In this document: positions 1 through 64,000 of the stretch, piece after piece
How positions within the stretch are numbered: position 1 is the stretch's first letter
Layout: each line of letters opens with the position of its first letter
Assembly (NCBI RefSeq): GCF_015644725.1
Contig: NZ_CP064795.1
Coordinates: forward strand, 1,486,501 to 1,550,500
Length of the DNA: 64,000 nt
Source: Salinimonas marina
GTDB lineage: Bacteria; Pseudomonadota; Gammaproteobacteria; Enterobacterales; Alteromonadaceae
Direction: 5' to 3'
The notes under the pieces: generated by a model
What the model was told of the DNA's origin: nothing
The model's input: the letters and a program-made list of their open reading frames with translations, nothing else
Databases searched by the model: none
Position numbers and translations under genes: made by a program

Positions 1-1351
1 CATACTGAATATCGACATTGTCCACTTTAGGCAAGTTACCTACGCTACCGGCAATGGCGACATAGCATTCGTTTTCGATGGCGCGGGCCTGTGCACAGCG
101 TTGTACCCGTAAGAAACCATTTTTTGTATCGGTCCAAAACGGCACGAACAAAATTTGCATTTCCTGTTCGGCCAGAATACGCGACAGTTCCGGAAATTCA
201 ACATCGTAGCAAATCAGTACCCCAATGCGTCCAAAGTCGGTATCAAAGGTTTTCAAGCTGTCGCCACCTTTCATGATCCAGTCTTTTTTCTCATGCGGCG
301 TGGGGTGCAATTTGTACTGGCTCTCTATGGTGCCGTCTCGCTTGCACACATAGGCGACATTGTACAACTCATCTTCTTCAATTACCGGCATAGAGCCTGC
401 GATGATAGTAATGTTGTACGACACCGCCAAGTGCGAAACCGCGGTCAGAATTTCGTCGGTGTAGGTGGCTAGATGCCAAATTGCATCAATTGACGATGGG
501 TCCGGGCTCAATCCCATCAGTGGTGCATTAAAAAACTCTGGGAACAGGGCCACATCACAGCCATAATCTGACAATGCATCGACAAAATATTCAACTTGCT
601 GAAGCAGTTCTTCAACATTATTGAAGTAGCGCATCTGCCATTGAATTAAGCCTATACGGGCATTCGACTTTTTGGCGCTAATAAGCAGCGGTGTGTTTGG
701 CTCGTAATAAATGTTATGCCACTGCAAGAGGGTGGCATAACCCTTAGAGTCTTCATCCTGCGGCAAATAGGCGGTCATCACCTGCTTCACCTCAAAGCCG
801 TTGGCGAGCTGAAAGGTTAAGATAGGATCGTATATATCTTTTGATTTGACTTGCTCGATATATTCATAGGGTGTCATCAACGAAGAATAATTGGTGTAAT
901 TGGGGATCCGCCCACCGGCCATAATTGACTTTAGGTTGAGATTTCGACACAAATCTTTGCGTGCCTCGTACAACCGTCGACCTAAACGCAGACCCCGGTA
1001 ATTTGGACATACAATAACTTCGACCCCGTAAAGCACATCGCCGTTTGGATCATGCGTGGTCAGGTAGGCATCACCGGTAATTTCATCATAGCTGTGCTTA
1101 TCGCCAAACTGGTCATAATCGACAATGACAGAGATAGCAAACGCAACCACTTTGCCCTTGTCTTCGATACAAATCTGGCCATCGGGAAAGGTGGTTACCT
1201 GGGCTTTAAAATTACGGTAGGGCCAGGCACCGCCCACTTTGGCGTACACCCTGTCCATTAACTCTCTTACATCATTATAGTCATCCAGCCTTAAATTTCT
1301 AAGCTCCAGATGATGTTCGGTATCTTCCACCGAGGTTTGATCCTGACTCAT
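1..1351 (-). CDS. GNAT acetyltransferase-nitrilase fusion protein (3' end outside window)
   Basis: The frame opens with ATG at 1351 and runs off the left edge, giving about 450 residues. Residues ~15-200 read as a GNAT N-acetyltransferase, with an acetyl-CoA-loop-like NYRGLRLGRRLYEAR near 118-132. From ~230 on it is a carbon-nitrogen hydrolase (nitrilase superfamily) with the Glu-Lys-Cys triad visible: E272 in LFPEFF, K347 in YKLHP, C381 in LICYDVEFPE. Such two-domain GNAT/amidohydrolase proteins are a known family in proteobacteria. The substrate is not established here; an omega-amidase-like or N-acyl-amide role is only a guess. The domain assignment is clear. The start is the first ATG of the frame and no strong Shine-Dalgarno site decides it. 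Confidence 0.88.
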   Translation of the reverse strand, partial: MSQDQTSVEDTEHHLELRNLRLDDYNDVRELMDRVYAKVGGAWPYRNFKAQVTTFPDGQICIEDKGKVVAFAISVIVDYDQFGDKHSYDEITGDAYLTTHDPNGDVLYGVEVIVCPNYRGLRLGRRLYEARKDLCRNLNLKSIMAGGRIPNYTNYSSLMTPYEYIEQVKSKDIYDPILTFQLANGFEVKQVMTAYLPQDEDSKGYATLLQWHNIYYEPNTPLLISAKKSNARIGLIQWQMRYFNNVEELLQQVEYFVDALSDYGCDVALFPEFFNAPLMGLSPDPSSIDAIWHLATYTDEILTAVSHLAVSYNITIIAGSMPVIEEDELYNVAYVCKRDGTIESQYKLHPTPHEKKDWIMKGGDSLKTFDTDFGRIGVLICYDVEFPELSRILAEQEMQILFVPFWTDTKNGFLRVQRCAQARAIENECYVAIAGSVGNLPKVDNVDIQY

Positions 1352-1552
1352 ATACTGCCTCTACAATTACAGCTAATAATGCCGTAACAATGAACCACTT
1401 ACATAAGATATCTTATACCCTGCGCGCAGGTATTTGGATTAGGTTTTAGTGTCTTCAGTGTGAATAAAAAAGCGCTGTAAAGTCATTGCCATAAACCAAC
1501 GGATGACGTATAAACTGGCGTTTTGTATTGACTCATTTGCAGGATACCCTAA

Positions 1553-2218
1553 ATGCCTCACAGTAGTATGTCTGACGCGGCATCCACTAACGATCACGCA
1601 TTGTTTGAGCGCATCGCCGTCCAGCTTCAACAGCAGGGTTACAGCATACAGCCAAATGCCTTATCGCCGGTTATGGCAGACGCGCTTTATCAGTATCAAT
1701 GTGCCTTAGGCCAGGATTATTTTGCAGAAGCCGGGATAGGACGCAAACAGAAGTTTCATAAAAACGAGAGCATTCGAACCGACAAGGTTTGCTGGATTGA
1801 TGGATCCAGCGAGACGGGTTCTCAGTGGTTAAACTGGTGTAATGACTTAAAAACCTATCTTAACCGGCGGCTATTTATGGGGCTGTTTTCATTTGAAAGT
1901 CATTTTGCCTATTACCGGCCAGGTGACTTTTACAAACGCCATTATGATGCCTTTAAAGGCGCTTCTAATCGCGTGTTGTCGATGGTGACGTATCTGAATC
2001 CGGACTGGGACCCGGAGCATGGCGGCGAACTGGTTCTGTATCAAAATGACGAAGATACCACCGGAATACGGGTGACGCCGGCACTGGGCACGGTAGTCTT
2101 GTTTTTAAGTGAAGAGTTTCCCCACGAGGTTCGACCGGCGTGCAAAAACCGATTTTCTATTGCTGGCTGGTATCGGGTTAACACCAGTATCGGCAATAAG
2201 ATTGACCCACCAAAATAA
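1553..2218 (+). CDS. 2OG-Fe(II) oxygenase, prolyl 4-hydroxylase-like
   Basis: A 221-residue protein with the double-stranded beta-helix signature of 2-oxoglutarate/Fe(II) dioxygenases. The metal ligands are H130 and D132 (YKRHYDAF) and H191 (FPHEVRPA); R200 is placed to bind the 2-oxoglutarate carboxylate. The stretch RVLSMVTYLNPDW followed by HGGELVLY matches the P4Hc family, so it probably hydroxylates a protein or small molecule. The substrate is unknown. It may start at this ATG or at the second Met (codon 6). It stands alone, and its 3' end lies 7 bp from the end of the convergent histidine kinase gene. Confidence 0.85.
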   Translation: MPHSSMSDAASTNDHALFERIAVQLQQQGYSIQPNALSPVMADALYQYQCALGQDYFAEAGIGRKQKFHKNESIRTDKVCWIDGSSETGSQWLNWCNDLKTYLNRRLFMGLFSFESHFAYYRPGDFYKRHYDAFKGASNRVLSMVTYLNPDWDPEHGGELVLYQNDEDTTGIRVTPALGTVVLFLSEEFPHEVRPACKNRFSIAGWYRVNTSIGNKIDPPK

Positions 2219-2224
2219 GCCGGA

Positions 2225-5200
2225 TTAAGTCGGCGATGCTGATAACAGCTGGATAGCCCTGCTGTAGTCCAACCGGGCCATTGCCTGACATATCTGCTGC
2301 GCTTTTTGCTGGCCGAAATGTCGCTCCAGACATGCTCGATACCGCGCGATATCACTCTGGCGTAAATAACTTCGCTTTTCCAGGCGTGCCCGTAATTCGT
2401 CTAAGTCATCCAAAGGTCGCAATACATAATCGGTCGTTTCTTCGGGCAAATTCGCCAGACAATGTCGAAGGGTTTTAAGCACCACACCGAGCTCATCGGC
2501 TACGATATGAATGTTACCGGGCCGACCCGCCGCCAGTTGTTTTTCAGCGTCGGCGGCCAGTTGCGACAAACGCTCAGCGCCGATGGTCGCGGCCAGACCT
2601 TTAAGTGAATGCATGTAACGCTGATGCTCTGGTTTAGAGTGAAGGTCGGCGACATGGGTTTTTTCGCCAAATTCATAGTTGAAATTCACCAATAATTGCC
2701 GATAGTGGCCGGTATCGCCACCCAGACGCCGAAGCACCCCGGCGATATTAAAACCCGGCAATAACAAACAAAGTTGTTTGCTGGTAGTTTTGCTCTGAGT
2801 TTCGCAAAAGGATGGAGCTACCGCTGGGGCTGATTGAGTGGGAGCCTGAGCCTTGGGTTTTAAATATTTCTTTAAAGTTTCCAACAGCACCTGCCGGTCC
2901 ACTGGCTTGGGTATATGGGCATCCATGCCGGTGTTGATTACCCGTTGTTTGTCTTGATCCAATACCGCTGCAGACATCGCAATAATCGGTATATTGGCCA
3001 GTGCCGGACGTTGCTTCATGGCCAATGTAGTTGAATAGCCATCCATGCCGGGCATTTGCAAGTCCATAAAAATTACATCAAAGGTCTGTTCTTCCACGCA
3101 GCTAAGTGCCTGCTCACCATTGCTCGCCAGTTTTACCGTAAAGCCAAGATGGCTAAGTAATTGCTGTGCCACATATTGGTTGGTGAGGTTGTCTTCCACC
3201 ACCAACGCCCGGCATCCGGCGAATTGGACTTGTTCCTGAGGGGGATCTATTTGTCGCTGCGCACCGAGTTTTGAAACCAGCGACACCATGGCAGATTCTA
3301 GGTCGCTGGGCAGATAAGGAGGGAACACCCATACGGAAGGCTGGTTTAAAATAATGTCGGTGGCAGTGCTATGCGCATATTCAGACGAGCCAATTAACAC
3401 CAGGCCCGAGCGAATGGACATTACCGAGCCGTGGGTGAGCAACTGGTGCATGATAGTGCGTTGTTCGGCAGGCGTAGAGCTACTTAGATCGACAAGCAAT
3501 ATGTCACATTCAGGTGCTTTAGCGTGGAAAAAATCGCTCAGGCTTTGCTGAAACACAATTTCTGTGTTCAGCATTTCGCAATAATGATAGGTACGACCAT
3601 AGGAAGACGCCTTGGTCACAATGCCGGTTTGTAATTTACTGACTCCGCTGGGGGGCACAGAATGCTCGGGTAGGCGTAATGGCAATGAAAAGCAAAACCG
3701 GCTGCCAGAAGCCGGCGTGCTGATGCTGTTTAACTGTCCATTTAACAGTTCCGCAAGTTTTCTGGAAATAGATAATCCTAGTCCGCTGCCACCATAGCGC
3801 CGGCAAATAGAGTTATCTGCCTGGGAAAACGCAGCAAATAAGGTAGCTAGCTGCTCTTTCTCCATACCGATGCCGGTATCGATAACCTTAAATTGCAAAC
3901 TTTGGCCTTGTTGCTCTTTTTGACAATGCACCTGCAGGCATACGCTTCCGGATTCGGTAAACTTGATGGCATTGCCTACAAGGTTGGAAATGATTTGCTT
4001 TATGCGCATGGCATCACTGACTACCCATCGTGGACAGTCTGGCTTAAGATCGCAAAGTAGCTGCAGTTTTTTTTCGCCGGCACTGACGCTAAAAAGGTGC
4101 AGAACCTCAGACAGCAGAGTATAAAGATCGAAGGTTTCAAAGGTGATCCTAAGTTTTCCCGCCTCCAGTTTTGAATAGTCCAGAATATCGTTCAAAATGC
4201 CCAGAAGCGATTGTGAAGACTGCTGCACTTTTGACAAATATTCTCGTTGTGTGGTGCCCAGCTCCATCTGCAATACCATGTCGGTAAGCGCCAGAACGGC
4301 ATTCATAGGCGTTCTGATCTCGTGACTCATATTGGCCAGAAATTCGGTTTTGGTTTGATTAGCCTGTTCGGCCTCTTCTTTGGCCCGTACCAGGTTATTC
4401 TGCAAGCGGTGCAGATGAGTAATATCCAGGTGACTTCCCATGATGTGCTGTATAGTTTGTTCCGGGGTAAAGCTAAGAATCGAATACTGCCCCATTAGCC
4501 AAACCCATTTTTGTTTTGCGTGAAAAAATCTGAATTGAATCGGGCTGTGAGTAATCTCGCTGCCAGGGTGCAGCATCAAAAGCCGGAAGTGGCGCATTAC
4601 TTTTTTACGGTCTTCTTTGTGCACCAGGCGCCATAATGCCAACGGTCCCTTTTGCATCGCTGAAAGATTGCTGTAACCGGTAATTTTTTCGAACCGGTCA
4701 TTAATAAAAAAAGGCTGCTGGTGCACTGCGTCAAAAACAAATACGCCGGCTATAGAAGCATTAAATGCCTGTTTTAATGCACCATATTCAATATCGCATG
4801 GCCCACTTTGCGGCGTAAGTGTCACGCTATGAAAGTGCAGCAACAAGTGATGGCCTGATACCCGACGCACCGAGATGGTTACCGCGGCGGACAGAGTGAA
4901 AACATGCTCAGTTTTGGTACTTTGTGCGCATTGTTGCAAAAAGTGGTGCAGGGTGGTCTGAAACACCAGGGCCTGGTCAGCCGGATTAATCCAGTACCAG
5001 TCGGGATAATCAGCGAATAGTCTGGTGGTGGGTGTGCTCTGCCAGCAGGAGGTAAACTTTTCTTCGCTATAGGCGATTAGCCAGACCGGTAAGGTCTGAT
5101 AAAGCAGACTGTCAGCTGAACCAGAAGACAGCGGTATGGCGCCCCGGTCAAGAGGGAGGTCCGGCGCACGGTAAGCTACTGACGGATCAAAAATAGGTGT

Positions 5201-5491
5201 TGAAGATTGCGTCATGGCCGGTTTGCATCTATAAACTGTATACACGGTATACGCCGCTGCGATAGCACAGGATACCAGTGTCAACAAAATAATAGACTCG
5301 GGAAGCAGCCATTCGTTGGTTACCTGATTCAGGCGTTCCAGACCTGCAGCCGTTACCACAATAATAGCAATAAGTAGGATAAACTGGTGTTGCTTCGCAT
5401 CAACCTGATTGCGTAAGTAATTAATTAGCAAGGAAATACTAAAGTACGTCAGCACTACGAGAAAATCTATTGAAACCAGTGCCTCACTCAT
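2225..5491 (-). CDS. hybrid sensor histidine kinase with PAS, receiver and HPt domains
   Basis: A 1088-residue phosphorelay kinase. There are about two N-terminal membrane segments (~8-25 and ~37-85), a PAS-like region ~240-360, and HisKA with the phospho-acceptor H390 in NMSHEIRTP. HATPase_c carries the N box near N507 and glycine boxes DTGIGM and GGSGLGLSI. A second region ~620-740 looks like a receiver but lacks the usual motif spacing. A canonical receiver follows at ~760-875 with phospho-acceptor D810 (FMDLQMPGMDGY). The C-terminus is an HPt domain with H961 (HSLKGLAATIGAERL). The architecture resembles BarA/ArcB-type tripartite kinases. It is divergent from the receiver-GGDEF gene 160 bp away, which suggests a shared signalling role. 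The input signal is unknown. Confidence 0.93.
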   Translation of the reverse strand: MSEALVSIDFLVVLTYFSISLLINYLRNQVDAKQHQFILLIAIIVVTAAGLERLNQVTNEWLLPESIILLTLVSCAIAAAYTVYTVYRCKPAMTQSSTPIFDPSVAYRAPDLPLDRGAIPLSSGSADSLLYQTLPVWLIAYSEEKFTSCWQSTPTTRLFADYPDWYWINPADQALVFQTTLHHFLQQCAQSTKTEHVFTLSAAVTISVRRVSGHHLLLHFHSVTLTPQSGPCDIEYGALKQAFNASIAGVFVFDAVHQQPFFINDRFEKITGYSNLSAMQKGPLALWRLVHKEDRKKVMRHFRLLMLHPGSEITHSPIQFRFFHAKQKWVWLMGQYSILSFTPEQTIQHIMGSHLDITHLHRLQNNLVRAKEEAEQANQTKTEFLANMSHEIRTPMNAVLALTDMVLQMELGTTQREYLSKVQQSSQSLLGILNDILDYSKLEAGKLRITFETFDLYTLLSEVLHLFSVSAGEKKLQLLCDLKPDCPRWVVSDAMRIKQIISNLVGNAIKFTESGSVCLQVHCQKEQQGQSLQFKVIDTGIGMEKEQLATLFAAFSQADNSICRRYGGSGLGLSISRKLAELLNGQLNSISTPASGSRFCFSLPLRLPEHSVPPSGVSKLQTGIVTKASSYGRTYHYCEMLNTEIVFQQSLSDFFHAKAPECDILLVDLSSSTPAEQRTIMHQLLTHGSVMSIRSGLVLIGSSEYAHSTATDIILNQPSVWVFPPYLPSDLESAMVSLVSKLGAQRQIDPPQEQVQFAGCRALVVEDNLTNQYVAQQLLSHLGFTVKLASNGEQALSCVEEQTFDVIFMDLQMPGMDGYSTTLAMKQRPALANIPIIAMSAAVLDQDKQRVINTGMDAHIPKPVDRQVLLETLKKYLKPKAQAPTQSAPAVAPSFCETQSKTTSKQLCLLLPGFNIAGVLRRLGGDTGHYRQLLVNFNYEFGEKTHVADLHSKPEHQRYMHSLKGLAATIGAERLSQLAADAEKQLAAGRPGNIHIVADELGVVLKTLRHCLANLPEETTDYVLRPLDDLDELRARLEKRSYLRQSDIARYRACLERHFGQQKAQQICQAMARLDYSRAIQLLSASPT

Positions 5492-5652
5492 TGGTGCTCC
5501 TGTTGCTCAGATGGCCAGGCATCGATTGTAGTCGAGGTGGGGGTATAGCAAATGACGCCATAGCGGGCAATCTGCAATGAACTTGTTTGTATCAAGAATA
5601 GATCGAAAATCAGGATTGTGCATACTTTAGTCTAATATTAGTAGGATGCTAT

Positions 5653-6590
5653 ATGTCGTCTCGGGCCAGAGCGAAAGTATTAATTATTGATGATGATGTG
5701 ATGTCGGTTCAGCGGGTCGCTGAAGCTTTATCCCCATGTATGATGTATTTGTCAGTACCACCGGGCAACAAGGGTTGGAACAGGCACAGGCACTCAGTCC
5801 TGAACTGATATTGCTGGATGTGGTGATGCCGGGTCTCAGCGGCTTTGATGTCTGTCGACAATTAAAACAAAATGACCACACCCAGCCGATCCCCATTATA
5901 TTTGTCACCGCGCAGGATACCGTCAATCAGCAAACCGAAGGGTTTGAACTGGGGGCGGTAGATTACATAACCAAACCCATTGAAGAAGCAATTTTAAAGG
6001 CCAGAGTCCAAACGCATACCCGTTTGTATCAACAAACCTTGCAGCTTGAATCCTTAGCGGCCACCGACCCGCTCACGGGGTTGGCGAACCGTCGGCGGTT
6101 TGATGAAACCATGCTCTCAGAAATTGATCATTGTCATCGTGAGCAAGCCTGCCTGTCATTGCTGATTATCGATATTGATGATTTCAAAGCATATAACGAC
6201 GGCTATGGCCACGGCAAAGGGGATGACTGTCTGGTTCATGTGGCCCGCAACCTTGAAGCTTGCGTGCGCCGCGCGACCGATTTGGTAAGCCGACTGGGAG
6301 GCGAAGAGTTTGGTATTATCTTAACCGGTACCGATCAAAGCGGGGCACAAGCCGTTGCCACCCAGATTCTGGAAATATTCAACAAACAACGCTATGTGCA
6401 TGATTATGCGTCGCAGCATAACTATTTAACCGTCAGTATCGGCATCGTCACTACAGCATTTAGTCAAATTACCGATTACATGCCAGATGAACGTATTCTG
6501 GTGGATTGCGCGGATGCCGCCTTGTATCGGGCGAAACGCAACGGGCGAAACCGGTACGCATGTAGTATATGGCCAGAAGACCAGGGTTAG
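5653..6590 (+). CDS. receiver-GGDEF diguanylate cyclase, split by a -1 frameshift near codon 28
   Basis: The body (frame of 5736-6590, 284 aa) contains the rest of a receiver domain (phospho-acceptor in LLDVVMPGLSG, conserved Lys in ITKP). A full GGDEF domain follows, with active-site GGEEF and an RxxD motif (RATD) five residues upstream, the position of the c-di-GMP inhibitory I-site in PleD-like cyclases. The first receiver strand (KVLIIDDD with the acidic pocket) lies in another frame from ATG 5653. Adding one C to the C4 run at 5732-5735 restores one continuous protein. This is either a sequencing miscall or a real slip in a short homopolymer. ATG 5736 has no ribosome site and would give a receiver without its acidic pocket. 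Predicted to make c-di-GMP under phosphorelay control. Confidence 0.88.
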
Positions 6591-6731
6591 CCTGCGCTGC
6601 CGCTTGGCTTTCACTTTTTACCGTGGCAACATTGGTTGCAGCCCAGCAAAAATTCAGCTTGTTGTGTTGCACCTGAACGCCCGCCGGTATTGAATTGGCC
6701 TGTAATATAATCTCACAGTGAAGTGTTTTTA

Positions 6732-8438
6732 ATGGAAAAATTTCCTCCGCCAAAGCCAGTCAACGAGCTTAGCGTATTAATTATTGATAATCAGGGCTTG
6801 GTTCACGATCAGGTATCGTCAGCCTTCAAGGAAGTAGGGATAACCCGGATCAGTAATGCTTTAAATGCATACCATGCCTTACGGTTATGCGAAAAGTCGG
6901 TTTACGACTTTGTGCTTATCGCATTCAATATCAGTCATGATAAAGACGGCTTTCATCTGTTCGAAGAGCTGAAACACCACCAGTTCATATCCGAACAAAC
7001 CACAGTGATTTTTTTAAGCGCAGAAACCAGTCCGGAGCTGGTGAATTGCATAATGGAAATGCAGCCTGACGACTTTTGGGTTAAGCCTTTAAACCGGAAG
7101 CATATCGAAGATCGTCTGATTCACCTCATCGCCATTCGTAGCAAACTGCATAAGCTACTGCATTGCCTGCATCATCACGATTACTCTACCGCAATTTATT
7201 ATGCGCAACGACAGCTCAACGATCCCAACGTGTTGGAATTTCACCCGCGGTTGCGGCGGATAATCGGTGAGTGTTTGATGCAGCTGCGCGAGTATAGTGA
7301 AGCTGAAGCGTATTATCTCAATTTGCTTAAACAGTCTGATCACCCCTGGATGCATGTCGGGCTGGTTAAGGCGCTGTTAAAACAAAACAATCTGGAGACC
7401 GCGGAGCCACTTATTGAAGATTTGCTTGGCCGGCGCGATACTCAGTTTCAGACGCTGGACCTGCTGGCGCAGTATCACCTGGAAAAAGAACAGTATGAAC
7501 AGGCTTACGAACACGTAAAGCAAGCCAGTTTGCTGGCGCCCCGTAATATCGAACGCAACAAACGGTTATGGGATTTGGCCCGCCTCAATCATGATAAAAC
7601 TGGTCAGCTTAGCGCGGTGCAGAATATGGCCCGTTATGCCCGTAATTCTATTCATGATTCACCGGAGCTGACGTTAAATGTCATCAGGGCGACGCTGGAT
7701 TTGGCCTGTGGTCTTAGTCAGCCAGAAGCAGACAAGTGGTTGCTAAAAGTAGACCAGGAGCTTGAACGGTTAGGCCGTAATGCCACTTTGGAAAGTCAGC
7801 TGGAAGCGCCGTTATCCGTGATCCGCGCCCGCATGTTGTGTCTGCAAAAAAATAAACAGGGTGCAGAAGCCATCATGAAACAAAAAAAGCCGGAGCTGGT
7901 CGGCGAGTCGATGGAAGATAACCTGGATAAAATGAAAGCCTTTCACGAGCTGGGCATGAAAGAACACTGTTTGGCGCTGCTCGATAAATTACGTGCAAAA
8001 ATTGAAGGGGATACTTTTTCCAGTCAGGTGGTTGATGAATATCTTAAGCAGGAAGAAATTGAGCGCCGGGAAATCAGTTTTACCACCAAAGAGCTTAAAG
8101 AGATGGCAGCGGTGAATTACAAAGAAAATCGTATGCTGCCAGCTTTTAACAATCTGCAACAGGCCCTGACCCTGTCTCCTGAAAATCGACAGATTGCCTT
8201 TAGCCTGTTGAAAGTGTTGGTACAGTTGCGAAAAAAAGAGCCTTTAAATGACGCCCAGACGCAAGCGCTGGACCGGGCCAGCCGGTTACTATGGCAAGAG
8301 CATCTTCCCGCCAGTCAGGTAGAAAAGCGGGATGAATACTTTGCGCTATTACAGGTGGATACCGCGGCGCTTGAACATCAGCTCGATGACGCTGAAGGCT
8401 TAGCGGCGGGTGCGCTTAATGCTCTGACAAACGCCTGA
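6732..8438 (+). CDS. pseudo-receiver/TPR protein
   Basis: About 568 residues from ATG 6732; an in-frame GTG at 6723 is the alternative start. Residues ~12-130 fold like a response-regulator receiver. The strand that should end in the phospho-accepting Asp reads DFVLIAFNIS, so Ala occupies that site, and the acidic pocket is D-N instead of D-D. The conserved Lys remains (FWVKP). The rest is helical with tetratricopeptide-like repeats (~150-300 and ~430-520). Receiver-TPR proteins are known in Vibrio/Shewanella/Alteromonas, usually with Asp present. It sits 130 bp after the GGDEF gene on the same strand and probably works as a scaffold in that signalling cluster. Its 3' end overlaps the convergent DUF2252 gene by 61 bp. 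Confidence 0.8.
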   Translation: MEKFPPPKPVNELSVLIIDNQGLVHDQVSSAFKEVGITRISNALNAYHALRLCEKSVYDFVLIAFNISHDKDGFHLFEELKHHQFISEQTTVIFLSAETSPELVNCIMEMQPDDFWVKPLNRKHIEDRLIHLIAIRSKLHKLLHCLHHHDYSTAIYYAQRQLNDPNVLEFHPRLRRIIGECLMQLREYSEAEAYYLNLLKQSDHPWMHVGLVKALLKQNNLETAEPLIEDLLGRRDTQFQTLDLLAQYHLEKEQYEQAYEHVKQASLLAPRNIERNKRLWDLARLNHDKTGQLSAVQNMARYARNSIHDSPELTLNVIRATLDLACGLSQPEADKWLLKVDQELERLGRNATLESQLEAPLSVIRARMLCLQKNKQGAEAIMKQKKPELVGESMEDNLDKMKAFHELGMKEHCLALLDKLRAKIEGDTFSSQVVDEYLKQEEIERREISFTTKELKEMAAVNYKENRMLPAFNNLQQALTLSPENRQIAFSLLKVLVQLRKKEPLNDAQTQALDRASRLLWQEHLPASQVEKRDEYFALLQVDTAALEHQLDDAEGLAAGALNALTNA

Positions 8439-9751
8439 TAATCACGGGTAACCTGCGCCGCATACTCCCAGGCGCTGGGGACCAGGATATCCTGCTGACC
8501 ACTAACATGTTCAAGTACCGCCTGTTCGAATCTGGTAGAGCGGCGGTCGCCCCGGGCATGCGCCAGTGCCAATGCCTGGCCACACCACTGAGCATAATCG
8601 CTAAAGCCGCCTTTGACACTTTTATTGCCAATGGTTACATCTTCAGGATCAATGCCCACCCGGGCATGATGACGTGAGCGAATAAGGTAGTGCTGTTTTT
8701 GCCAGTATACCTCATCGAGTAACAAGTCCGGTTTACGCTGCATTTTACGCTGACAGCGGGCGGTCAGGTGCGCCGGGTTCAGGCGGTTTACCGGTGACAA
8801 CTGTTCAAAATACGCCAACGGTGCGGCTTCTCGCTGCTGTTTTACCTCAACAATATGACAGCGGGAAAAGCTGGAAGGGGTATGTGGTTTGGGCGGCCCC
8901 ACCAAAAAGTAATAGCGATCCATATTTACCGAGCCGGTACCGGCGTTATTGCGCTGCACAATATCAAGAATTTCATCATCCATATACGGGGCAAACGCGG
9001 TTTCCAGTTCCTGATAATAATGGCTGGCCAGCGGCGTAAATTTTTCGGTTTTACACAGAAAGCGCAAACCCTCTTCGCTCATATAAATCGCCTTGGCCAG
9101 CGCGCTTTTGCTGGTGAATTCACGGCCGCCCGCCGCCCGTCGACAGGCTTTGTCATAATGTTTGGTAAGGCGGGTCCCCGGGCCGATACTTTCGATGGCG
9201 GTATTAATTTTTAAGGGATCTTCGAACAGTTGCTGGCAAGAGGCCACATACTGTTGCACAAAGCCTTGCATAGCCTCGGTAATATCTTCGTCGCTGACCA
9301 CGGGCTTGGTAGTACCGGTTTTATCATGCAAAAAACGGCCTGCCTTGATGCCTTGTGCGTAGCGACCGGCCAGCACCAGGGAGCTTAAAAACCGCATAAT
9401 GTCCCAGCCGGCAAAGCCTACACAGGCATCATCAAAATCATTGGGGGCGAAAATTACGGTATCGCCATGAGACCCTTCTTCAGTAATAAAACCAAAGTTT
9501 GATAAATGGCAATCGCCAATTACACAGGTTAAAGGTAGCGATGTCAGACAGTCGGGCAGGCGCTGATAGCCAGCATTTAAATCGGCATAAAAGAGCTGCG
9601 CCGTACCGCGGTAAAAGGCAAAGGGGTTGTCGGCCATTTTTGCGTGCTTACCCAGCAGCGGGTCAGGAGGACAGCCGTCAATCCTGTTAATTTGCTGGGC
9701 CACAAAACTTTCTCTGGGGTCGGCGGTGGCGTTCTCACACGTTGTGTTCAT
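8378..9751 (-). CDS. DUF2252 family protein
   Basis: A 457-residue protein of the DUF2252 family, recognised from RESFVAQQINR, the K-M-x-x-N-PFAFYRGTAQLF block and the GDCHLSNFGF block. The last resembles the catalytic loop of kinase-like phosphotransferase folds. Biochemical function is not established for the family. The start at 9751 (MNTTCEN) is chosen because AAGGA lies about 8-10 bases upstream. The same frame is open to an ATG at 9880, but that one has no ribosome site and the extra 43 residues are not family-like. It overlaps the end of the TPR gene tail to tail. Confidence 0.85.
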   Translation of the reverse strand: MNTTCENATADPRESFVAQQINRIDGCPPDPLLGKHAKMADNPFAFYRGTAQLFYADLNAGYQRLPDCLTSLPLTCVIGDCHLSNFGFITEEGSHGDTVIFAPNDFDDACVGFAGWDIMRFLSSLVLAGRYAQGIKAGRFLHDKTGTTKPVVSDEDITEAMQGFVQQYVASCQQLFEDPLKINTAIESIGPGTRLTKHYDKACRRAAGGREFTSKSALAKAIYMSEEGLRFLCKTEKFTPLASHYYQELETAFAPYMDDEILDIVQRNNAGTGSVNMDRYYFLVGPPKPHTPSSFSRCHIVEVKQQREAAPLAYFEQLSPVNRLNPAHLTARCQRKMQRKPDLLLDEVYWQKQHYLIRSRHHARVGIDPEDVTIGNKSVKGGFSDYAQWCGQALALAHARGDRRSTRFEQAVLEHVSGQQDILVPSAWEYAAQVTRDYQAFVRALSAPAAKPSASSS

Positions 9752-10028
9752 GGATGATTTATTCCTTAGTCTTGCAACTTGAGATAAAATTTGGCAGGCT
9801 TGCTTATTCAATAAATCCGCAGCAAAAAATTTTTTTAATCGCAAAAACTGATTTAATTGTTCAACATTACCAATTATCATTGTGATTCGTCGTTCGCTAT
9901 TCTTATAACCAGTCGAACGGGGCGCGGATTAAAGCAAACCGACAATTTCATTAATTCGTACACTTTGTGACTTTTTACTCTTTTGCGTAAAAGCTCACAA
10001 ACTAAATTAACTCTCAAGGAGATTAAAC

Positions 10029-10592
10029 ATGGCATTGATTAATACTGCTATTAAACCATTTAAAGCAAACGCGTTTAAAGATGGTGAATTTGTAGAAGTT
10101 AGCAGCGAAGACATCAAAGGCAAGTGGTCTGTATTTGTATTCTATCCAGCAGACTTTACTTTTGTATGCCCAACTGAGCTTGGCGATGTTGCTGATAAGT
10201 ACGAAGAGCTGCAGTCTCGTGGTGTAGAGGTTTTCTCTGTATCTACCGATACTCACTTTACTCACGCTGCATGGCACCAGTCGTCAGACACCATTAACAA
10301 AATTAAGTTTGCGATGATCGGCGACCCAACTGGCGAAATCACCCGCAACTTCGATTGCATGCGTGAAAACATGGGTCTGGCTGACCGTGCAACATTTGTA
10401 GTTGACCCAGAAGGTATCGTGCAGGCAATGGAAATTACCTCTGAAGGTATTGGCCGTGACGCCGACGACCTGGTACGCAAAGTTAAAGCAGCACAGTATG
10501 TTGCTTCTCACCCAGGTGAAGTTTGCCCAGCGAAATGGAAAGAAGGTGAAGAAACACTGGCACCTTCATTAGACCTGGTTGGCAAAATCTAA
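10029..10592 (+). CDS. ahpC: alkyl hydroperoxide reductase subunit C (2-Cys peroxiredoxin)
   Basis: A 187-residue typical 2-Cys peroxiredoxin, full length. The peroxidatic Cys is C47 in [10 protein letters not shown], with the supporting Thr three residues before it, and the resolving Cys is C166 in GEVCPAKW. It reduces H2O2 and organic hydroperoxides in the cytoplasm and is recycled by AhpF, encoded next. A strong Shine-Dalgarno (AAGGAG) precedes the ATG. The 130-bp AT-rich leader is a likely promoter region, but I cannot point to a convincing OxyR site. A terminator hairpin separates it from ahpF, so ahpC is probably made in excess. Confidence 0.97.
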
Positions 10593-10622
10593 ATCCTTGG
10601 TAGTTTAGCTATCGATTAAAAG

Positions 10623-10644
10623 GCGGGCTACGGCCCGCTTTTTT
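10623..10644 (+). terminator. ahpC rho-independent terminator/attenuator
   Basis: GCGGGC, loop TACG, GCCCGC, then six T. It lies between ahpC and ahpF, so some read-through is expected to feed ahpF. Confidence 0.88.
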
Positions 10645-10674
10645 CACCCAATCAACGAAAGAGGCAGATTCGAC

Positions 10675-12255
10675 GTGTTGACCAAAGAAATTTTGCAAGC
10701 CCTGAAAGGCTATGCTGAATCCATGCAAAAAGAAGTAACGTTCGTGCTCCAGACTGGCGAACACAGCAAGCGTGACGAACTCGTGACGTTTCTGTCTGAT
10801 ATCGCTGGGGTGAGTGACAACATTCAATTTGAACAGCGTGACACTGCAGGTGTTTTACGCAGCGCCCTGAGTTTCTTAATTGAAGCTGATGGCGAAGATA
10901 CCGGAATTCGTTTTTCAGGAATTCCCGCCGGGCATGAGTTTAACTCATTGGTACTGGCCATGCTGCATGCCTCAGGCACAGCACTAAAAGTAGACGATAG
11001 TCTGCAAAGCATTATCAAAGGGGTTAAAGAAGACCTGAACTTTGAAGTATTTATCAGCTTGAGCTGTCATAACTGTCCGGACGTGGTCCAGGCATTGAAC
11101 CAGTTCGCGCTGATCAACCCGCACATCAAGACTGAAATGATTGATGGTGGTTTGTATCCAAATCTGGTGGCCGAACGCGATATCCAGGGTGTGCCGTCGG
11201 TATACCTGAACGGTGAGCTGTTCGCCAACGGCAAAGTTGAAGCCGGTACGTTAATCGAAAAACTGATTGAACGCGATCCGTCGCTTACTGAAGCTAACAA
11301 AGGTCAGTCTTTGCCGCTACAGGATGTGACCGTGATTGGCGGTGGTCCGGCTGGCGTAAGTGCGGCAATTTACAGTGCCCGTAAAGGCCTGAATGTAACT
11401 CTGATTGCAGACCGCTTTGGTGGCCAGGTTAAAGATACCATGGGGATTGAAAACCTTATTTCAGTGTCCAAAACGACTGGCCCTGAGCTGGTGGGTAATC
11501 TTATGGAACACATGAAAGATTACGATATTACCCTTAAAGAGCACGTGCGGGTCGATAGCATTGATAAAGGTCATGTGAAAACCATCAACCTATCGTCGGG
11601 CGAGCAAATCGCGACCCGCTCTGTCATCGTGGCCACGGGTGCCCGCTGGAGAGAGCTGGGAGTACCCGGTGAACGTGAAAACGTAGGTAACGGCGTTGCC
11701 TATTGTCCGCATTGCGACGGGCCATTCTTTAAAGGTAAAGATGTGGCGGTGATCGGTGGTGGCAACTCAGGTATTGAAGCAGCACTGGATTTAGCCGGCA
11801 TTGTAAAATCGGTCACCGTATTCGAGTTTATGCCTGAATTGAAGGCTGACCAGGTGTTGGTTAATCAGGCGCAAAAGCGCGATAATATTAATATTATTCG
11901 TAATGCGGCGACCCGTCAGATTGTAGCTGATAACGGTAAGGTCAGCGCTATCGAATACCAGGATCGGGCCACCGAGCAGGTGCATACGCTTGAGTTAGCG
12001 GGTGTCTTTGTGCAGATTGGCCTGGTGCCTAACAGCCAGTTCCTGGAAGGGGTCATCGAGCTGACCAAACATGGTGAAGTAGACATTGACGAGAAGTGCA
12101 ATACCTCTGAACCGGGCATTTATGCCGCAGGGGATGTCACGACCGTGCCTTATAAGCAAATCGTGGTGTCGATGGGGGAAGGGGCAAAAGCCTCACTGGC
12201 AGCCTTTGAATATCTGCTAACCCACGAAACCGATGAAGAAGTTGAAGCCGCTTAA
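10675..12255 (+). CDS. ahpF: alkyl hydroperoxide reductase subunit F
   Basis: A 526-residue flavoprotein disulfide reductase that passes electrons from NAD(P)H to AhpC. The N-terminal double thioredoxin-like fold carries the CHNC redox pair at 131-134. The FAD site GGGPAG is at 222-227, the second dithiol CPHC at 344-347 and the NAD(P)H site GGGNSG at 361-366. Length and domain order match AhpF of enterics. The start is GTG 10675, or TTG two codons later at 10678; a GAGG lies about 10 bases upstream of the GTG. It forms a unit with ahpC 80 bp upstream. Confidence 0.97.
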
Positions 12256-12280
12256 TGGCTGCTCCACTATAATATTGAGA

Positions 12281-12306
12281 AAACCGGTCTTATGACCGGT
12301 TTTTTT
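12281..12306 (+). terminator. ahpF terminator
   Basis: AAACCGGTC and GACCGGTTT pair around a short loop and are followed by a T run, just downstream of the ahpF stop. Confidence 0.88.
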
Positions 12307-12382
12307 ATGTCTGAAATCATCCAATTTGGGGCGGCATGGGTAATAAGGGGCAATTTTTATCATCACCACTGGAATTTTTTTG

Positions 12383-12410
12383 TATAATATAAAAACCGAC
12401 CAGTTGGTTT
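12383..12410 (+). promoter_or_regulatory. TetR-gene promoter -10 with overlapping palindromic operator
   Basis: A consensus TATAAT at 12383-12388 is followed by an 18-bp near-palindrome at 12393-12410 (AAACCGAC-CA-GTTGGTTT, one mismatch between arms). It ends 15 bp before the TetR ATG. Placement across the likely transcription start fits autorepression of the efflux operon. This is inferred from sequence only. Confidence 0.6.
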
Positions 12411-12425
12411 GTTATCGGGTAGACT

Positions 12426-12989
12426 ATGTCGCAGAACAAGGTTTCATCACGGCAGCGTATTGTTGATGCTGCTATCGCTATTGCTATTAACCAGGGCCCG
12501 AAAACCCTCACCCTGGACAAAGTTGCTGCAAAGTGCGGGATGAGCAAAGGCGGTGTTATGCATCATTTCAAAAACAAAGAAATGCTGCTGGAGGCGCTGC
12601 TGGATAATCTGATGGAGACCGCCAAAGGCTACGAAGACTCAATATGCAAAGAGCATAGCGCGTTGTTGCCCATCACCCGCATGCTGCGCACCCGGGAACA
12701 GGTACATGATCATGTGAACCTGGATTACGCTCGCATCTTGCTGGTGGCGGCCACCGAGAACCCTGCACTGCTAAATAATTTTAAACAACATCTGGCTGAC
12801 TTTGAGCAGGAGCTGCAACAGGATCCTGAGCGTTACTTCGATAGTCTGCTGCTTTGGCTTGCCATAGATGGACTAAGCTTTCAGGAATTATTGTCGGTCA
12901 GCCCTTTTAGTGAAAACCAACGCCAAAACATACGCAACAAATTGATCAGCATGGCTGAATCATTAGGAGAAAACACCGGTGAAAATTAA
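12426..12989 (+). CDS. TetR family transcriptional regulator of the efflux operon
   Basis: A 187-residue repressor with a TetR_N DNA-binding domain. The helix-turn-helix is at ~28-50 (LDKVAAKCGMSKGGVMHHFKNK), and the C-terminal half is a helical ligand-binding domain. The gene overlaps the start of the membrane-fusion protein gene by 11 bp and is first in an operon with the RND pump, so it most likely represses the pump and itself. A palindrome just upstream is the candidate operator. The inducing ligand is unknown. Confidence 0.92.
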   Translation: MSQNKVSSRQRIVDAAIAIAINQGPKTLTLDKVAAKCGMSKGGVMHHFKNKEMLLEALLDNLMETAKGYEDSICKEHSALLPITRMLRTREQVHDHVNLDYARILLVAATENPALLNNFKQHLADFEQELQQDPERYFDSLLLWLAIDGLSFQELLSVSPFSENQRQNIRNKLISMAESLGENTGEN

Positions 12990-14079
12990 TTATTCACAAA
13001 CATTTGTACTGCTGCTGACCAGTCTGCTGGTTCTCACTGGTTGTTCAGGGCAGAACGAAGAAGTAACAGCAAAGCCGGCTCCATTGGTGCAGCTGTACGA
13101 GGTGGGCAAAGATGTGCAGCCAACAGTCAGACATTTTGTGGCCCGGGTGGATGCTCTGAGCACGGTGGATATGTCGTTTCAGGTAGCCGGTCGTATCAAT
13201 AAACTGGCCGATCGACAGGGGGTGGTCATCCCTGAAGGTAAGTTACTGGCGGCGTTGGATCCGAAAGACTATGAACTGGCGCTGCGCCAGGCTCAGTCGA
13301 GTATGCGTAAAGCCAAATCTGATTTTGAGCGGGCCAAACAGTTAAAACAGGATAACTACATCAGTGAGTCAGAGTTTGATTCACTGCAAACCAGCTATGA
13401 CAATGCCGAACTGGCGGTGGAAAATGCCCAGCTGAATGTGGAATACACCGAGCTGCATGCGCCGTTCGATGCGCTGATCACCAACCGGCTGGTAGAAAAA
13501 TTCTCGTATGTACAGCCGAACCAGCCGGTACTGCGGGTGCAAAATATTAACTATCTGCGGGTGCATGTGAATATCCCGGAACAGCTGATGCGTCTGGCGG
13601 TGGAAGAAGCACCCCATTATCAGGTGTTTCTGGAAAACAAGCAGGGTGAAAAAATTCTCAATAAAGCCGGTGAGCCGGTTGAGCTGAGCTATCTGGAGCA
13701 TAAAACCGAGGTGAACAGCGCCACCCAAACCTATCAGGTCACGTTTAAATTGCCGCGCCTGGACGGTGTTGAGCTGCTACCTGGCATGGTGCTTACCGCC
13801 CGTATCGAAATTGACCGAAGCAACGCCAGCCATTCAGGCTGGTGGGTGCCCATGAGCGCCATCGATACCTCGGGCTCCAATGAGTTCGCCGTGTGGGTGT
13901 ATAACACCGCCTCTGACACAGTGACCTACCAGCCGGTGGAGTTGGGTATCATTCGCGATGAAAACGCACAGATTATCAGTGGCGTGGAGGCCGGACAGGT
14001 GATTGTGGCCGCAGGAATTCGTGAACTGCAAAATGATATGAAGGTGCGTCCATTCGATAGTGAGCAGCCAGTGTTATGA
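12979..14079 (+). CDS. RND efflux periplasmic adaptor (membrane fusion lipoprotein)
   Basis: A 366-residue HlyD/AcrA-type adaptor. The N-terminal lipoprotein signal has the lipobox LTGC (Cys 22). A biotinyl-lipoyl-like half, a coiled hairpin (~105-150), a second lipoyl half (QLNVEYTELHAPFDALI) and beta-barrel segments follow. It bridges the inner-membrane pump to an outer-membrane channel; no channel gene lies in the operon. The GTG start has AGGAG 9 bases upstream and overlaps the TetR gene. The stop overlaps the pump start by 4 bp, which implies translational coupling. Confidence 0.93.
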   Translation: MKINYSQTFVLLLTSLLVLTGCSGQNEEVTAKPAPLVQLYEVGKDVQPTVRHFVARVDALSTVDMSFQVAGRINKLADRQGVVIPEGKLLAALDPKDYELALRQAQSSMRKAKSDFERAKQLKQDNYISESEFDSLQTSYDNAELAVENAQLNVEYTELHAPFDALITNRLVEKFSYVQPNQPVLRVQNINYLRVHVNIPEQLMRLAVEEAPHYQVFLENKQGEKILNKAGEPVELSYLEHKTEVNSATQTYQVTFKLPRLDGVELLPGMVLTARIEIDRSNASHSGWWVPMSAIDTSGSNEFAVWVYNTASDTVTYQPVELGIIRDENAQIISGVEAGQVIVAAGIRELQNDMKVRPFDSEQPVL

Positions 14080-17000
14080 GAATTGCCACCTACTCAATAA
14101 AAAATCAGCTCACTATCTGGCTATTGATGGTGATCTTTCTGGTGGGCGGCATTAACGCCATTATTCAGATTGGCAAGCTTGAAGACCCGGCCTTCGCGAT
14201 TAAAACCGCCATTGTGACTACCTATTACCCGGGCGCTACGGCCAAAGAGGTGGAGCTGGAAGTTACCGAACCCATCGAGTCATCAGTGCAACAGTTATCG
14301 CAACTGGGGGATATTACCTCGCGCTCCCTCCCGGGACAGTCACAGGTGACTGTAGAACTGCGGGACGATTTTAGCGGCGATAACCTGCCTCAGGCCTGGG
14401 ATGAACTGCGCCGTAAAGTTGATGCTGCCCAGCGTTCATTACCTCGGGGCGCCGGCGCCCCCATTGTTAACGATGACTTTGGCGATGTTTACGGAATGTA
14501 TTATGCGGTGACCGCTGAGGGATTTTCAAACCGGCAAAAACGCGAGCTGGCCTCACAACTTCGTCGCGAGGTACTGACCGTGCCGGGCGTGACCCGGGCG
14601 CAACTGGCCGGGGTCCCCGAAGAAACCATTTATGTCGAGGTGAGTCAGCAAAAACTGGCGAGCCTGGGGATATCCATGCAACAGATCGCCAGTGTGTTTC
14701 AAACTGAAAGCGCCATTGCCGATGCGGGTAGTGTACGGGTAGAAGATCGGCGGATTCGGTTGGTGGTGCCAGCCGGTGACGACTCCGCTGCGACGATACG
14801 CAACCTGAGCTTTGGGGTGCCCGGTACCACGGAGCAGCTCAACATTGGTGATATTGCCGATGTGTACCGCACAGAAACCGAAACGCCGCGTCAGCTTGCC
14901 CGTCATAACGGCCAGTCGGCCTTTACCCTGGCTATCGCCGGACGCAGCGATTTAAATATTGTAGATATCGGTACCAAAGTCGAAACGCATCTGGATATGT
15001 TGCGTGAGAAACTGCCGCTGGGGGTGGCGATAAATCCCATTTACGAACAGCATAAAGTGGTCGATGAAGCCATCAGCGACTTTCTGGTAAACCTGGCGGC
15101 TTCGGTCAGTATTGTGGTCGCGGTGCTGCTGCTGGTGATGGGCTGGCGGGTCGGCGTGGTGGTCGGCGGAACCTTGCTGCTAACCGTGCTGGGGACCGTT
15201 TTGTTCATGTGGATTTTTTCTATCCAGATGGAACGGATCTCGCTGGGAGCGCTAATCATCGCGATGGGCATGCTGGTCGATAATGCTATTGTGATTGCCG
15301 AGTCCATGCTATTGAATATGCAAAAAGGCAAAGGCTCGGTAGAGGCAGCAGAGGAAGCAGCGCAGCAAACCCAGTTCCCGTTACTGGCAGCCACCATTAT
15401 CGGCATTCTGGCATTTGCCGGCATCGGTTTGTCGCAGGATACCACCGGCGATTTCATGTTTTCGCTGTTTGCCGTTATTCTTATCTCCTTGCTGCTGAGC
15501 TGGGTACTGGCAGTAACAGTCACGCCGTTACTGGGCCATTACTTATTCAAAACCGAAGCTAACCCTCAGCACGAAGATATCTACCAGGGCCGCGGTTTCA
15601 GAATGTACCAAGGCTTATTGGGCGCGGCGTTAAAACACCGCCGCCTGACGCTGGTGATTCTGTTTGCCACTACTGCCTTGTGTGTAGTGGGTTTTGGGCA
15701 GGTGAAGCAATCCTTTTTCCCGCCCTCTAATACCCCAATTTTTTATGTGAATTACTATTTGCCTCAAGGCAGCGATATACGCGCTACAGAAGCAGATATG
15801 ATTGAGATAGAAAAGAAAATACTGCAGCGTGAAGAGGTGGTGAAAGTCACCAGTGTTATCGGCATGGGCGGCAGCCGGTTTATGCTGACCTATGCCCCTA
15901 AACTGCCGAATCCGGCTTATGGCCAGTTTATTGTGCGTACCGCACAGCGTGAACAGATACCGGCAGTGGTGGACTACATTCAAAACACCATTAATAGAGA
16001 ACATCCCCAGGCGCAAATCTATTCGAAACGGATATTCTTTGGGCCGGCAGAAGGGGCAAAAATCGAAGCACGCTTTATGGGTAATGATCCTGAAGTATTG
16101 CGCAAGCTGGGCGCCGAAGCCTCGCGACTGATGTCGCAGTCGTCATTGGTCACCGATATTCGCCAGAACTGGCGGCAGCGCGAACTGGTCGTCAAACCGG
16201 TTATTGATGATGAAAAGGCCCGTATTGCCGGTTTGTCCCGTACCCAGATTGCCGATGCGCTGGAGTTTGCCAGTGTCGGTAACCAGGTTGGGGTGTACCG
16301 CGAAGAAGACCGCCAGATACCGGTGGTGATCCGGCCCCGGCCGAAGAGCGCCGAAGTATGTCGTGGCTTGAAGATCGTTTGATATACAGCGAGTCAGAAC
16401 AAAGCTTTATTCCCGTAACCCAGGTGGTAAAAGACTTTGAACTGCAATCAGAAAACGGCCTTATTCACCGGCGTAACCGGGTTCGCACGCTAACCGTACA
16501 GGCTGAGCCCCGGGGCAATGTCACCGCCGCCACCGCCCGGGCGACCATTGTTGAGGCAGTGGAAAATATAGCACTGCCACAAGGCTATCAGCTGGAATGG
16601 GGCGGCGAGTTTGAAAGCTCGCGAAATGCTCAGGCCAGCCTGGCAACCAAGCTGCCCATCAGCTTTCTGGCCATGATTCTGATCACCATTTTGCTGTTTA
16701 ATGCGTTACGACAGGCGGCGCTTATCTGGATTATTGTGCCCATGTGTATTTGCGGGGTTACCGCGGGGTTACTTATCACCGGCCTGCCGTTCAGCTTTAC
16801 GGCCTTATTGGGGCTGTTGAGTCTGTCTGGGATGCTGATTAAAAATGCCATTGTATTGGTGGATGAAGCGGATCTGCGTCGCCAAAGTGCCGATAATCTG
16901 CATCAGGCTATTACCGGCGCCAGCATCAGCCGGGTCCGGCCGGTAATGCTGGCGGTACTGACTACCGTACTGGGCATGCTGCCACTATTGTGGGATGCTT

Positions 17001-17122
17001 TTTTTGCCAGTATGGCGGTCACGATTATGGGGGGATTAACCTTCGCCACCTTACTGACTCTGGTCGCGGTGCCGGTATTGTATTCGTTGTTTTTCAGCGA
17101 AAAAGATATGCACACCAGGTAG
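14076..17122 (+). pseudogene. RND efflux pump permease, split by one frameshift
   Basis: Two reading frames (14076-16382 and 16358-17122) together encode one AcrB-type inner-membrane pump of about 1015 residues. The first piece has TM1 (LTIWLLMVIFLVGG), the porter domain and TM segments with GMLVDNAIVIAE. The second has the end of the second porter loop and the last TM segments (GMLIKNAIVLVDEA). Adding one G at about 16343 gives a smooth join (RPRPEERRSMSWLEDRL), typical of the family. So either one base was lost in sequencing or the gene has just been inactivated. It would expel drugs or toxic organics using the proton gradient. It is the third gene of the TetR-adaptor-pump operon. Confidence 0.93.
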
Positions 17123-17276
17123 GCGCTGAAAATTACCCAACAAAGCCGCTTTGCGCCGGTTTTGTTGGTACTATGATAAAGACGGTGGCGATAATTTAAA
17201 CAGCCTGCTACCATTTTGATCTTAATAGAGTTAATGTGGTATTTGAGAAGACTGAACCAACAAAAAAGGAATGAAA

Positions 17277-18127
17277 ATGAAAAAGGTCTTAACCATTTTA
17301 TTGATAGTGGTGCTGCTTATTATTGGGGGATCTGGTATATGCTGAGTGAAGCAGGCAATTTCATTCATACCCAGATTGAAAAGCAGGGTACCCGTTATCT
17401 TGGTACACCGGTCACCGTGGAAAATGTTGATCTGGCCTACAGCGAGGGCCGCTTATCCATTGTTGGCACTAATATCCAAAACCCTGAGACGTTCTCGGAC
17501 GATAATGCCATTGCCCTGGGTGAGATGTCACTGGATTTAGGTGGTGCCACGTCTGAGCCTTATGTGATTCAAACTATAAGCATCTCGGCACCGGATATTC
17601 TTTATGAAGTTAATGCCTCAGGTGACAGCAACCTGCTGGTATTAAAAGATAACATCGAAGCAAATTTACCTGAACAATCCCAGGATCCAGAGCAAAGCGA
17701 ATCAGAGCAAAACATGCCCCGGGTTATCGTTGAAAATGTAACGGTAAGCGACACCAGACTTCGTCTTAACTTTGAGCAGTTACAAACGGCCCAGCTAGAG
17801 ATTGATAAGAAGTCCTACGAGGTCACCTTGCCGACTTTTAATGCCGGCCCAATCGGTAAGCCAGATGGTCTTCCTGCCGATCAGGTAGGCGCCGCGGTCA
17901 TGAAGGCCATGCTTGATAATGTGATTAAGCAAGCCAAAACCGAAGCCCGTGAACGCGTAAAAGCAAAAGTTGCTGAAAAAATTGAAGCAGAAAAAGCGCG
18001 CGCCATGGAAAAAATCGATGCTGAAAAAGAGCGTGCCCGGGAAAAGCTGGACGAAGAAAAACAAAAACTGATGGATAAAGCGTCTGATAAATTAGGCGAT
18101 TTGTTTAAGCGCGACGATGGCAAATAA
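17277..18127 (+). CDS. AsmA-like membrane-anchored protein, frameshifted near the N-terminus
   Basis: The start ATG 17277 with AAGGA upstream encodes a hydrophobic anchor (MKKVLTILLIVVLLIIGG) that stops after 22 codons. The body continues in another frame from about 17339 (MLSEAGNFIHTQIEKQG) to 18127. One missing base near 17336-17341 explains the split. The body has an AsmA-like pattern (TRYLGTPVTVENVDL, SIVGTNIQNP) and a long charged helix at the C-terminus (repeated EKARAMEKIDAEKERA). It is probably periplasmic and anchored in the inner membrane; AsmA-like proteins affect envelope lipid traffic. The exact role is unknown. It lies 150 bp after the efflux pump. Confidence 0.75.
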
Positions 18128-18176
18128 GCCTGCCCGCTAACGCGCTTCCCACACCCTTAAGGGGTGATGTAAATGA

Positions 18177-18209
18177 AAAAGGTGTATTGATTTCAATGCA
18201 CCTTTTTTT
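18177..18209 (+). terminator. terminator after the AsmA-like gene
   Basis: AAAAGGTGTATTGA pairs with TCAATGCACCTTTT (one G-T wobble) and is followed by seven T. Confidence 0.8.
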
Positions 18210-18351
18210 GTGTGTGGCGGCTACGCACAGCCGTGCTAAGAACGGTGTTATCGACAAATTTGACCCGCCGGGTAAACCAAATAGAAAGATTAGACGAAAC
18301 AATAGAGACACAACCAAACTAATCTTTCAGGTTTTGAAAACAGGAGCGACT

Positions 18352-18567
18352 ATGGTGAATGACAATGAAAAACAGGGCGATCGTAGTATTGCCGGCATGA
18401 AAGGGCTGGAGTCGGCCATTGCCAATGGCGAGACCGATCGGGTAAAACAGTATCTGGCCACTGAAATGCTGGGTGAGCTGCAAAAAAGCTATCTTATCGA
18501 TCTTGCCAATACCAGCGACAATCCGGAAATTGCCAAGCTGATAGACGAAACGCCCACCCGTCCTTAA
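18352..18567 (+). CDS. small conserved-looking hypothetical protein, 71 aa
   Basis: ATG 18352 has AGGAG six bases upstream and opens a 71-residue acidic, soluble protein (MVNDNEKQGDRS to the C-terminal IDETPTRP). The frame stays open upstream to 18187, but that part crosses a terminator and has no ribosome site, so the short form is chosen. No domain is recognised. It contains an amphipathic helical stretch (GLESAIANGETDRVKQYLA). It is flanked by hairpins on both sides, so it is likely a single-gene unit. Confidence 0.6.
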   Translation: MVNDNEKQGDRSIAGMKGLESAIANGETDRVKQYLATEMLGELQKSYLIDLANTSDNPEIAKLIDETPTRP

Positions 18568-18592
18568 TTCATACCCAGGATCTTTGAAGCAG

Positions 18593-18621
18593 CCTCAGAC
18601 TGTTATGCCAGTCTGAGGTTT
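18593..18621 (+). terminator. hairpin after the 71-aa gene
   Basis: A perfect 10-bp stem, CCTCAGACTG and CAGTCTGAGG, with a 6-base loop, followed by TTTG. The T run is short, so it is a weak terminator. Confidence 0.55.
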
Positions 18622-18724
18622 GTAACAGAGGGTAAAAGTAACTGATGGCAAACGGCCATAGCCGCATTATAGTTGCAAAAAACATAGCTGCCGGACGCCG
18701 CAGGTAACCGTGCTGCCGGTGTTT

Positions 18725-19699
18725 TCAGGGCAGTGCTTCTCCCCGTGACAACACATACAGATTATACCACTGTTCCCGGGTCAGGGTAAGGTGGGTGGCC
18801 TGTACGCAGTCTCTGATGCGTTCGATATTGGTGGTACCGATTACCGGCTGAATAGCAGCGGGGTGGCGCAACAAGAAGGCCAGCACAATCGCTTCGGCTG
18901 ATACCTCGTAGTCGCTGGCGAGTTGCATAACATACTCCGTTGTCTGGCGTATATTCTGCTGCTCAGAATTAAGCCCGGCATCAGAAAATGCACCCTGAGC
19001 CAGGCAGCCCCAGGCCTGCAGCTGAATGTTGTGCAACTGACAATATTCAAGTAGCCCGGTATTAAAGCCGGCGTTGGCAGAGGCCGGAGTATTCACTGCG
19101 ATACCGTCATCCAGCCAGTCGGTTTTCGCCAGACTCATTTCTATCTGATTGGCCACAATCGGCATCGACAACGCACTTTGCAAAAACGCAATTTGCGCCG
19201 TGTTCATATTCGACACCCCCAGCTGCGCAATTTTGCCTTGTTGGTGTAAGCCATTGACGGTCTCAGCCAGCTCATCTAACTGCATGAGTGGGTCGGGGCG
19301 GTGTAATAGCAGCACATCTAACTGTTCACAGTGCAGTCGTTGCAGACTCTGCTCTACCGAGTGTTGTATCCACTGCTGGGAAAAGTCGTAACGACCGGCG
19401 CCATGCTCATCTTCAAAACGAATGCCGCACTTTGATTGCAGGTACATTTGCTCACGCAGCGACGGGGTGTGTTTCAGTACCTGCCCAAACGCCTCCTCGG
19501 CTTTGGCAAATGTGTAAATATCTGCATGGTCAAACAAGGTAATGCCAGCTTCCAGCGCGGTATCGATAATTTCACGTGCCTGGGTAATATCCTGCTGGCT
19601 TACCGGATTGTTATTCCAGCCGCCGCCCAGACCCATGCACCCGTAAGCAATTCGGCTAACCTTTGGCAGGTGCTGCTGCAAGGCCAATGATGATGACAT
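18725..19699 (-). CDS. aldo/keto reductase (YdhF-like)
   Basis: A 324-residue NADPH-dependent aldo/keto reductase. The tetrad residues can be placed: Asp and Tyr in LFDHADIYTFAKAE, Lys in LQSKCG, His in LLLHRPDP. The C-terminal cofactor region reads QPVIGTTNIERI. The length matches YdhF. The start at ATG 19699 (MSSSLALQQ) is preferred, with GGAG about 7 bases upstream; a longer frame to 19753 has no support. It is divergent from a LysR-type gene 104 bp away, probably its regulator. The substrate is unknown. Confidence 0.9.
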   Translation of the reverse strand: MSSSLALQQHLPKVSRIAYGCMGLGGGWNNNPVSQQDITQAREIIDTALEAGITLFDHADIYTFAKAEEAFGQVLKHTPSLREQMYLQSKCGIRFEDEHGAGRYDFSQQWIQHSVEQSLQRLHCEQLDVLLLHRPDPLMQLDELAETVNGLHQQGKIAQLGVSNMNTAQIAFLQSALSMPIVANQIEMSLAKTDWLDDGIAVNTPASANAGFNTGLLEYCQLHNIQLQAWGCLAQGAFSDAGLNSEQQNIRQTTEYVMQLASDYEVSAEAIVLAFLLRHPAAIQPVIGTTNIERIRDCVQATHLTLTREQWYNLYVLSRGEALP

Positions 19700-19803
19700 A
19701 ACCAACTCCGTAACAACAAAAACCAACATAATATTGTTTTTTATAATAAACAAAATAAGCTGTAGGCGAATTCTTTGTTCACCTAAAAAAACAGCGGGCG
19801 GTT

Positions 19804-20674
19804 ATGCTAGAACATAAACGAATGGAACGGCTCATGTTGTTTGTAGAGCTGGCGCAACAACTTAATTATACCCGGGCGGCGCAGGCCTTAGGGATCTCGA
19901 AAGGCTATTTGTCAGAGCAAATCAAGACACTGGAAAACGAACTGCAATGCCCGCTATTGCTGCGCACCACCCGTAGTGTGCGGCTGACCCCGAAGGCGAG
20001 CGTGCGCTTGAACAGGGCCTGGCGATCCGCAATCAGGTATTTCAGCTTGAGCGCAGCGTGGGCGAGCAGCATACTGCGTTAAGCGGAACTTTAAAAATAA
20101 CCGCGCCAAAAATGTTTGCAGAAAGGTATTTGTTCGGGCTGTGTAAGGCATTTCGCCAGCAGCATCCGGGCATGATCTTCGACATAAACTGCAGTTACAC
20201 CACTTTTAATCTACACCAGCAAAATATTGACCTGGCCTTCAGGGCCACCAATACACCGCCGCAAGACATGGTGGTGCATACGCTTTTTACCTACCGGCAT
20301 GTATTGGTGGCGGCCCCCGATTATCTTGCCAACCACGGCACGCCAGTAACGGCTACAGAGTTATTGCAGCACAACTGTCTGCTGACCCAGCACCTGCGTA
20401 CCTGGCCGCTTGGCGACGACAGCATTGCCGTTACCGGGAGTCTTATTACCAATGAAAACCATTTACTTCGTCAACAGGCGCTGGAAGGCGAGGGATTATT
20501 CGTATTGCCAGTTATTATGTACAAAAAGATATCGCCGCGGGCCGCTTAACCGAGGTGCTAACGCCGTATAGCCAGCGCACCAATAACCTGGTGCTGTTTT
20601 ATCCGCAGTTGGTGTACCCGTCACAAAAACTACAGCATTTCAGCCGGTTTGTGCGGGCCTATTTTGACACCTAA
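19804..20674 (+). pseudogene. LysR family regulator broken by two single-base losses
   Basis: Three frames in series make a normal LysR protein of about 290 residues. Codons from 19804 give the winged HTH (FVELAQQLNYTRAAQALGISKGYLSEQIKTLE) to about 19995. The middle part is in the frame of 20058-20549 (SGTLKITAPKMFAERYLFG). The end is in a third frame up to the stop at 20672-20674 (AAGRLTEVLTPYSQRTNNLV). One extra G in the GG at 19995-19996 and one extra T in the TT at 20499-20500 restore a single frame. The total length is then exactly divisible by three. The divergent position suggests it controls the aldo/keto reductase gene. Confidence 0.88.
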
Positions 20675-20851
20675 GCGTGCTTTAGCCGTAAAACGGATTA
20701 ACTTCAGGCTTTGGTTACCTCATTGTCAGACGGACGCAAGCAGAGGCCGGGTCAATGGTCGCGGTGCTTACTCTCAGGTAACAACGCACAATGTGGTTTG
20801 AACCTAATACAGCGCTTATACAAGAAACAACCAAACAACAGGATTGAGACA

Positions 20852-21244
20852 ATGGCTAATACAAAATCAACACCCGCCCGACGACGTTCGCTAACCGGCT
20901 TTACGGTGGTCGCGTTACTGTTTGTGGCGGCTTTGTGGGTGGGAGCTCAGTGGGATCCGGGATTGACGCTAGTGGCCTTGCTGTACAGCGTAATGAGCCT
21001 GATCACGTTTATCTGGTACTGGCGTGACAAACGCGCCTCGATAGGCGAGAAATGGCGGGTGCCCGAGCTTACCCTGCATATGATGGCATTGTTAGGCGGC
21101 TGGCCGGGCGCCTGTGTTGCTCAGCAGGTATTCAGACACAAAACCCAGAAACGTACCTTTCGGGTGGTATTTGTGTTTACCTGCGGGGCTAATATTGCGC
21201 TCATCAGTTATCTGCTGTTCAGCACCACGCTATTCGCGCTTTAA
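20852..21244 (+). CDS. DUF1294 membrane protein
   Basis: About 130 residues from ATG 20852. DUF1294 is recognised from the block with DKRAS, WRVPELTLHMMALLGGWPG and RHKTQKRTF. There are three or four hydrophobic segments (~14-35, ~40-58, ~72-90, ~105-127). Function is unknown in the family; many members also carry a cold-shock domain, which is absent here. The frame is open upstream to 20711, but that part is not family-like. Confidence 0.78.
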   Translation: MANTKSTPARRRSLTGFTVVALLFVAALWVGAQWDPGLTLVALLYSVMSLITFIWYWRDKRASIGEKWRVPELTLHMMALLGGWPGACVAQQVFRHKTQKRTFRVVFVFTCGANIALISYLLFSTTLFAL

Positions 21245-21300
21245 GCTCGCTACGGAATATCAGCAGTAGCAGTAATATGAAATTAAGTGCGATAAATGAA

Positions 21301-21332
21301 GCACCGGGGCAGAGGATGATACGCCCCGGTGC
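21301..21332. terminator. hairpin between convergent DUF1294 and ygiQ genes
   Basis: GCACCGGGGC and GCCCCGGTGC form a perfect 10-bp stem with a 12-base loop in the 97-bp convergent gap. No clear T run follows on either strand. Confidence 0.5.
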
Positions 21333-21341
21333 AAACCAACC

Positions 21342-23522
21342 CTAACCCTGGCGGGTTCCTGGTTTGCCCTTAACCACCGGCTTCCGCTTATGTTTAAAGC
21401 CTTTAGGCGGCAGACCAGTATGCTTAGTTAACGCCCGTTCACCGCGCTTGGGTCGGGCTGCCTGCTGACGTTTTTCTTCCTTAGACTCTGGCGGAACCAG
21501 ATGCTGCGATCCGCGACCAATCAGATCTTCGCGGTCCATAGCAATCAGAGCTTTGCGAATCTGCGCAAAGTTTTTCGGATCATGGTAACGCAACATGGCT
21601 TTGTGCAACCGGCGATGAATTTCGCCTTTTGCAGACGGCACATGCTCACTGTCTTTTTTGACCTTACGCAGGCTATTGACCTCGGTATGGTACATGGTGG
21701 TGGCGGTGGCCATGGGCGACGGGTAAAAGTTTTGTACCTGATCCAGCTTAAAGCGGTTTTCTTTCAACCAAATCGCCAATTCCAGCATATCTTCGTCGGT
21801 GGTACCCGGATGCGAGGCAATAAAATAGGGGATCAGGTATTGCTTCTTACCGGCCTCGGCCGAGTATTTATCAAACAGCTCCTTGAAGCGATAATACGAA
21901 CTCATACCGGGCTTCATCATCTTTGACAACGGCCCGTCTTCGGTATGCTCGGGGGCTATTTTTAAGTAGCCACCGGTATGATGCAGCGCCAGTTCTTTCA
22001 CGTATTCCGGATCTTCTACCGCAAGGTCGTAACGCACCCCCGAGGCAATCAGTACTTTTTTGATACCAGGTAAGGTACGGGCCCGTTTGTACAGGCTGAT
22101 GGTCGGCGCATGATTGGTGTCCATGTGCGCACAAATGCTCGGGTACACACACGACGGTCGCCGACACGTAGCCTCAGCTTTGGCGCTTTTACAGCGTAAA
22201 CGGTACATGTTGGCGGTAGGCCCGCCCAAATCCGATATTACCCCGGTGAAACCGGGCACCGAGTCACGAATGGTTTCAATTTCGCGAATAATCGAGTCTT
22301 CAGAACGACTTTGAATGATCCGGCCTTCGTGTTCGGTAATCGAACAAAAGGTACAGCCGCCATAACAACCACGCATAATGTTAATGCTAAAGCGAATCAT
22401 ATCGTAGGCGGGTATCTTAGCATCGCCATAGCTGGGGTGAGGGACCCGCTGATACGGTAAGTCAAACACCGCATCCATCTCTTCGGTTTCCAGTGGCATC
22501 GCCGGTGGATTTATCCAGATATGACGGTCGCCGTGACGTTGCAATAATGCCCGTGCGCAGCCCGGGTTGACCTCCTGATGCAAAATACGCGACGTATGGG
22601 CATACAGGGTCTTATTGTCGCGCACGGTTTCAAAGGCCGGCATTTTAACGTAGACATTTTCCCAGGGCTTGCGACGCTCCGGTGGTTGAATCACAATCGG
22701 CTGGGCTTTATCCGCGCCGGCGTCTTTATTGGTGTCGGCCTTATCGCAGTCAGGAATTTCCTGATAGGGACTGGGTATGGGATCAATTTTGCCGGGTTTG
22801 TCCAATGAGGTAGAGTCTACCCCCTGCCAGCCGGGCAAGGGCTGTTTGACAATGATGGCAGTACCGCGTAAATCGGTAATGTCGGCAATGTTTTCACCGG
22901 CGGCTAACCGATGGGTCAGCTCAATCAGCGGCCGTTCGGCATTTCCAAACATCAGCATGTCGGCTTTGGCATCGAATAACACCGAGCGGCGTACTTTTTC
23001 TGACCAGTAATCATAATGGGCAATCCGGCGTAAGCTGGCTTCAATACCACCGATGATGACCGGAACCCCTTTAAAGGCTTCACGACAGCGCTGAGAATAT
23101 ACGGTCACGGCGCGATCGGGACGCTTACCACCCACATTGCCCGGCGTATAGGCATCATCATGGCGCAGCTTTTTGTCAGCGGTATAGCGGTTGATCATCG
23201 AGTCCATATTGCCGGCCGTCACCCCAAAATACAGATTTGGCTGGCCTAGCTGCATAAATGCTTCTTTGCTGGTCCAGTCGGGCTGGGCAATAATGCCCAC
23301 CCGAAAGCCATGGGCTTCGAGCACCCGTCCCAGCACGGCCATGCCAAAACTGGGGTGATCAACATACGCATCGCCGGTTACCAGAATGACATCGCAGCTG
23401 TCCCAGCCCAGCTCATCCATCTCAGCACGGGTGGTGGGTAAAAACGGTGCGGTACCGTAGCAGTGGGCCCAATATTTGGGATAAGAGAACAGGCTGCGTT
23501 CAGCCTTGATAGTGGCTTGCAT
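21342..23522 (-). CDS. ygiQ: YgiQ family radical SAM protein
   Basis: About 726 residues. An N-terminal B12-binding-like region ([13 protein letters not shown]) precedes the radical SAM core with [17 protein letters not shown]. Its CxxxCxxC cysteines (C389, C393, C396 of the longest frame) hold the 4Fe-4S cluster. The C-terminus is basic. The family is conserved in many bacteria; the reaction is not established. [10 protein letters not shown] at 23522 is taken as the start; a start three codons earlier (23531) is possible. Confidence 0.93.
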
Positions 23523-23677
23523 AATCAACAACTAAAAATAAAACGGCGCGTATTATAGCACCACTTTATAAGTTTCACGCTATTGGCGGGAAAAGTTTAA
23601 TGCAACCGGTTTGGCTGACCCACCACGCCATTGGGCTGTGCTATGCTGATGCTTTAGATGAATATTTTGGGAACCGT

Positions 23678-24145
23678 ATGGCTTACTGGCTATTTAAAAC
23701 CGAACCCGATGTGTTTGGCATTGATGATTTACGCAAGCGTCCTGACCAGACCGAACCCTGGGACGGGGTACGAAATTATCAGGCCCGCAACTTTTTACGT
23801 GATGCGGTTGAGACAGGCGATAAGGTTTTTATTTATCACTCAAGCTGCAAAAATGTTGGCATTGCCGGGGTGGCCGTAGTCGTGAAAGCAGGGTATCCGG
23901 ATGCGACCCAGTTTGATCCCGAGAGCGCTTATTATGATCCCAGAGCGACCCCGGAAAACCCGCGGTGGTATCGGGTTGATGTGCAATTTGAAGAAGCCTT
24001 CGCGCAGGTTCTGTCATTAAAAGACATAAAAGCCATGGCGCAGATCACTGAAACCGGGGTGGTGAAAAAAGGCCAGCGACTTTCGATTATGCCGGTGCCC
24101 GACAACGAATGGCGACAGCTGTATCAGGCGGCCAAAGCCACCTGA
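23678..24145 (+). CDS. EVE domain protein
   Basis: A 155-residue single-domain EVE protein (PUA-like fold). Visible blocks are YWLFKTEPDVFGIDDL, WDGVRNYQARNFL and GDKVFIYHSSCKNVGIAGVA. EVE domains recognise modified bases in DNA or RNA and occur both as housekeeping proteins and in restriction or toxin systems; here the neighbours are ordinary. The start at ATG 23678 matches family N-termini; the frame is open to 23600. Confidence 0.9.
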   Translation: MAYWLFKTEPDVFGIDDLRKRPDQTEPWDGVRNYQARNFLRDAVETGDKVFIYHSSCKNVGIAGVAVVVKAGYPDATQFDPESAYYDPRATPENPRWYRVDVQFEEAFAQVLSLKDIKAMAQITETGVVKKGQRLSIMPVPDNEWRQLYQAAKAT

Positions 24146-24155
24146 TACAGGCTTA

Positions 24156-24914
24156 TCAGCAGCCCAGTTCTGTGGTCAGTCCGCCTATCTGGCCTTCCAC
24201 TGATGGCTCTTTATAGGCAGGTAAAGCGGGCATGATGTTCAGACCACTGCGCTGTTCAACCTGATCAATCGCCACTTCAGCTGCACAAAAGTTATCACTT
24301 CGTGAGGCGCTTTGCTCCAACACAAACGCGGAGGCTTCAATCCAGCCGTTTTGCTCAGTCATCACTACTTTAAAAAAGCCACTGGGGATAATATGCTCTT
24401 CATCGGCTTGGGGCAGGGTGCCAAAGTAGCTTTCAAATAACGGCCCGGTGACCACATAGACCGGTTGGCCGGTGCGCACCAATTCTCTGACCTTGCTTTC
24501 TAATCGGACCCAGGGACCCTGATTCAGGTCGGAGTCTTGCGGAGTGATATTAGACAGGTAATTCAGCTCCCGCCAATCAGAACTATTGCTGAAGGAGGCC
24601 AGCGGCACCTGGTGGCCTCTGTCGGTGCCCAGCAGGGCGTGGGCATCTTTATAATCGTCAGGCTCCAGGGTGGCGGTTTCGGGCAACGCAGGATCCGCTT
24701 TCCAGTACCGGCTGCGACTGGGACCATCTATGGTGGAGGGCGTTACATGATAAGCCACCCAGTTGGCAAATTTGGTTGAATTGTTATTATGCAGGGTATA
24801 AACAGAGCGGGTAACCTGGGTACCATTAATACCGCTTGGACACCCATGCAGGCAATTAGCTGCGACAGCATTAAAAGATAGCCAGAACAGCAGAAAAAAC
24901 AAACTATATCTCAT
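24156..24914 (-). CDS. secreted DNA/RNA non-specific endonuclease (NUC1 family)
   Basis: 252 residues from ATG 24914, with AAGGAA upstream. The N-terminal signal peptide (MRYSLFFLLFWLSFNAVAA) predicts export. The catalytic block DRGHQVPLASFSNS holds the His general base, and NYLSNITPQDSDLNQGPW carries the metal-binding Asn of the Serratia-nuclease family. Several Cys suggest disulfides, as expected in the periplasm or outside the cell. Likely a scavenging nuclease. The frame is open upstream to 25073, but the signal peptide fixes the shorter form. Confidence 0.92.
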   Translation of the reverse strand: MRYSLFFLLFWLSFNAVAANCLHGCPSGINGTQVTRSVYTLHNNNSTKFANWVAYHVTPSTIDGPSRSRYWKADPALPETATLEPDDYKDAHALLGTDRGHQVPLASFSNSSDWRELNYLSNITPQDSDLNQGPWVRLESKVRELVRTGQPVYVVTGPLFESYFGTLPQADEEHIIPSGFFKVVMTEQNGWIEASAFVLEQSASRSDNFCAAEVAIDQVEQRSGLNIMPALPAYKEPSVEGQIGGLTTELGC

Positions 24915-25057
24915 AAAACATTCCTTGGTTTTCAGTTGGTTAATGTAAGCATTACCTGACCGAAAGTACAGGTTAAAAGTGACAGTCATATGACAGGCCA
25001 GGATCAGGATAAAAAAACATGGGTAGGCGACATTACTGTTTGAACCAGGCGGTGGGC

Positions 25058-25603
25058 ATGGACCAGGTAACAAGAACCGCGCGGCTTGTGGCGCAAAGTG
25101 AATTTCATCGGGCCTGTTTGCAAACGGTGGCGCTGCTGAATCTGCCTGATTACTTTATTGGTGCCGGTTTTTTACGGAATTTAATTTGGGATGATATCCA
25201 TGGCTTCACTTCGCCCAGCCCTTTGAACGATGTGGATGTGGTCTATCATCACCGTGCGGATATCACTAAAGAAGCTGAACAAAAATACGAGGCCCGGCTT
25301 AGGCATCTGATGCCTGGGGTGGTTTGGCAGGTTCGAAATCAGGCCAGAATGCATGTGCATAAGCAGCATGCTCCGTATTGTACGACTACTGAAGCATTAA
25401 GTTTCTGGGTAGAAACCGCCACCTGTGTGGGGATACGACAAGCGCCTGACCAAACCTACTGTATTAGCGCACCACTGGGGTTGGCCGACAACTGGGCCGG
25501 ACGGGTACGACAAAATCCGGCATTTGATGATACGGTAGTCTATAAACAGCGTATTGAAGCCAAGGGCTGGCATCAGCGATGGCCAAAGCTGGACATACAA
25601 TAA
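25058..25603 (+). CDS. nucleotidyltransferase family protein (COG3575-like)
   Basis: About 181 residues from ATG 25058 (MDQVTRTARL); ATG 25019 gives 194. The motifs IGAGFLRNLIWD and NDVDVVYH are the glycine/arginine and acidic metal motifs of the COG3575-type nucleotidyltransferase-like family. FWVETATCVGIR fits the family middle region. The substrate is unknown. The next gene begins 21 bp later on the same strand, so the two are probably co-transcribed. Confidence 0.82.
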   Translation: MDQVTRTARLVAQSEFHRACLQTVALLNLPDYFIGAGFLRNLIWDDIHGFTSPSPLNDVDVVYHHRADITKEAEQKYEARLRHLMPGVVWQVRNQARMHVHKQHAPYCTTTEALSFWVETATCVGIRQAPDQTYCISAPLGLADNWAGRVRQNPAFDDTVVYKQRIEAKGWHQRWPKLDIQ

Positions 25604-25624
25604 GTCATACGGTGAGGGATTACG

Positions 25625-25924
25625 GTGAAATCCAATGAGTTTTTAGCGCTGTGCGAGCAGCGGGTTTTAAAACTGTATCGTCTGCAGAAAGAGGGCAGAG
25701 CCAGTGCTGCAGATAAAGCTACGGTAGACGGCTTTTTGCAGGCGGGGGTGGCGTTACAAGCGGTCAGCGACAGTCAGATACGCGACATGGTCGAGGCCTT
25801 GCACCAGCAGGTTTTCGGGCAAACCCGGGCACAGCGTCACAGTCGCCAGGCGTACTTTGCCAAAATGAAAGAAAACGACCCCGAACGTTATTTTGAGGAA
25901 CCGGCCATAAAGCGGCGTCGTTAA
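25625..25924 (+). CDS. hypothetical protein, 99 aa
   Basis: A GTG start with GAGGG close upstream opens a 99-residue charged, helical, soluble protein (KSNEFLALCEQRVLKLYRL through the basic tail IKRRR). No domain is recognised. Tight spacing after the nucleotidyltransferase gene suggests the same transcript. The convergent exoD gene starts its 3' end 15 bp beyond. Confidence 0.65.
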   Translation: MKSNEFLALCEQRVLKLYRLQKEGRASAADKATVDGFLQAGVALQAVSDSQIRDMVEALHQQVFGQTRAQRHSRQAYFAKMKENDPERYFEEPAIKRRR

Positions 25925-25938
25925 CTCAGATTATGCTG

Positions 25939-26517
25939 TTATAGCATCCCCATTACCTGGTACAGCAAGATACCGGTTGACGCTTGCAATAACAAACCAA
26001 TGGCAATGACTACACCATCACGGTATGTGATCCCCACCGCCGTTAGGGTTAAGGCCAAGGCAGGCAAAGACGCAGCAAAAGGCATTACCTCCAGCGGGAT
26101 CATACTCAGCGCGACAATTGCACTAAGAGCGGCGATAAAGGTGCGCATGGCTTTATTGGATATTACCGTAAAGCGTGAGGTAAATAAGTTTTCGATTTTG
26201 CAAATATACGGCCGTGATTTTTCGGTCGCCTTTTCAAGTTTATCATGGGAAATGGAGCGCTCTCGTAATGCTTTAGGCAACCAGGGATGATCGCGTCCTG
26301 CTGCTAATTGAATACATACCATAAATAAGGTGATACCACAGATAGAGGGCACGCCCGGGATCGCCCCGGTAGGCAAAATCACCAGCAGCGACGGAATCAG
26401 TAATAATGGCCCGAAGCCACGCTCCTCAAAGGACGATACCACATCTTCTACGGTAACCGTTTCCTGAGTGTCTTCGACCAGCTTATCCAGCAAGTCCATG
26501 ATAGTACTGCTTGTCAT
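25939..26517 (-). CDS. ExoD family membrane protein
   Basis: About 192 residues, ATG 26517 (TTG 26523 possible). It matches ExoD family proteins: an N-terminal soluble part (VEDVVSSFEERGFGPLLLIPSL), then GAIPGVPSICGITLF and several hydrophobic segments up to the C-terminus. ExoD affects exopolysaccharide production in rhizobia; the mechanism is unknown. No operon partner is visible. Confidence 0.85.
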   Translation of the reverse strand: MTSSTIMDLLDKLVEDTQETVTVEDVVSSFEERGFGPLLLIPSLLVILPTGAIPGVPSICGITLFMVCIQLAAGRDHPWLPKALRERSISHDKLEKATEKSRPYICKIENLFTSRFTVISNKAMRTFIAALSAIVALSMIPLEVMPFAASLPALALTLTAVGITYRDGVVIAIGLLLQASTGILLYQVMGML

Positions 26518-26523
26518 ATTCAA

Positions 26524-26847
26524 ATAGCCTGCCTGTTGAATCTATTCCTTAAATACATTTGACACTGGTAAATGGTTCTTTTTGATGAATAGCAGCAGCT
26601 TTACTTTGGGGATACCCACGAAAAGACGATGGTGTAGCAAGCTGCCATCGACAGCCTAAATTCTTTGAGTACAGGGAAGGATAGCACATGGACCTCGGGT
26701 GATACCCGGCTCAGGGGGGCAGGCATCGCGGGTTACGCGAAGGTCTTGGGCAAATCCGTATAGTCACCGGAATAAAAAGTGTTTTTTCAGACATCTTTAC
26801 TAGGCTTTAAGGTGGCGCTTTTATTTATCTACTACCAGCGAAACCTT
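26524..26847. other. gene-free stretch between exoD and the porin-like gene
   Basis: 324 bp. I see no convincing reading frame, tRNA or strong hairpin; it presumably holds the two divergent promoters. Confidence 0.5.
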
Positions 26848-27666
26848 ATGAAAAGCTTACTTCTGGCGTTGTGCATCCCCTTTTTCTTAATGACGCCGGT
26901 CTGGGCGCAAAACACCGGCTCGACTTTAGTACCCCTGCCTTCGGTTGCTGACTTCACATAAGGTAATGATGGGTGGGCCGCTGGATTGGGTCTGGGGGTT
27001 GAATACGAAGCGGCCTACGAAGGGGCCGATGAATTTGGCGTTGAAGTTGACCCTGCGGGTGCGGTGCAATGGCGTCGTGGCAACGATATATTTTATTGGG
27101 CCGGAGAAGCTTTAGGGTGGCGTGGACTGCGTTCTGCTAACTGGCTATTCGATGCGGCGCTGGCTTTTGATGAGGGCCGTGAAGAAAGTGACTCCGATGA
27201 GGCTCACCTGAACGGTTTGGGCGATGCTGAGGAGGGGTTTGAAGTTGTGCTGCAGGTACGTCGCGCCTTCAACGATGATTGGCGCTATTGGCTGGATGCA
27301 CGCATTATAACCGGCGAAGACGGCAATTTAGGCCTATTCGGGATGGGGTATCGTTTTGGCAAGCAGCGTAACGGCACGGGGTCTGAAATTGCGATTGCTG
27401 TGGTGTTTCATGACAGTGATTATGCTAACCACGATTTTGGCATAGACGCAGCCCAGGCGGCGGCATCGGGGCTTGTTGAAATTCAGCTGAGTGGGGGATT
27501 TCGCTCAGTTGGTTTTAATTATAATTATCGTAATTATATCAATCAAAACTGGCAGTTTTTTGGCGAAATAGTCTACGAACATTACGGTAGTGAAATACAG
27601 GATAGCCCCATTGCCCGCAAAAACTATGAAGCAGAAGTAGGGGTAGGATTTATATACGTATTTTGA
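26848..27666 (+). pseudogene. MipA/OmpV-like outer membrane protein with in-frame stop
   Basis: 273 codons in one frame, interrupted by TAA at 26959-26961. Before the stop is a signal peptide (MKSLLLALCIPFFLMTPVWA) and the mature N-terminus. After it the same frame continues with GNDGWAAGLGLGVEYE and ends in VGVGFIYVF, a terminal aromatic typical of beta-barrels. Alternating hydrophobic strands and the N-terminal pattern fit the MipA/OmpV family. A single base change (for example AAA to TAA) explains the stop. No ribosome site supports a restart after it, so without read-through the protein is lost. Confidence 0.8.
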
Positions 27667-27848
27667 ACCGACAAAACGATAGGCTTTATTGCCTGAGACG
27701 GCCCTTTTGCTGTGAGGCGCTCACCCAATTAGATTAAACAGGTGATTTAAGTAAGACAGGCGCACACATCCTTTGCGCGCCAGTGAGTGTTCTGCGAACG
27801 CTTATTTCGGTTTAGTATGATGTTGGGTCAAACAAATACTTACCCGTA

Positions 27849-29036
27849 TTAAGATGTGGCCAGCGAATGCTTGTCCAGGTGGCCGCTGTAACGGGTGGCT
27901 ATCAAAGCTGCTAACGTGATCAGCGCCCCAATCCAGGCCGTATCTGCAAGCTGTAAATCCTCTACAATTGTCCCGCCGATAATAGATCCTAAGGCAATAC
28001 CAATGTTGAAGGCTGCAATATTAAGACCCGAGGCTACATCTACAGCATTGGGGGCAAATTTTTCTGCCAGCTGCACAATATATACCTGTAAGCCGGGCAC
28101 GCTACCGAAGGCAAACGCACCCCATACCAGCACCGTAATCACAGCAGCAATCTTACTTTCCATAGTAAATGTAAGAGCTAAAAGAATGATGCTAAGACCC
28201 ACAAATATCAAGCTAAGGGCGCGAACCGGGCCTTTTTTGTCAGCCAGTTTGCCGCCATAGATATTTCCCACCGCTACAGATACGCCGTAGACCAGCATAA
28301 TCAGACTTATGGCCGAGGGGGCAAAACCGGTTTCTTCCTGTAAAATCGGGGCCAGGTAGGTAAAAGCAGTAAACGTTCCGCCGTAACCCAGGATGGTCAT
28401 TATATAAACCAGCAGCAAACGAGGCTGTACCAAAACCTTAATCTGCTCATTCAGACTTGCCGCTTTGCTCTGCTTCAGGTTATTGGGCACTAATAAAGCG
28501 CTGCCAATTAACGCCAGGGTTCCCAGGCAGGACACCACCAAAAACGTGGCCCGCCATCCAAAATTTTGGCCAATCCAGGTCCCTAGGGGGACGCCGGTAA
28601 CAAGCGCCACGGTGAGCCCGGTAAACATAATGGCGATGGCGCTGGCTTCTTTTTCTCTGGCCACCAGTCCGGTAGCAATAGTAGAGCCTATCGAAAAGAA
28701 CACCCCGTGAGCAAGCCCGGTCAGAACGCGGGCTATAATCAGGCTTTCATAACCTGGAGCCTGCCAGGCCAGTAAATTTCCGGCCACAAACAACGCCATC
28801 AGGCTAAGCAAAACATGCTTACGGTTCCAGCGACCGGTGAGCGCGGTTAATACCGGCGCACCAATGGCCACACCCACAGCATACAAGCTTACCAGTAAGC
28901 CGGCACTGGGTAATGACACACCAAGATCGGCGGCGATAGTGGGTACCAGACCCACAATAACAAACTCAGTGGTGCCAATGGCAAACGCACTCAGGGTTAA
29001 TGCAAATAGGGCAATCGGCATTATTTTCATCCTCAA
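27849..29036 (-). CDS. MFS transporter, AraJ/drug-proton antiporter-1 type
   Basis: 395 residues with 12 predicted membrane segments. The first half contains the DHA1 signature region (GLVPTIAADLGVSLPSAGLLVSLYAVG) and the loop TGRWNRKHVLL. It resembles AraJ/YdhP-type efflux carriers for drugs or sugars. It is divergent from a LysR gene 150 bp away, which likely controls it. Start MRMKIMPIALF; internal Met 3 or 6 are alternatives. Confidence 0.92.
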   Translation of the reverse strand: MRMKIMPIALFALTLSAFAIGTTEFVIVGLVPTIAADLGVSLPSAGLLVSLYAVGVAIGAPVLTALTGRWNRKHVLLSLMALFVAGNLLAWQAPGYESLIIARVLTGLAHGVFFSIGSTIATGLVAREKEASAIAIMFTGLTVALVTGVPLGTWIGQNFGWRATFLVVSCLGTLALIGSALLVPNNLKQSKAASLNEQIKVLVQPRLLLVYIMTILGYGGTFTAFTYLAPILQEETGFAPSAISLIMLVYGVSVAVGNIYGGKLADKKGPVRALSLIFVGLSIILLALTFTMESKIAAVITVLVWGAFAFGSVPGLQVYIVQLAEKFAPNAVDVASGLNIAAFNIGIALGSIIGGTIVEDLQLADTAWIGALITLAALIATRYSGHLDKHSLATS

Positions 29037-29146
29037 TAGTTGGAGGTAGTGCCCGGTTTAGTTGTAGGCGGACACTAACAGCGTAAATGGTGATTAAGTG
29101 CCGGGAAGTATTGCGTGCTTCTTACTTGCAAAAAACAGCATTAATG

Positions 29147-29161
29147 ACAAAATACATTTGT
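29147..29161. promoter_or_regulatory. possible LysR-type operator between MFS and LysR genes
   Basis: ACAAA-N5-TTTGT is an interrupted palindrome lying 26 bp before the LysR start in the divergent gap. It has the general look of a LysR recognition site. Weak evidence. Confidence 0.3.
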
Positions 29162-29186
29162 TGAATCTGCAATAATAGAGCGTGTG

Positions 29187-30074
29187 ATGCCGGTAAATGC
29201 CAAAACCGAAGATCTGGAAGCGTTTGTCACCGTGGTGGATGCCGGAAGCTTTTCCAGCACCGCTAACTTGCTTGATCAGCAGGTGGCTAAAATCAGCAGA
29301 GCGGTTACCCGTTTAGAAAAAACACTGCATGTGACCCTGCTAACCAGAACCACTCGCAGACTTGAACTGACCGAAGAAGGTAGCCTGTTTTTGCAATTCG
29401 CAAGAGACGGTCTGATCCGGCTTGAGCAGGGCGAAGAAGCCCTGCGGTTATTAACGCATGCCCCTGCCGGAAAGCTGCGGGTGGACGCGGCAAGCCCGTT
29501 TGTTTTTCATCAGCTTGCCCCGTTAATCGGACAGTTCAGTCAGGCTTATCCTGCCATCAGGCTGGAGGTAACCAGCCATGACAGTATTATCAACCTGTTG
29601 GAACACAAAACAGATGTGGCGATACGTATCGGCGATTTGAGTGATTCAAACCTGCATGCCCGCCGCCTGGGTACCAGCAGACTGCATATTGTTGCCAGCC
29701 CTGATTACCTTGAACATCACCCGATTCAGGGCGATGTCAGCACCCTGGCTGAGCATAAGCTAATTGGGTTTAGTGACGCGCCAGTCCTGAATAAATGGCC
29801 ACTGACCCGGGAGGTGTCATTGAACTACTCGTTGTCTGCCTCAAGCGGCGAAACCGTCAGACAATTTTGTCTGGCCGGACAAGGCATAGCATTGCTGTCT
29901 AACTTTATGGTGCACAAAGATATTGCTACCGGAGCGCTGGTGCCGATATTTGCCGATGAAATTATGTCCCCAAACCGACGTGAGGCCGTACAGGCGGTGT
30001 ATTATAAAAACAGTGCCGTCTCTTCCCGGATTTCGGCGTTTCTTGATTTTATCCAGCCCAGGTTAACCCTGTAA
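29187..30074 (+). CDS. LysR family transcriptional regulator
   Basis: 295 residues. The winged HTH (EAFVTVVDAGSFSSTANLLDQQVAKISRAVTRLEKTL) is followed by a periplasmic-binding-protein-like effector domain. The start is ATG 29187; an in-frame GTG one codon earlier is possible. It is divergent from the MFS exporter gene, the usual layout for a regulator and its target. The effector is unknown. Confidence 0.92.
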   Translation: MPVNAKTEDLEAFVTVVDAGSFSSTANLLDQQVAKISRAVTRLEKTLHVTLLTRTTRRLELTEEGSLFLQFARDGLIRLEQGEEALRLLTHAPAGKLRVDAASPFVFHQLAPLIGQFSQAYPAIRLEVTSHDSIINLLEHKTDVAIRIGDLSDSNLHARRLGTSRLHIVASPDYLEHHPIQGDVSTLAEHKLIGFSDAPVLNKWPLTREVSLNYSLSASSGETVRQFCLAGQGIALLSNFMVHKDIATGALVPIFADEIMSPNRREAVQAVYYKNSAVSSRISAFLDFIQPRLTL

Positions 30075-30575
30075 TAACCAACGCCCGTGGCTACTGTCAT
30101 AAGTTGGTTAACCACAGCAGGGGTTCGGGTGACTACTTAAGTTGCAGGCAATCACCGCCTGCATTCAAAGAAGACACCCGGGACGGGCATGGGTGCCACT
30201 ATTGGCTGGTGAGTTAGCAATCTTTGACTATGTGAGCAAGGTATCGCTTTCTGCAATTCAGAAAAAGCCCAGGTGACGCTATAAATGTGGGCACACGCGC
30301 AAAGCTATTTGTTTTCAAAAGCTTTATAAAAAAGCTTTGCGTCTTTTGCTGACATGTAAGAGCCGAATAAAACCCCGGCGCTATACTTAATTTACCCCCC
30401 GCAGTATGGCCGAAGGCGCCTTGGCCTAACGATGCTTTAATAGCGCTGGTGTGGGTTACATGTTCTCTTTCAGCTTTGCTAGCTATGGGGGATCTTTGTT
30501 GCAGTCGTCGTTTGGCTGATCCACGCTAAACAACGCCTTGTTATTTAGCCAACGCTAACCTGATAACCAAAAGCA
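30075..30575. other. gene-free stretch
   Basis: 501 bp between a LysR gene and a convergent esterase gene. It holds a small stem (TGCAGG 30143-30148 with CCTGCA 30158-30163). I find no frame with a ribosome site and no recognisable gene remnant. Confidence 0.45.
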
Positions 30576-31358
30576 TCACTGCGCCATTAGCCAGGCCAAA
30601 AAATCGGGTTCTGCAAATGCCTTGTCCCAGGAATTATGGTCGGTACCGGGATAGACTTTTCGTTCGAGTAGGGCGATATGGTTTTTGGCTTTTTCGGCTA
30701 CCTGCTCTGATAATTCCGGTACCACAATTTGATCCTCAGCCCCATGGTAAATACGCAGTGCCAGGTCAGACGAGTACTGCTCGCTGATTGCCGGGTTGGC
30801 GCCCGGACAAATGGCAATGGCCGCGCTAAACCAGTCTGGCTGTCTGGCCAGTAACTCCAGCGTACCCATGCCGCCCATCGACAGACCGATGCCATACATT
30901 CTGTCGGTATAAATAAACGGTTTGCTCATCATGTGACTGGTCAGCGCCATGACATTATTCATCGCGTTTGTCGGCGGCACATTATTGCTGCTGGTATACG
31001 GAAAAGAAAAGCTAAATGGTAATGAACTGCGGCCGGCTTCCACCACCGCCCAATAATCATTTTCGGGCGCCTGGGGGAACAACACTACCGCTGGAAACTG
31101 TTGGCGTTTTGCTAAAAACAGTTCAGCCCCGTGGGTAAGCTGAGCTTTATTGTCATCCCCGCGTTCACCGGCTCCGTGCAAAAACAACACGAGCGGATAT
31201 TTTTGCATAGGGTCAAAATTTTCAGGCAGCAACAACCGGTATTTGAGCTCACCTGACGGGCCATCAAAACTCCGCGCCAAAAAAGTGGATTGAACCGGTG
31301 TGGCAGCAAACACTGACGCTACCGCCATCCATAGAACAGTCATGACCAAAATGCGCAT
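30576..31358 (-). CDS. secreted alpha/beta-hydrolase (esterase/phospholipase-like)
   Basis: 260 residues with a signal peptide (MRILVMTVLWMAVASVFAA). The alpha/beta-hydrolase core has the oxyanion region LFLHGAGERGDDN, nucleophile S160 in GIGLSMGGMG, and likely D209 (HGAEDQIV) and H241 (GTDHNSW) completing the triad. It matches carboxylesterases of the poly-hydroxybutyrate-depolymerase/feruloyl-esterase-like group, often found with polysaccharide genes. It lies 165 bp downstream of the GH31 gene on the same strand, so a role in glycan breakdown is plausible but unproven. Confidence 0.87.
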   Translation of the reverse strand: MRILVMTVLWMAVASVFAATPVQSTFLARSFDGPSGELKYRLLLPENFDPMQKYPLVLFLHGAGERGDDNKAQLTHGAELFLAKRQQFPAVVLFPQAPENDYWAVVEAGRSSLPFSFSFPYTSSNNVPPTNAMNNVMALTSHMMSKPFIYTDRMYGIGLSMGGMGTLELLARQPDWFSAAIAICPGANPAISEQYSSDLALRIYHGAEDQIVVPELSEQVAEKAKNHIALLERKVYPGTDHNSWDKAFAEPDFLAWLMAQ

Positions 31359-31523
31359 ATTAACCCCTGTAAAAATTAGCTAAGGACACCTTGGCATTAT
31401 TAGAGCGATGACGCCAGAGCGCATCTACCTTTATGAAAAAGCACGCAATAGCAAAACACTAGCTTAAATCTTAACTAAAAGCCGTTGAAAAATTTTTGCT
31501 TGAACGATTACCCCGGAGGGCAA

Positions 31524-33941
31524 TTACAGCTCAATATGCAGCGAGCTGTCAGTAGCATGGCTGATTAACTGAGTCACGGTCAGCACCCCGGTTTTGGCCT
31601 CCCAGTGCCATTTTTTGTCAGCCAACTGCCTTATCTGTGTTGGTTTTTCAGTCAAGCCATGGATTTTCCAGGTGAGCTTGCGCTGGTCGGGCAAACCGGC
31701 ATAACTGCCTTTGGGCGAAACGTTCAGGCGTAGTTTGTCGGGGTTATGTGTCGCGCTGAAATCCAGCGTAAGGTAGGCCTTTTCAGCCAGAGATTGTGGG
31801 GACTGGCCCTGGTCTTCATACATTCGGTATGCAGCCTGGCTGACTGAAGCGTCGGCCCAGTAGTGCACTGCCAGATGTTCAGCGCTGTAATCCGCTGTGC
31901 GCATCAGGCCAGGCTGCATGGGTACGAAGCTCCCGGCTTTGACGTACACCGGCATGGTCTCCAGTGTCAGAGCATGTTCTACATTGCTGCCGCTTTTACT
32001 GTGGTATTTTTTACCGCTGAAAAAATCAAACCAGGTGCCGGCTGGCAGAGCCACGGTGGTGTGTTTCAGATCTGGCGCTGTTATCGGCTTCACCAAAAAG
32101 GCATCGCCCCACAAAAACTGGTCGCCTTCTTCAAAAAATCGTGCACTGTTGGCAAAAGACATGGGCCGCATCAAGGGCATGCCGGTGAGGCTGTTGGTGT
32201 AGCTGAGTGAGTAATTGTACGGCAACATGTCATAACGCAGCTGGATAAAGCGGCTGACAATTTGTTTGGTCGGATCATCATGAAATACCGGCTCCGGCGG
32301 GATGCCTTCGTGGGCGTGCGGGCGGTATACCGGGAAGAAGGTACCGGCTTGCAGCCAGCGGGTATAAAGCTGGGCATTAAAGGTGTCGCCGCCGGCAAAG
32401 CCGCCCAGATCTGAGTGGGTATAGGCCAGGCCAAACACACTCATCTGCAGGGCCAGTTCCACCTGGGCTTTAAAGCCACCCCAGGTGCGCGACACATCCC
32501 CGGTCCAAGGCATCATGCCATAGCGCTGGCTACCCAGAAAGCCAGAGCGCATCAGTACAAACGGACGCTGCTCTGGCTGTGCGTGCAGTGTACGCTCATA
32601 CACCATTTTGGCCCACTGATGACCAAACCCATTGTGTATTTCATCGGCGGTTACAGTAGTGCCATCCCAGGAATGCAGGGCGTCGTACGGGTGCACTTCT
32701 GGCTCACCCAAATCGCCCCACCAGCCCGCGATGCCCTGATCCAGCAAGCGCCGGTAGTAATGCCAGAACCAGTCGCGGCCCTTGTCGTTAAACACATCCA
32801 CCAGTCCGGTGTTACCAAAATAAAAATCAAAAGTGTGTGGGTTGCCGTCCAGACCTTTCGCCAGTGCCTGATTTGTTTTGGCACTTTGATATTGTGACGA
32901 AGAGGTTAAAACAAAGGGCTCGGTGATCACCACAGTGTGAATGTCTTGTTCGGCAAAATCCCGAATCATGGCTTGTGGGGTAGGGAAGGCGTTTTTGTCC
33001 CAGTCAAGGTTACCCATGTGGCCCTGAATATCCGGACCGAACCAATACAAATCCAGCACCACGGCATCCAGCGGGATCCCTTGCTTATTGAACATGGCGA
33101 CTACATCACGGGTTTCCTGCTCGGTGCGATACCCAAAGCGTGAAGCAAAATTGCCCAGCGCCCAGCGCGGCGGCAGCGGCTGGCGTCCGGTCAGGCTTAC
33201 CACTTGCTGCACCAGCTGTGGCAGGGCAGGGGCAGCCACCACAATATAACTTAAGCGGCCGCCTACCGCATCAAACTGCAACCGGTTGGGCGAGGTATGG
33301 CCCATATCCAAATGACCGGAAGCGGCATTATCAAATAAAATGGCATAGTTACGTGAAGACATCACTGCTGGCAGGCCAAAATACATCTGGTCTACCGGAC
33401 CCTCTGAGTAACCGTAAGAGGCGCGGTTATACAGCGGCATGCGGCTGCCGCGACGATCCATGCCCAGCACCCGCTGGCCACCGCCGTACAGTTTTTCATC
33501 CGCGGTTAGGGCAAATTGCACGCCGCGCACCGTCTGATAAAAAAAGCCGCCAGCAGCTTCTTCTATCAGGGCGCGGCCATCCTGCGCAAACGTCAGTTTG
33601 AACGGCTGCGCCTGTACCTCAACACTGATGCCGGGCAGAAGAATATTCAGGCCGTCAGCAGCCTGGCTAATTTCTATCTTTGCGTGCTCCGGGCGGTTTT
33701 TATCGGGCACTGCCAGCGAAGGCAGAGGCTGTTCATCAGCCGGACGGTAGAGCACTTCAACACTGCCAGTAGTGAGCGCTGATACAGTGACCGTCACGCC
33801 ATCATCGCGATGCAGCACAACGCCGTTATCCAGCCGCTGGTGGCGAACCAGTTCAGCGGCTTGTGCAAAGGAACAAATAAGTAACAACAAGCTACCAGCA
33901 AACGCAGGTCTGCCGGTGATAAAGGCGCGAAAAAGGGTCAT
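31524..33941 (-). CDS. GH31 alpha-glycosidase, secreted
   Basis: 805 residues with a signal peptide (SLLLLICSFAQAAE). An N-terminal beta domain is followed by a TIM barrel with the family 31 catalytic residues: nucleophile D410 in GWWGDLGEPE and acid/base D482 in WTGDVSRTWGGF. The C-terminus has beta domains (DUF5110-like). GH31 enzymes hydrolyse alpha-glucosides or alpha-xylosides. The GDLGEPE form differs from the common DMNE, so the substrate should not be assumed to be maltose. It is grouped with a secreted esterase downstream. Confidence 0.92.
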   Translation of the reverse strand: MTLFRAFITGRPAFAGSLLLLICSFAQAAELVRHQRLDNGVVLHRDDGVTVTVSALTTGSVEVLYRPADEQPLPSLAVPDKNRPEHAKIEISQAADGLNILLPGISVEVQAQPFKLTFAQDGRALIEEAAGGFFYQTVRGVQFALTADEKLYGGGQRVLGMDRRGSRMPLYNRASYGYSEGPVDQMYFGLPAVMSSRNYAILFDNAASGHLDMGHTSPNRLQFDAVGGRLSYIVVAAPALPQLVQQVVSLTGRQPLPPRWALGNFASRFGYRTEQETRDVVAMFNKQGIPLDAVVLDLYWFGPDIQGHMGNLDWDKNAFPTPQAMIRDFAEQDIHTVVITEPFVLTSSSQYQSAKTNQALAKGLDGNPHTFDFYFGNTGLVDVFNDKGRDWFWHYYRRLLDQGIAGWWGDLGEPEVHPYDALHSWDGTTVTADEIHNGFGHQWAKMVYERTLHAQPEQRPFVLMRSGFLGSQRYGMMPWTGDVSRTWGGFKAQVELALQMSVFGLAYTHSDLGGFAGGDTFNAQLYTRWLQAGTFFPVYRPHAHEGIPPEPVFHDDPTKQIVSRFIQLRYDMLPYNYSLSYTNSLTGMPLMRPMSFANSARFFEEGDQFLWGDAFLVKPITAPDLKHTTVALPAGTWFDFFSGKKYHSKSGSNVEHALTLETMPVYVKAGSFVPMQPGLMRTADYSAEHLAVHYWADASVSQAAYRMYEDQGQSPQSLAEKAYLTLDFSATHNPDKLRLNVSPKGSYAGLPDQRKLTWKIHGLTEKPTQIRQLADKKWHWEAKTGVLTVTQLISHATDSSLHIEL

Positions 33942-34474
33942 GACATCAGGCTCTTAATATCAAACAGGTAATAGTTCATCGAGCAAGATAGCGGTTAACA
34001 ATCTATTAAAAAAGTCTAACGCTGCATTTGCATACGTATTCATCAAAACCACCTGTGTTGGTTTACTCAAATCGGCCACACACCATCGCCTGACTGTTTT
34101 CAACCATGTGCCGTCCCCGGCAAAACACATGCACCGGTTGCTGGGTACTGGCATCGAGGAGCACCGGGTGACAAGTGACTGTCCTGTCCACTACCCATGT
34201 AACAAATGACGGTCTTATTGGCTGCTGAATTGAGATTGTATTACTGAGAAGTCTTAGTAACGACGCAATTTGGCACCTGAAATAACTAACCTATTGATTT
34301 AATGGAAGTAGATAGCTCTAAAGCCGCGTTATTACGAAGAAATCTCAGTAACCCCCAATATATTTAATGGAAAATGATGAGTGTTTGGCGTTAAGCTACT
34401 GATATTAATCAAGGATGTGTAGATAGAGCGTATACAACAGACTGCGTGTTACTGTGAAGTCTACATAATAAGTT
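33942..34474. other. gene-free stretch before the cassette array
   Basis: About 530 bp. It contains one copy of a 19-base repeat (34169-34187) and AT-rich sequence up to the first cassette boundary. No reading frame with a ribosome site and no integron integrase were found. Confidence 0.5.
34169..34187 (+). repeat. direct repeat copy 1 flanking the cassette array
   Basis: TGACAAGTGACTGTCCTGT; an identical copy lies at 36997-37015. The shared region is near-palindromic (AGTG at one end, CACT at the other). Confidence 0.8.
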
Positions 34475-34481
34475 GTTAGGT
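34475..34481 (+). repeat. cassette boundary (GTTAGGT core) before first cassette
   Basis: GTTAGGT fits the integron core GTTRRRY and stands 20 bp before the first cassette gene. I cannot see a matching upstream half, so it could be an attI or a degraded attC end. Confidence 0.5.
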
Positions 34482-34500
34482 TTTCAAACGAGGTTAAACT

Positions 34501-34722
34501 ATGGAAGGTGCTTTCGGAGGTTTTGGGGCAATAGGTGCTGCATTTTACCTTGCTCTTATCATCTTATGGATTTTGGTCCCCGTTTTTATTTTTCTGATAT
34601 CTAAACGGGTCAAAGAAATGCGGGATATAGCAAGGGAGTCTCGACTAGAAGTAAAAGAGCTCAATGCTAGCCTTAAGTTTCTAAAACGACAATTCAAAGA
34701 ATCTAATGAGCAACAAACCTAA
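34501..34722 (+). CDS. small membrane protein in an integron cassette, 73 aa
   Basis: ATG 34501 with GAGG upstream opens a 73-residue protein. It has a glycine-rich start, one long hydrophobic segment (~14-35, ending before ISKRVKEM) and a charged helical tail (SRLEVKELNASLKFLKRQFKE), probably a coiled coil. Its stop codon lies inside the R'' core of the following attC site, which is typical of cassettes. Function unknown. Confidence 0.75.
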   Translation: MEGAFGGFGAIGAAFYLALIILWILVPVFIFLISKRVKEMRDIARESRLEVKELNASLKFLKRQFKESNEQQT

Positions 34723-34821
34723 CAATACGCTATTGTCGCTCTCTTCGTTCGCTGGGACGCAAACACGGGTCCGCTTCGCGATTTTAGCCCCGTGCCTGCG
34801 CCCCAAAGCTTAAAGTTAAGC
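34717..34821 (+). repeat. integron attC site 1
   Basis: 105 bp with R'' ACCTAAC at the start and R' GTTAAGC at the end, matching RYYYAAC and GTTRRRY. Between them GGGACGCAAACACGGG can pair with CCCGTGCCTGCGCCC, leaving an unpaired base. This is the folded bottom-strand shape used by integron integrases. Confidence 0.87.
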
Positions 34822-34845
34822 ACCATGGACAGGTAGGAGTATCAT

Positions 34846-35820
34846 TTGAATCTATTTATTGACACCAACGTATTTCTTTCTTTTTACCACCTTTCAAATG
34901 ATGACTTAGAGGAAATACATAAGTTAGCTGTATTACTTGGTAAAGGGGACATAAAACTGTGGCTTCCGAACCAAGTAAAGGATGAATTTCAACGTAACAG
35001 AGAAAATAAAATAGCTGACGCTTTAAAAAAGCTAAAGGAACAGCAAAAGAAACCTCAATTCCCTCAAATTTGTAAGGATTATCCTGAGTACGAAGAGATT
35101 AGAGAGCACCAAAAGCAGTATGAAAAGAAATTATCCTCTCTTATAAAAAAAGTTACTGATGATATAGCCGAGAGAAGCTTAAAAGCTGATGAGAAAATAT
35201 CTGAGTTATTTGAAAAAGCATCACTGATAAACCCTGATGCTGAACTGATTTTGAAGGCAAAGCTCAGAATGGAAGTTGGGAACCCTCCCGGTAAGGATGG
35301 TTCTCTAGGTGATGCTATAAATTGGGAAAGCCTATTGCTTCACATTCCTATGGGCGAAGACTTACATCTAGTTGCTGATGATAAGGACTATTATTCGGTA
35401 TTGGATGAAAATGCTCTCAAAGACTTTCTAATAGATGAATGGACTTCTAACAACAAGTCAGATGTTAGATTCTACAGAAGACTTTCCCAATTTTTTAAAG
35501 AGCACTATCCTGATATCAAGTTGGCTGCTGAACTTGAAAAAGAGCTTGCTATAAATGAGCTGGTTAATAGCAGTAATTTTGCCTCAACTCACTCTGCAAT
35601 AGCTAAACTTCAAAAGTATGCTGAATTCAACAAGTCACAGTCTAACGAACTTGCGCAGGTTGGTCTTTCAAATAGCCAGATAAACTGGATTTTCTGTGAT
35701 GATGATGTTTTTTCTTTTTACAAATCACTTCTAAATAATCATGGTCATGACATTGAAGATGAATTAGTTGAAAAACTTCAAGCGGAGATAATCCAGTGTG
35801 AGACTAACGGAGAGGATTAG
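34846..35820 (+). CDS. PIN-domain ribonuclease-like protein (DUF4935-like) in a cassette
   Basis: 324 residues from a TTG start with GGTAGGAG about 9 bases upstream. The N-terminal strand LFIDTNVFLSF has the first PIN acidic residue D6. The second is in VKDEFQRNR (E47), and later acids are in GDAINWESLL (D156) and LVADDKDYYS. Between these lies a charged helical insertion (~55-125). The layout resembles DUF4935-type PIN proteins, which are predicted RNases. No cognate antitoxin gene is seen in this cassette, so it may be a stand-alone effector rather than a VapC-type toxin. Codon use is AT-richer than the flanking chromosome, fitting transfer. Confidence 0.82.
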   Translation: MNLFIDTNVFLSFYHLSNDDLEEIHKLAVLLGKGDIKLWLPNQVKDEFQRNRENKIADALKKLKEQQKKPQFPQICKDYPEYEEIREHQKQYEKKLSSLIKKVTDDIAERSLKADEKISELFEKASLINPDAELILKAKLRMEVGNPPGKDGSLGDAINWESLLLHIPMGEDLHLVADDKDYYSVLDENALKDFLIDEWTSNNKSDVRFYRRLSQFFKEHYPDIKLAAELEKELAINELVNSSNFASTHSAIAKLQKYAEFNKSQSNELAQVGLSNSQINWIFCDDDVFSFYKSLLNNHGHDIEDELVEKLQAEIIQCETNGED

Positions 35821-35822
35821 GT

Positions 35823-35930
35823 GCTTAACAAGTCAATTAACGCACTCACTTCGTTCGCTGGGACGCATACACGTAGGGCGGCTTCGCCATTATGCCCTAC
35901 GTGCCTGCGCCCGTTATTGAAGCGTTAGGT
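35823..35930 (+). repeat. integron attC site 2
   Basis: 108 bp from R'' GCTTAAC to R' GTTAGGT. The inner arms GGGACGCATACACGTAGGGC and GCCCTACGTGCCTGCGCCC pair with a bulged base. The sequence is clearly related to attC site 1 (shared CTTCGTTCGCTGGGACGCA). Confidence 0.9.
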
Positions 35931-35946
35931 ATTCTAAGGAAGTACA

Positions 35947-36588
35947 TTGGAAGTTCATCTTGTTGTAGCTCATCCAGAGCAGCACTCTTTTAATTTAGCG
36001 TTACATAAGGTCGCTCTAGATACATTCAGAAAAGAAAAATTCAAAGTAAACGTTTCAGATTTATACGAGCAAAACTTTAATCCTGTTGCTGGCAAAGACG
36101 ATACAACGTCATTCCCAAGCGATGAATATTTTCAATTAGCCAGAGCCCAACGGTTTGCATTAGCTAATAATACATTTATTAAAACTATCGCTGATGAACA
36201 AAACAAATTGCTTTCATCTGATTTATTAATTTTTCAGTTCCCTTTATGGTGGTGGTCGTTTCCGAGCATGCTGAAAGGCTGGGTAGATAGGGTTTTATCT
36301 TCAGGCTTTGCTTATGGCAAAGATGCAAAACTAAAGCCTAAAAAAGTTATGTATTCAATCACAACGGGCGGCGCTAATTCAAAAGAAGAATTAGCTTATT
36401 ATCAAACTAAAATTGATGGGTTGTATCAAGATATATTTGGCTTCATGGGCTGGGAAATTTTGCCCGCTTTTATAGCTCATGGTGTACAACAAAAAACTAA
36501 CGAGGAACGACAGCAAATACTTGCAAGTTATCATAAGCATTTGCTTGAAAAAGTTCTTGCGGATAGTTTAGAGCTGTCGAATACCTAA
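35947..36588 (+). CDS. NAD(P)H quinone oxidoreductase-like flavoprotein in a cassette
   Basis: 213 residues, TTG start with AAGGAAG close upstream. It is a Flavodoxin_2 fold protein: HLVVAHPEQHSFN forms the flavin phosphate-binding region and FPLWWWSFPSMLKGWVDRVL is the signature of the NQO/KefF/MdaB group. It probably performs two-electron reduction of quinones or nitro compounds with NAD(P)H. It is the third cassette gene; its attC is broken after the first core. Confidence 0.88.
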   Translation: MEVHLVVAHPEQHSFNLALHKVALDTFRKEKFKVNVSDLYEQNFNPVAGKDDTTSFPSDEYFQLARAQRFALANNTFIKTIADEQNKLLSSDLLIFQFPLWWWSFPSMLKGWVDRVLSSGFAYGKDAKLKPKKVMYSITTGGANSKEELAYYQTKIDGLYQDIFGFMGWEILPAFIAHGVQQKTNEERQQILASYHKHLLEKVLADSLELSNT

Positions 36589-36620
36589 CAAGTGCATTAA
36601 CAGGGACAAAAAAACTAAGT
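36583..36620 (+). repeat. truncated attC site 3
   Basis: R'' ACCTAAC is followed by AAGTGCATTAACAGGGAC, similar to the left arm of site 2 (AAGTCAATTAACG) and to other marine attC left halves. No R' GTTRRRY or right arm follows; the sequence runs into a coding fragment. Confidence 0.6.
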
Positions 36621-36922
36621 TATTTATCCGGGCGGCGAGCTTTATGCTTACCATCCAGTGCTGGAAGCTCGGTTAATCGACGGCAAAATCGTTGTTATTT
36701 ATGACTATATGGCGTTTCCGCAGGGCACACCTGCACGTAACGTGTTTGCCTACGGTCAAGGTGGTGAGCTCGTTTGGCGAGCGGAGGATATTGGTAATGC
36801 CGGCAAAGATGTCTACGTCAATTTCTCGGGGAGACGCCACTTAAGTTGGGTAATTTTTCTGGCTTCGAAGTCGAGTTAGATGTTTCATCTGGCGAGGTTC
36901 TGAATAAGTTCTTTACCAAGTG
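36617..36922 (+). pseudogene. C-terminal fragment of a cassette gene, frameshifted
   Basis: An open frame without a start codon begins about 36617 (YPGGELYAYHPVLEARLIDGK). It continues through VVIYDYMAFPQGTPARNVFAYG to a G4 run at 36828-36831. There it must shift by one base to continue as ETPLKLGNFSGFEVELDV and end at 36922. This is the tail of a hypothetical protein type common in integron cassettes. It has lost its 5' part, which fits a deletion that also removed half of attC site 3. Confidence 0.6.
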
Positions 36923-37322
36923 AGTCCTAACCAAGCATACATTGGACAGCTACTTTTTACCTCGCAAGTTAGTTAGAATCGAACTTTACTTGCGGATGAC
37001 AAGTGACTGTCCTGTTCACTATTGTGGTGTGGCTGAATTACGGAGAAGGCCAGGCACCACTTTACTGGATTGATATCTAGTTGACTTTATATGTTCTATA
37101 GCTGAGTGATATAAAATTCGAGAGACTGTGGTGTCCGTATAGCGGACCTTTTCAATTGAGTCTCAGTTTGTCGTCAATCAGAAGCACAAAAGCCAGCAGC
37201 TGCATACTGTAACAAGCGTTATTTGGTGGGGTAAATGGTCCACTTCCACTCCGGTAGAATCAATACGATCTAACATTTTTCTTCAACGTAACCAATAAGA
37301 TTAATCAATGAAAGAGGTACTT
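36923..37322. other. gene-free stretch between cassette fragment and mscS-like gene
   Basis: 400 bp containing the second copy of the 19-base repeat. No supported gene. Confidence 0.5.
36997..37015 (+). repeat. direct repeat copy 2 flanking the cassette array
   Basis: TGACAAGTGACTGTCCTGT, identical to 34169-34187 and in the same orientation. A 12-base inverted partial copy (AGGACAGTCACT) lies at 38232-38243, beyond the mscS-like gene. Confidence 0.8.
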
Positions 37323-38162
37323 ATGGAAAATTTCTTCGGAACTAATATCGATTTATCGGAATTGACCGAAAAAGCCATATCACTGGTGATGACTTATACC
37401 CCCAAATTGTTATTGGCTATTCTTACTTTGGTGGTGGGTCTGTGGTTGGTGAATCGCTTTGTGAGTTTATTAGACCACCGGCTTGGAAGAAAGGACCCCA
37501 CTTTAAATAAGTTTCTATGCGGGCTTATTAGTGTCGTTTTAAAATTAATGTTGTTTATTTCTGTCGCCTCTATGATCGGTATTGAAACAACCTCATTTAT
37601 CGCCGTAGTTGGTGCAGCTGGTTTGGCCATCGGTTTGGCGTTGCAAGGCAGCCTGGCAAATTTTGCTGGCGGTGTGCTAATACTGATTTTCAAACCATTC
37701 AAAGTAGGTGACACCATTGAAGCAGAAGGTCACTTGGGTTCCGTGGAAGAGATACAAATTCTTTATACCGTAGTTAACACCTTCGACAATAAGCGTATTG
37801 TCATCCCCAACGGTAGTCTGTCTAATGCCACGTTGACTAACGTCAGCGTATACGATAAGCGCCGCTGCGACATGACGTTTGGTATAGGCTATGATGACGA
37901 TATCGACAAAGCAAAGGAGGTGTTGCAGCGTCTGTTTGAAGAGGATGAGCGCTCATTGTCCGACCCTGCACCTAGGATCTGTGTGGGTGGGTTAGGCGAC
38001 AACTCAGTCGATCTGATGTTTCGCCCCTGGGTGGCCACTGATGATTTGTGGCCTTACTACTGGGATATGCAGGAAAAGGTAAAAAAAGCTTTTGATGAAG
38101 AAGGAATTAGCATTCCTTATCCGCAACGAGATGTGCATATCTATAAAACGAATGACGATTAG
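37323..38162 (+). CDS. MscS family small mechanosensitive channel
   Basis: 279 residues from ATG 37323, with AGAGG upstream; an ATG at 37308 is less likely. There are three N-terminal membrane helices. The pore helix is rich in Gly/Ala (VGAAGLAIGLALQGSL), then FKPFKVGDTIE and the cytoplasmic beta/alpha-beta vestibule with NKRIVIPNGSLSNATLTN. Length and motifs match E. coli MscS (286 aa). It opens on membrane tension to release solutes in hypo-osmotic shock. Confidence 0.95.
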   Translation: MENFFGTNIDLSELTEKAISLVMTYTPKLLLAILTLVVGLWLVNRFVSLLDHRLGRKDPTLNKFLCGLISVVLKLMLFISVASMIGIETTSFIAVVGAAGLAIGLALQGSLANFAGGVLILIFKPFKVGDTIEAEGHLGSVEEIQILYTVVNTFDNKRIVIPNGSLSNATLTNVSVYDKRRCDMTFGIGYDDDIDKAKEVLQRLFEEDERSLSDPAPRICVGGLGDNSVDLMFRPWVATDDLWPYYWDMQEKVKKAFDEEGISIPYPQRDVHIYKTNDD

Positions 38163-38171
38163 TCTCCCCAT

Positions 38172-38200
38172 GCGGAGATAGCTTTGTAAGCTATCTCCGC
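38172..38200 (+). terminator. hairpin after the mscS-like gene
   Basis: A perfect 13-bp stem, GCGGAGATAGCTT and AAGCTATCTCCGC, with a TGT loop, 10 bp after the stop. There is no T run directly after it, so termination is likely but not certain. Confidence 0.55.
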
Positions 38201-38377
38201 TACTACTTTAAATTGGCTTATCAGCGCACATAGGACAGTCACTGTTTACCATCGGCAGTCAGTCCAAAATCCCACTATGGTTACGGATGATATGTAACTG
38301 TTCTCGACTATGTTTGGCAGTTCAGAAAGAAAAGTGCATTTCTTTGAATCATAAATATCGTAGGACGGGATTGTTTT

Positions 38378-38443
38378 AGCGCCCTCCCTGGCGCTGCCCC
38401 TACGGGCACCTGACGGCGATACAAATTGTTTCTGACAATTTGT
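38378..38443. repeat. cluster of three short hairpins
   Basis: AGCGCC/GGCGCT, GCCC/GGGC and ACAAATTGT/ACAATTTGT stems follow one another within 66 bp. It looks like a structured intergenic repeat or MITE remnant; nothing fixes its identity. Confidence 0.4.
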
Positions 38444-38481
38444 GAACCCGCATGCGGCTTCAAACCATAAATTCATCACAT

Positions 38482-38512
38482 AAAAAAACCCCATGCCTTT
38501 CGGCACAGGGTT
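38482..38512 (-). terminator. minus-strand terminator, probably the original ssrA terminator
   Basis: On the minus strand AACCCTGTGCC, loop GAAA, GGCATGGGGTT is followed by a T run. It lies directly beyond the distal copy of the ssrA 3' end, where the ssrA terminator would have stood before the island inserted. Confidence 0.7.
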
Positions 38513-38519
38513 GTTTTGT

Positions 38520-38551
38520 GTGGTGGAGCTGGCGGGATTTGAACCCGCGTC
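38520..38551 (-). repeat. attachment-site repeat (distal copy of ssrA 3' end)
   Basis: 32 bp identical to 48415-48446, which is the 3' end of ssrA including the T-stem/acceptor region and CCA. It is the hallmark of integrase-mediated insertion into ssrA. Confidence 0.92.
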
Positions 38552-38626
38552 TTAGTCGCTATTTTATTGGCCTGTAGGGAAGTCTGTGCAGTATTTGTGT
38601 TTTTTGATTTCTGCTAGGCTTAGGCC

Positions 38627-38779
38627 TTATGCTTCAAAATTGGTTGGCTTCTCTTTTTTCAACGGCGCGTTCCACCATTGCCTAAAAGTCATTTTATCTC
38701 TCCAACATTCGTAAAGCACTCTGCATAATTCATATGCCAAATACAATCCAAAGAACACTGCGAAGAATTTCCAATCCAT
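38627..38779 (-). CDS. small membrane-like protein, 50 aa
   Basis: ATG 38779 is preceded by AAGGGG at a good distance and opens 50 codons. The start is MDWKFFAVFFGLYLAYELCR, a hydrophobic segment; then come an aromatic/charged stretch (YECWRDKMTFRQWWNAPL) and a polar tail. It is the first frame inside the left end of the island. Function unknown; reality is inferred from the ribosome site and the composition. Confidence 0.5.
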   Translation of the reverse strand: MDWKFFAVFFGLYLAYELCRVLYECWRDKMTFRQWWNAPLKKEKPTNFEA

Positions 38780-38860
38780 GTTTAAGCCCCTTATCTGTTC
38801 TAGTAGCTACATTACCATAATTCTCCATACGTAAACCTAGTTAGTTATGAGGTTTACTAA

Positions 38861-39274
38861 TTGGACTTAACTATGACTAAAAAGACACCAAAACGTGATC
38901 TGCAAATCACATTTATTCATCAATTCAAACGCGCTACGAGAACGGAATGGCCTGATAAGTTTCGAGTTTGCTGGCATTTTAATCCAGAGACACTCGACTA
39001 TATCTATGAACACAAAGATGAGAAGTTTAATACTAACGGCTTTGTATTATCAGATGGGCTAGTACAGCAGCTTCCTGATGAACTGAGAAAGAAATACTTT
39101 ACTCCTTCAGAACGATGTTTGTTGTTTCTGTTCTTTGAGCTACAAATTTCCGAGTTCATCAACTCCAATGAAGTGGATGATTTCGAGTTTGAAAACGTTT
39201 TCGGCGTATCGAAAAAACGTTATTTTTCGGTGGAAGCCATTGATGAATGGAGTGATCAGATCGACTTACTTTAA
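38861..39274 (+). CDS. island hypothetical protein, 137 aa
   Basis: A TTG start at 38861 has GAGG with 8-base spacing; ATG 38873 lies four codons in and has no such site, so TTG is preferred. The soluble 137-residue protein starts basic (KKTPKRDLQITFIHQFKRATR) and ends acidic. No domain recognised. A good terminator follows, so it is a single-gene unit. Confidence 0.68.
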   Translation: MDLTMTKKTPKRDLQITFIHQFKRATRTEWPDKFRVCWHFNPETLDYIYEHKDEKFNTNGFVLSDGLVQQLPDELRKKYFTPSERCLLFLFFELQISEFINSNEVDDFEFENVFGVSKKRYFSVEAIDEWSDQIDLL

Positions 39275-39296
39275 GGGCTGCGTTGCAGCCCTTTTC
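39273..39296 (+). terminator. terminator after the 137-aa gene
   Basis: AAGGGCTGC and GCAGCCCTT form the stem, followed by TTT. Confidence 0.8.
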
Positions 39297-39401
39297 TAGT
39301 TTCTATCAAACTTTACTTTAATTTAATTTGGTAGTATAAAAAATAACCAGATTTTGTTTTCGTAAAGATATTACACAAAACTCTCAGGGAAGGAGGCAGG
39401 G

Positions 39402-41303
39402 ATGATTAAGTTAATAGCTTCAGTTTTAATTTTTTTCACACTACTATCAGGATGTCAGATAATAGAAGAAGGTGAAGTCGATTACGTAAGAACTATTGCG
39501 AACAGTGGACTAGATGCGAGAAATTTAGCTACTTGTAATAAGGAACTTTACAACCAGTCTGAATTAGTTCGCGCAGGGGTAACCCGAGAGTGTTACGAAA
39601 CTCTATTCAGGAAATACACAGATGCGCCACAAATAGAAACTGGCGACACTATTTCAGTCCACCTAATGCAAGCATTTAACGGAGCTGCGTTCGAATGGAA
39701 AAATACTTCAGAGTTTTTTGGAAATAGAGGATCTAACGCAGAGATCGTAATAATTGCTAACGTTTGTGAGCAAGGTAAAGCTGGGTGCTCTATGTCCTTT
39801 GGGCCATCTAGTGACAAAAATGGGCGTGTCATTTTCTACTCTAACGGTGTTAAAGCACTTCAATACCTCAACTTTTCTTATCTTCCAGTTTACGGGCCAA
39901 TAAAGTACGAAGGTGGCCCTTTAGTTATTCAGATAACAATCATTGAGTTAGATGATCCATCTGACCAACAAAAAGCAATGTTGAAATCTCTTTCATCTGC
40001 TGGTCAAAAATTGTATCCGCCAGCTAGCGAAGTTTTAACTGTTTTAGACTCTGTTGGTTCGGCAATTTTGTCTAACTCAAGTGATGATGTGTTATTTCGT
40101 TATTCAATGACATTAGTTCCTAATTCAAGTTCAGATAATTATAAAAGCCCTATCGTAGCAGAAGGAAATTATGCATTTATCCGAAAAGCCACTGAAAAAG
40201 GGCCTCTCGAAACGGAGGTCGTTGATAAACTAATGTTTGACAATCTAACTGGACGTCTAGTCGAAGGTTGCTCCCCTAAAGAGGATGAACTAACAATCAA
40301 AGAGGCAGCAAATGGAGAAAAGAGGGCACACGATTACAGTCCATGTACTTTAGATCTAAATACTGGTGAGATGTACAAAGATTACAGGAAAAATACGTAT
40401 CTTACCTTTCAGATTAAGTCAGGTTTTGTTGAAAAAACACTTGATAACATTCAGACATTTGAAATGCTCTTACAAGATTTAAATCAAGCATCTGATGAAG
40501 GCGCTATTAAAGCGATTCAAGCTATCTCAGAGCTTGAGTCCCAGTTTACGAGTAGGGCCATAGAGAATGCATTGCAAAAATCTTTCAATAATTTAGAGGA
40601 AATGGTTAGAGCTTTTCCTAGAGATGTATACGGGAGATTTGAATCTGAAGCATTTAACTTATCACAAATTTATGAAACGGAGTTGGCGAAACTAATCACC
40701 GATTGTAAGACAACAAAGAAACCAATATGCCAAGACTATATTTCAGAAGACAATTTGGAGAAATTTCAGTTTCAATTGAGACGGTTCGTAAAAGATATTA
40801 ATCCTAATCCAGCGAAAGCGGTAACCGCCATCATCCCTATTGGATTGAACTCTCTTAGTTCCGCAGCAGATCTTGAGGCAGCTTTAGTATCTGGATATCA
40901 GAAAATTTATAACAAAGCTACCGTCGAAAAGTACCTTGCAGAACTGGAAGTGGTTCGAAATCTCAGTGCAAATTTAAAAAGTCTAAATGAATCAGAAGTA
41001 AATGAAGCGTATATCACTCAAAGAAAAAAGTTACTTGAAAACAAAGTTTTTGATTTGCTTACTAGTCTAGCCTACAACCACTCTACAGCATTAAAACTAG
41101 GATGCACATCTATAGATGATAAGTGTTACCCTTATTTGCTTAACGAGGATAAAGTCAAAATTACCGATTTATTTAATCAGTATTTAACTCAAAATGGCGT
41201 CTCGACACCTCAAATCGATTCATCAGATAATGCTAGCCTGACCACTTCACTGAAAAATGACAAGATTACGGCAACGCTAAACGCTATTCTAAGTGAGTTC
41301 TAA
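39402..41303 (+). CDS. large island lipoprotein of unknown function, 633 aa
   Basis: A strong GGAGG ribosome site precedes ATG 39402. The N-terminus is a lipoprotein signal (MIKLIASVLIFFTLLSGCQ, Cys 18), so the protein should be tethered to a membrane on the periplasmic side. The ~615-residue mature part has paired cysteines (CEQGKAGC, CTSIDDKC), a mixed first half and a helical second half (~345-560). I recognise no domain. The gene is AT-rich and lies inside the ssrA island; its role is open. Confidence 0.8.
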   Translation: MIKLIASVLIFFTLLSGCQIIEEGEVDYVRTIANSGLDARNLATCNKELYNQSELVRAGVTRECYETLFRKYTDAPQIETGDTISVHLMQAFNGAAFEWKNTSEFFGNRGSNAEIVIIANVCEQGKAGCSMSFGPSSDKNGRVIFYSNGVKALQYLNFSYLPVYGPIKYEGGPLVIQITIIELDDPSDQQKAMLKSLSSAGQKLYPPASEVLTVLDSVGSAILSNSSDDVLFRYSMTLVPNSSSDNYKSPIVAEGNYAFIRKATEKGPLETEVVDKLMFDNLTGRLVEGCSPKEDELTIKEAANGEKRAHDYSPCTLDLNTGEMYKDYRKNTYLTFQIKSGFVEKTLDNIQTFEMLLQDLNQASDEGAIKAIQAISELESQFTSRAIENALQKSFNNLEEMVRAFPRDVYGRFESEAFNLSQIYETELAKLITDCKTTKKPICQDYISEDNLEKFQFQLRRFVKDINPNPAKAVTAIIPIGLNSLSSAADLEAALVSGYQKIYNKATVEKYLAELEVVRNLSANLKSLNESEVNEAYITQRKKLLENKVFDLLTSLAYNHSTALKLGCTSIDDKCYPYLLNEDKVKITDLFNQYLTQNGVSTPQIDSSDNASLTTSLKNDKITATLNAILSEF

Positions 41304-41312
41304 AATCAGCTT

Positions 41313-41337
41313 AAAAAAGCACCCCTCGCGGGGTGCT
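41313..41337 (-). terminator. terminator of the minus-strand 86-aa gene
   Basis: On the minus strand AGCACCCC, loop GCGA, GGGGTGCT is followed by six T. It lies just past the stop of the 86-aa gene and in the convergent gap with the lipoprotein gene. Confidence 0.82.
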
Positions 41338-41342
41338 CAATA

Positions 41343-41603
41343 CTATCTACTCTCCAATGTTCGCATACAAAAATACGCTACTACCGAAAAAATAATCCCT
41401 ATACCTACGCATCCAAACGAAATCAAAAATAACCTATATGATAGTGCCTCAAAAGCAATGAAGTCGGGATAATCTAGCAATAGAAACAGTATGTTCCAAA
41501 GTGTATTAATAATTGCGACATAGCTTACTGAATTAGCAAGTGATATCCATTTTCCAGAGAGTTTAATACAAGCGTCGAAAACGCTTTCGTAGTTAGGTCT
41601 CAT
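41343..41603 (-). CDS. small two-TM membrane protein, 86 aa
   Basis: ATG 41603 has GAGGAA about 8 bases upstream and a terminator right after the stop, which together support a real gene. The 86 residues hold two hydrophobic segments (~20-43, VSYVAIINTLWNILFLLL, and ~57-80, LFLISFGCVGIGIIFSVVAYF) and short polar ends. Function unknown. It is convergent with the lipoprotein gene in the island. Confidence 0.68.
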   Translation of the reverse strand: MRPNYESVFDACIKLSGKWISLANSVSYVAIINTLWNILFLLLDYPDFIAFEALSYRLFLISFGCVGIGIIFSVVAYFCMRTLESR

Positions 41604-42339
41604 AATAAATTCCTCAGTTAGTCCTATGATTAACTAAGTTCTGCTCATGAGAATTCTGCTAGATGAAAGGGATATTTTTACGTTAACTTGCGCAATGGCT
41701 GCCTCCTGTAAAGCAAGACATCAGTTTCAGTGTAAAAAAAGAGATGCTGACTTAACAGACGTTCGATTATTTAAGAGGGCGCGGGAATACCTCGAAGTGA
41801 CTCGATAGAAGCAAACTACATATTAAAAAGGACGGTACGCCTTAGAGGATAAAGCAATCACTTTATCTATATGCCGAGGTTGTAAGACGCCTTCGCATCG
41901 TCTAGCCCATTAATTTAAGGCAAGAGCCAACGCCAATCTACCAGATGGGTCTAAGTCATATTTAGTCTCCTGTTGTATGAAGGGGAAGTTAATGGCGTAC
42001 CGTCAAATCTGTTACCAGACTAATGCGTCGCGCTCACATTAATCAGTAACTATATTCAGTTTACTTCAATCGAAATTTCCATTGTCATGTAAATTATGCT
42101 GAAAAATTTTCGTAATCGGAGACTATGTAGTAATAGCTGAGCCGCAATCTTTCATAAACTCAATCTGCTTGAGTCTCATGAACTCGGGTGGGAACACTAC
42201 TGATAGCACAGTAAACCTCGACAGTGCAATCCTCCAGCTGGCTCGACGTACATAGAGGTATGTGCGTTAAAGTTGTTTTGTTTATCAACACGATTCTCAA
42301 AATAACTTGAAGCAAAAAAAGGCCATAAAAAAGGGAGAG
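41604..42339. other. gene-free stretch left of the IS256 element
   Basis: About 735 bp. A 53-codon frame at 41647-41808 exists but has no ribosome site. Otherwise nothing recognisable; I looked for an integrase remnant and did not find one. Confidence 0.45.
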
Positions 42340-42963
42340 TGTAAAAATATCTGTGTAAATGGCATTCTTATCATCTCCTTAGAAGGATATCAGAATGCCA
42401 ATATCAGACAAACTCATCGACCAACTGCTTGACGACTGTGATTCACCAGAAGACATTTTAGGCGAAGCTGGCCTCCTCAAGCAGCTTACCAAGAAGGTTG
42501 CTGAACGAGCGTTAGAAGCCGAAATGGAAGCCCATCTGGGCTACGCGCCCAACGATGCGGCTGGTAACAACAGCGGCAACTCTCGCAACGGTAAAACGAA
42601 GAAGAGTGTTCGCAGCACCAATGGTGATGTTGAACTCGATATTCCACGCGATCGCAACGGCAGTTTTGACCCCAAGTTAGTACGCAAAGGCGAACGTCAG
42701 CTAAACGGATTTGATGAGCGCATTGTTGCCCTTTACGCGCGCGGCATGACCACGCGGGATATTCAGGCTTACCTTGAAGAAGCTTACGGTGTTGAGGTCT
42801 CTGCCACCTTCATATCGCAGGTAACGAACGCGGTGATGGACGAGGTTAAGGCCTGGCAGCGTCGGCCGCTGGAAAAGCTTTACCCGGTGGTTTATTGGTA
42901 AGGCCTGAGATTTTCCGACACTTTTTATGGTAAAAATGTAACTCAAACCATAAGAGGTAAATC

Positions 42964-43260
42964 ATGGGTAAAGGCATTCGTTATTCAGACGAATTTAAGC
43001 AGGAAGCAGTGAACCAAGTGGTGGTTCATGGCTACAATGTCGCTGACGTAGCAGCGCGGCTCGATATCAGTACCAAGAGCCTTTACGGCTGGATGAAGTC
43101 CTTCTCAAAGCCGACCAGGCAGCGTAAAGAAGATGAAGACTTACGTGCAGAAGTTGCCAGACTGAAACGTGAGCTGAAGCGCGCCCAGCAAGAACGAGAC
43201 ATATTAAAGGAAGCCGCGGTGTTCTTTGCCGGCGAGTCAAAGAACGGTACCCGTTCGTAA
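42964..43260 (+). CDS. IS3 family transposase OrfA
   Basis: 98 residues with a helix-turn-helix (NVADVAARLDISTKSLYGWMKS) and a leucine-zipper-like helix (VARLKRELKRAQQERDILKEAA). It is the DNA-binding subunit. OrfB lies in the -1 frame, so the full transposase would be made by -1 ribosomal frameshifting near the OrfA end; the slippery site is not obvious. Confidence 0.93.
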   Translation: MGKGIRYSDEFKQEAVNQVVVHGYNVADVAARLDISTKSLYGWMKSFSKPTRQRKEDEDLRAEVARLKRELKRAQQERDILKEAAVFFAGESKNGTRS

Positions 43261-43913
43261 AATCTCGTAGTACCGATTACCCGGTGAGATTGTTGTGCCA
43301 GGCACTTGAACTACATCCCAGTGGTTATTATGAGTGGTTGCAGCGCCCTGAGTGTCAGCGTGATAAAGATGACAAGCGCTTGCTCGGTGCCATAAAGCAG
43401 TTCTGGCTGGAAAGCGGCGGCCATCATGGTTACCGCAATCTTCACCTGGATTTACTGGAAGCGAATATCCCGTGTGGGCGTGACCGTGTTTTACGACTGA
43501 TGCAACAAGCCAGTATTAAAGCCCAGCGCGGATACAATGCGCCCAAGGGACGCTACGGTGGGAAGCCAGACGTTGTAGCTGCCAACACACTAAATCGCGA
43601 TTTTACCGTCGCGGCCCCAAATCAGTGGTGGGTCAGTGACATTACCTATGTCCATACCCACGAAGGTTTTTTGTTTTTGGCTGTTGTAATGGACTTGTAC
43701 GCCCGGAATATCGTTGGTTGGTCGATGGGTGACAGGATGACAGAAGAGCTGGTGATGGACGCGCTAACCGCTGCCTACTGGCGGCGAAAACCGTCTGATA
43801 CGGTTTACTTGCATTCTGACCAAGGCTCTCAGTACAGTAGTCGCAGCTTCAGAAAGTTACTCAATACGTTGAATGTTAAACCCAGTATGAGTCGACGAGG
43901 AAACTGTTGGGAT

Positions 43914-44107
43914 ACAGAGATTATACTTACCAGTGCTGACAGTAATAATCTGACCCGTGCTGGGATTGACCTTGTGTCTTTGTGTTGACCTGTCGATTAT
44001 TGCTCGTCAGTTAAAGTTGGGATCATTCCAGTATCCGTGACCTAATAGGAGCATTGTTTTGCATCTTCAGTGTCCAGTCCGGTGGCTGGTTTACTGAGGA
44101 AAAACTG
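43914..44107 (+). ncRNA. candidate IS110 bridge RNA region
   Basis: IS110-group elements encode a structured bridge RNA in the non-coding left end whose loops pair with target and donor. Here GTTGGGAT at 44016-44023 equals the last eight bases of the target left of the insertion (43906-43913). ATAGGAGC at 44045-44052 equals 45170-45177 in the element's right end. The order, target match then donor match, is as in IS621. Ends of the RNA and its fold are not determined. Confidence 0.6.
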
Positions 44108-45160
44108 ATGAACCGTGATCATTTAAATAATCAACTCACCCTCGGAGTTGATACTCACCTTACTAGCCATGTTGCTGTTCTAATTGATAATATTGGTAAG
44201 GTTGTCGATACGCAGGAGTTTCCGGTCTGTTATATTGGATATGAGAAGCTTTTCAACTGGGCAAAATCATTTGGAAATATTAGACAGGCTGGACTGGAGG
44301 GAACCGGCACTTACGGTGCTGGTCTTTGCAAGTTCCTAGAGGAAAAGGGTTTGAAAGTCTTTGAAGTCAATCGGCCAAACAGGGCGAAACGTCGACTCAG
44401 AGGAAAATCAGATCCCACTGACGCTGAGAATGCAGCGCGCTCAGTCCTGGCGAATGAGTCAACAGCCATCCCTAAGTCACATGATGGAATTGTCGAAGCC
44501 TTGAGGTATCTTGTTGTCGCCCGGAAAAGCGCTGTTAAAGCCCGTACTCAGGCCATCAATCAAATCAGAGCGCTTCTAGTCACAGCCCCTGAGCAAGTTA
44601 GGGTAGCATGTTATGTCCCATCGACCCGTCTATGTATAGCTGCTTGTAAACAAATTCAGAGCAACGACAGTGATGTGCGGTTAAGAACTTTAGCGGCAAT
44701 GCTCAATCTACTAGCCGATCGTTGGCTTAGGCTAACTGAAGAACTCAGACTAATAGGAAAACGTCTGACAGAGCTGACAAAATCAACAGCCTGCCACTTA
44801 CTTGAACAATTTGGTGTTGGCCCATACGTCGCTGCAACTCTCATGGTCACAGCCGGTGATAATCCGACCCGGCTTCATAAAGAGTCTTCATTTGCGGCGC
44901 TGTGTGGTGTAAATCCGCTAGAAGCATCATCAGGTAAAACTCAACGTCATCGTCTTAACCGAGGCGGCTCAAGGGATGCTAATAATGCGCTATGGACAGT
45001 AGCCCTCATTAGGATGCGAAGTGACCCAAGGACGAGGGTTTATGCGGCTAAGCGAACAGCTGAGGGTAAATCAATTAAAGAGATCCAACGATGTCTCAAA
45101 CGCTACATTGCTAGAGAGCTTTACCCGATAATGGTATCCGATCTATCCATACTAACGTGA
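44108..45160 (+). CDS. IS110 family transposase (DEDD recombinase)
   Basis: 350 residues from ATG 44108, with GAGG 8 bases upstream. The N-terminal RuvC-like DEDD domain starts LTLGVDTHLTSHVAVLID, with acids in GLEGTGTYG and KSDPTDAENAARS. The C-terminal Tnp_20 domain contains FGVGPYVAATLMV and FAALCGVNP followed by the Ser-bearing region SSGKTQRHRLNRGGSRDANNAL. It appears intact, so this element may still be active. Confidence 0.94.
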   Translation: MNRDHLNNQLTLGVDTHLTSHVAVLIDNIGKVVDTQEFPVCYIGYEKLFNWAKSFGNIRQAGLEGTGTYGAGLCKFLEEKGLKVFEVNRPNRAKRRLRGKSDPTDAENAARSVLANESTAIPKSHDGIVEALRYLVVARKSAVKARTQAINQIRALLVTAPEQVRVACYVPSTRLCIAACKQIQSNDSDVRLRTLAAMLNLLADRWLRLTEELRLIGKRLTELTKSTACHLLEQFGVGPYVAATLMVTAGDNPTRLHKESSFAALCGVNPLEASSGKTQRHRLNRGGSRDANNALWTVALIRMRSDPRTRVYAAKRTAEGKSIKEIQRCLKRYIARELYPIMVSDLSILT

Positions 45161-46297
45161 TAGCTTGACATAGGAGCGTCAATGCGGTAGCGGAGAGCTT
45201 CTTTAGCAATCTGAAGAAGGAAAAAATCAGGCGTATCAAGTACAAGACCAGAGATGATGGGCGACAAGCGATGTTTCATTACATCGAAATGTTCTACAAT
45301 CCGAAACGTCGTCATACTGCTAACGGACGTACGTCACCAACAGAATATGATAAGCAGTACTTTAAGGACATAGAGAGTGTCTAGCAAAGTCAGGCCTTAC
45401 CATATCTCGACTGTTTAGTGGTTCGTAGTCGTGACTCTGGCGTGGTACAAAATAAATCCGTGTATCTGGCGCTTGGCATTAATACCGACGGTGAAAAAGA
45501 GTTATTAGGTCTGTGGATGGCCCAAACTGAGGGAGCCAAGTTCTGGTTGTCGGTGATGAACGAGCTTAAAAACCGTGGTGTGGAGGATATCTTCATCGCC
45601 TGCTGTGATGGCCTCAAAGGCTTCCCGGAAGCCATTGAAGCGGTATACCCGACAACACAGGTGCAGCTGTGTATCGTGCATCAAATTCGCCACTCGCTGC
45701 GCTACGTGAACTGGAAGCAGCGTAAGATTATCGCGGCGGATTTAAAACTGATTTATGGTGCGGCCACTCGTGCTGAAGCCGAGCAGGCCCTCGAGCTTTT
45801 TGCAGAAAAATGGGATTGCGAACACCCGACCATCAGCCGCTCCTGGCGGGCGAACTGGGAACGTTTATGCGTATTCTTCGATTATCCGACCGAGATACGC
45901 AAGGCCATTTACACCACCAATGCGATTGAGTCGCTGAACGCGTCCCTGCGAAAAATCACCAAGACCCGCCGGTCGTTCCCGAACTACGAAGCCGTCATGA
46001 AGGTGTTGTACCTAGCCTTGCATCAGGCTTCGAAAAAGTGGACGATGCCCATACGCAACTGGAAACCGGCCATGGCGCAGTTCGAGATTATGTACCAGGA
46101 TCGGATTTAACAGTGCAATCAGCCATTTACACAAAATCTTTTACAGTCTCATGATTTGAAATGTACAATCGGTAGCTATTTTTAGACGGCATTAGATTAT
46201 GTTAAGTTGTATTAGCTTACTTGTGCTAGCTTAGACTTGACCTGACAACTAAGCGTCTTTAAGTTGCGCCGCCGATTGAATTTGAGTTAGGTTATCT

Positions 46298-47986
46298 TCA
46301 AATGAGCGTATTGATAGAGTTCACAACCATAGTGATCAACTCATTTCCCTTTGCGACTTTGTTGGTTGCACCCAAGCTGCCGTAATCTCGCTGGACAATT
46401 CTTAACACTTTATTAATAACATCTTCATCTATTAAATCTAGATTCAGGGTCTCAATGCTATTAACAGTCGGCATTCCTTTTAGCACTACATAGCTAACAC
46501 CAAAGGCAACGTAGTATTTGAGGTCACTTCTAACACCCGTGTCAATGGTGTTATTTGCCTTCAAATTACTATCAACCTTTTGGAGTACAGCAACGCATTT
46601 GTAATAAACTTCAAGAGCGATTTTATCGGAAAATAATTTATTGTACTCTTCATCGTTGCTCAACAGCGTAGAAGGCCTTGCTCGCGCGACATTTGGCTTA
46701 TGCAACAATATCGACATCAAGGCCTGCCCTAAAAGGGAAATAGATATAATTTTGGCAATGGGCTTGCCAGAGTTTTTATAGTAATTCTTCCTTCGATCAT
46801 AATATAGCCCCTTAGTCACAAAATAATCTTCAATATCTCGATGTATCTTGTCAGTACCTCTTAACGATACCTGCGGAATCTTAGTTTGGCTGTTAGTTGC
46901 CTTTATAATGCGGTCTCTGCTTTCTTCAGTTTCAGGACAAATTACACGAACTAAAACATGTCGCTCTCTACAAGGTTTTTCGCTATTTTGACTTCCATTA
47001 AAGAAGTTAAATATCTCAGTAGACGTTTGTAAGCCATTTACAATTTCAGGGTTTTCAATCGCTAATTCTTTGCCTGAAGTGAAAATTTTTGTGCCAAGAA
47101 TAGTTACTCCGTTATTCAACCACCAAAAGTCTTCGTTTTTAGGTTCTTCTAAGGTATTTTGGATATCTTTATTTACGTTGACATTCCCTTGATAGTCCCT
47201 CACGTTGGATTCGAATATAGATTTATTAAGCTGTTTTTCCTCATTGCAGATAAAGCTATATAAATTCTTCAATTCAACTAGCGCAATATATAACCCTTTA
47301 TCAGGTGAAAAGCCTTCTTTTGTTACCAAACTGAAAGTGCTTTTGGGTTGCTTTCTTGCTTCTTCAAGTAGTTCTTTTGCACCCCAGAACGTAAAAGATG
47401 CTTCGCTTCCTGAGAGAGTTGCTTGTATATCTTCTACAACTCGTTCGCCCTTTATTATGCATTTATTGTGAATAGTAGATTTGTTTCCTTTTGTAGCGTA
47501 ATAGCACTTTATATTCAATTTAGGAAACTTTGTTACACTCGCTTTGATAATTTTTCGGATTAATTCAAAGTGGGCTAGTAATTGTGGATTGTATTCTCCA
47601 TCAAAGGTATCTAAGTCCACATTTAGGTTGAGCATATCGTTCAAGGTTCTTTGAATCGATTCAATTGCCCTTTCTTTAAAAGAGGCTGAATATTTAGTTT
47701 GAAAATAATGAACCTCAATTACCGAGTGACGCTTCAGAAAATCAAAGTTATCAGGTTCTTCATTAATCAGCTCTCCATCTATAAATATGTAAGCACTGTC
47801 GATTCCACCATCATCTGGCCCATCAAGTATACCTAGTTCAATTTCTTCGAAACTTAGATCTTTATCCTTTAAGATATTCTCAACAGAGAAGACTTCAAAA
47901 AAATCACTATCATTTCCTACGTACTCTAGTTCTGACATTTGTCCAGTAACTAGTGCTTCAATAAGTGCCAAGTCGTTATTTGCCAT
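46298..47986 (-). CDS. AIPR family (abortive infection phage resistance) protein
   Basis: 562 residues. The AIPR domain spans ~235-530: FESNVRDYQGNVNVNKDIQ, FWWLNNGVTILG and ENPEIVNGLQTS are its hallmark blocks. The N-terminal part has a PD-(D/E)xK-like pattern, D59-GGID-63 followed by HYFQTKYS (Q96-T-K98), suggesting a nuclease fold. AIPR proteins are linked to abortive infection against phage and often sit in defence islands. No partner gene is adjacent here. It is AT-rich relative to core genes and lies at the right end of the ssrA island. The start ATG 47986 is the first in frame. Confidence 0.88.
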   Translation of the reverse strand: MANNDLALIEALVTGQMSELEYVGNDSDFFEVFSVENILKDKDLSFEEIELGILDGPDDGGIDSAYIFIDGELINEEPDNFDFLKRHSVIEVHYFQTKYSASFKERAIESIQRTLNDMLNLNVDLDTFDGEYNPQLLAHFELIRKIIKASVTKFPKLNIKCYYATKGNKSTIHNKCIIKGERVVEDIQATLSGSEASFTFWGAKELLEEARKQPKSTFSLVTKEGFSPDKGLYIALVELKNLYSFICNEEKQLNKSIFESNVRDYQGNVNVNKDIQNTLEEPKNEDFWWLNNGVTILGTKIFTSGKELAIENPEIVNGLQTSTEIFNFFNGSQNSEKPCRERHVLVRVICPETEESRDRIIKATNSQTKIPQVSLRGTDKIHRDIEDYFVTKGLYYDRRKNYYKNSGKPIAKIISISLLGQALMSILLHKPNVARARPSTLLSNDEEYNKLFSDKIALEVYYKCVAVLQKVDSNLKANNTIDTGVRSDLKYYVAFGVSYVVLKGMPTVNSIETLNLDLIDEDVINKVLRIVQRDYGSLGATNKVAKGNELITMVVNSINTLI

Positions 47987-48414
47987 TAGATCCTTCTATA
48001 AAATACTTACTACATTTCAATACTATACAATAAAAAGAGGGTTTGAAGAAAGGCTTGCTTTAAGCGTAATTAATTTAGTTGAACAGCATAAATAGAATTC
48101 GTGATCTTACAGTTTTATCAAAGCCCTTAATCGGTCAGATCAGGCTGATGCGATGGAGATAAACTTTTTACACAAAAACTGCACAGAAAGTAAAAGTGGC
48201 ACCGTTAGGACATACGGAAAGGAGAGCAAATCATCGTGTAGTAATGGTGTATTTCCACCAAAATTTAAGCAAAAGCCGAAAACTTCAAATTAGCCTGAAA
48301 CCCTTTAAATACAGTGCGTGCAGGGAAAGTGTACTTTGTTGTTGATTGCTAGTGGGTTGTTAGTGGGGGATTCCGCTACAGCCCGCGTTGTAGTGGGGCT
48401 GTAGCGGTTTTAAA
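47987..48414. other. gene-free right end of the island
   Basis: About 430 bp between the AIPR gene and ssrA, where an integrase gene would be expected. No integrase is recognisable. A 34-codon frame from about 48243 resembles nothing known. A 12-bp inverted repeat lies at 48373-48407. Confidence 0.5.
48373..48411 (+). terminator. perfect 12-bp inverted repeat next to the att site
   Basis: CCGCTACAGCCC and GGGCTGTAGCGG with an 11-base loop, followed by TTTT on the plus strand. It could end plus-strand transcription before ssrA, or be an arm site for recombination. Confidence 0.55.
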
Positions 48415-48446
48415 GTGGTGGAGCTGGCGGGATTTGAACCCGCGTC
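48415..48446 (-). repeat. attachment-site repeat within ssrA 3' end
   Basis: 32 bp identical to 38520-38551. It forms the 3' end of ssrA (T-loop GGTTCAAATCC and acceptor with CCA). Confidence 0.93.
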
Positions 48447-48772
48447 CAGAAAATGTCTACTATTGGTACTACATGCTTAGTTTGTCTTTTGTTTAACTAC
48501 TTTGGACCCCGACAAACAGGGTTCCTGGTAGCTGTCCTGATACTGTTTCGCGGTTCAACCTCAGGAAAGTTTCCCTCGCTAGTTTGCTTATATGACCTTC
48601 CGAATCCACGCTAGCAAACTAAGCTGTGGTGGAAGGGCCTATACCGGTTATTAAGCGGCTAGTGCGTAGTTTTCGTCGTTTGCGACTATTTAAAGCGGAT
48701 TTTTTAAGAGGCAATCCGCACCTCTGCATGCACCTCCAGCGTCCTAGATCCTGTCGAATCCTAATCAGCCCC
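48416..48772 (-). ncRNA. ssrA: transfer-messenger RNA (tmRNA)
   Basis: 357 nt on the minus strand. The 5' end GGGGCTGATTAGGATTCGAC and the 3' end with GGTTCAAATCCCGCC and CCA form the tRNA-like half. The tag frame (48651-48683) starts at GCA and reads ANDENYALAA followed by two stops, the standard enterobacterial-type tag. It rescues stalled ribosomes with SmpB, whose gene lies 1.6 kb upstream on the same strand. The 3' end is the insertion site of the island. Confidence 0.97.
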
Positions 48773-49035
48773 GGAAGTCTTTTGGCTCAGCAAGTCGCTA
48801 TGATTTGCTGAATCGAAACTGCATTCTACCTTTTGCTATGACTATACACAACCAATAGTGCTGCAAGTTTACGTTTTTACTGGCTTTTTGCTTACATCGT
48901 AAACAGTAGGCCTTGCCACAATACAAATATTGGGTTGTCGGTGGGTTTATCAATACCCCGCACGCAGAATATTTACCGACAGATGCAATTTTGTGCGATT
49001 AACGATACACTGCGCCAGCCTTTTTTTAGACCTTC

Positions 49036-50280
49036 ATGAAGTTAATGAGTTCACAGTCACCGTTGTACACCTCTATTACGCTGCCGTGCGGCAAAAGTTT
49101 AAAAAATCGTATAGTGAAAGCTGCGATGGAAGAAAACATGGCGGGCGACAACCAGTTACCTGATCGCAATTTGCTCTCCCTGTACCGTTACTGGGCGCAT
49201 GGTGGCCTGGGCATGATAATCACCGGTAATGTGATGGTCGACCGGCATGCGATGACCGGGCCGGGCGGGGTGGTGCTGGAAAAAGACACCCCCATTGACA
49301 GTTTTGAACGCTGGGCTAAGGTGATCCGCTCAGGTGGCGCGCTAGCGATTATGCAAATTAACCATCCGGGCCGTCAGGTATTTAAAGCGGTGAATAAAAC
49401 CGCAATGGCGCCGTCGGCAGTGTCGCTGTCGATGGGGCGTTTCAGTAAACAGTTTGCTGATACATACGCCATGACGTGCGAAGATATTTATGCGGTGTGC
49501 CAGCGTTTTGTCGATACTGCGGTTAAGGCACAACAAGCCGGTTTTGACGGCGTGCAAGTGCATGCGGCTCACGGCTATTTACTTTCACAGTTTTTATCAC
49601 CACTCACTAATCAACGTGATGACCAGTGGGGCGGTTCGCTGTTAAACCGCGCCAGACTATTGCTAAATATTGTCTGCCAGATTCGCGCCTGCTGTGGCAG
49701 CGACTTCGCCGTGATGGTCAAATTAAATGCCGCGGATTTTCAGCGGGGTGGCCTGACGCTGGAAGACACCAAAGAAATTGTATCGCACCTGAATAAGTTA
49801 GGGGTGGATGTACTGGAAGTCTCAGGCGGCAATTATGAAGCGCCGGCCATGCAGGGACGCACCGGCGATGGTCAGGCGCTGAATCAGCATGCCTATTTCG
49901 TCGAGTTTGCCAGCCAGATAGCCGCCATTGCCCAGATGCCGGTCATGACTACCGGTGGTATTAATCGCGAAGCCAGTGCCAGGCGGGTGCTGGAGCAAGG
50001 CTGCCAGTTAGTGGGGCTGGCCAGCGCCCTGGCCATAACGCCGAATCTGGCATTAAAATGGCAACAGGGAAGCCCCCAGGCTGAGATGCCACCGCGCTGC
50101 ACCTGGCAGGACAAAACCCTGGCCTCACTGGTGACCATGGCAATGATTCGCCGGCAGTTACGTCGGCTTGGCAATGATCTGTCGACCCAGCCGGCCCCCT
50201 CACAGCTGTGGAGTTTGCTGCAGGATTTACGTCATCGCAAAAAAATGACCCGGCGCTATCACCAGTTTATCAACCAGTAA
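49036..50280 (+). CDS. NADH:flavin oxidoreductase, old yellow enzyme family
   Basis: 414 residues, one TIM barrel. The substrate/FMN region HAAHGYLLSQFLSPLTNQR and the loop DDQWGGSLLNR are the OYE-family signature, along with MTTGGINR for the FMN phosphate site. The extra FeS/FAD domain of dienoyl-CoA reductases is absent, so it is a short OYE that reduces activated double bases in enones or similar compounds. ATG 49036 or 49045 may be the start. It lies between ssrA and smpB on the opposite strand. Confidence 0.9.
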   Translation: MKLMSSQSPLYTSITLPCGKSLKNRIVKAAMEENMAGDNQLPDRNLLSLYRYWAHGGLGMIITGNVMVDRHAMTGPGGVVLEKDTPIDSFERWAKVIRSGGALAIMQINHPGRQVFKAVNKTAMAPSAVSLSMGRFSKQFADTYAMTCEDIYAVCQRFVDTAVKAQQAGFDGVQVHAAHGYLLSQFLSPLTNQRDDQWGGSLLNRARLLLNIVCQIRACCGSDFAVMVKLNAADFQRGGLTLEDTKEIVSHLNKLGVDVLEVSGGNYEAPAMQGRTGDGQALNQHAYFVEFASQIAAIAQMPVMTTGGINREASARRVLEQGCQLVGLASALAITPNLALKWQQGSPQAEMPPRCTWQDKTLASLVTMAMIRRQLRRLGNDLSTQPAPSQLWSLLQDLRHRKKMTRRYHQFINQ

Positions 50281-50376
50281 TGCCCGGGGCCTGACAGCAG
50301 ATGGCGACTGGATAAACCGGTCGCTTCTGCTTGAATGATGTAAAGCTGCTGGCGTCGCTACCGGCTTCATCTGTAA

Positions 50377-50865
50377 TTAAACGCTGTGCTTCATCACCCG
50401 TTCTTTCTGGCGTTGCCAGTCGCGATCTTTTACGGCATCGCGCTTATCATGATCGTGCTTACCTTTAGCCAGATAAATTTCCAGCTTCACCCAGCATTTT
50501 TTCCAGTACATGGCGCTGGCCACAATGGAATAACCCTGGCGGTCCCGTGCCCCCATCAGCCGTTCGAGCTCGCGCTTTTTCAGCAATAGCTTACGGGCAC
50601 GTTCCGGGGCACACACCACGTGGGTTGAGGCCTGCTGTAACGGCGTGATCCGGCAGCCTACCAAATAGGCTTCGCCATTTTGAAAAATAATATAGTTGTC
50701 GGTCAGGTTTACCTTACCTTCGCGAATACTTTTGATTTCCCATCCCTGCAACGACATACCCGCCTCAAACTTGTCTTCAAGGTGATAATCGTGACGAGCT
50801 TTTTTGTTCAGCGCGATGGTGCCGCTGGTGTTTTTGTTTGCTTTATTTCGTTTCATAACCGCCAT
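50377..50865 (-). CDS. smpB: SsrA-binding protein SmpB
   Basis: 162 residues, full length. [35 protein letters not shown] is the tmRNA-binding OB-fold core. The basic C-terminal tail ([25 protein letters not shown]) is the part that enters the ribosomal mRNA channel. It works with ssrA, encoded downstream on the same strand with one opposite-strand gene between. It is divergent from rat[11 protein letters not shown] three codons in is an alternative start. Confidence 0.97.
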
Positions 50866-51032
50866 TATACCGATTGCGCATTTAATGTCTTTAATTTAAG
50901 GCGTTAGCCAATGCTGTTGTTACGCTTGTCAGCCATATATGGGGCACAAATCAGCATTTTTCAAAGTGTAGGTTTAGCACAATAACTCATGGTAGAATGT
51001 TAGCCAGTGTTTAATGTAGTTAGTGAATTTTA

Positions 51033-51461
51033 ATGCCGACGATTCAAAGAAGTGCGCTGGTTAATCACAGTGCTCAAGCTATGTACAATTTGGTCAACGA
51101 CGTAGAATCCTATCCTGAATTTTTACCCGGCTGTAAAGACAGCAAAATTGTGGAACAGGGGCCTGATTCAATGCAAGCGTCGCTGTTGGTGGCAAAAGCC
51201 GGAGTAAAGCAGTGGTTTACGACCCAAAATATTCTGCACCCGGCTCGGCACATTGATATGCAGCTAATTGATGGGCCATTCAAACAATTGTCGGGTGGCT
51301 GGACCTTCTCGCCGTTGTCTGATGAAGCCTGTAAAATTGAACTGAATTTACAGTTTGAATTTACCAGCAAGCTCACCGAAATGGCCTTTGGGAAAATCTT
51401 TAATGCATTGGCGGCCAGTATGGTTAAAGCCTTTACCGAACGCGCTAAACAGGTGTACTGA
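51033..51461 (+). CDS. ratA: RatA/coenzyme Q-binding START-domain protein
   Basis: 142 residues of the polyketide cyclase/START fold. The N-terminus (IQRSALVNHSAQAMYNLVNDVESYPEFLPGC) and the helix KIFNALAASMVKAFTERAKQVY match RatA/YfjG. Members bind ubiquinone-like lipids; E. coli RatA was also described as blocking 70S assembly. It is followed after 2 bp by rnfH, the conserved smpB-ratA-ratB layout. Confidence 0.93.
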   Translation: MPTIQRSALVNHSAQAMYNLVNDVESYPEFLPGCKDSKIVEQGPDSMQASLLVAKAGVKQWFTTQNILHPARHIDMQLIDGPFKQLSGGWTFSPLSDEACKIELNLQFEFTSKLTEMAFGKIFNALAASMVKAFTERAKQVY

Positions 51462-51463
51462 AG

Positions 51464-51811
51464 ATGCGCCTGCTCAATACCGAGGTGGCTTTTGCCTTGC
51501 CCGGCAAACAGTCAATAATCGAAGTCGCCATTGCAGAAGGCTCTACGGTGCAGGAAGTGATTGAAGCGTCCAAAATTACCGAGCAGTATCCCGAGATTGA
51601 TTTGAGCACGGCGAAAGTCGGTATCTGGAGTAAGGTCGTTAAGTTAACCGAAACGGTCAGAGATGGAGATAGGGTAGAGATTTACCGGCCATTGATTGCC
51701 GATCCAAAAGAAGTGCGTAAAAAGCGCGCCGAACGGGCAAAACAAGAAGGTCGGGCTGACAAGATCACCGGCGGGCGACCCAGTCAGGCCAAAACTTCTT
51801 CACAGGACTAG
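51464..51811 (+). CDS. RnfH family ubiquitin-like protein (RatB)
   Basis: 115 residues. A beta-grasp domain (~1-85; VEVAIAEGSTVQEVI-like region, DLSTAKVGIWSKVV, DGDRVEIYRPL) matches the RnfH/UPF0125 family. A basic, disordered tail follows. The function is unsettled. It begins 2 bp after ratA and overlaps the convergent MarR gene by 4 bp. Confidence 0.92.
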   Translation: MRLLNTEVAFALPGKQSIIEVAIAEGSTVQEVIEASKITEQYPEIDLSTAKVGIWSKVVKLTETVRDGDRVEIYRPLIADPKEVRKKRAERAKQEGRADKITGGRPSQAKTSSQD

Positions 51812-52287
51812 GGATTCCGATCTGAAATGCTGCCCACTTCCAAAAAGGGCGAGGCATCAATTTTTTCAGCATCCATCATGGTCGCAATGCGCTGCATCGT
51901 AGCGACCATCTGGCTTTGCTCCCATTCTTTCAAATGATTAAAGCGTTCAATAAAGTGCTCCTGTAAAGGACGTGGCGCGCTTTCAAGCGCCACATTCCCT
52001 TTATCAGTCAGATGCACACTTACCTTGCGCTTATCTTTAGTGCTGCGTATACGCTGGGCCAGGCCCCGTGTTTCCAGCCGATCCAGAATATTGGTGATCG
52101 TAGCAGGGCTCAAATTGATACTTTCCGCAATCTGACGAACCATCACGCCAGGATTGGCTTCAATATTTTGCATAACCATAAGTTGCGGGCCGGTGAGGCC
52201 CACGTCCTTACTTAGCTGCTTACTGCGCAAATCCACCGCGCGAATAACGCGGCGAAGTGCGACCAATAATTCCTCTTCTTTACGCAT
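51808..52287 (-). CDS. MarR family transcriptional regulator
   Basis: 159 residues with a winged HTH: GLTGPQLMVMQNIEANPGVMVRQIAE, recognition helix SPATITNILDRLETRGL, and wing RSTKDKRKVSVHLTDKG. It lies 30 bp after the BCCT transporter gene on the same strand, so it is likely in the same transcript and may control uptake of a compatible solute. The ligand is unknown. Confidence 0.92.
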   Translation of the reverse strand: MRKEEELLVALRRVIRAVDLRSKQLSKDVGLTGPQLMVMQNIEANPGVMVRQIAESINLSPATITNILDRLETRGLAQRIRSTKDKRKVSVHLTDKGNVALESAPRPLQEHFIERFNHLKEWEQSQMVATMQRIATMMDAEKIDASPFLEVGSISDRNP

Positions 52288-52317
52288 GCATCGTGTCCTG
52301 TGTTCTCCTACGGCAAC

Positions 52318-54294
52318 TTACTTCATCAGGTGAAGAAAGTGCTGGTGTTTGTGGTAATGATCTATGACATCGTTGATGATGGCAAGCTTGGACCAGCCTA
52401 CGATATCGTAATTCTGACCACCTTCGCTTAAATGAACCTCGGCGCGGCAATAGGTCTGGTCGGAATCACTGGCCGTCGCGGTGCCATCATCATTGGGCAC
52501 AAATTCTGGCTGTTCTTCCATAGTGACATAGACCGCATAGACAAAGTTCATCTCATCGCCCATGCCGACGGTCAGTCGCAGTGACTCGGGCTTGCTTTCA
52601 AGCACCACATTAAAGCCTTGCTCCTCAAACTCAGTACCCACTTCGCGCAGTGCCGGTTCAGCGGTTTTTTGCATAAACCGATGTACGGTACGCTCATTCG
52701 GAAAGTTGGTGATATTTTCCAGCCGGTCACGCCAGTTTTTGTCGGCTTCGGTCGGCTGAGGTTGCATTGCCGTCAACAGCAGGCTTTCGCGTTTATTGCC
52801 ATCTATACGTAGGGCTTTGAGTAAGCCATACATGGCAATCAGCAGAATCACGGCAAAAGGCAGTGCCGAGACGATGGTCATGGTTTGCAGGGCGCTAAGA
52901 CCCCCGGCATACAGCAGGATAGACGCTACCACGCCGACTAGAACTGCCCAGTACACACGTTGCCATAAAGGCGTATTGTTGCTGCCGTGAGAACAAAGCA
53001 TGTCTACAACCATGGCGCCGGAGTCACAGGAGGTCACAAAGAAAATCATAACCATGACTACGGCCAGCATCGTTAACACATCCGAGAACGGGAAGTTTTC
53101 CAAGAACACGAAGAGGGCCACCGATGAGTCGTCCTGAACCATACTGGCCAGCTGGGTCACCCCCTGGTTTAACACCAGATCAATGGCGGTATTACCAAAC
53201 ACCGTCATCCACAATAAGGTAAAGGCGGTAGGAATCAGCAATACACCGAAGATAAATTCGCGAATGGTACGGCCATAAGAAACCCGGGCAATAAATAAAC
53301 CAACAAACGGTGCCCAGGCTAGCCACCAGCCCCAGTAGAAGATAGTCCAGCCGCCAATCCAGTCGGTTTTATCGTAGGCAAATAAATTGAGCGTATTACG
53401 CACAATATCCGACAAATACGCGCCGGTATTTTGCATATAGGCTTGTAGGATAAACACCGTAGGGCCTACCACAAAAATAAACAGCAGCAGCAAAATCGCT
53501 AACACCATGTTGGTTTCGGATAACCGGCGGATGCCTTTTTCAAGACCGGTGGCTACCGACACAATGGCCAGCAGTACTACAAACGCCATAATGGCAATTT
53601 GAATCAGGCTGGTGTTCGGTATATCAAATACATAGCTTAAGCCGGAGTTAATCTGTGCAGCCCCCAGACCCAGCGAGGTGGACACACCAAAGATTGTCGA
53701 GGTAACAGCAAAGATATCGACAATATGACCGGTCCAGCCATAAATCTTATCGCCAATTAGCGGATACAGGGCAGAGCGCATGGTCAGCGGTAAATTATGA
53801 CGAAATGCAAAGTAGCCCAGAATCAGTGCCACAATCGCGTAAATAGCCCAGGCGTGAACCCCCCAGTGGAAAAACGTGGTTTTCATGGCTTCACGAACCG
53901 CATCTACCGTGCCTGGCTCAGCGGTGGGCGGGGTTTGAAAGTGCATAATAGGTTCAGCGACACCAAAAAACATCAGACCAATGCCCATGCCCGCGGCAAA
54001 CAGCATCGAGATCCAGGTTGGCATCGAAAACTCGGGTTTTGAATGATCCGGGCCTAAGCGCATCTCACCAAAACGAGAGACGCCAAGATACACCACAAAA
54101 ATCAGAATGATGGCGACGGTGGCAACATAAAACCAGCTGCCATTGGTGACTATGGTGTCCTGCGCCCCCTGAAAAATCTGGCCGGCGAAATCGGGGCCGG
54201 AGGCGGCAAAGGCCATAAGTGCAGCTATCAATATGGACGAAGATATAAATACCTTCTTGTTCAATTGACCTTGTTCGGGTTCATCACTGCTCAC
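52318..54294 (-). CDS. BCCT family betaine/choline-type transporter
   Basis: 658 residues with 12 membrane segments. The BCCT signature is clear: MLFAAGMGIGLMFFGVAEP for the glycine-rich first inverted-repeat helix, and IFYWGWWLAWAPFVGLFIARVSYGRTIREF for the Trp-rich substrate-binding helix. The C-terminal ~150-residue cytoplasmic domain is long, as in BetT, where it tunes osmotic activation. The exact substrate (choline, betaine, DMSP or similar) is not fixed. The gene is followed by a MarR regulator. Confidence 0.93.
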   Translation of the reverse strand: MSSDEPEQGQLNKKVFISSSILIAALMAFAASGPDFAGQIFQGAQDTIVTNGSWFYVATVAIILIFVVYLGVSRFGEMRLGPDHSKPEFSMPTWISMLFAAGMGIGLMFFGVAEPIMHFQTPPTAEPGTVDAVREAMKTTFFHWGVHAWAIYAIVALILGYFAFRHNLPLTMRSALYPLIGDKIYGWTGHIVDIFAVTSTIFGVSTSLGLGAAQINSGLSYVFDIPNTSLIQIAIMAFVVLLAIVSVATGLEKGIRRLSETNMVLAILLLLFIFVVGPTVFILQAYMQNTGAYLSDIVRNTLNLFAYDKTDWIGGWTIFYWGWWLAWAPFVGLFIARVSYGRTIREFIFGVLLIPTAFTLLWMTVFGNTAIDLVLNQGVTQLASMVQDDSSVALFVFLENFPFSDVLTMLAVVMVMIFFVTSCDSGAMVVDMLCSHGSNNTPLWQRVYWAVLVGVVASILLYAGGLSALQTMTIVSALPFAVILLIAMYGLLKALRIDGNKRESLLLTAMQPQPTEADKNWRDRLENITNFPNERTVHRFMQKTAEPALREVGTEFEEQGFNVVLESKPESLRLTVGMGDEMNFVYAVYVTMEEQPEFVPNDDGTATASDSDQTYCRAEVHLSEGGQNYDIVGWSKLAIINDVIDHYHKHQHFLHLMK

Positions 54295-54598
54295 GTGAAA
54301 GTCCTTCTGTTGCTTAAAAGTAAAACGACTTACTGCGCACAGGCAATAGGTGCGGCGGAATATACGCGAAGCGCAGACAAATTTAAACTTTTGACGTAAT
54401 TATTAGAGTTCAAGGTTGTTTTTGTGTAGAGTTAAAGGAAAACAATACGAAAATCAGTGAAATTCAGGTTGATTCTTTAAAAAAATAATAAGAGATGAAG
54501 CTAATCGTGCTTCTCCAGCCTAAAAAACCATCACTGTGCTAACGATTCTGTTGTAATTTTTGTCGATTGTTCTTTTAAAACAAGGGAAACACACCGTT
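54295..54598. other. divergent promoter region between BCCT and TonB receptor genes
   Basis: 304 bp, AT-rich, no supported gene. It presumably contains both promoters; I cannot name a specific operator. Confidence 0.5.
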
Positions 54599-57295
54599 AT
54601 GAAAAAGTCTCAGCTAAGCTGCGCCGTTCTGGCCGCACTGGCATCAGTATCCATCCAGGCCCAGCAAAATGATAACAATAGCCCGGGCGCCAAAATTGAA
54701 ACTATTGAGGTTACCGCGACCAAGCGCGCCGAATCTATTCAGGATGTCCCCGTAGCCGTCACCGCGTTAAATGGCGAAGCACTGGAAAATATGGGCATCG
54801 ATAACTTTCAGGATTATGTCGAGTTTCTGCCCAATGTGACCTTTCAGGGCACCGGCCCTGGACAAAATGAAATTTATATTCGGGGCGCCGCCACCACCCA
54901 GTCCAATATCATGTTGTCATCAGTGCAGGCACTGCAGCCATCCGTGGCATTTTATGTTGATGAGCAACCGGTTTCTATGGCCGGACGAAACCTGGATGTT
55001 TACGCCACCGATGTACAGCGGGTTGAAGTACTTCCGGGGCCGCAGGGCACCTTGTTCGGGGCCAGTTCGCAAGCCGGAACGGTGCGTTTAATCACCAAAA
55101 AGCCCCAGCATGATGCCTTTACCGCAGGCGCCGATACCAACATCTCGTTCACCAAAGGTGGGGATATGAGTAATGCCGTGGAAGCCTATTTCAATATGCC
55201 GGTGACCGACGATTTGGCGGTGCGCGTAGCAGCCTACAACGACCAGCAGGGTGGCTGGATTGATAATGTTCTTAATGAGCCGGGCGAAGGCGGTTACATC
55301 AGCAGCGCCCAGGTTATCAGTCGTATATCCGGTGGTGTACTGGCGGACCCGGTGGCAATGGATGCTAACCGCATCACCAATCCTGATATCAGCAGCCCAG
55401 TGGATGCGGCTGTGGTCTCACCACGCAATGATGCATTGGTTGAAGACAACTTTAATGACGCCAGCTATGCCGGCGCGCGTTTTGGTCTTTCCTATCTGTT
55501 TAATGCTGACTGGGATCTGCTGGTTCAGCATACCCAGCAAACCCTGGAAACCGAAGGCGTGTTTGCCTACGATCCAAATCTGGAAGGCGAAAGCTCTACC
55601 AACCGCTTTCAGCCTGAAGAAAATACCGATGAGTTTGGCCTGACAACCTGGACCCTGGAAGGACGGCTGGAAAAACTGGACCTGGTGTATACCGGCGGCT
55701 ATCTGGATCGGGAAATTGACACCCTGGCCGATTACACCGGTTATACCAATGGCGGCTTATTTTCGGCCTATTATGTGTGTAATTATGGCGGTAGCGTGGC
55801 GGCCGAGGATGAACGTTGTTTGGATCCGACCAAGTATTATCGTGAAGATACCACCACCACCCGCACCACCCATGAATTACGCTTTAATACCACCATGGAT
55901 ACACCGTGGCGGGTGACCGCCGGCTTATTTTACGATGACCAGGAAGTAGCGACGGTGGGTCAGTTTAACATTGCCAGCACCGAAAAATTTCCGGCTATGG
56001 CCCGTACCCTGGTAGGTACAGAAAGCATTAACAGTGATGGCGGGCCGTTTCCGGCCGATGTCAGCTTTATCAATGATATTACCCACACTATCGAGCAGGT
56101 GGCGGTTTTTGGTCAGCTTGAATACGAGCTTACCAAAGACCTGACGGCCAGTATTGGCGCGCGCTGGTATCAAATTGATGATGAATACAAAGGCTCTACT
56201 TCGACGGTGGATGTGTCCCGTCGTATTCGGGCTTTTGGAACCCTGGATGACAGCGAGCTGGCGGCCGTTGGGCTGGACCCGGTGGCGGTAAATGCCGCTA
56301 TCGACAGCGGTCAGTTGATTATCGATGATCTGGAGTCAGATGGGGTACTGTCGGTGGATGACACCATCTTTAAATTCTCGCTGGATTACAAACTGAGCGA
56401 TGATGTGCTGTTTTTTGCCAATTACTCTGAAGGTTTCCGTCCGCCGGTCACCAATCGGGTTGGTGGCGGTCTGGCGTCAAACCAGTCAGGCAAGTTTGAA
56501 AACTTCCGGATCCCGGTTTATTCCACCACCGATACGCTGGACAACTATGAAGTGGGTATGAAAGGCGACTTTCTGGATGGAATTTTACGGGTAAATGCCA
56601 CGGCGTATTACTCTGAGATCACCGACCTGCAAACCTCGCGTTTTGATCCCACCAATATCTCCTTTCTGGTCTTTACCGACAATGTGGGCGATGCGGAAAT
56701 TAAAGGAATGGACGCCAATATTACCTGGCTGGCCACCGATGATTTGGTGATCAATGCTGCCTTCAGCCTGCTCGACACTGAGCTGACCCGGATCAATTCA
56801 GAACTGGCCGGTATTTCGGCAGGCGTAGGCTCTGAACTGCCTTATTCGGCAAATTTTTCTGGTAATATCAATGCCCGCTACTTCTTTGAAATGCAGGAAG
56901 GGCGTCGCGGCTACGTTAATGGCTCGGTAAGCTACACCGGCGATCGTCTGGCCGGCATGGTGATGGATGCCTATGTGATGGAAGATGCCACGCAATTGAT
57001 TTATGGCACCGGTTCAGGGCTGACGATTGAAGATGAAGCGGCAGTGTATGAAGGCGTGACCTATGGCAATGCAGACGGCGAAACCTTCCGTGGTGGCCGC
57101 TATGTGCAGGACTCGTACTTTATTGCGAATCTGGCCGTCGGGGTTACCAACGATGTTTGGAAAGCCGAGCTTTATATCGATAATGTGTTGGATGAAAACG
57201 CGGTATTGAACATCGATACCCAGCAATTCACCCCTAAAGTGGTGACCAATCGTCCGCGTACCATCGGGGTAAGACTGTCTTACGACTACTACTAG
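54599..57295 (+). CDS. TonB-dependent outer membrane receptor
   Basis: 898 residues from ATG 54599, with AAGGG upstream. The signal peptide (MKKSQLSCAVLAALASVSIQAQ) is followed by the TonB box-like segment (IETIEVTATKR), the plug domain (~50-170, with VEVLPGPQGTLFGASSQAGT) and a 22-strand barrel ending in a C-terminal aromatic (RLSYDYY). It imports a siderophore, glycan or other large ligand. The ligand is not identifiable, and no transporter partner is adjacent. The gene is followed by a TPR-sulfotransferase, a recurring neighbour of such receptors in Alteromonadales. Confidence 0.94.
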   Translation: MKKSQLSCAVLAALASVSIQAQQNDNNSPGAKIETIEVTATKRAESIQDVPVAVTALNGEALENMGIDNFQDYVEFLPNVTFQGTGPGQNEIYIRGAATTQSNIMLSSVQALQPSVAFYVDEQPVSMAGRNLDVYATDVQRVEVLPGPQGTLFGASSQAGTVRLITKKPQHDAFTAGADTNISFTKGGDMSNAVEAYFNMPVTDDLAVRVAAYNDQQGGWIDNVLNEPGEGGYISSAQVISRISGGVLADPVAMDANRITNPDISSPVDAAVVSPRNDALVEDNFNDASYAGARFGLSYLFNADWDLLVQHTQQTLETEGVFAYDPNLEGESSTNRFQPEENTDEFGLTTWTLEGRLEKLDLVYTGGYLDREIDTLADYTGYTNGGLFSAYYVCNYGGSVAAEDERCLDPTKYYREDTTTTRTTHELRFNTTMDTPWRVTAGLFYDDQEVATVGQFNIASTEKFPAMARTLVGTESINSDGGPFPADVSFINDITHTIEQVAVFGQLEYELTKDLTASIGARWYQIDDEYKGSTSTVDVSRRIRAFGTLDDSELAAVGLDPVAVNAAIDSGQLIIDDLESDGVLSVDDTIFKFSLDYKLSDDVLFFANYSEGFRPPVTNRVGGGLASNQSGKFENFRIPVYSTTDTLDNYEVGMKGDFLDGILRVNATAYYSEITDLQTSRFDPTNISFLVFTDNVGDAEIKGMDANITWLATDDLVINAAFSLLDTELTRINSELAGISAGVGSELPYSANFSGNINARYFFEMQEGRRGYVNGSVSYTGDRLAGMVMDAYVMEDATQLIYGTGSGLTIEDEAAVYEGVTYGNADGETFRGGRYVQDSYFIANLAVGVTNDVWKAELYIDNVLDENAVLNIDTQQFTPKVVTNRPRTIGVRLSYDYY

Positions 57296-57315
57296 CCTCC
57301 GTTTAAGGTACTATT

Positions 57316-57341
57316 AACGGCAACCCACGGGTTGCCGTTTT
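57316..57341 (+). terminator. terminator after the TonB receptor gene
   Basis: AACGGCAAC and GTTGCCGTT form a 9-bp stem followed by TTT. Confidence 0.82.
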
Positions 57342-57365
57342 CATTTATCCAAAGACAAAGAATTT

Positions 57366-59351
57366 ATGGCTGAACAAGCACCTGCATCAACGAAAAAAAT
57401 ACCGCTGGCGACAATCCAGCAGGCGATAGGTCAATCACAGTTTGCTCAGGCAATCGACATGTGTAACCACCAACTGGCACAGAACCCGGCCCCAGGCGAA
57501 CATATCCAGCTATGGTATATGCTGGCGGTGGCACAACGGTTAAACAAGCAGCCAGAACATGCCCTGGAGACATTACACCAGCTATTGGAACTGCAGCCGG
57601 ACCATGGCCGGGCGTTTCAGGAAAAAGGCTATTGTTTGCGCAGTATGGGCCAGACCCGTGAGGCTGCTGCGGCGTTTTATCAGGCCACCCGGTTCAATCC
57701 TGCCCTGATCAGTGCCTGGCAGCAACTTCTGAGTCAGTACCAGGCTTCGGGGAATAGGGATGCTTTGCAACTGGCCACTCAACACCTTAAGCATTTGCAA
57801 GGTTTACCGCGACCGGTGCTCGGGGCCTACGATCTGATGTACGAAGGGCAGCTTTATAAGGCCGAGCAGGTTTGCCGACAATTTTTACAGCAACATAAGC
57901 ATCATTTTGAAGCAATGTTACTGCTGGCCGAGCTGGGCATCCGAATGAAGGTGTATCACGATGCCGAATTTTTGCTTGAAAGCTGCACCACTTTATACCC
58001 GCAGGATGAACGTGGCCAGATTGCCTATCAAAGCTTACTGCTGAAGCTGGGTAAGTACCCGCAGGCGGTGAGCCTGGCCCGGCAGCGATTACAGGGCAAT
58101 CCTGACAATCTGTCGGCGCTCACCGCGCTGGCCGAAGGCTTAAGCGGTACCGGGGAGTTGACCGAAGCCGTGGCAATTTACCAGCAACTTCTTGACATCA
58201 ACCCGGACAAACCCGGCCTGTGGCTGGCTCTGGGTCACCTGCATAAAAGCTCAGGCGCGCTGGAAGCGGCGATAAGTGCCTATATGAAGGCAGCTGAGTA
58301 TCAGCCGGATTTAGGCGATGCGTACTGGAGCCTGGCGAATACCAAAACCTACCGCTTCACCGACCCCTTGCTTGAAAAAATGCAGCAACTGGAGGCTGAG
58401 CCGAACACCGGCCTTACCGATCGTATCCATTTATGCTTTGCCCTTGGCAAAGCTTATGAAGATAAAACTGAATATCAGCAGTCATTTGCGTTTTATCAGC
58501 GCGGCAACCGCTTACAAAAATCCACCCTGGACTTTGATATACGCCGTACCGAAAAAGCCTTACACACTCAGCAGCAGGTATGCGACAGAACCTTGTTTGA
58601 AATGGATTATGGCCACCCGGCTACTGACCCCATCTTTATTGTGGGTTTGCCCCGGGCCGGGTCAACTTTGCTGGAGCAGATTTTGTCGTCCCATTCCCAA
58701 ATCGACGGCACCATGGAGCTGCATGATATTTTAGGCATTGCGTCTGAACTGGCGGGGCAGAAAGACGGCTACCCGCACAACCTGCACCGTCTAAGTGATA
58801 CGCAGTGCCGGGCACTGGGACAACGGTATCTGGATCAAACCCGTGCCTATCGCCAGGGCGGCAGGTTTTTTATCGATAAAATGCCCAACAATTTTGTGCA
58901 TATTGGTCTGATAAAAAAGATTCTACCCAATGCCAGAATTATAGATGCCCGTCGCGACCCACTGGCATGTTGCTTCAGTGGCTATAAACAATTATTTGGT
59001 GATGGCCAGGAATTTAGCTACGATTTGCAGGATATTGGTCGCTATTATAAGGCTTATGAACAACTGATGAACCACTGGCATCAGGTCCTGCCCGGTCAGA
59101 TTCTCACCGTGCAACATGAGTCCGTACTGGATGATCTTGAAGGGCAGGTGCGCCGCTTACTGACCTTTATCGGCGTAGAATTTGAAGCGCAGTGCCTGGA
59201 GTTCTACAATACCCGTCGGGCGATTAAAACCCCAAGCTCTGAGCAAGTGCGCCAGCCCATCTATCAAAGCGGCCGGCATCAGTACAAAGCGTATACTGCG
59301 TATCTGACGCCGTTATTTGAGGTACTGGGCCAGGCCCCGCCACAACATTAG
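57366..59351 (+). CDS. TPR-containing sulfotransferase
   Basis: 661 residues. The first ~400 are tetratricopeptide repeats (repeated A-x2-F/Y-x3-L patterns such as EALALYQQLL-like [25 protein letters not shown]). A sulfotransferase domain follows, with the PAPS 5'-phosphosulfate loop [17 protein letters not shown] (427-434) and the 3'-phosphate region around [18 protein letters not shown]. It likely transfers sulfate from PAPS to a protein or glycan bound by the TPR part. The acceptor is unknown. It lies 70 bp after the TonB receptor. Confidence 0.9.
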
Positions 59352-60159
59352 TATTTGCGGCGCTGCAATCCGGTTTCGGCCAAAATTTTGGCCGAAATTT
59401 CTTCAACCGAAAAACGGGTACTGTTTAAAAACGGAATTTTTTCGCGTCGGTACAGATTTTCAACCTCCCGCAATTCCATCCGACATTGCTGCATCGAGGC
59501 GTAGCGACTGTTGGCCCGACGTTCCGAGCGTATCTGGTGCAGCCTCTCTGGGTGAATAGTCAGACCAAACAATTTGTTTTTATAGCGGCGCAGTGCCGAC
59601 GGTATTTTCAACATATCCCCCATGTCTTCTTCGGTGAACGGATAGTTGGCGGCTTTAATGCCATATTGCAACGCCAGATATAAGCTGGTGGGGTTTTGCC
59701 GGAACGGGAGACGCCCACCAGAATTATATCGGCATCACCATATTCTTTAAGATTAGACCCGTCATCGTTGGCCAGCGCATAGTTCACCGCTTCGATACGT
59801 ATATCGTAGGTGGTTTCATGAATACTGTGGGTCCGGTGTTTTTCCGGCTTGGAGGGCACCCCCAGTACTTTTTCAAGCGGGGCCACAAACTGGTCCAGAA
59901 AATTGTAGTTAATGCCCACTGAGCGCGAGATTATCTTGCGTACATCTACATTCACAATTGTATAAAAAACGAGCGGCCGTTCTCCGCTATCTTGAAAACT
60001 TTCAGATATTTGTTCGAGCACCCGATAAGCGTGTTCTTCAGTTTCCACGAAAGGAATGGTTTGGTGTTTCAGCTCCATCGGGAACAGAGACAGCAATGCG
60101 TGACCAAAAACTTCTGCGGTGATGGCTGTACCATCTGAAATATAATATGCGGTTCTCAC
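59348..60159 (-). pseudogene. ppsR: PEP synthase regulatory protein PpsR, frameshifted
   Basis: Two frames (60159-59608 and 59671-59348) together make a ~270-residue DUF299 bifunctional kinase/pyrophosphorylase. The first holds the N-terminus (RTAYYISDGTAITAEVFGHAL) and the P-loop-like GVSRSGKTP. The second holds [18 protein letters not shown] and the C-terminus. The break is in a C4 run of the coding strand (plus-strand GGGG 59690-59693); a fifth C restores [21 protein letters not shown]. PpsR inactivates PEP synthase by ADP-dependent phosphorylation of a threonine and reactivates it by phosphorolysis. It is divergent from ppsA, the conserved layout. Confidence 0.93.
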
Positions 60160-60331
60160 AGCCGGTCCTTCTTTTTGGTGTAATAAATTTACAGAATTAA
60201 TAAAAAGTTTACTTTCATTTTTCGCCCATTCTATGATGGTTTCAACGAAAAGCCAGCCGGATAACCACGAAATGTGAGTTCGGTTGTCAAACTCAATCCA
60301 TTTTAATGGACACTATTATAGTCAAAACGCT

Positions 60332-60336
60332 GGAGG
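60332..60336 (+). promoter_or_regulatory. ribosome binding site that sets the ppsA start
   Basis: GGAGG stands exactly 8 bases before GTG 60345. ATG 60306 has no comparable site. This favours the shorter, family-length protein. Confidence 0.75.
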
Positions 60337-60344
60337 CTCAGGCT

Positions 60345-62717
60345 GTGCAAGAATACGTACTTTGGTATCAAGAGTTGGGGATGCAGGATGTTGGTCGTGT
60401 AGGCGGCAAAAATGCATCATTGGGCGAAATGATTTCAAATCTGGCTAATGCAGGCGTTCAGGTACCTGGAGGGTTTGCGACTACGGCGGACGCTTTCAAC
60501 AAGTTTTTGTTGCAAAGCGGATTGGATGATCGGATTCATCAGGTGCTCGATTCGCTGGATGTGGATAATGTGGATGCGCTGGCAGAAGCCGGTACCAAAA
60601 TTCGTCAGTGGATCATCGACACGCCATTTGAACCAGAGCTGGAAGCAGCGATTGGTTCTGCGTTTAAAACCTTACAGGGTGATGCCGGCGATGAAGCCTC
60701 CTTTGCGGTACGTTCCTCGGCAACCGCAGAAGACATGCCGGATGCCTCCTTTGCCGGACAGCAGGAAACCTTTTTGAACGTTAAAGGGTACGATTCAGTC
60801 CTGGTGGCCATTAAGCATGTTTATGCTTCTTTGTTTAACGACCGGGCTATTTCTTATCGGGTGCATCAGGGTTACGACCATAAAGGGGTGGCGTTGTCAG
60901 CCGGTGTCCAGCGCATGGTCCGCTCTGATATTGCCTCCTCAGGCGTTATGTTTACCATTGACACCGAGTCTGGCTTTAACGATGTGGTCTTTATCACCAG
61001 CTCGGTAGGGTTGGGGGAAATGGTGGTGCAGGGGGCGGTGAATCCTGATGAATTTTATGTGCATAAGCCAACCCTGAAACAAGACAAGCCTGCGGTTATC
61101 CGGCGTAATCTTGGCAGCAAGATGGTCAAGATGGTTTACTCCGATGATGCGGAGCACGGCAAACAGGTTAACATCGTCGATGTTGATCGCGCCGACAGCA
61201 TGAAGTTTTCCCTGACCGATGCCGAGGTGCAGGAGCTGGCCAAGCAAGCGGTTATTATCGAAGAGCATTATCAGCGTCCCATGGACATCGAGTGGGCCAA
61301 AGACGGCATCGATGGCAGACTGTATATTGTTCAGGCCCGGCCTGAAACGGTACGTAGCCGTGAAGACAGCCAGACCATCGAGCGTTTCCAGCTTAAAGAT
61401 CAGGGGTCGGTGATTTGTGAAGGTCGTGCGATTGGTCACAAAATTGGTGCCGGTACCGCTAAAGTACTGGGCTCTATCGACGAGATGAACAAAATTAAGG
61501 CCGGCGATGTGCTGGTAACTGACATGACGGACCCGGACTGGGAGCCTATCATGAAAAAAGCCTCGGCCATTGTTACCAACCGTGGGGGCCGAACCTGTCA
61601 CGCCGCCATTATTGCCCGGGAACTGGGTATTCCGGCGGTTGTTGGTTGTGGTAATGCCACCAACAGCATCAAAACCGGCGATGCGGTGACGGTGTCTTGC
61701 GCCGAGGGTGATACTGGTTTCATCTATAACGCCGAACTGGATTTTGATGTGGTCACTTCTCAGGTTGATTCAATGCCCGATTTGCCGCTGAGCGTGATGA
61801 TGAACGTGGGTAACCCGGATCGCGCCTTTGATTTTGCCCGTCTGCCAAATGAAGGTGTGGGCCTGGCGCGTCTGGAATTTATCATCAACCGTATGATTGG
61901 TGTGCATCCTAAAGCGCTGCTAAATTTTGATGACCAGCCTGAAGAGCTTAAAGAAGAAATTTCCGACATGATCGCCGGTTACGACTCGCCGACCGAGTAC
62001 TACATTGAAAAACTGGTTGAAGGAATTGCCACCATTGGCGCGGCGTTCTCACCTAAAAAGGTGATTGTGCGCATGTCAGACTTTAAGTCGAATGAGTACT
62101 TCAACCTGGTGGGCGGTTATCAATACGAGCCGGACGAAGAAAACCCGATGCTGGGTTTCCGTGGCGCCAGCCGTTATGTTTCAGAAGAATTCCGCGATTG
62201 CTTTGCGTTAGAGTGTGAAGCCATCAAGCGGGTACGCAATAAAATGGGACTGACCAATGTTGAGATCATGATTCCCTTCATTCGTACCGTCGAAGAAGGT
62301 CAGCAGGTTATTGATTTGCTGGCCGCTGAGGGGCTCAAGCAAGGCGAAAATGGTCTGCGTGTGATTATGATGTGCGAACTGCCATCAAATGCATTGCTGG
62401 CCGATAAATTCCTGGATATCTTTGATGGCTTCTCAATTGGCTCTAACGACCTGACGCAGCTGACGCTGGGTCTGGACCGGGACTCAGGTTTGATTGCGCA
62501 TTTATTTGAAGAGCGCAACGAAGCCGTGAAAGCCTTATTGTCGATGGCCATTCAGGCTGCCAAAAAGCGTGGTAAGTATGTGGGTATCTGTGGCCAGGGC
62601 CCCTCTGATCACGAAGACTTTGCTGCCTGGCTGGTGAAAGAGGGCATCGATTCGGTGTCATTGAATCCTGACTCTGTGGTAGAGACCTGGTTGTATCTGG
62701 CAGAAAATCAGAAATAA
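60345..62717 (+). CDS. ppsA: phosphoenolpyruvate synthase
   Basis: 790 residues from GTG 60345 (E. coli PpsA has 792); a longer form from ATG 60306 is possible. It makes PEP from pyruvate and ATP, the first step of gluconeogenesis from three-carbon acids. The N-terminal ATP-grasp part ([34 protein letters not shown]) is followed by the swivelling phosphohistidine domain, with catalytic H419 in [14 protein letters not shown]. The C-terminal PEP/pyruvate barrel carries [17 protein letters not shown] and CGQGPSD. It is divergent from ppsR, its regulator. Confidence 0.97.
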
Positions 62718-62739
62718 TCAATTACGTTGTTAGTAGCAG

Positions 62740-62763
62740 GCCGCCCCAAGGGGCGGCTTTTTT
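62740..62763 (+). terminator. ppsA terminator
   Basis: GCCGCCCC, loop AA, GGGGCGGC, then a T run. Confidence 0.9.
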
Positions 62764-62807
62764 ATGGCTTATCACTAATAAAGAGGCAGACCCTGTTTTA
62801 AAATCCT

Positions 62808-64000
62808 TTATTGCAGGCTATCCACGGCGGGAATATCAGCCGGTGTGTCTGCCTGAGAGGTAACATTTAACTGTCCCAGTTGCGTTCGTATCGCTTCCAG
62901 ACACTGGGCCAGGGAGGTGACAACCGTGGTGTTCACCGTCGAGGGGATACGCTTTTGCAATTCCTGCGCCTCAATATCCGGGCTCCATACTCCAAGGACA
63001 CAGGCTAGGGTGTCATCTATCTTGTTGAGTCTGCGACACAACCGCCGGGCAGGCATAAACGCATCGGGCGGCAGTCCGGTTACACAGACCAGGGCAGGAC
63101 GTTCAGTGGTAGGCTGACGGGTGAACTCTGCCGCAAAATTATTCGCCGCCGCAAGCTGCGACGAAATATTATGGGTTTTTAAAAAGGTCGCTAAGATCTG
63201 CGCTGACAACTCGCCAATACCTTCTTTGGCAGGCACCACCACAACCCGGTTACATTGTGCGGCGGTAAGGCTTTGGCTGCTGTGGTCTTCTATTGTTTCA
63301 GCTTGCGGTTCAGTTTCTTTGTCAGGTATCTCTGCAGGGTCCAGCTCATCGAGCAACTCTGGCACATTTTGCAGAATGAAGGTATAGCGTATGTCGGCCA
63401 GATCTTCCTGGTGACGGTCAACTTCTGCCAGATTAAGGGCCGGCATCAGCAGTTGGTCGAAATATTCCGCCAGGCTGTGTTCTTTTAAATATGTGTGAGA
63501 AAGATAAAGCATCTCGTCGTAATCCATCGCCAGCATGCGCTGATAGAGTCTTTCATGGGGCTTAAGGGCCGGCACACTGCCTAATAACACACTGATAAAA
63601 TTGAGGCTGGGCACATATTTACCCAGCACCACCACACACACGGTAAGGGGCGTAGACAAAAACAATCCCACCGGACCCCACAGCCAGGTCCAGAATACCG
63701 CAGCCACCATCAGGGCAAAATTTGAGGTCCCGGTACTCACCCCGTATAGCCAGGGCTCAATAATATTATTGCTGATGATTTCAAGGCTTAAAAACAAACC
63801 CAGCGCCATAAAAAATTTCGACCAGCCCGGGTCAATGGCAAATGCCAGGGCTAACGGAAAGGCGGCGGCAAGCCAGGGCCTAGATAAGGAATAAAACGCA
63901 GCAACGTTGCTAAAAAGCCCCATAGCATGGCATTGGGCACACCGATAAAATATAAACCGATGCCAATGGGAATGCCATAAGCCGCATTAACGACAAGCTG
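62808..64000 (-). pseudogene. AI-2E family transporter, frameshifted and cut by the window edge
   Basis: The C-terminal 371 codons (from 63923) hold membrane segments (AAFPLALAFAIDPGW, ISNNIIEPWLYG, WTWLWGPVGLFLSTPLT) and a long soluble tail (~200 residues). Upstream the homologous sequence continues in another frame to the window end (AAYGIPIGIGLYFIGVPNAM, TLLRFIPYLGP). One base lost in the plus-strand GGG at 63876-63878 explains it. The family (PerM/YdiK/TqsA) includes the AI-2 exporter TqsA, but most members have unknown substrates. The soluble tail is unusual and resembles a signalling or receptor module. Confidence 0.82.

Follow-up and report, generated by a model that had tools for sequence, protein, structure and literature searches.

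RNA-guided insertion by members of the IS110 family has been published, as has the use of IS3 genes as the target of one of them, ISEc21 (PMC11187229, PMC11208160, PMC11208158). Siddiquee et al. (PMC11187229) established a seekRNA as the guide of ISEc21, whose insertion site in IS3 transposases is formed by the codons around the second D. In its relative ISMch6, which we know from the text of the same paper only, natural changes in the guides accompany a change of target. The other system used here for comparison, IS621, combines DEDD residues with a Ser in its active site, carries its target and donor guides in two loops, has a -35 box in the right end with a -10 box in the left end, and makes a handshake pairing at position 7 with the incoming strand.

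The window, a stretch of 64,000 nucleotides from Salinimonas marina, holds an element with the same active-site residues and, as predicted from sequence, the same two loops and handshake, and its right and left ends contain a -35 box and a -10-like box. It resembles the published picture of ISEc21 in being of IS110 type with an upstream noncoding region, in the absence of target duplication, possibly in a circle-junction promoter, in a target within the catalytic domain of IS3 transposase genes, and in the order of its guides, with the bottom-strand match lying 5' of the top-strand match. The two are nevertheless distinct. At L063, a locus annotated as ISEc21 family that we used for comparison, the encoded protein shares 42% identity with the recombinase of the window, and whereas ISEc21 inserts at the second D (HSD|QG), the element in the window lies at C-W-D|N near E, and the guides differ accordingly. 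The distance from IS621 is greater: the recombinases are weakly similar (E 1e-9), IS621 targets REP rather than IS3 codons, and the CT core that its target and donor are described as sharing is replaced in the window by A-Y in the target and T-C in the donor. Placement in the IS621 subgroup was thus rejected, the target core being AT or AC and the donor core TC in 13/13 of the types compared below. The sequence-only reading of this DNA had suggested a new RNA-guided recombinase. What is new is well supported as a further bridge-RNA member of IS110 with a corrected guide map; family, RNA mechanism and, from ISEc21, IS3 genes as a target were already known. Among the literature matches listed, which were mostly titles and abstract openings, with subscription journals and preprints outside the scope, no description of a CWD|N target or of a transposase-hunting branch was found.

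The element spans 43914–45180 on the forward strand, limits that are shared by its relatives and by its own copies at three genomic places (100% identity by BLAST), all of which start with ACAGAG and finish with GGAGCGTC. The earlier bounds of 43906–45177 belong to a real element and differ slightly from these limits, GTTGGGAT at 43906–43913 being the last 8 bases of the left flank. A noncoding left end of 194 bases (43914–44107, forward), the predicted bridge RNA or seekRNA, precedes the recombinase gene (44108–45160, forward; ATG at 44108; 350 aa), and the right end comprises the 20 bases after the stop codon (45161–45180, forward), with a -35 box TTGACA at 45165–45170 and the donor sequence CATAGGAGCGTC. 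The protein matched both IS110 domains (PF01548, PF02371) and the NCBIfam IS110 equivalog (NF033542) above their cut-offs. Its E64, D102, D105 and S275 align with E60, D102, D105 and S241 of IS621 (PDB 8wt6; an offset of two in the IS621 chain numbering was taken from the alignment), and catalytic D15 was assigned from the GVDTH motif only. By sequence, a DEDD RuvC-like domain and a Tnp domain with a catalytic Ser make it a member of the family, and the long noncoding region upstream of the gene makes it IS110 type. The IS1111 group was rejected, as the noncoding region downstream of the gene that marks it is reduced here to the 20 bases after the stop codon. An Rfam scan of the window at the gathering threshold returned a tmRNA alone and nothing in the element.

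The surroundings of the element form a nest. It splits orfB of an IS3-family element (about 42896–45402, forward; NF033516) whose orfA occupies 42964–43260 on the forward strand, and whose terminal repeats TGGTAAGGCCTGA/TCAGGCCTTACCA and TAT repeats were read by eye. That element in turn lies inside a Mutator/IS256-type transposase gene, the two parts of which (42395–42898 and 45418–46107) both match Transposase_mut.

In the IS3 transposase OrfB, whose site reads RGNCW-D|N-xxx-E, the insertion point falls precisely at the boundary of the Asp codon and the Asn codon. The left target half (43899–43913, forward) encodes G-N-C-W-D and the right target half (45181–45195, forward) N-A-V-A-E, and in the three copies of this genome the flanks read RGNCW-GAT on the left and AAY-GCN-x-x-GAR on the right, i.e., CWD|NxxxE. 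The host gene in the window has 35 residues between the D of HSD and the E of the target site. Because the IS3 DDE triad has this spacing, D-35-E, the target-site E is read as the third catalytic residue, and the insertion point lies four codons before it. In the notation used here, the donor junction is TTGACATAGGAGCGTC|ACAGAG..., the target GGAAACTGTTGGGAT|AATGCGGTAGCG and the target site TGYTGGGAYAAY.

The exact position of the cut can be read from two observations. The uninterrupted target of the relative L071 was found beside the ISEc21 locus L063, where an IS3 gene reads ...GGAAACTGCTGGGAT|AACAGCCC... and carries ...GGAAACTGCTGGGATAACAGCCCAATGGAGCGC, the joined flanks of L071, without interruption. 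In addition, the left flank ends in GAC rather than GAT in L060 and L074, while the right end stays GTC. Together, these place the cut after the Asp codon: the Y is part of the target, the right-hand C is part of the element, and insertion duplicates nothing. The alternative register, in which the cut falls one base earlier and gives the T to the element and the C to the target, was ruled out because the GAC-target loci L060 and L074 keep their C on the left and their right end stays GTC. Uninterrupted sites were also sought closer to home. The own genome contains neither an unoccupied GGNAAYTGYTGGGAYAAY (GNCWDN in this exact spelling) nor an uninterrupted copy of the window's own IS3 host. 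The host flank of L003, the third copy in this genome, had no uninterrupted copy in 60 genomes (relatives 71–76% alike and one 30-base match), and the host flank of L006 had none in 5 genomes.

We tabulated 29 loci of the close clade, own copies included, from a genome collection, plasmids, E. coli genomes and further copies in the same records; they were picked for diversity and are not a random sample. The 28 plasmid and E. coli regions were fetched for diversity, many near-identical plasmid copies being left out, and the further copies in the same records came to 35 places, 30 of them with a locus. Repeats of L006 or its genome (L065, L115, L117, L118) and of L007 (L116) were dropped. The relatives include L006 from Rheinheimera pacifica (94%), L007 from Pseudoalteromonas luteoviolacea (73%) and L009 (68%). 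When proteins were searched across the class at E 1e-60, the own genome alone matched (1/369), and a pattern search found 2/394 genomes, the own genome and one that is apparently the L006 genome again. Two remote matches in phage records were left out of the analysis.

An IS3 transposase gene had been proposed as the natural target, and the sequence-only reading had named related copies with the same left end at unrelated targets as the observation that would tell against it. The survey bears the proposal out: both flanks lie at CWD|NxxxE in 18/29 loci, whose IS3 genes differ and range from Alteromonadales to Burkholderiales, a further 10/29 have one flank or altered flanks at the site, and only L075 lies elsewhere. 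Among the ten, five have the right flank only, in each case NxxxE (L061, L070, L104, L011, L059). L006 has a right flank without the N codon, L079 has the N and lacks the E, the right end of L073 is gone, L076 has its right flank in IS3 and the end of another element as its left flank, and L078 lies in IS3 with altered ends in which right-end and left-end letters are joined. The exception, L075, lies outside IS3 at GTGTGGAT|AAG, which partly matches the site, and a second copy of its element on the same plasmid, L100, is in IS3. The three copies in the Salinimonas marina genome are all at the CWD|N site of IS3 genes, of two kinds, one for the window and L001 and another for L003. The last of these sits in GCTGGGAT.

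Guides were mapped on an alignment (A2) of 18 left ends out of 22 whose coordinates had been set; the other four (L071, L073, L086, L075) were near copies or decayed and were omitted. The left target guide is GTGCTGGGAT at 43957–43966 (forward), found in 17/18 left ends (L100 has TTGCTGGGAT). Of the four omitted, L071 and L086 keep it, and it reads TTGCTGGGAT in L075 and GTGCTAGGAT in L073, which is decayed. It equals the top strand of the left target TGYTGGGAY, with one mismatch in the window (C against T), and the T at this position is present in 9/21 CWD left targets. The right target guide, TGTGTTGACC at 43981–43990 (forward), is the complement of GTC|AAY at the right junction, and its core GTTGACC is kept in 17/18 left ends (L078 has ATTGACC) and missing from the omitted L073. 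The left donor guide, AATAGGAGC at 44044–44052 (forward), equals CATAGGAGC of the right end except for its first base, while the right donor guide, CTTCAGTGTCC at 44065–44075 (forward), is the complement of the first left-end bases, with one mismatch in five in the window and likewise one in L006; its GTGTCC is present in all 18. With all four guides named, we regard the corrected guide map as complete and, on the evidence of the alignment, well supported: the left end is predicted to encode a noncoding RNA whose guides address the target and the donor on both strands.

This map keeps part of the earlier one. All strings had been reported correctly, GTTGGGAT at 43906–43913 and 44016–44023 and ATAGGAGC at 44045–44052 and 45170–45177, and the near match GCTGGGAT does occur at 43959–43966. 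The left donor guide was right, ATAGGAGC being present in 18/18 left ends of A2 (the omitted L086 has ATAGGAGA), and so was the recognition of an IS110 element with a bridge-RNA-like left end. The near match falls within the conserved guide at 43957–43966. The right-hand guides, which had not been obvious, can now be placed at 43981–43990 and 44065–44075. Chance matches had been put at about 1 in 350 each; in 20,000 first-order Markov copies of the left end, the exact 8-mers occurred at rates of 0.0059 for GTTGGGAT and 0.001 for ATAGGAGC, and with up to one mismatch GTTGGGAT was matched in 0.13 of 5,000 copies. Such rates are modest, and it is conservation that decides between the candidates.

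The left target guide proposed at 44016 does not survive this test. The 8-mer GTTGGGAT at 44016–44023 (forward) occurs in 2/18 left ends, those of the window and of L006 (94% alike), and in none of the 4 omitted ends, and it lies 3' of the target-loop stem in a variable linker without conservation, so that it was rejected as a fortuitous or redundant match. That it nevertheless works as the left target guide of this particular element seems to us very unlikely. It does match the window's left target in 8/8 positions, where GTGCTGGGAT has one mismatch in its last 8, but it is missing from 16/18 left ends with the same kind of target, lies outside the loop closed by the covarying stem, and does not match the third own copy, L003, which has inserted in GCTGGGAT and not in GTTGGGAT.

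That stem encloses both target guides of the corrected map. Its 5' arm (43936–43950, forward) pairs with its 3' arm (43995–44010, forward) in 91.9% of the cells of A2, compared with 19–47% for slid partners, and the arms vary while the guides are kept. Changes on both sides occur at 11/15 counted pairs (as high in 11/500 shuffles), and the covariation score of 0.610 compares with 0.234 in shuffles (0/500 as high); the number of further pair types was reached by 60/500 shuffles and is unexceptional. Duplex folding recovered the stem in all 18 sequences, at -18.5 to -30.9 kcal/mol. The shuffles used for this stem and for the right donor guide do not control for the relatedness of the sequences. 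The right donor guide and left-end bases 1–5 are complementary in 96.6% of cells, with 8 cells changed on both sides, and 0/500 shuffles reach their covariation score; the 2 pairs changed on both sides are no more than chance (285/500 shuffles), and two columns show joint changes of the paired letters, in 3 and 5 sequences. RNAalifold paired these bases, a result that we read, from the alignment, as donor-guide complementarity and not as an RNA stem. Apart from this, RNAalifold found weak overall structure in A2 and no donor-loop stem. A duplex test nevertheless favours such a stem: its arms averaged -14.7 kcal/mol, against -11.1 kcal/mol for letter-shuffled arms (0/200 as low). The left end of the window alone folded with moderate stability (z -2.29, 3/200 shuffles as low), and a shorter piece of it gave z -0.38 (59/200 as low).

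A candidate promoter is formed only when the two ends meet. In the window, the abutted ends read TTGACA-18-TATACT, with the -10-like box TATACT at 43922–43927 (forward) lying 18 bases from the TTGACA of the right end. The string sought in the right ends, TTGACATAGGAGCG, is present in 18/18, as is TTGACA, and a -10-like hexamer (4–5 of 6) follows TTGACA by 16–21 bases across the joined ends (3/18 need a spacing of 21), a promoter reading that is the best of seven spacings and has no shuffle control. In the linear form, promoter-like matches are absent from the left end, and one lies elsewhere, at 44164 (1.7 expected). The joined end letters of L078 have the same order as such a junction.

Taken together, we are highly confident that this is an IS110 element with a predicted bridge RNA whose guides can be named and whose target is CWD|N of IS3, a reading carried by the anatomy, target, stem covariation and guide–target correspondence seen in the aligned sequences. 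The remaining steps, namely transcription, RNA binding, circle formation and recombination, are modelled on ISEc21 and IS621. The excised ends would join and create a promoter, from which the left end would be transcribed into the bridge RNA. Its donor-binding loop would carry the left donor guide AAUAGGAGC, for the right end, and the right donor guide CUUCAGUGUCC, for the left end, and the RNA would guide the joined ends to the C-W-D|N codons in the transposase gene of an IS3-family element. There, strand exchange by the DEDD/Ser recombinase would take place after the Asp codon and leave the target unduplicated.

The left end, which also precedes the gene, could instead be a regulatory leader or a protein-bound DNA end, with the recombinase itself reading the target. 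There is a precedent in ISPpu9, for which small RNAs and a leader structure are described as regulating an IS110-type transposase (PMC8450116). Against a leader stands the finding that guide and target letters change together across relatives, and ISEc21 is reported to need its noncoding region and to be open to reprogramming (PMC11187229), so that we find this explanation extremely improbable. We attach equally slight weight to the idea that the shared site reflects hitch-hiking, a single old insertion having spread with its IS3 host. The window and L001 do lie in related IS3 copies, with left flanks 93% alike over 134 bases, as such a history would have it. Yet the IS3 genes of other loci differ (L003, L007, L009, L062 and others), uninterrupted relatives of a host gene exist in the genus and beside ISEc21, and the Asp codon of the left flank may be GAT or GAC.

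The bridge-RNA reading can be followed further among relatives with other targets. Of 20 distinct sites outside CWDN that were fetched, 12 lie within a transposase-type gene that continues on both flanks, 7 of these identified by profile and L063, L101, L105, L109 and L111 from sequence. By profile, the targets were an IS3-type integrase core in L064 and L114, IS630 in L080, a DDE_3 domain in L113, an IS5 type in L081, TnpB in L106 and IS110 in L112; these genes are fragments, and their NCBIfam scores fall below whole-protein cut-offs while their Pfam scores exceed theirs. Two further sites (L103, L107) show IS3 on the right flank only, and L082, L084/L095, L097, L102, L108 and L110 gave no transposase gene interruption or no clear call. 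The target in the Kozakia relative L064 is TTACGAC|AATGCC.

Across 11 element types with different targets, that of the window included, guides fit their own targets better than those of others. The left target guide matched its own left target at a mean of 8.41 of 9 positions versus 5.47 off the diagonal, and the right target guide its own right junction at 7.64 versus 5.82 (0/20,000 permutations in each case), with the left limits of some single-copy types set by reading frame and partly by eye, which introduces some circularity. The own fit was best or tied in 10/11 rows for the left guide, that of L114 fitting the target of another type better than its own, and best in 7/11 rows for the right.

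The cores of these relatives were examined with guides placed solely where they complement the right target or the left end. This replaced an earlier guide finder that favoured places followed by GT or GA and so partly built in the result at positions 8–9. For the right target guide, the single best place is followed by GA in 10/13 types, a tie includes such a place in L097 and L110, and L063 has no such place. Within the group of 10, pairing with the donor is seen for the bases opposite positions 9 and 8 in 10/10 and for the base opposite position 7 in 9/10 (not L064), and the base opposite position 8 fails against the target in 10/10. For the right donor guide, the best place is followed by GT in 10/13 types, the window being a tie, and there is none in the ISEc21-like L063 and L105. 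L114 has five tied places, of which a single one precedes GT; it lies outside the donor loop and was left uncounted. In the 10 counted types, target pairing holds in 10/10 for the bases opposite positions 9, 8 and 7, and the base facing position 8 fails against the donor in 10/10. We infer from these placements that the handshake logic described for IS621 (PMC11208158) may be carried one position further.

We therefore suggest, tentatively and leaning slightly towards doubt, that the ISEc21-like branch is a guild of RNA-guided parasites of transposable elements, with unlike cores (target A-Y, donor T-C) and handshake pairing through position 8. Changes in guide letters may have led its members to catalytic-site codons of IS3 (near the second D and near E), IS630, IS5-type, IS605 TnpB and IS110 genes. 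For the element itself, the outcome is a complete, testable guide map. It also indicates how an RNA-guided parasite can find a reliable place to insert in catalytic codons that a transposase family conserves. The wider pattern among the relatives is the more interesting lead, in that their guide–target pairs would amount to natural reprogramming data on which positions must pair and whether cores may differ.

The IS110 element of the window is the innermost of a nest of three elements (42395-46110), lying inside an IS3 element that itself lies inside a Mutator/IS256-type transposase gene. Other transposase-type genes are occupied by two of its relatives. In an Embleya record (L112), a 44% relative has another IS110 gene as its host and follows the codons for KTD there, in the D..D stretch of its own family. 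In Streptomyces globisporus (L106) a 47% relative breaks an IS605 TnpB gene between the codons for CEN and QTIVIEDL.

At two further loci with relatives, L076 and L078, right-end letters are present within the left flanks, as putative tandem or circle-junction remnants. At locus L061 the left end is absent, and the target GCTGGGAT continues directly into the letters 3' of the guide's GCTGGGAT, as if the target and the guide copy had been fused by deletion.

Within the window, a gene for an AIPR-domain protein (46298-47986), a family linked to abortive infection, adjoins the tmRNA gene (48416-48772), both on the reverse strand, and perhaps belongs to an island at the tmRNA.
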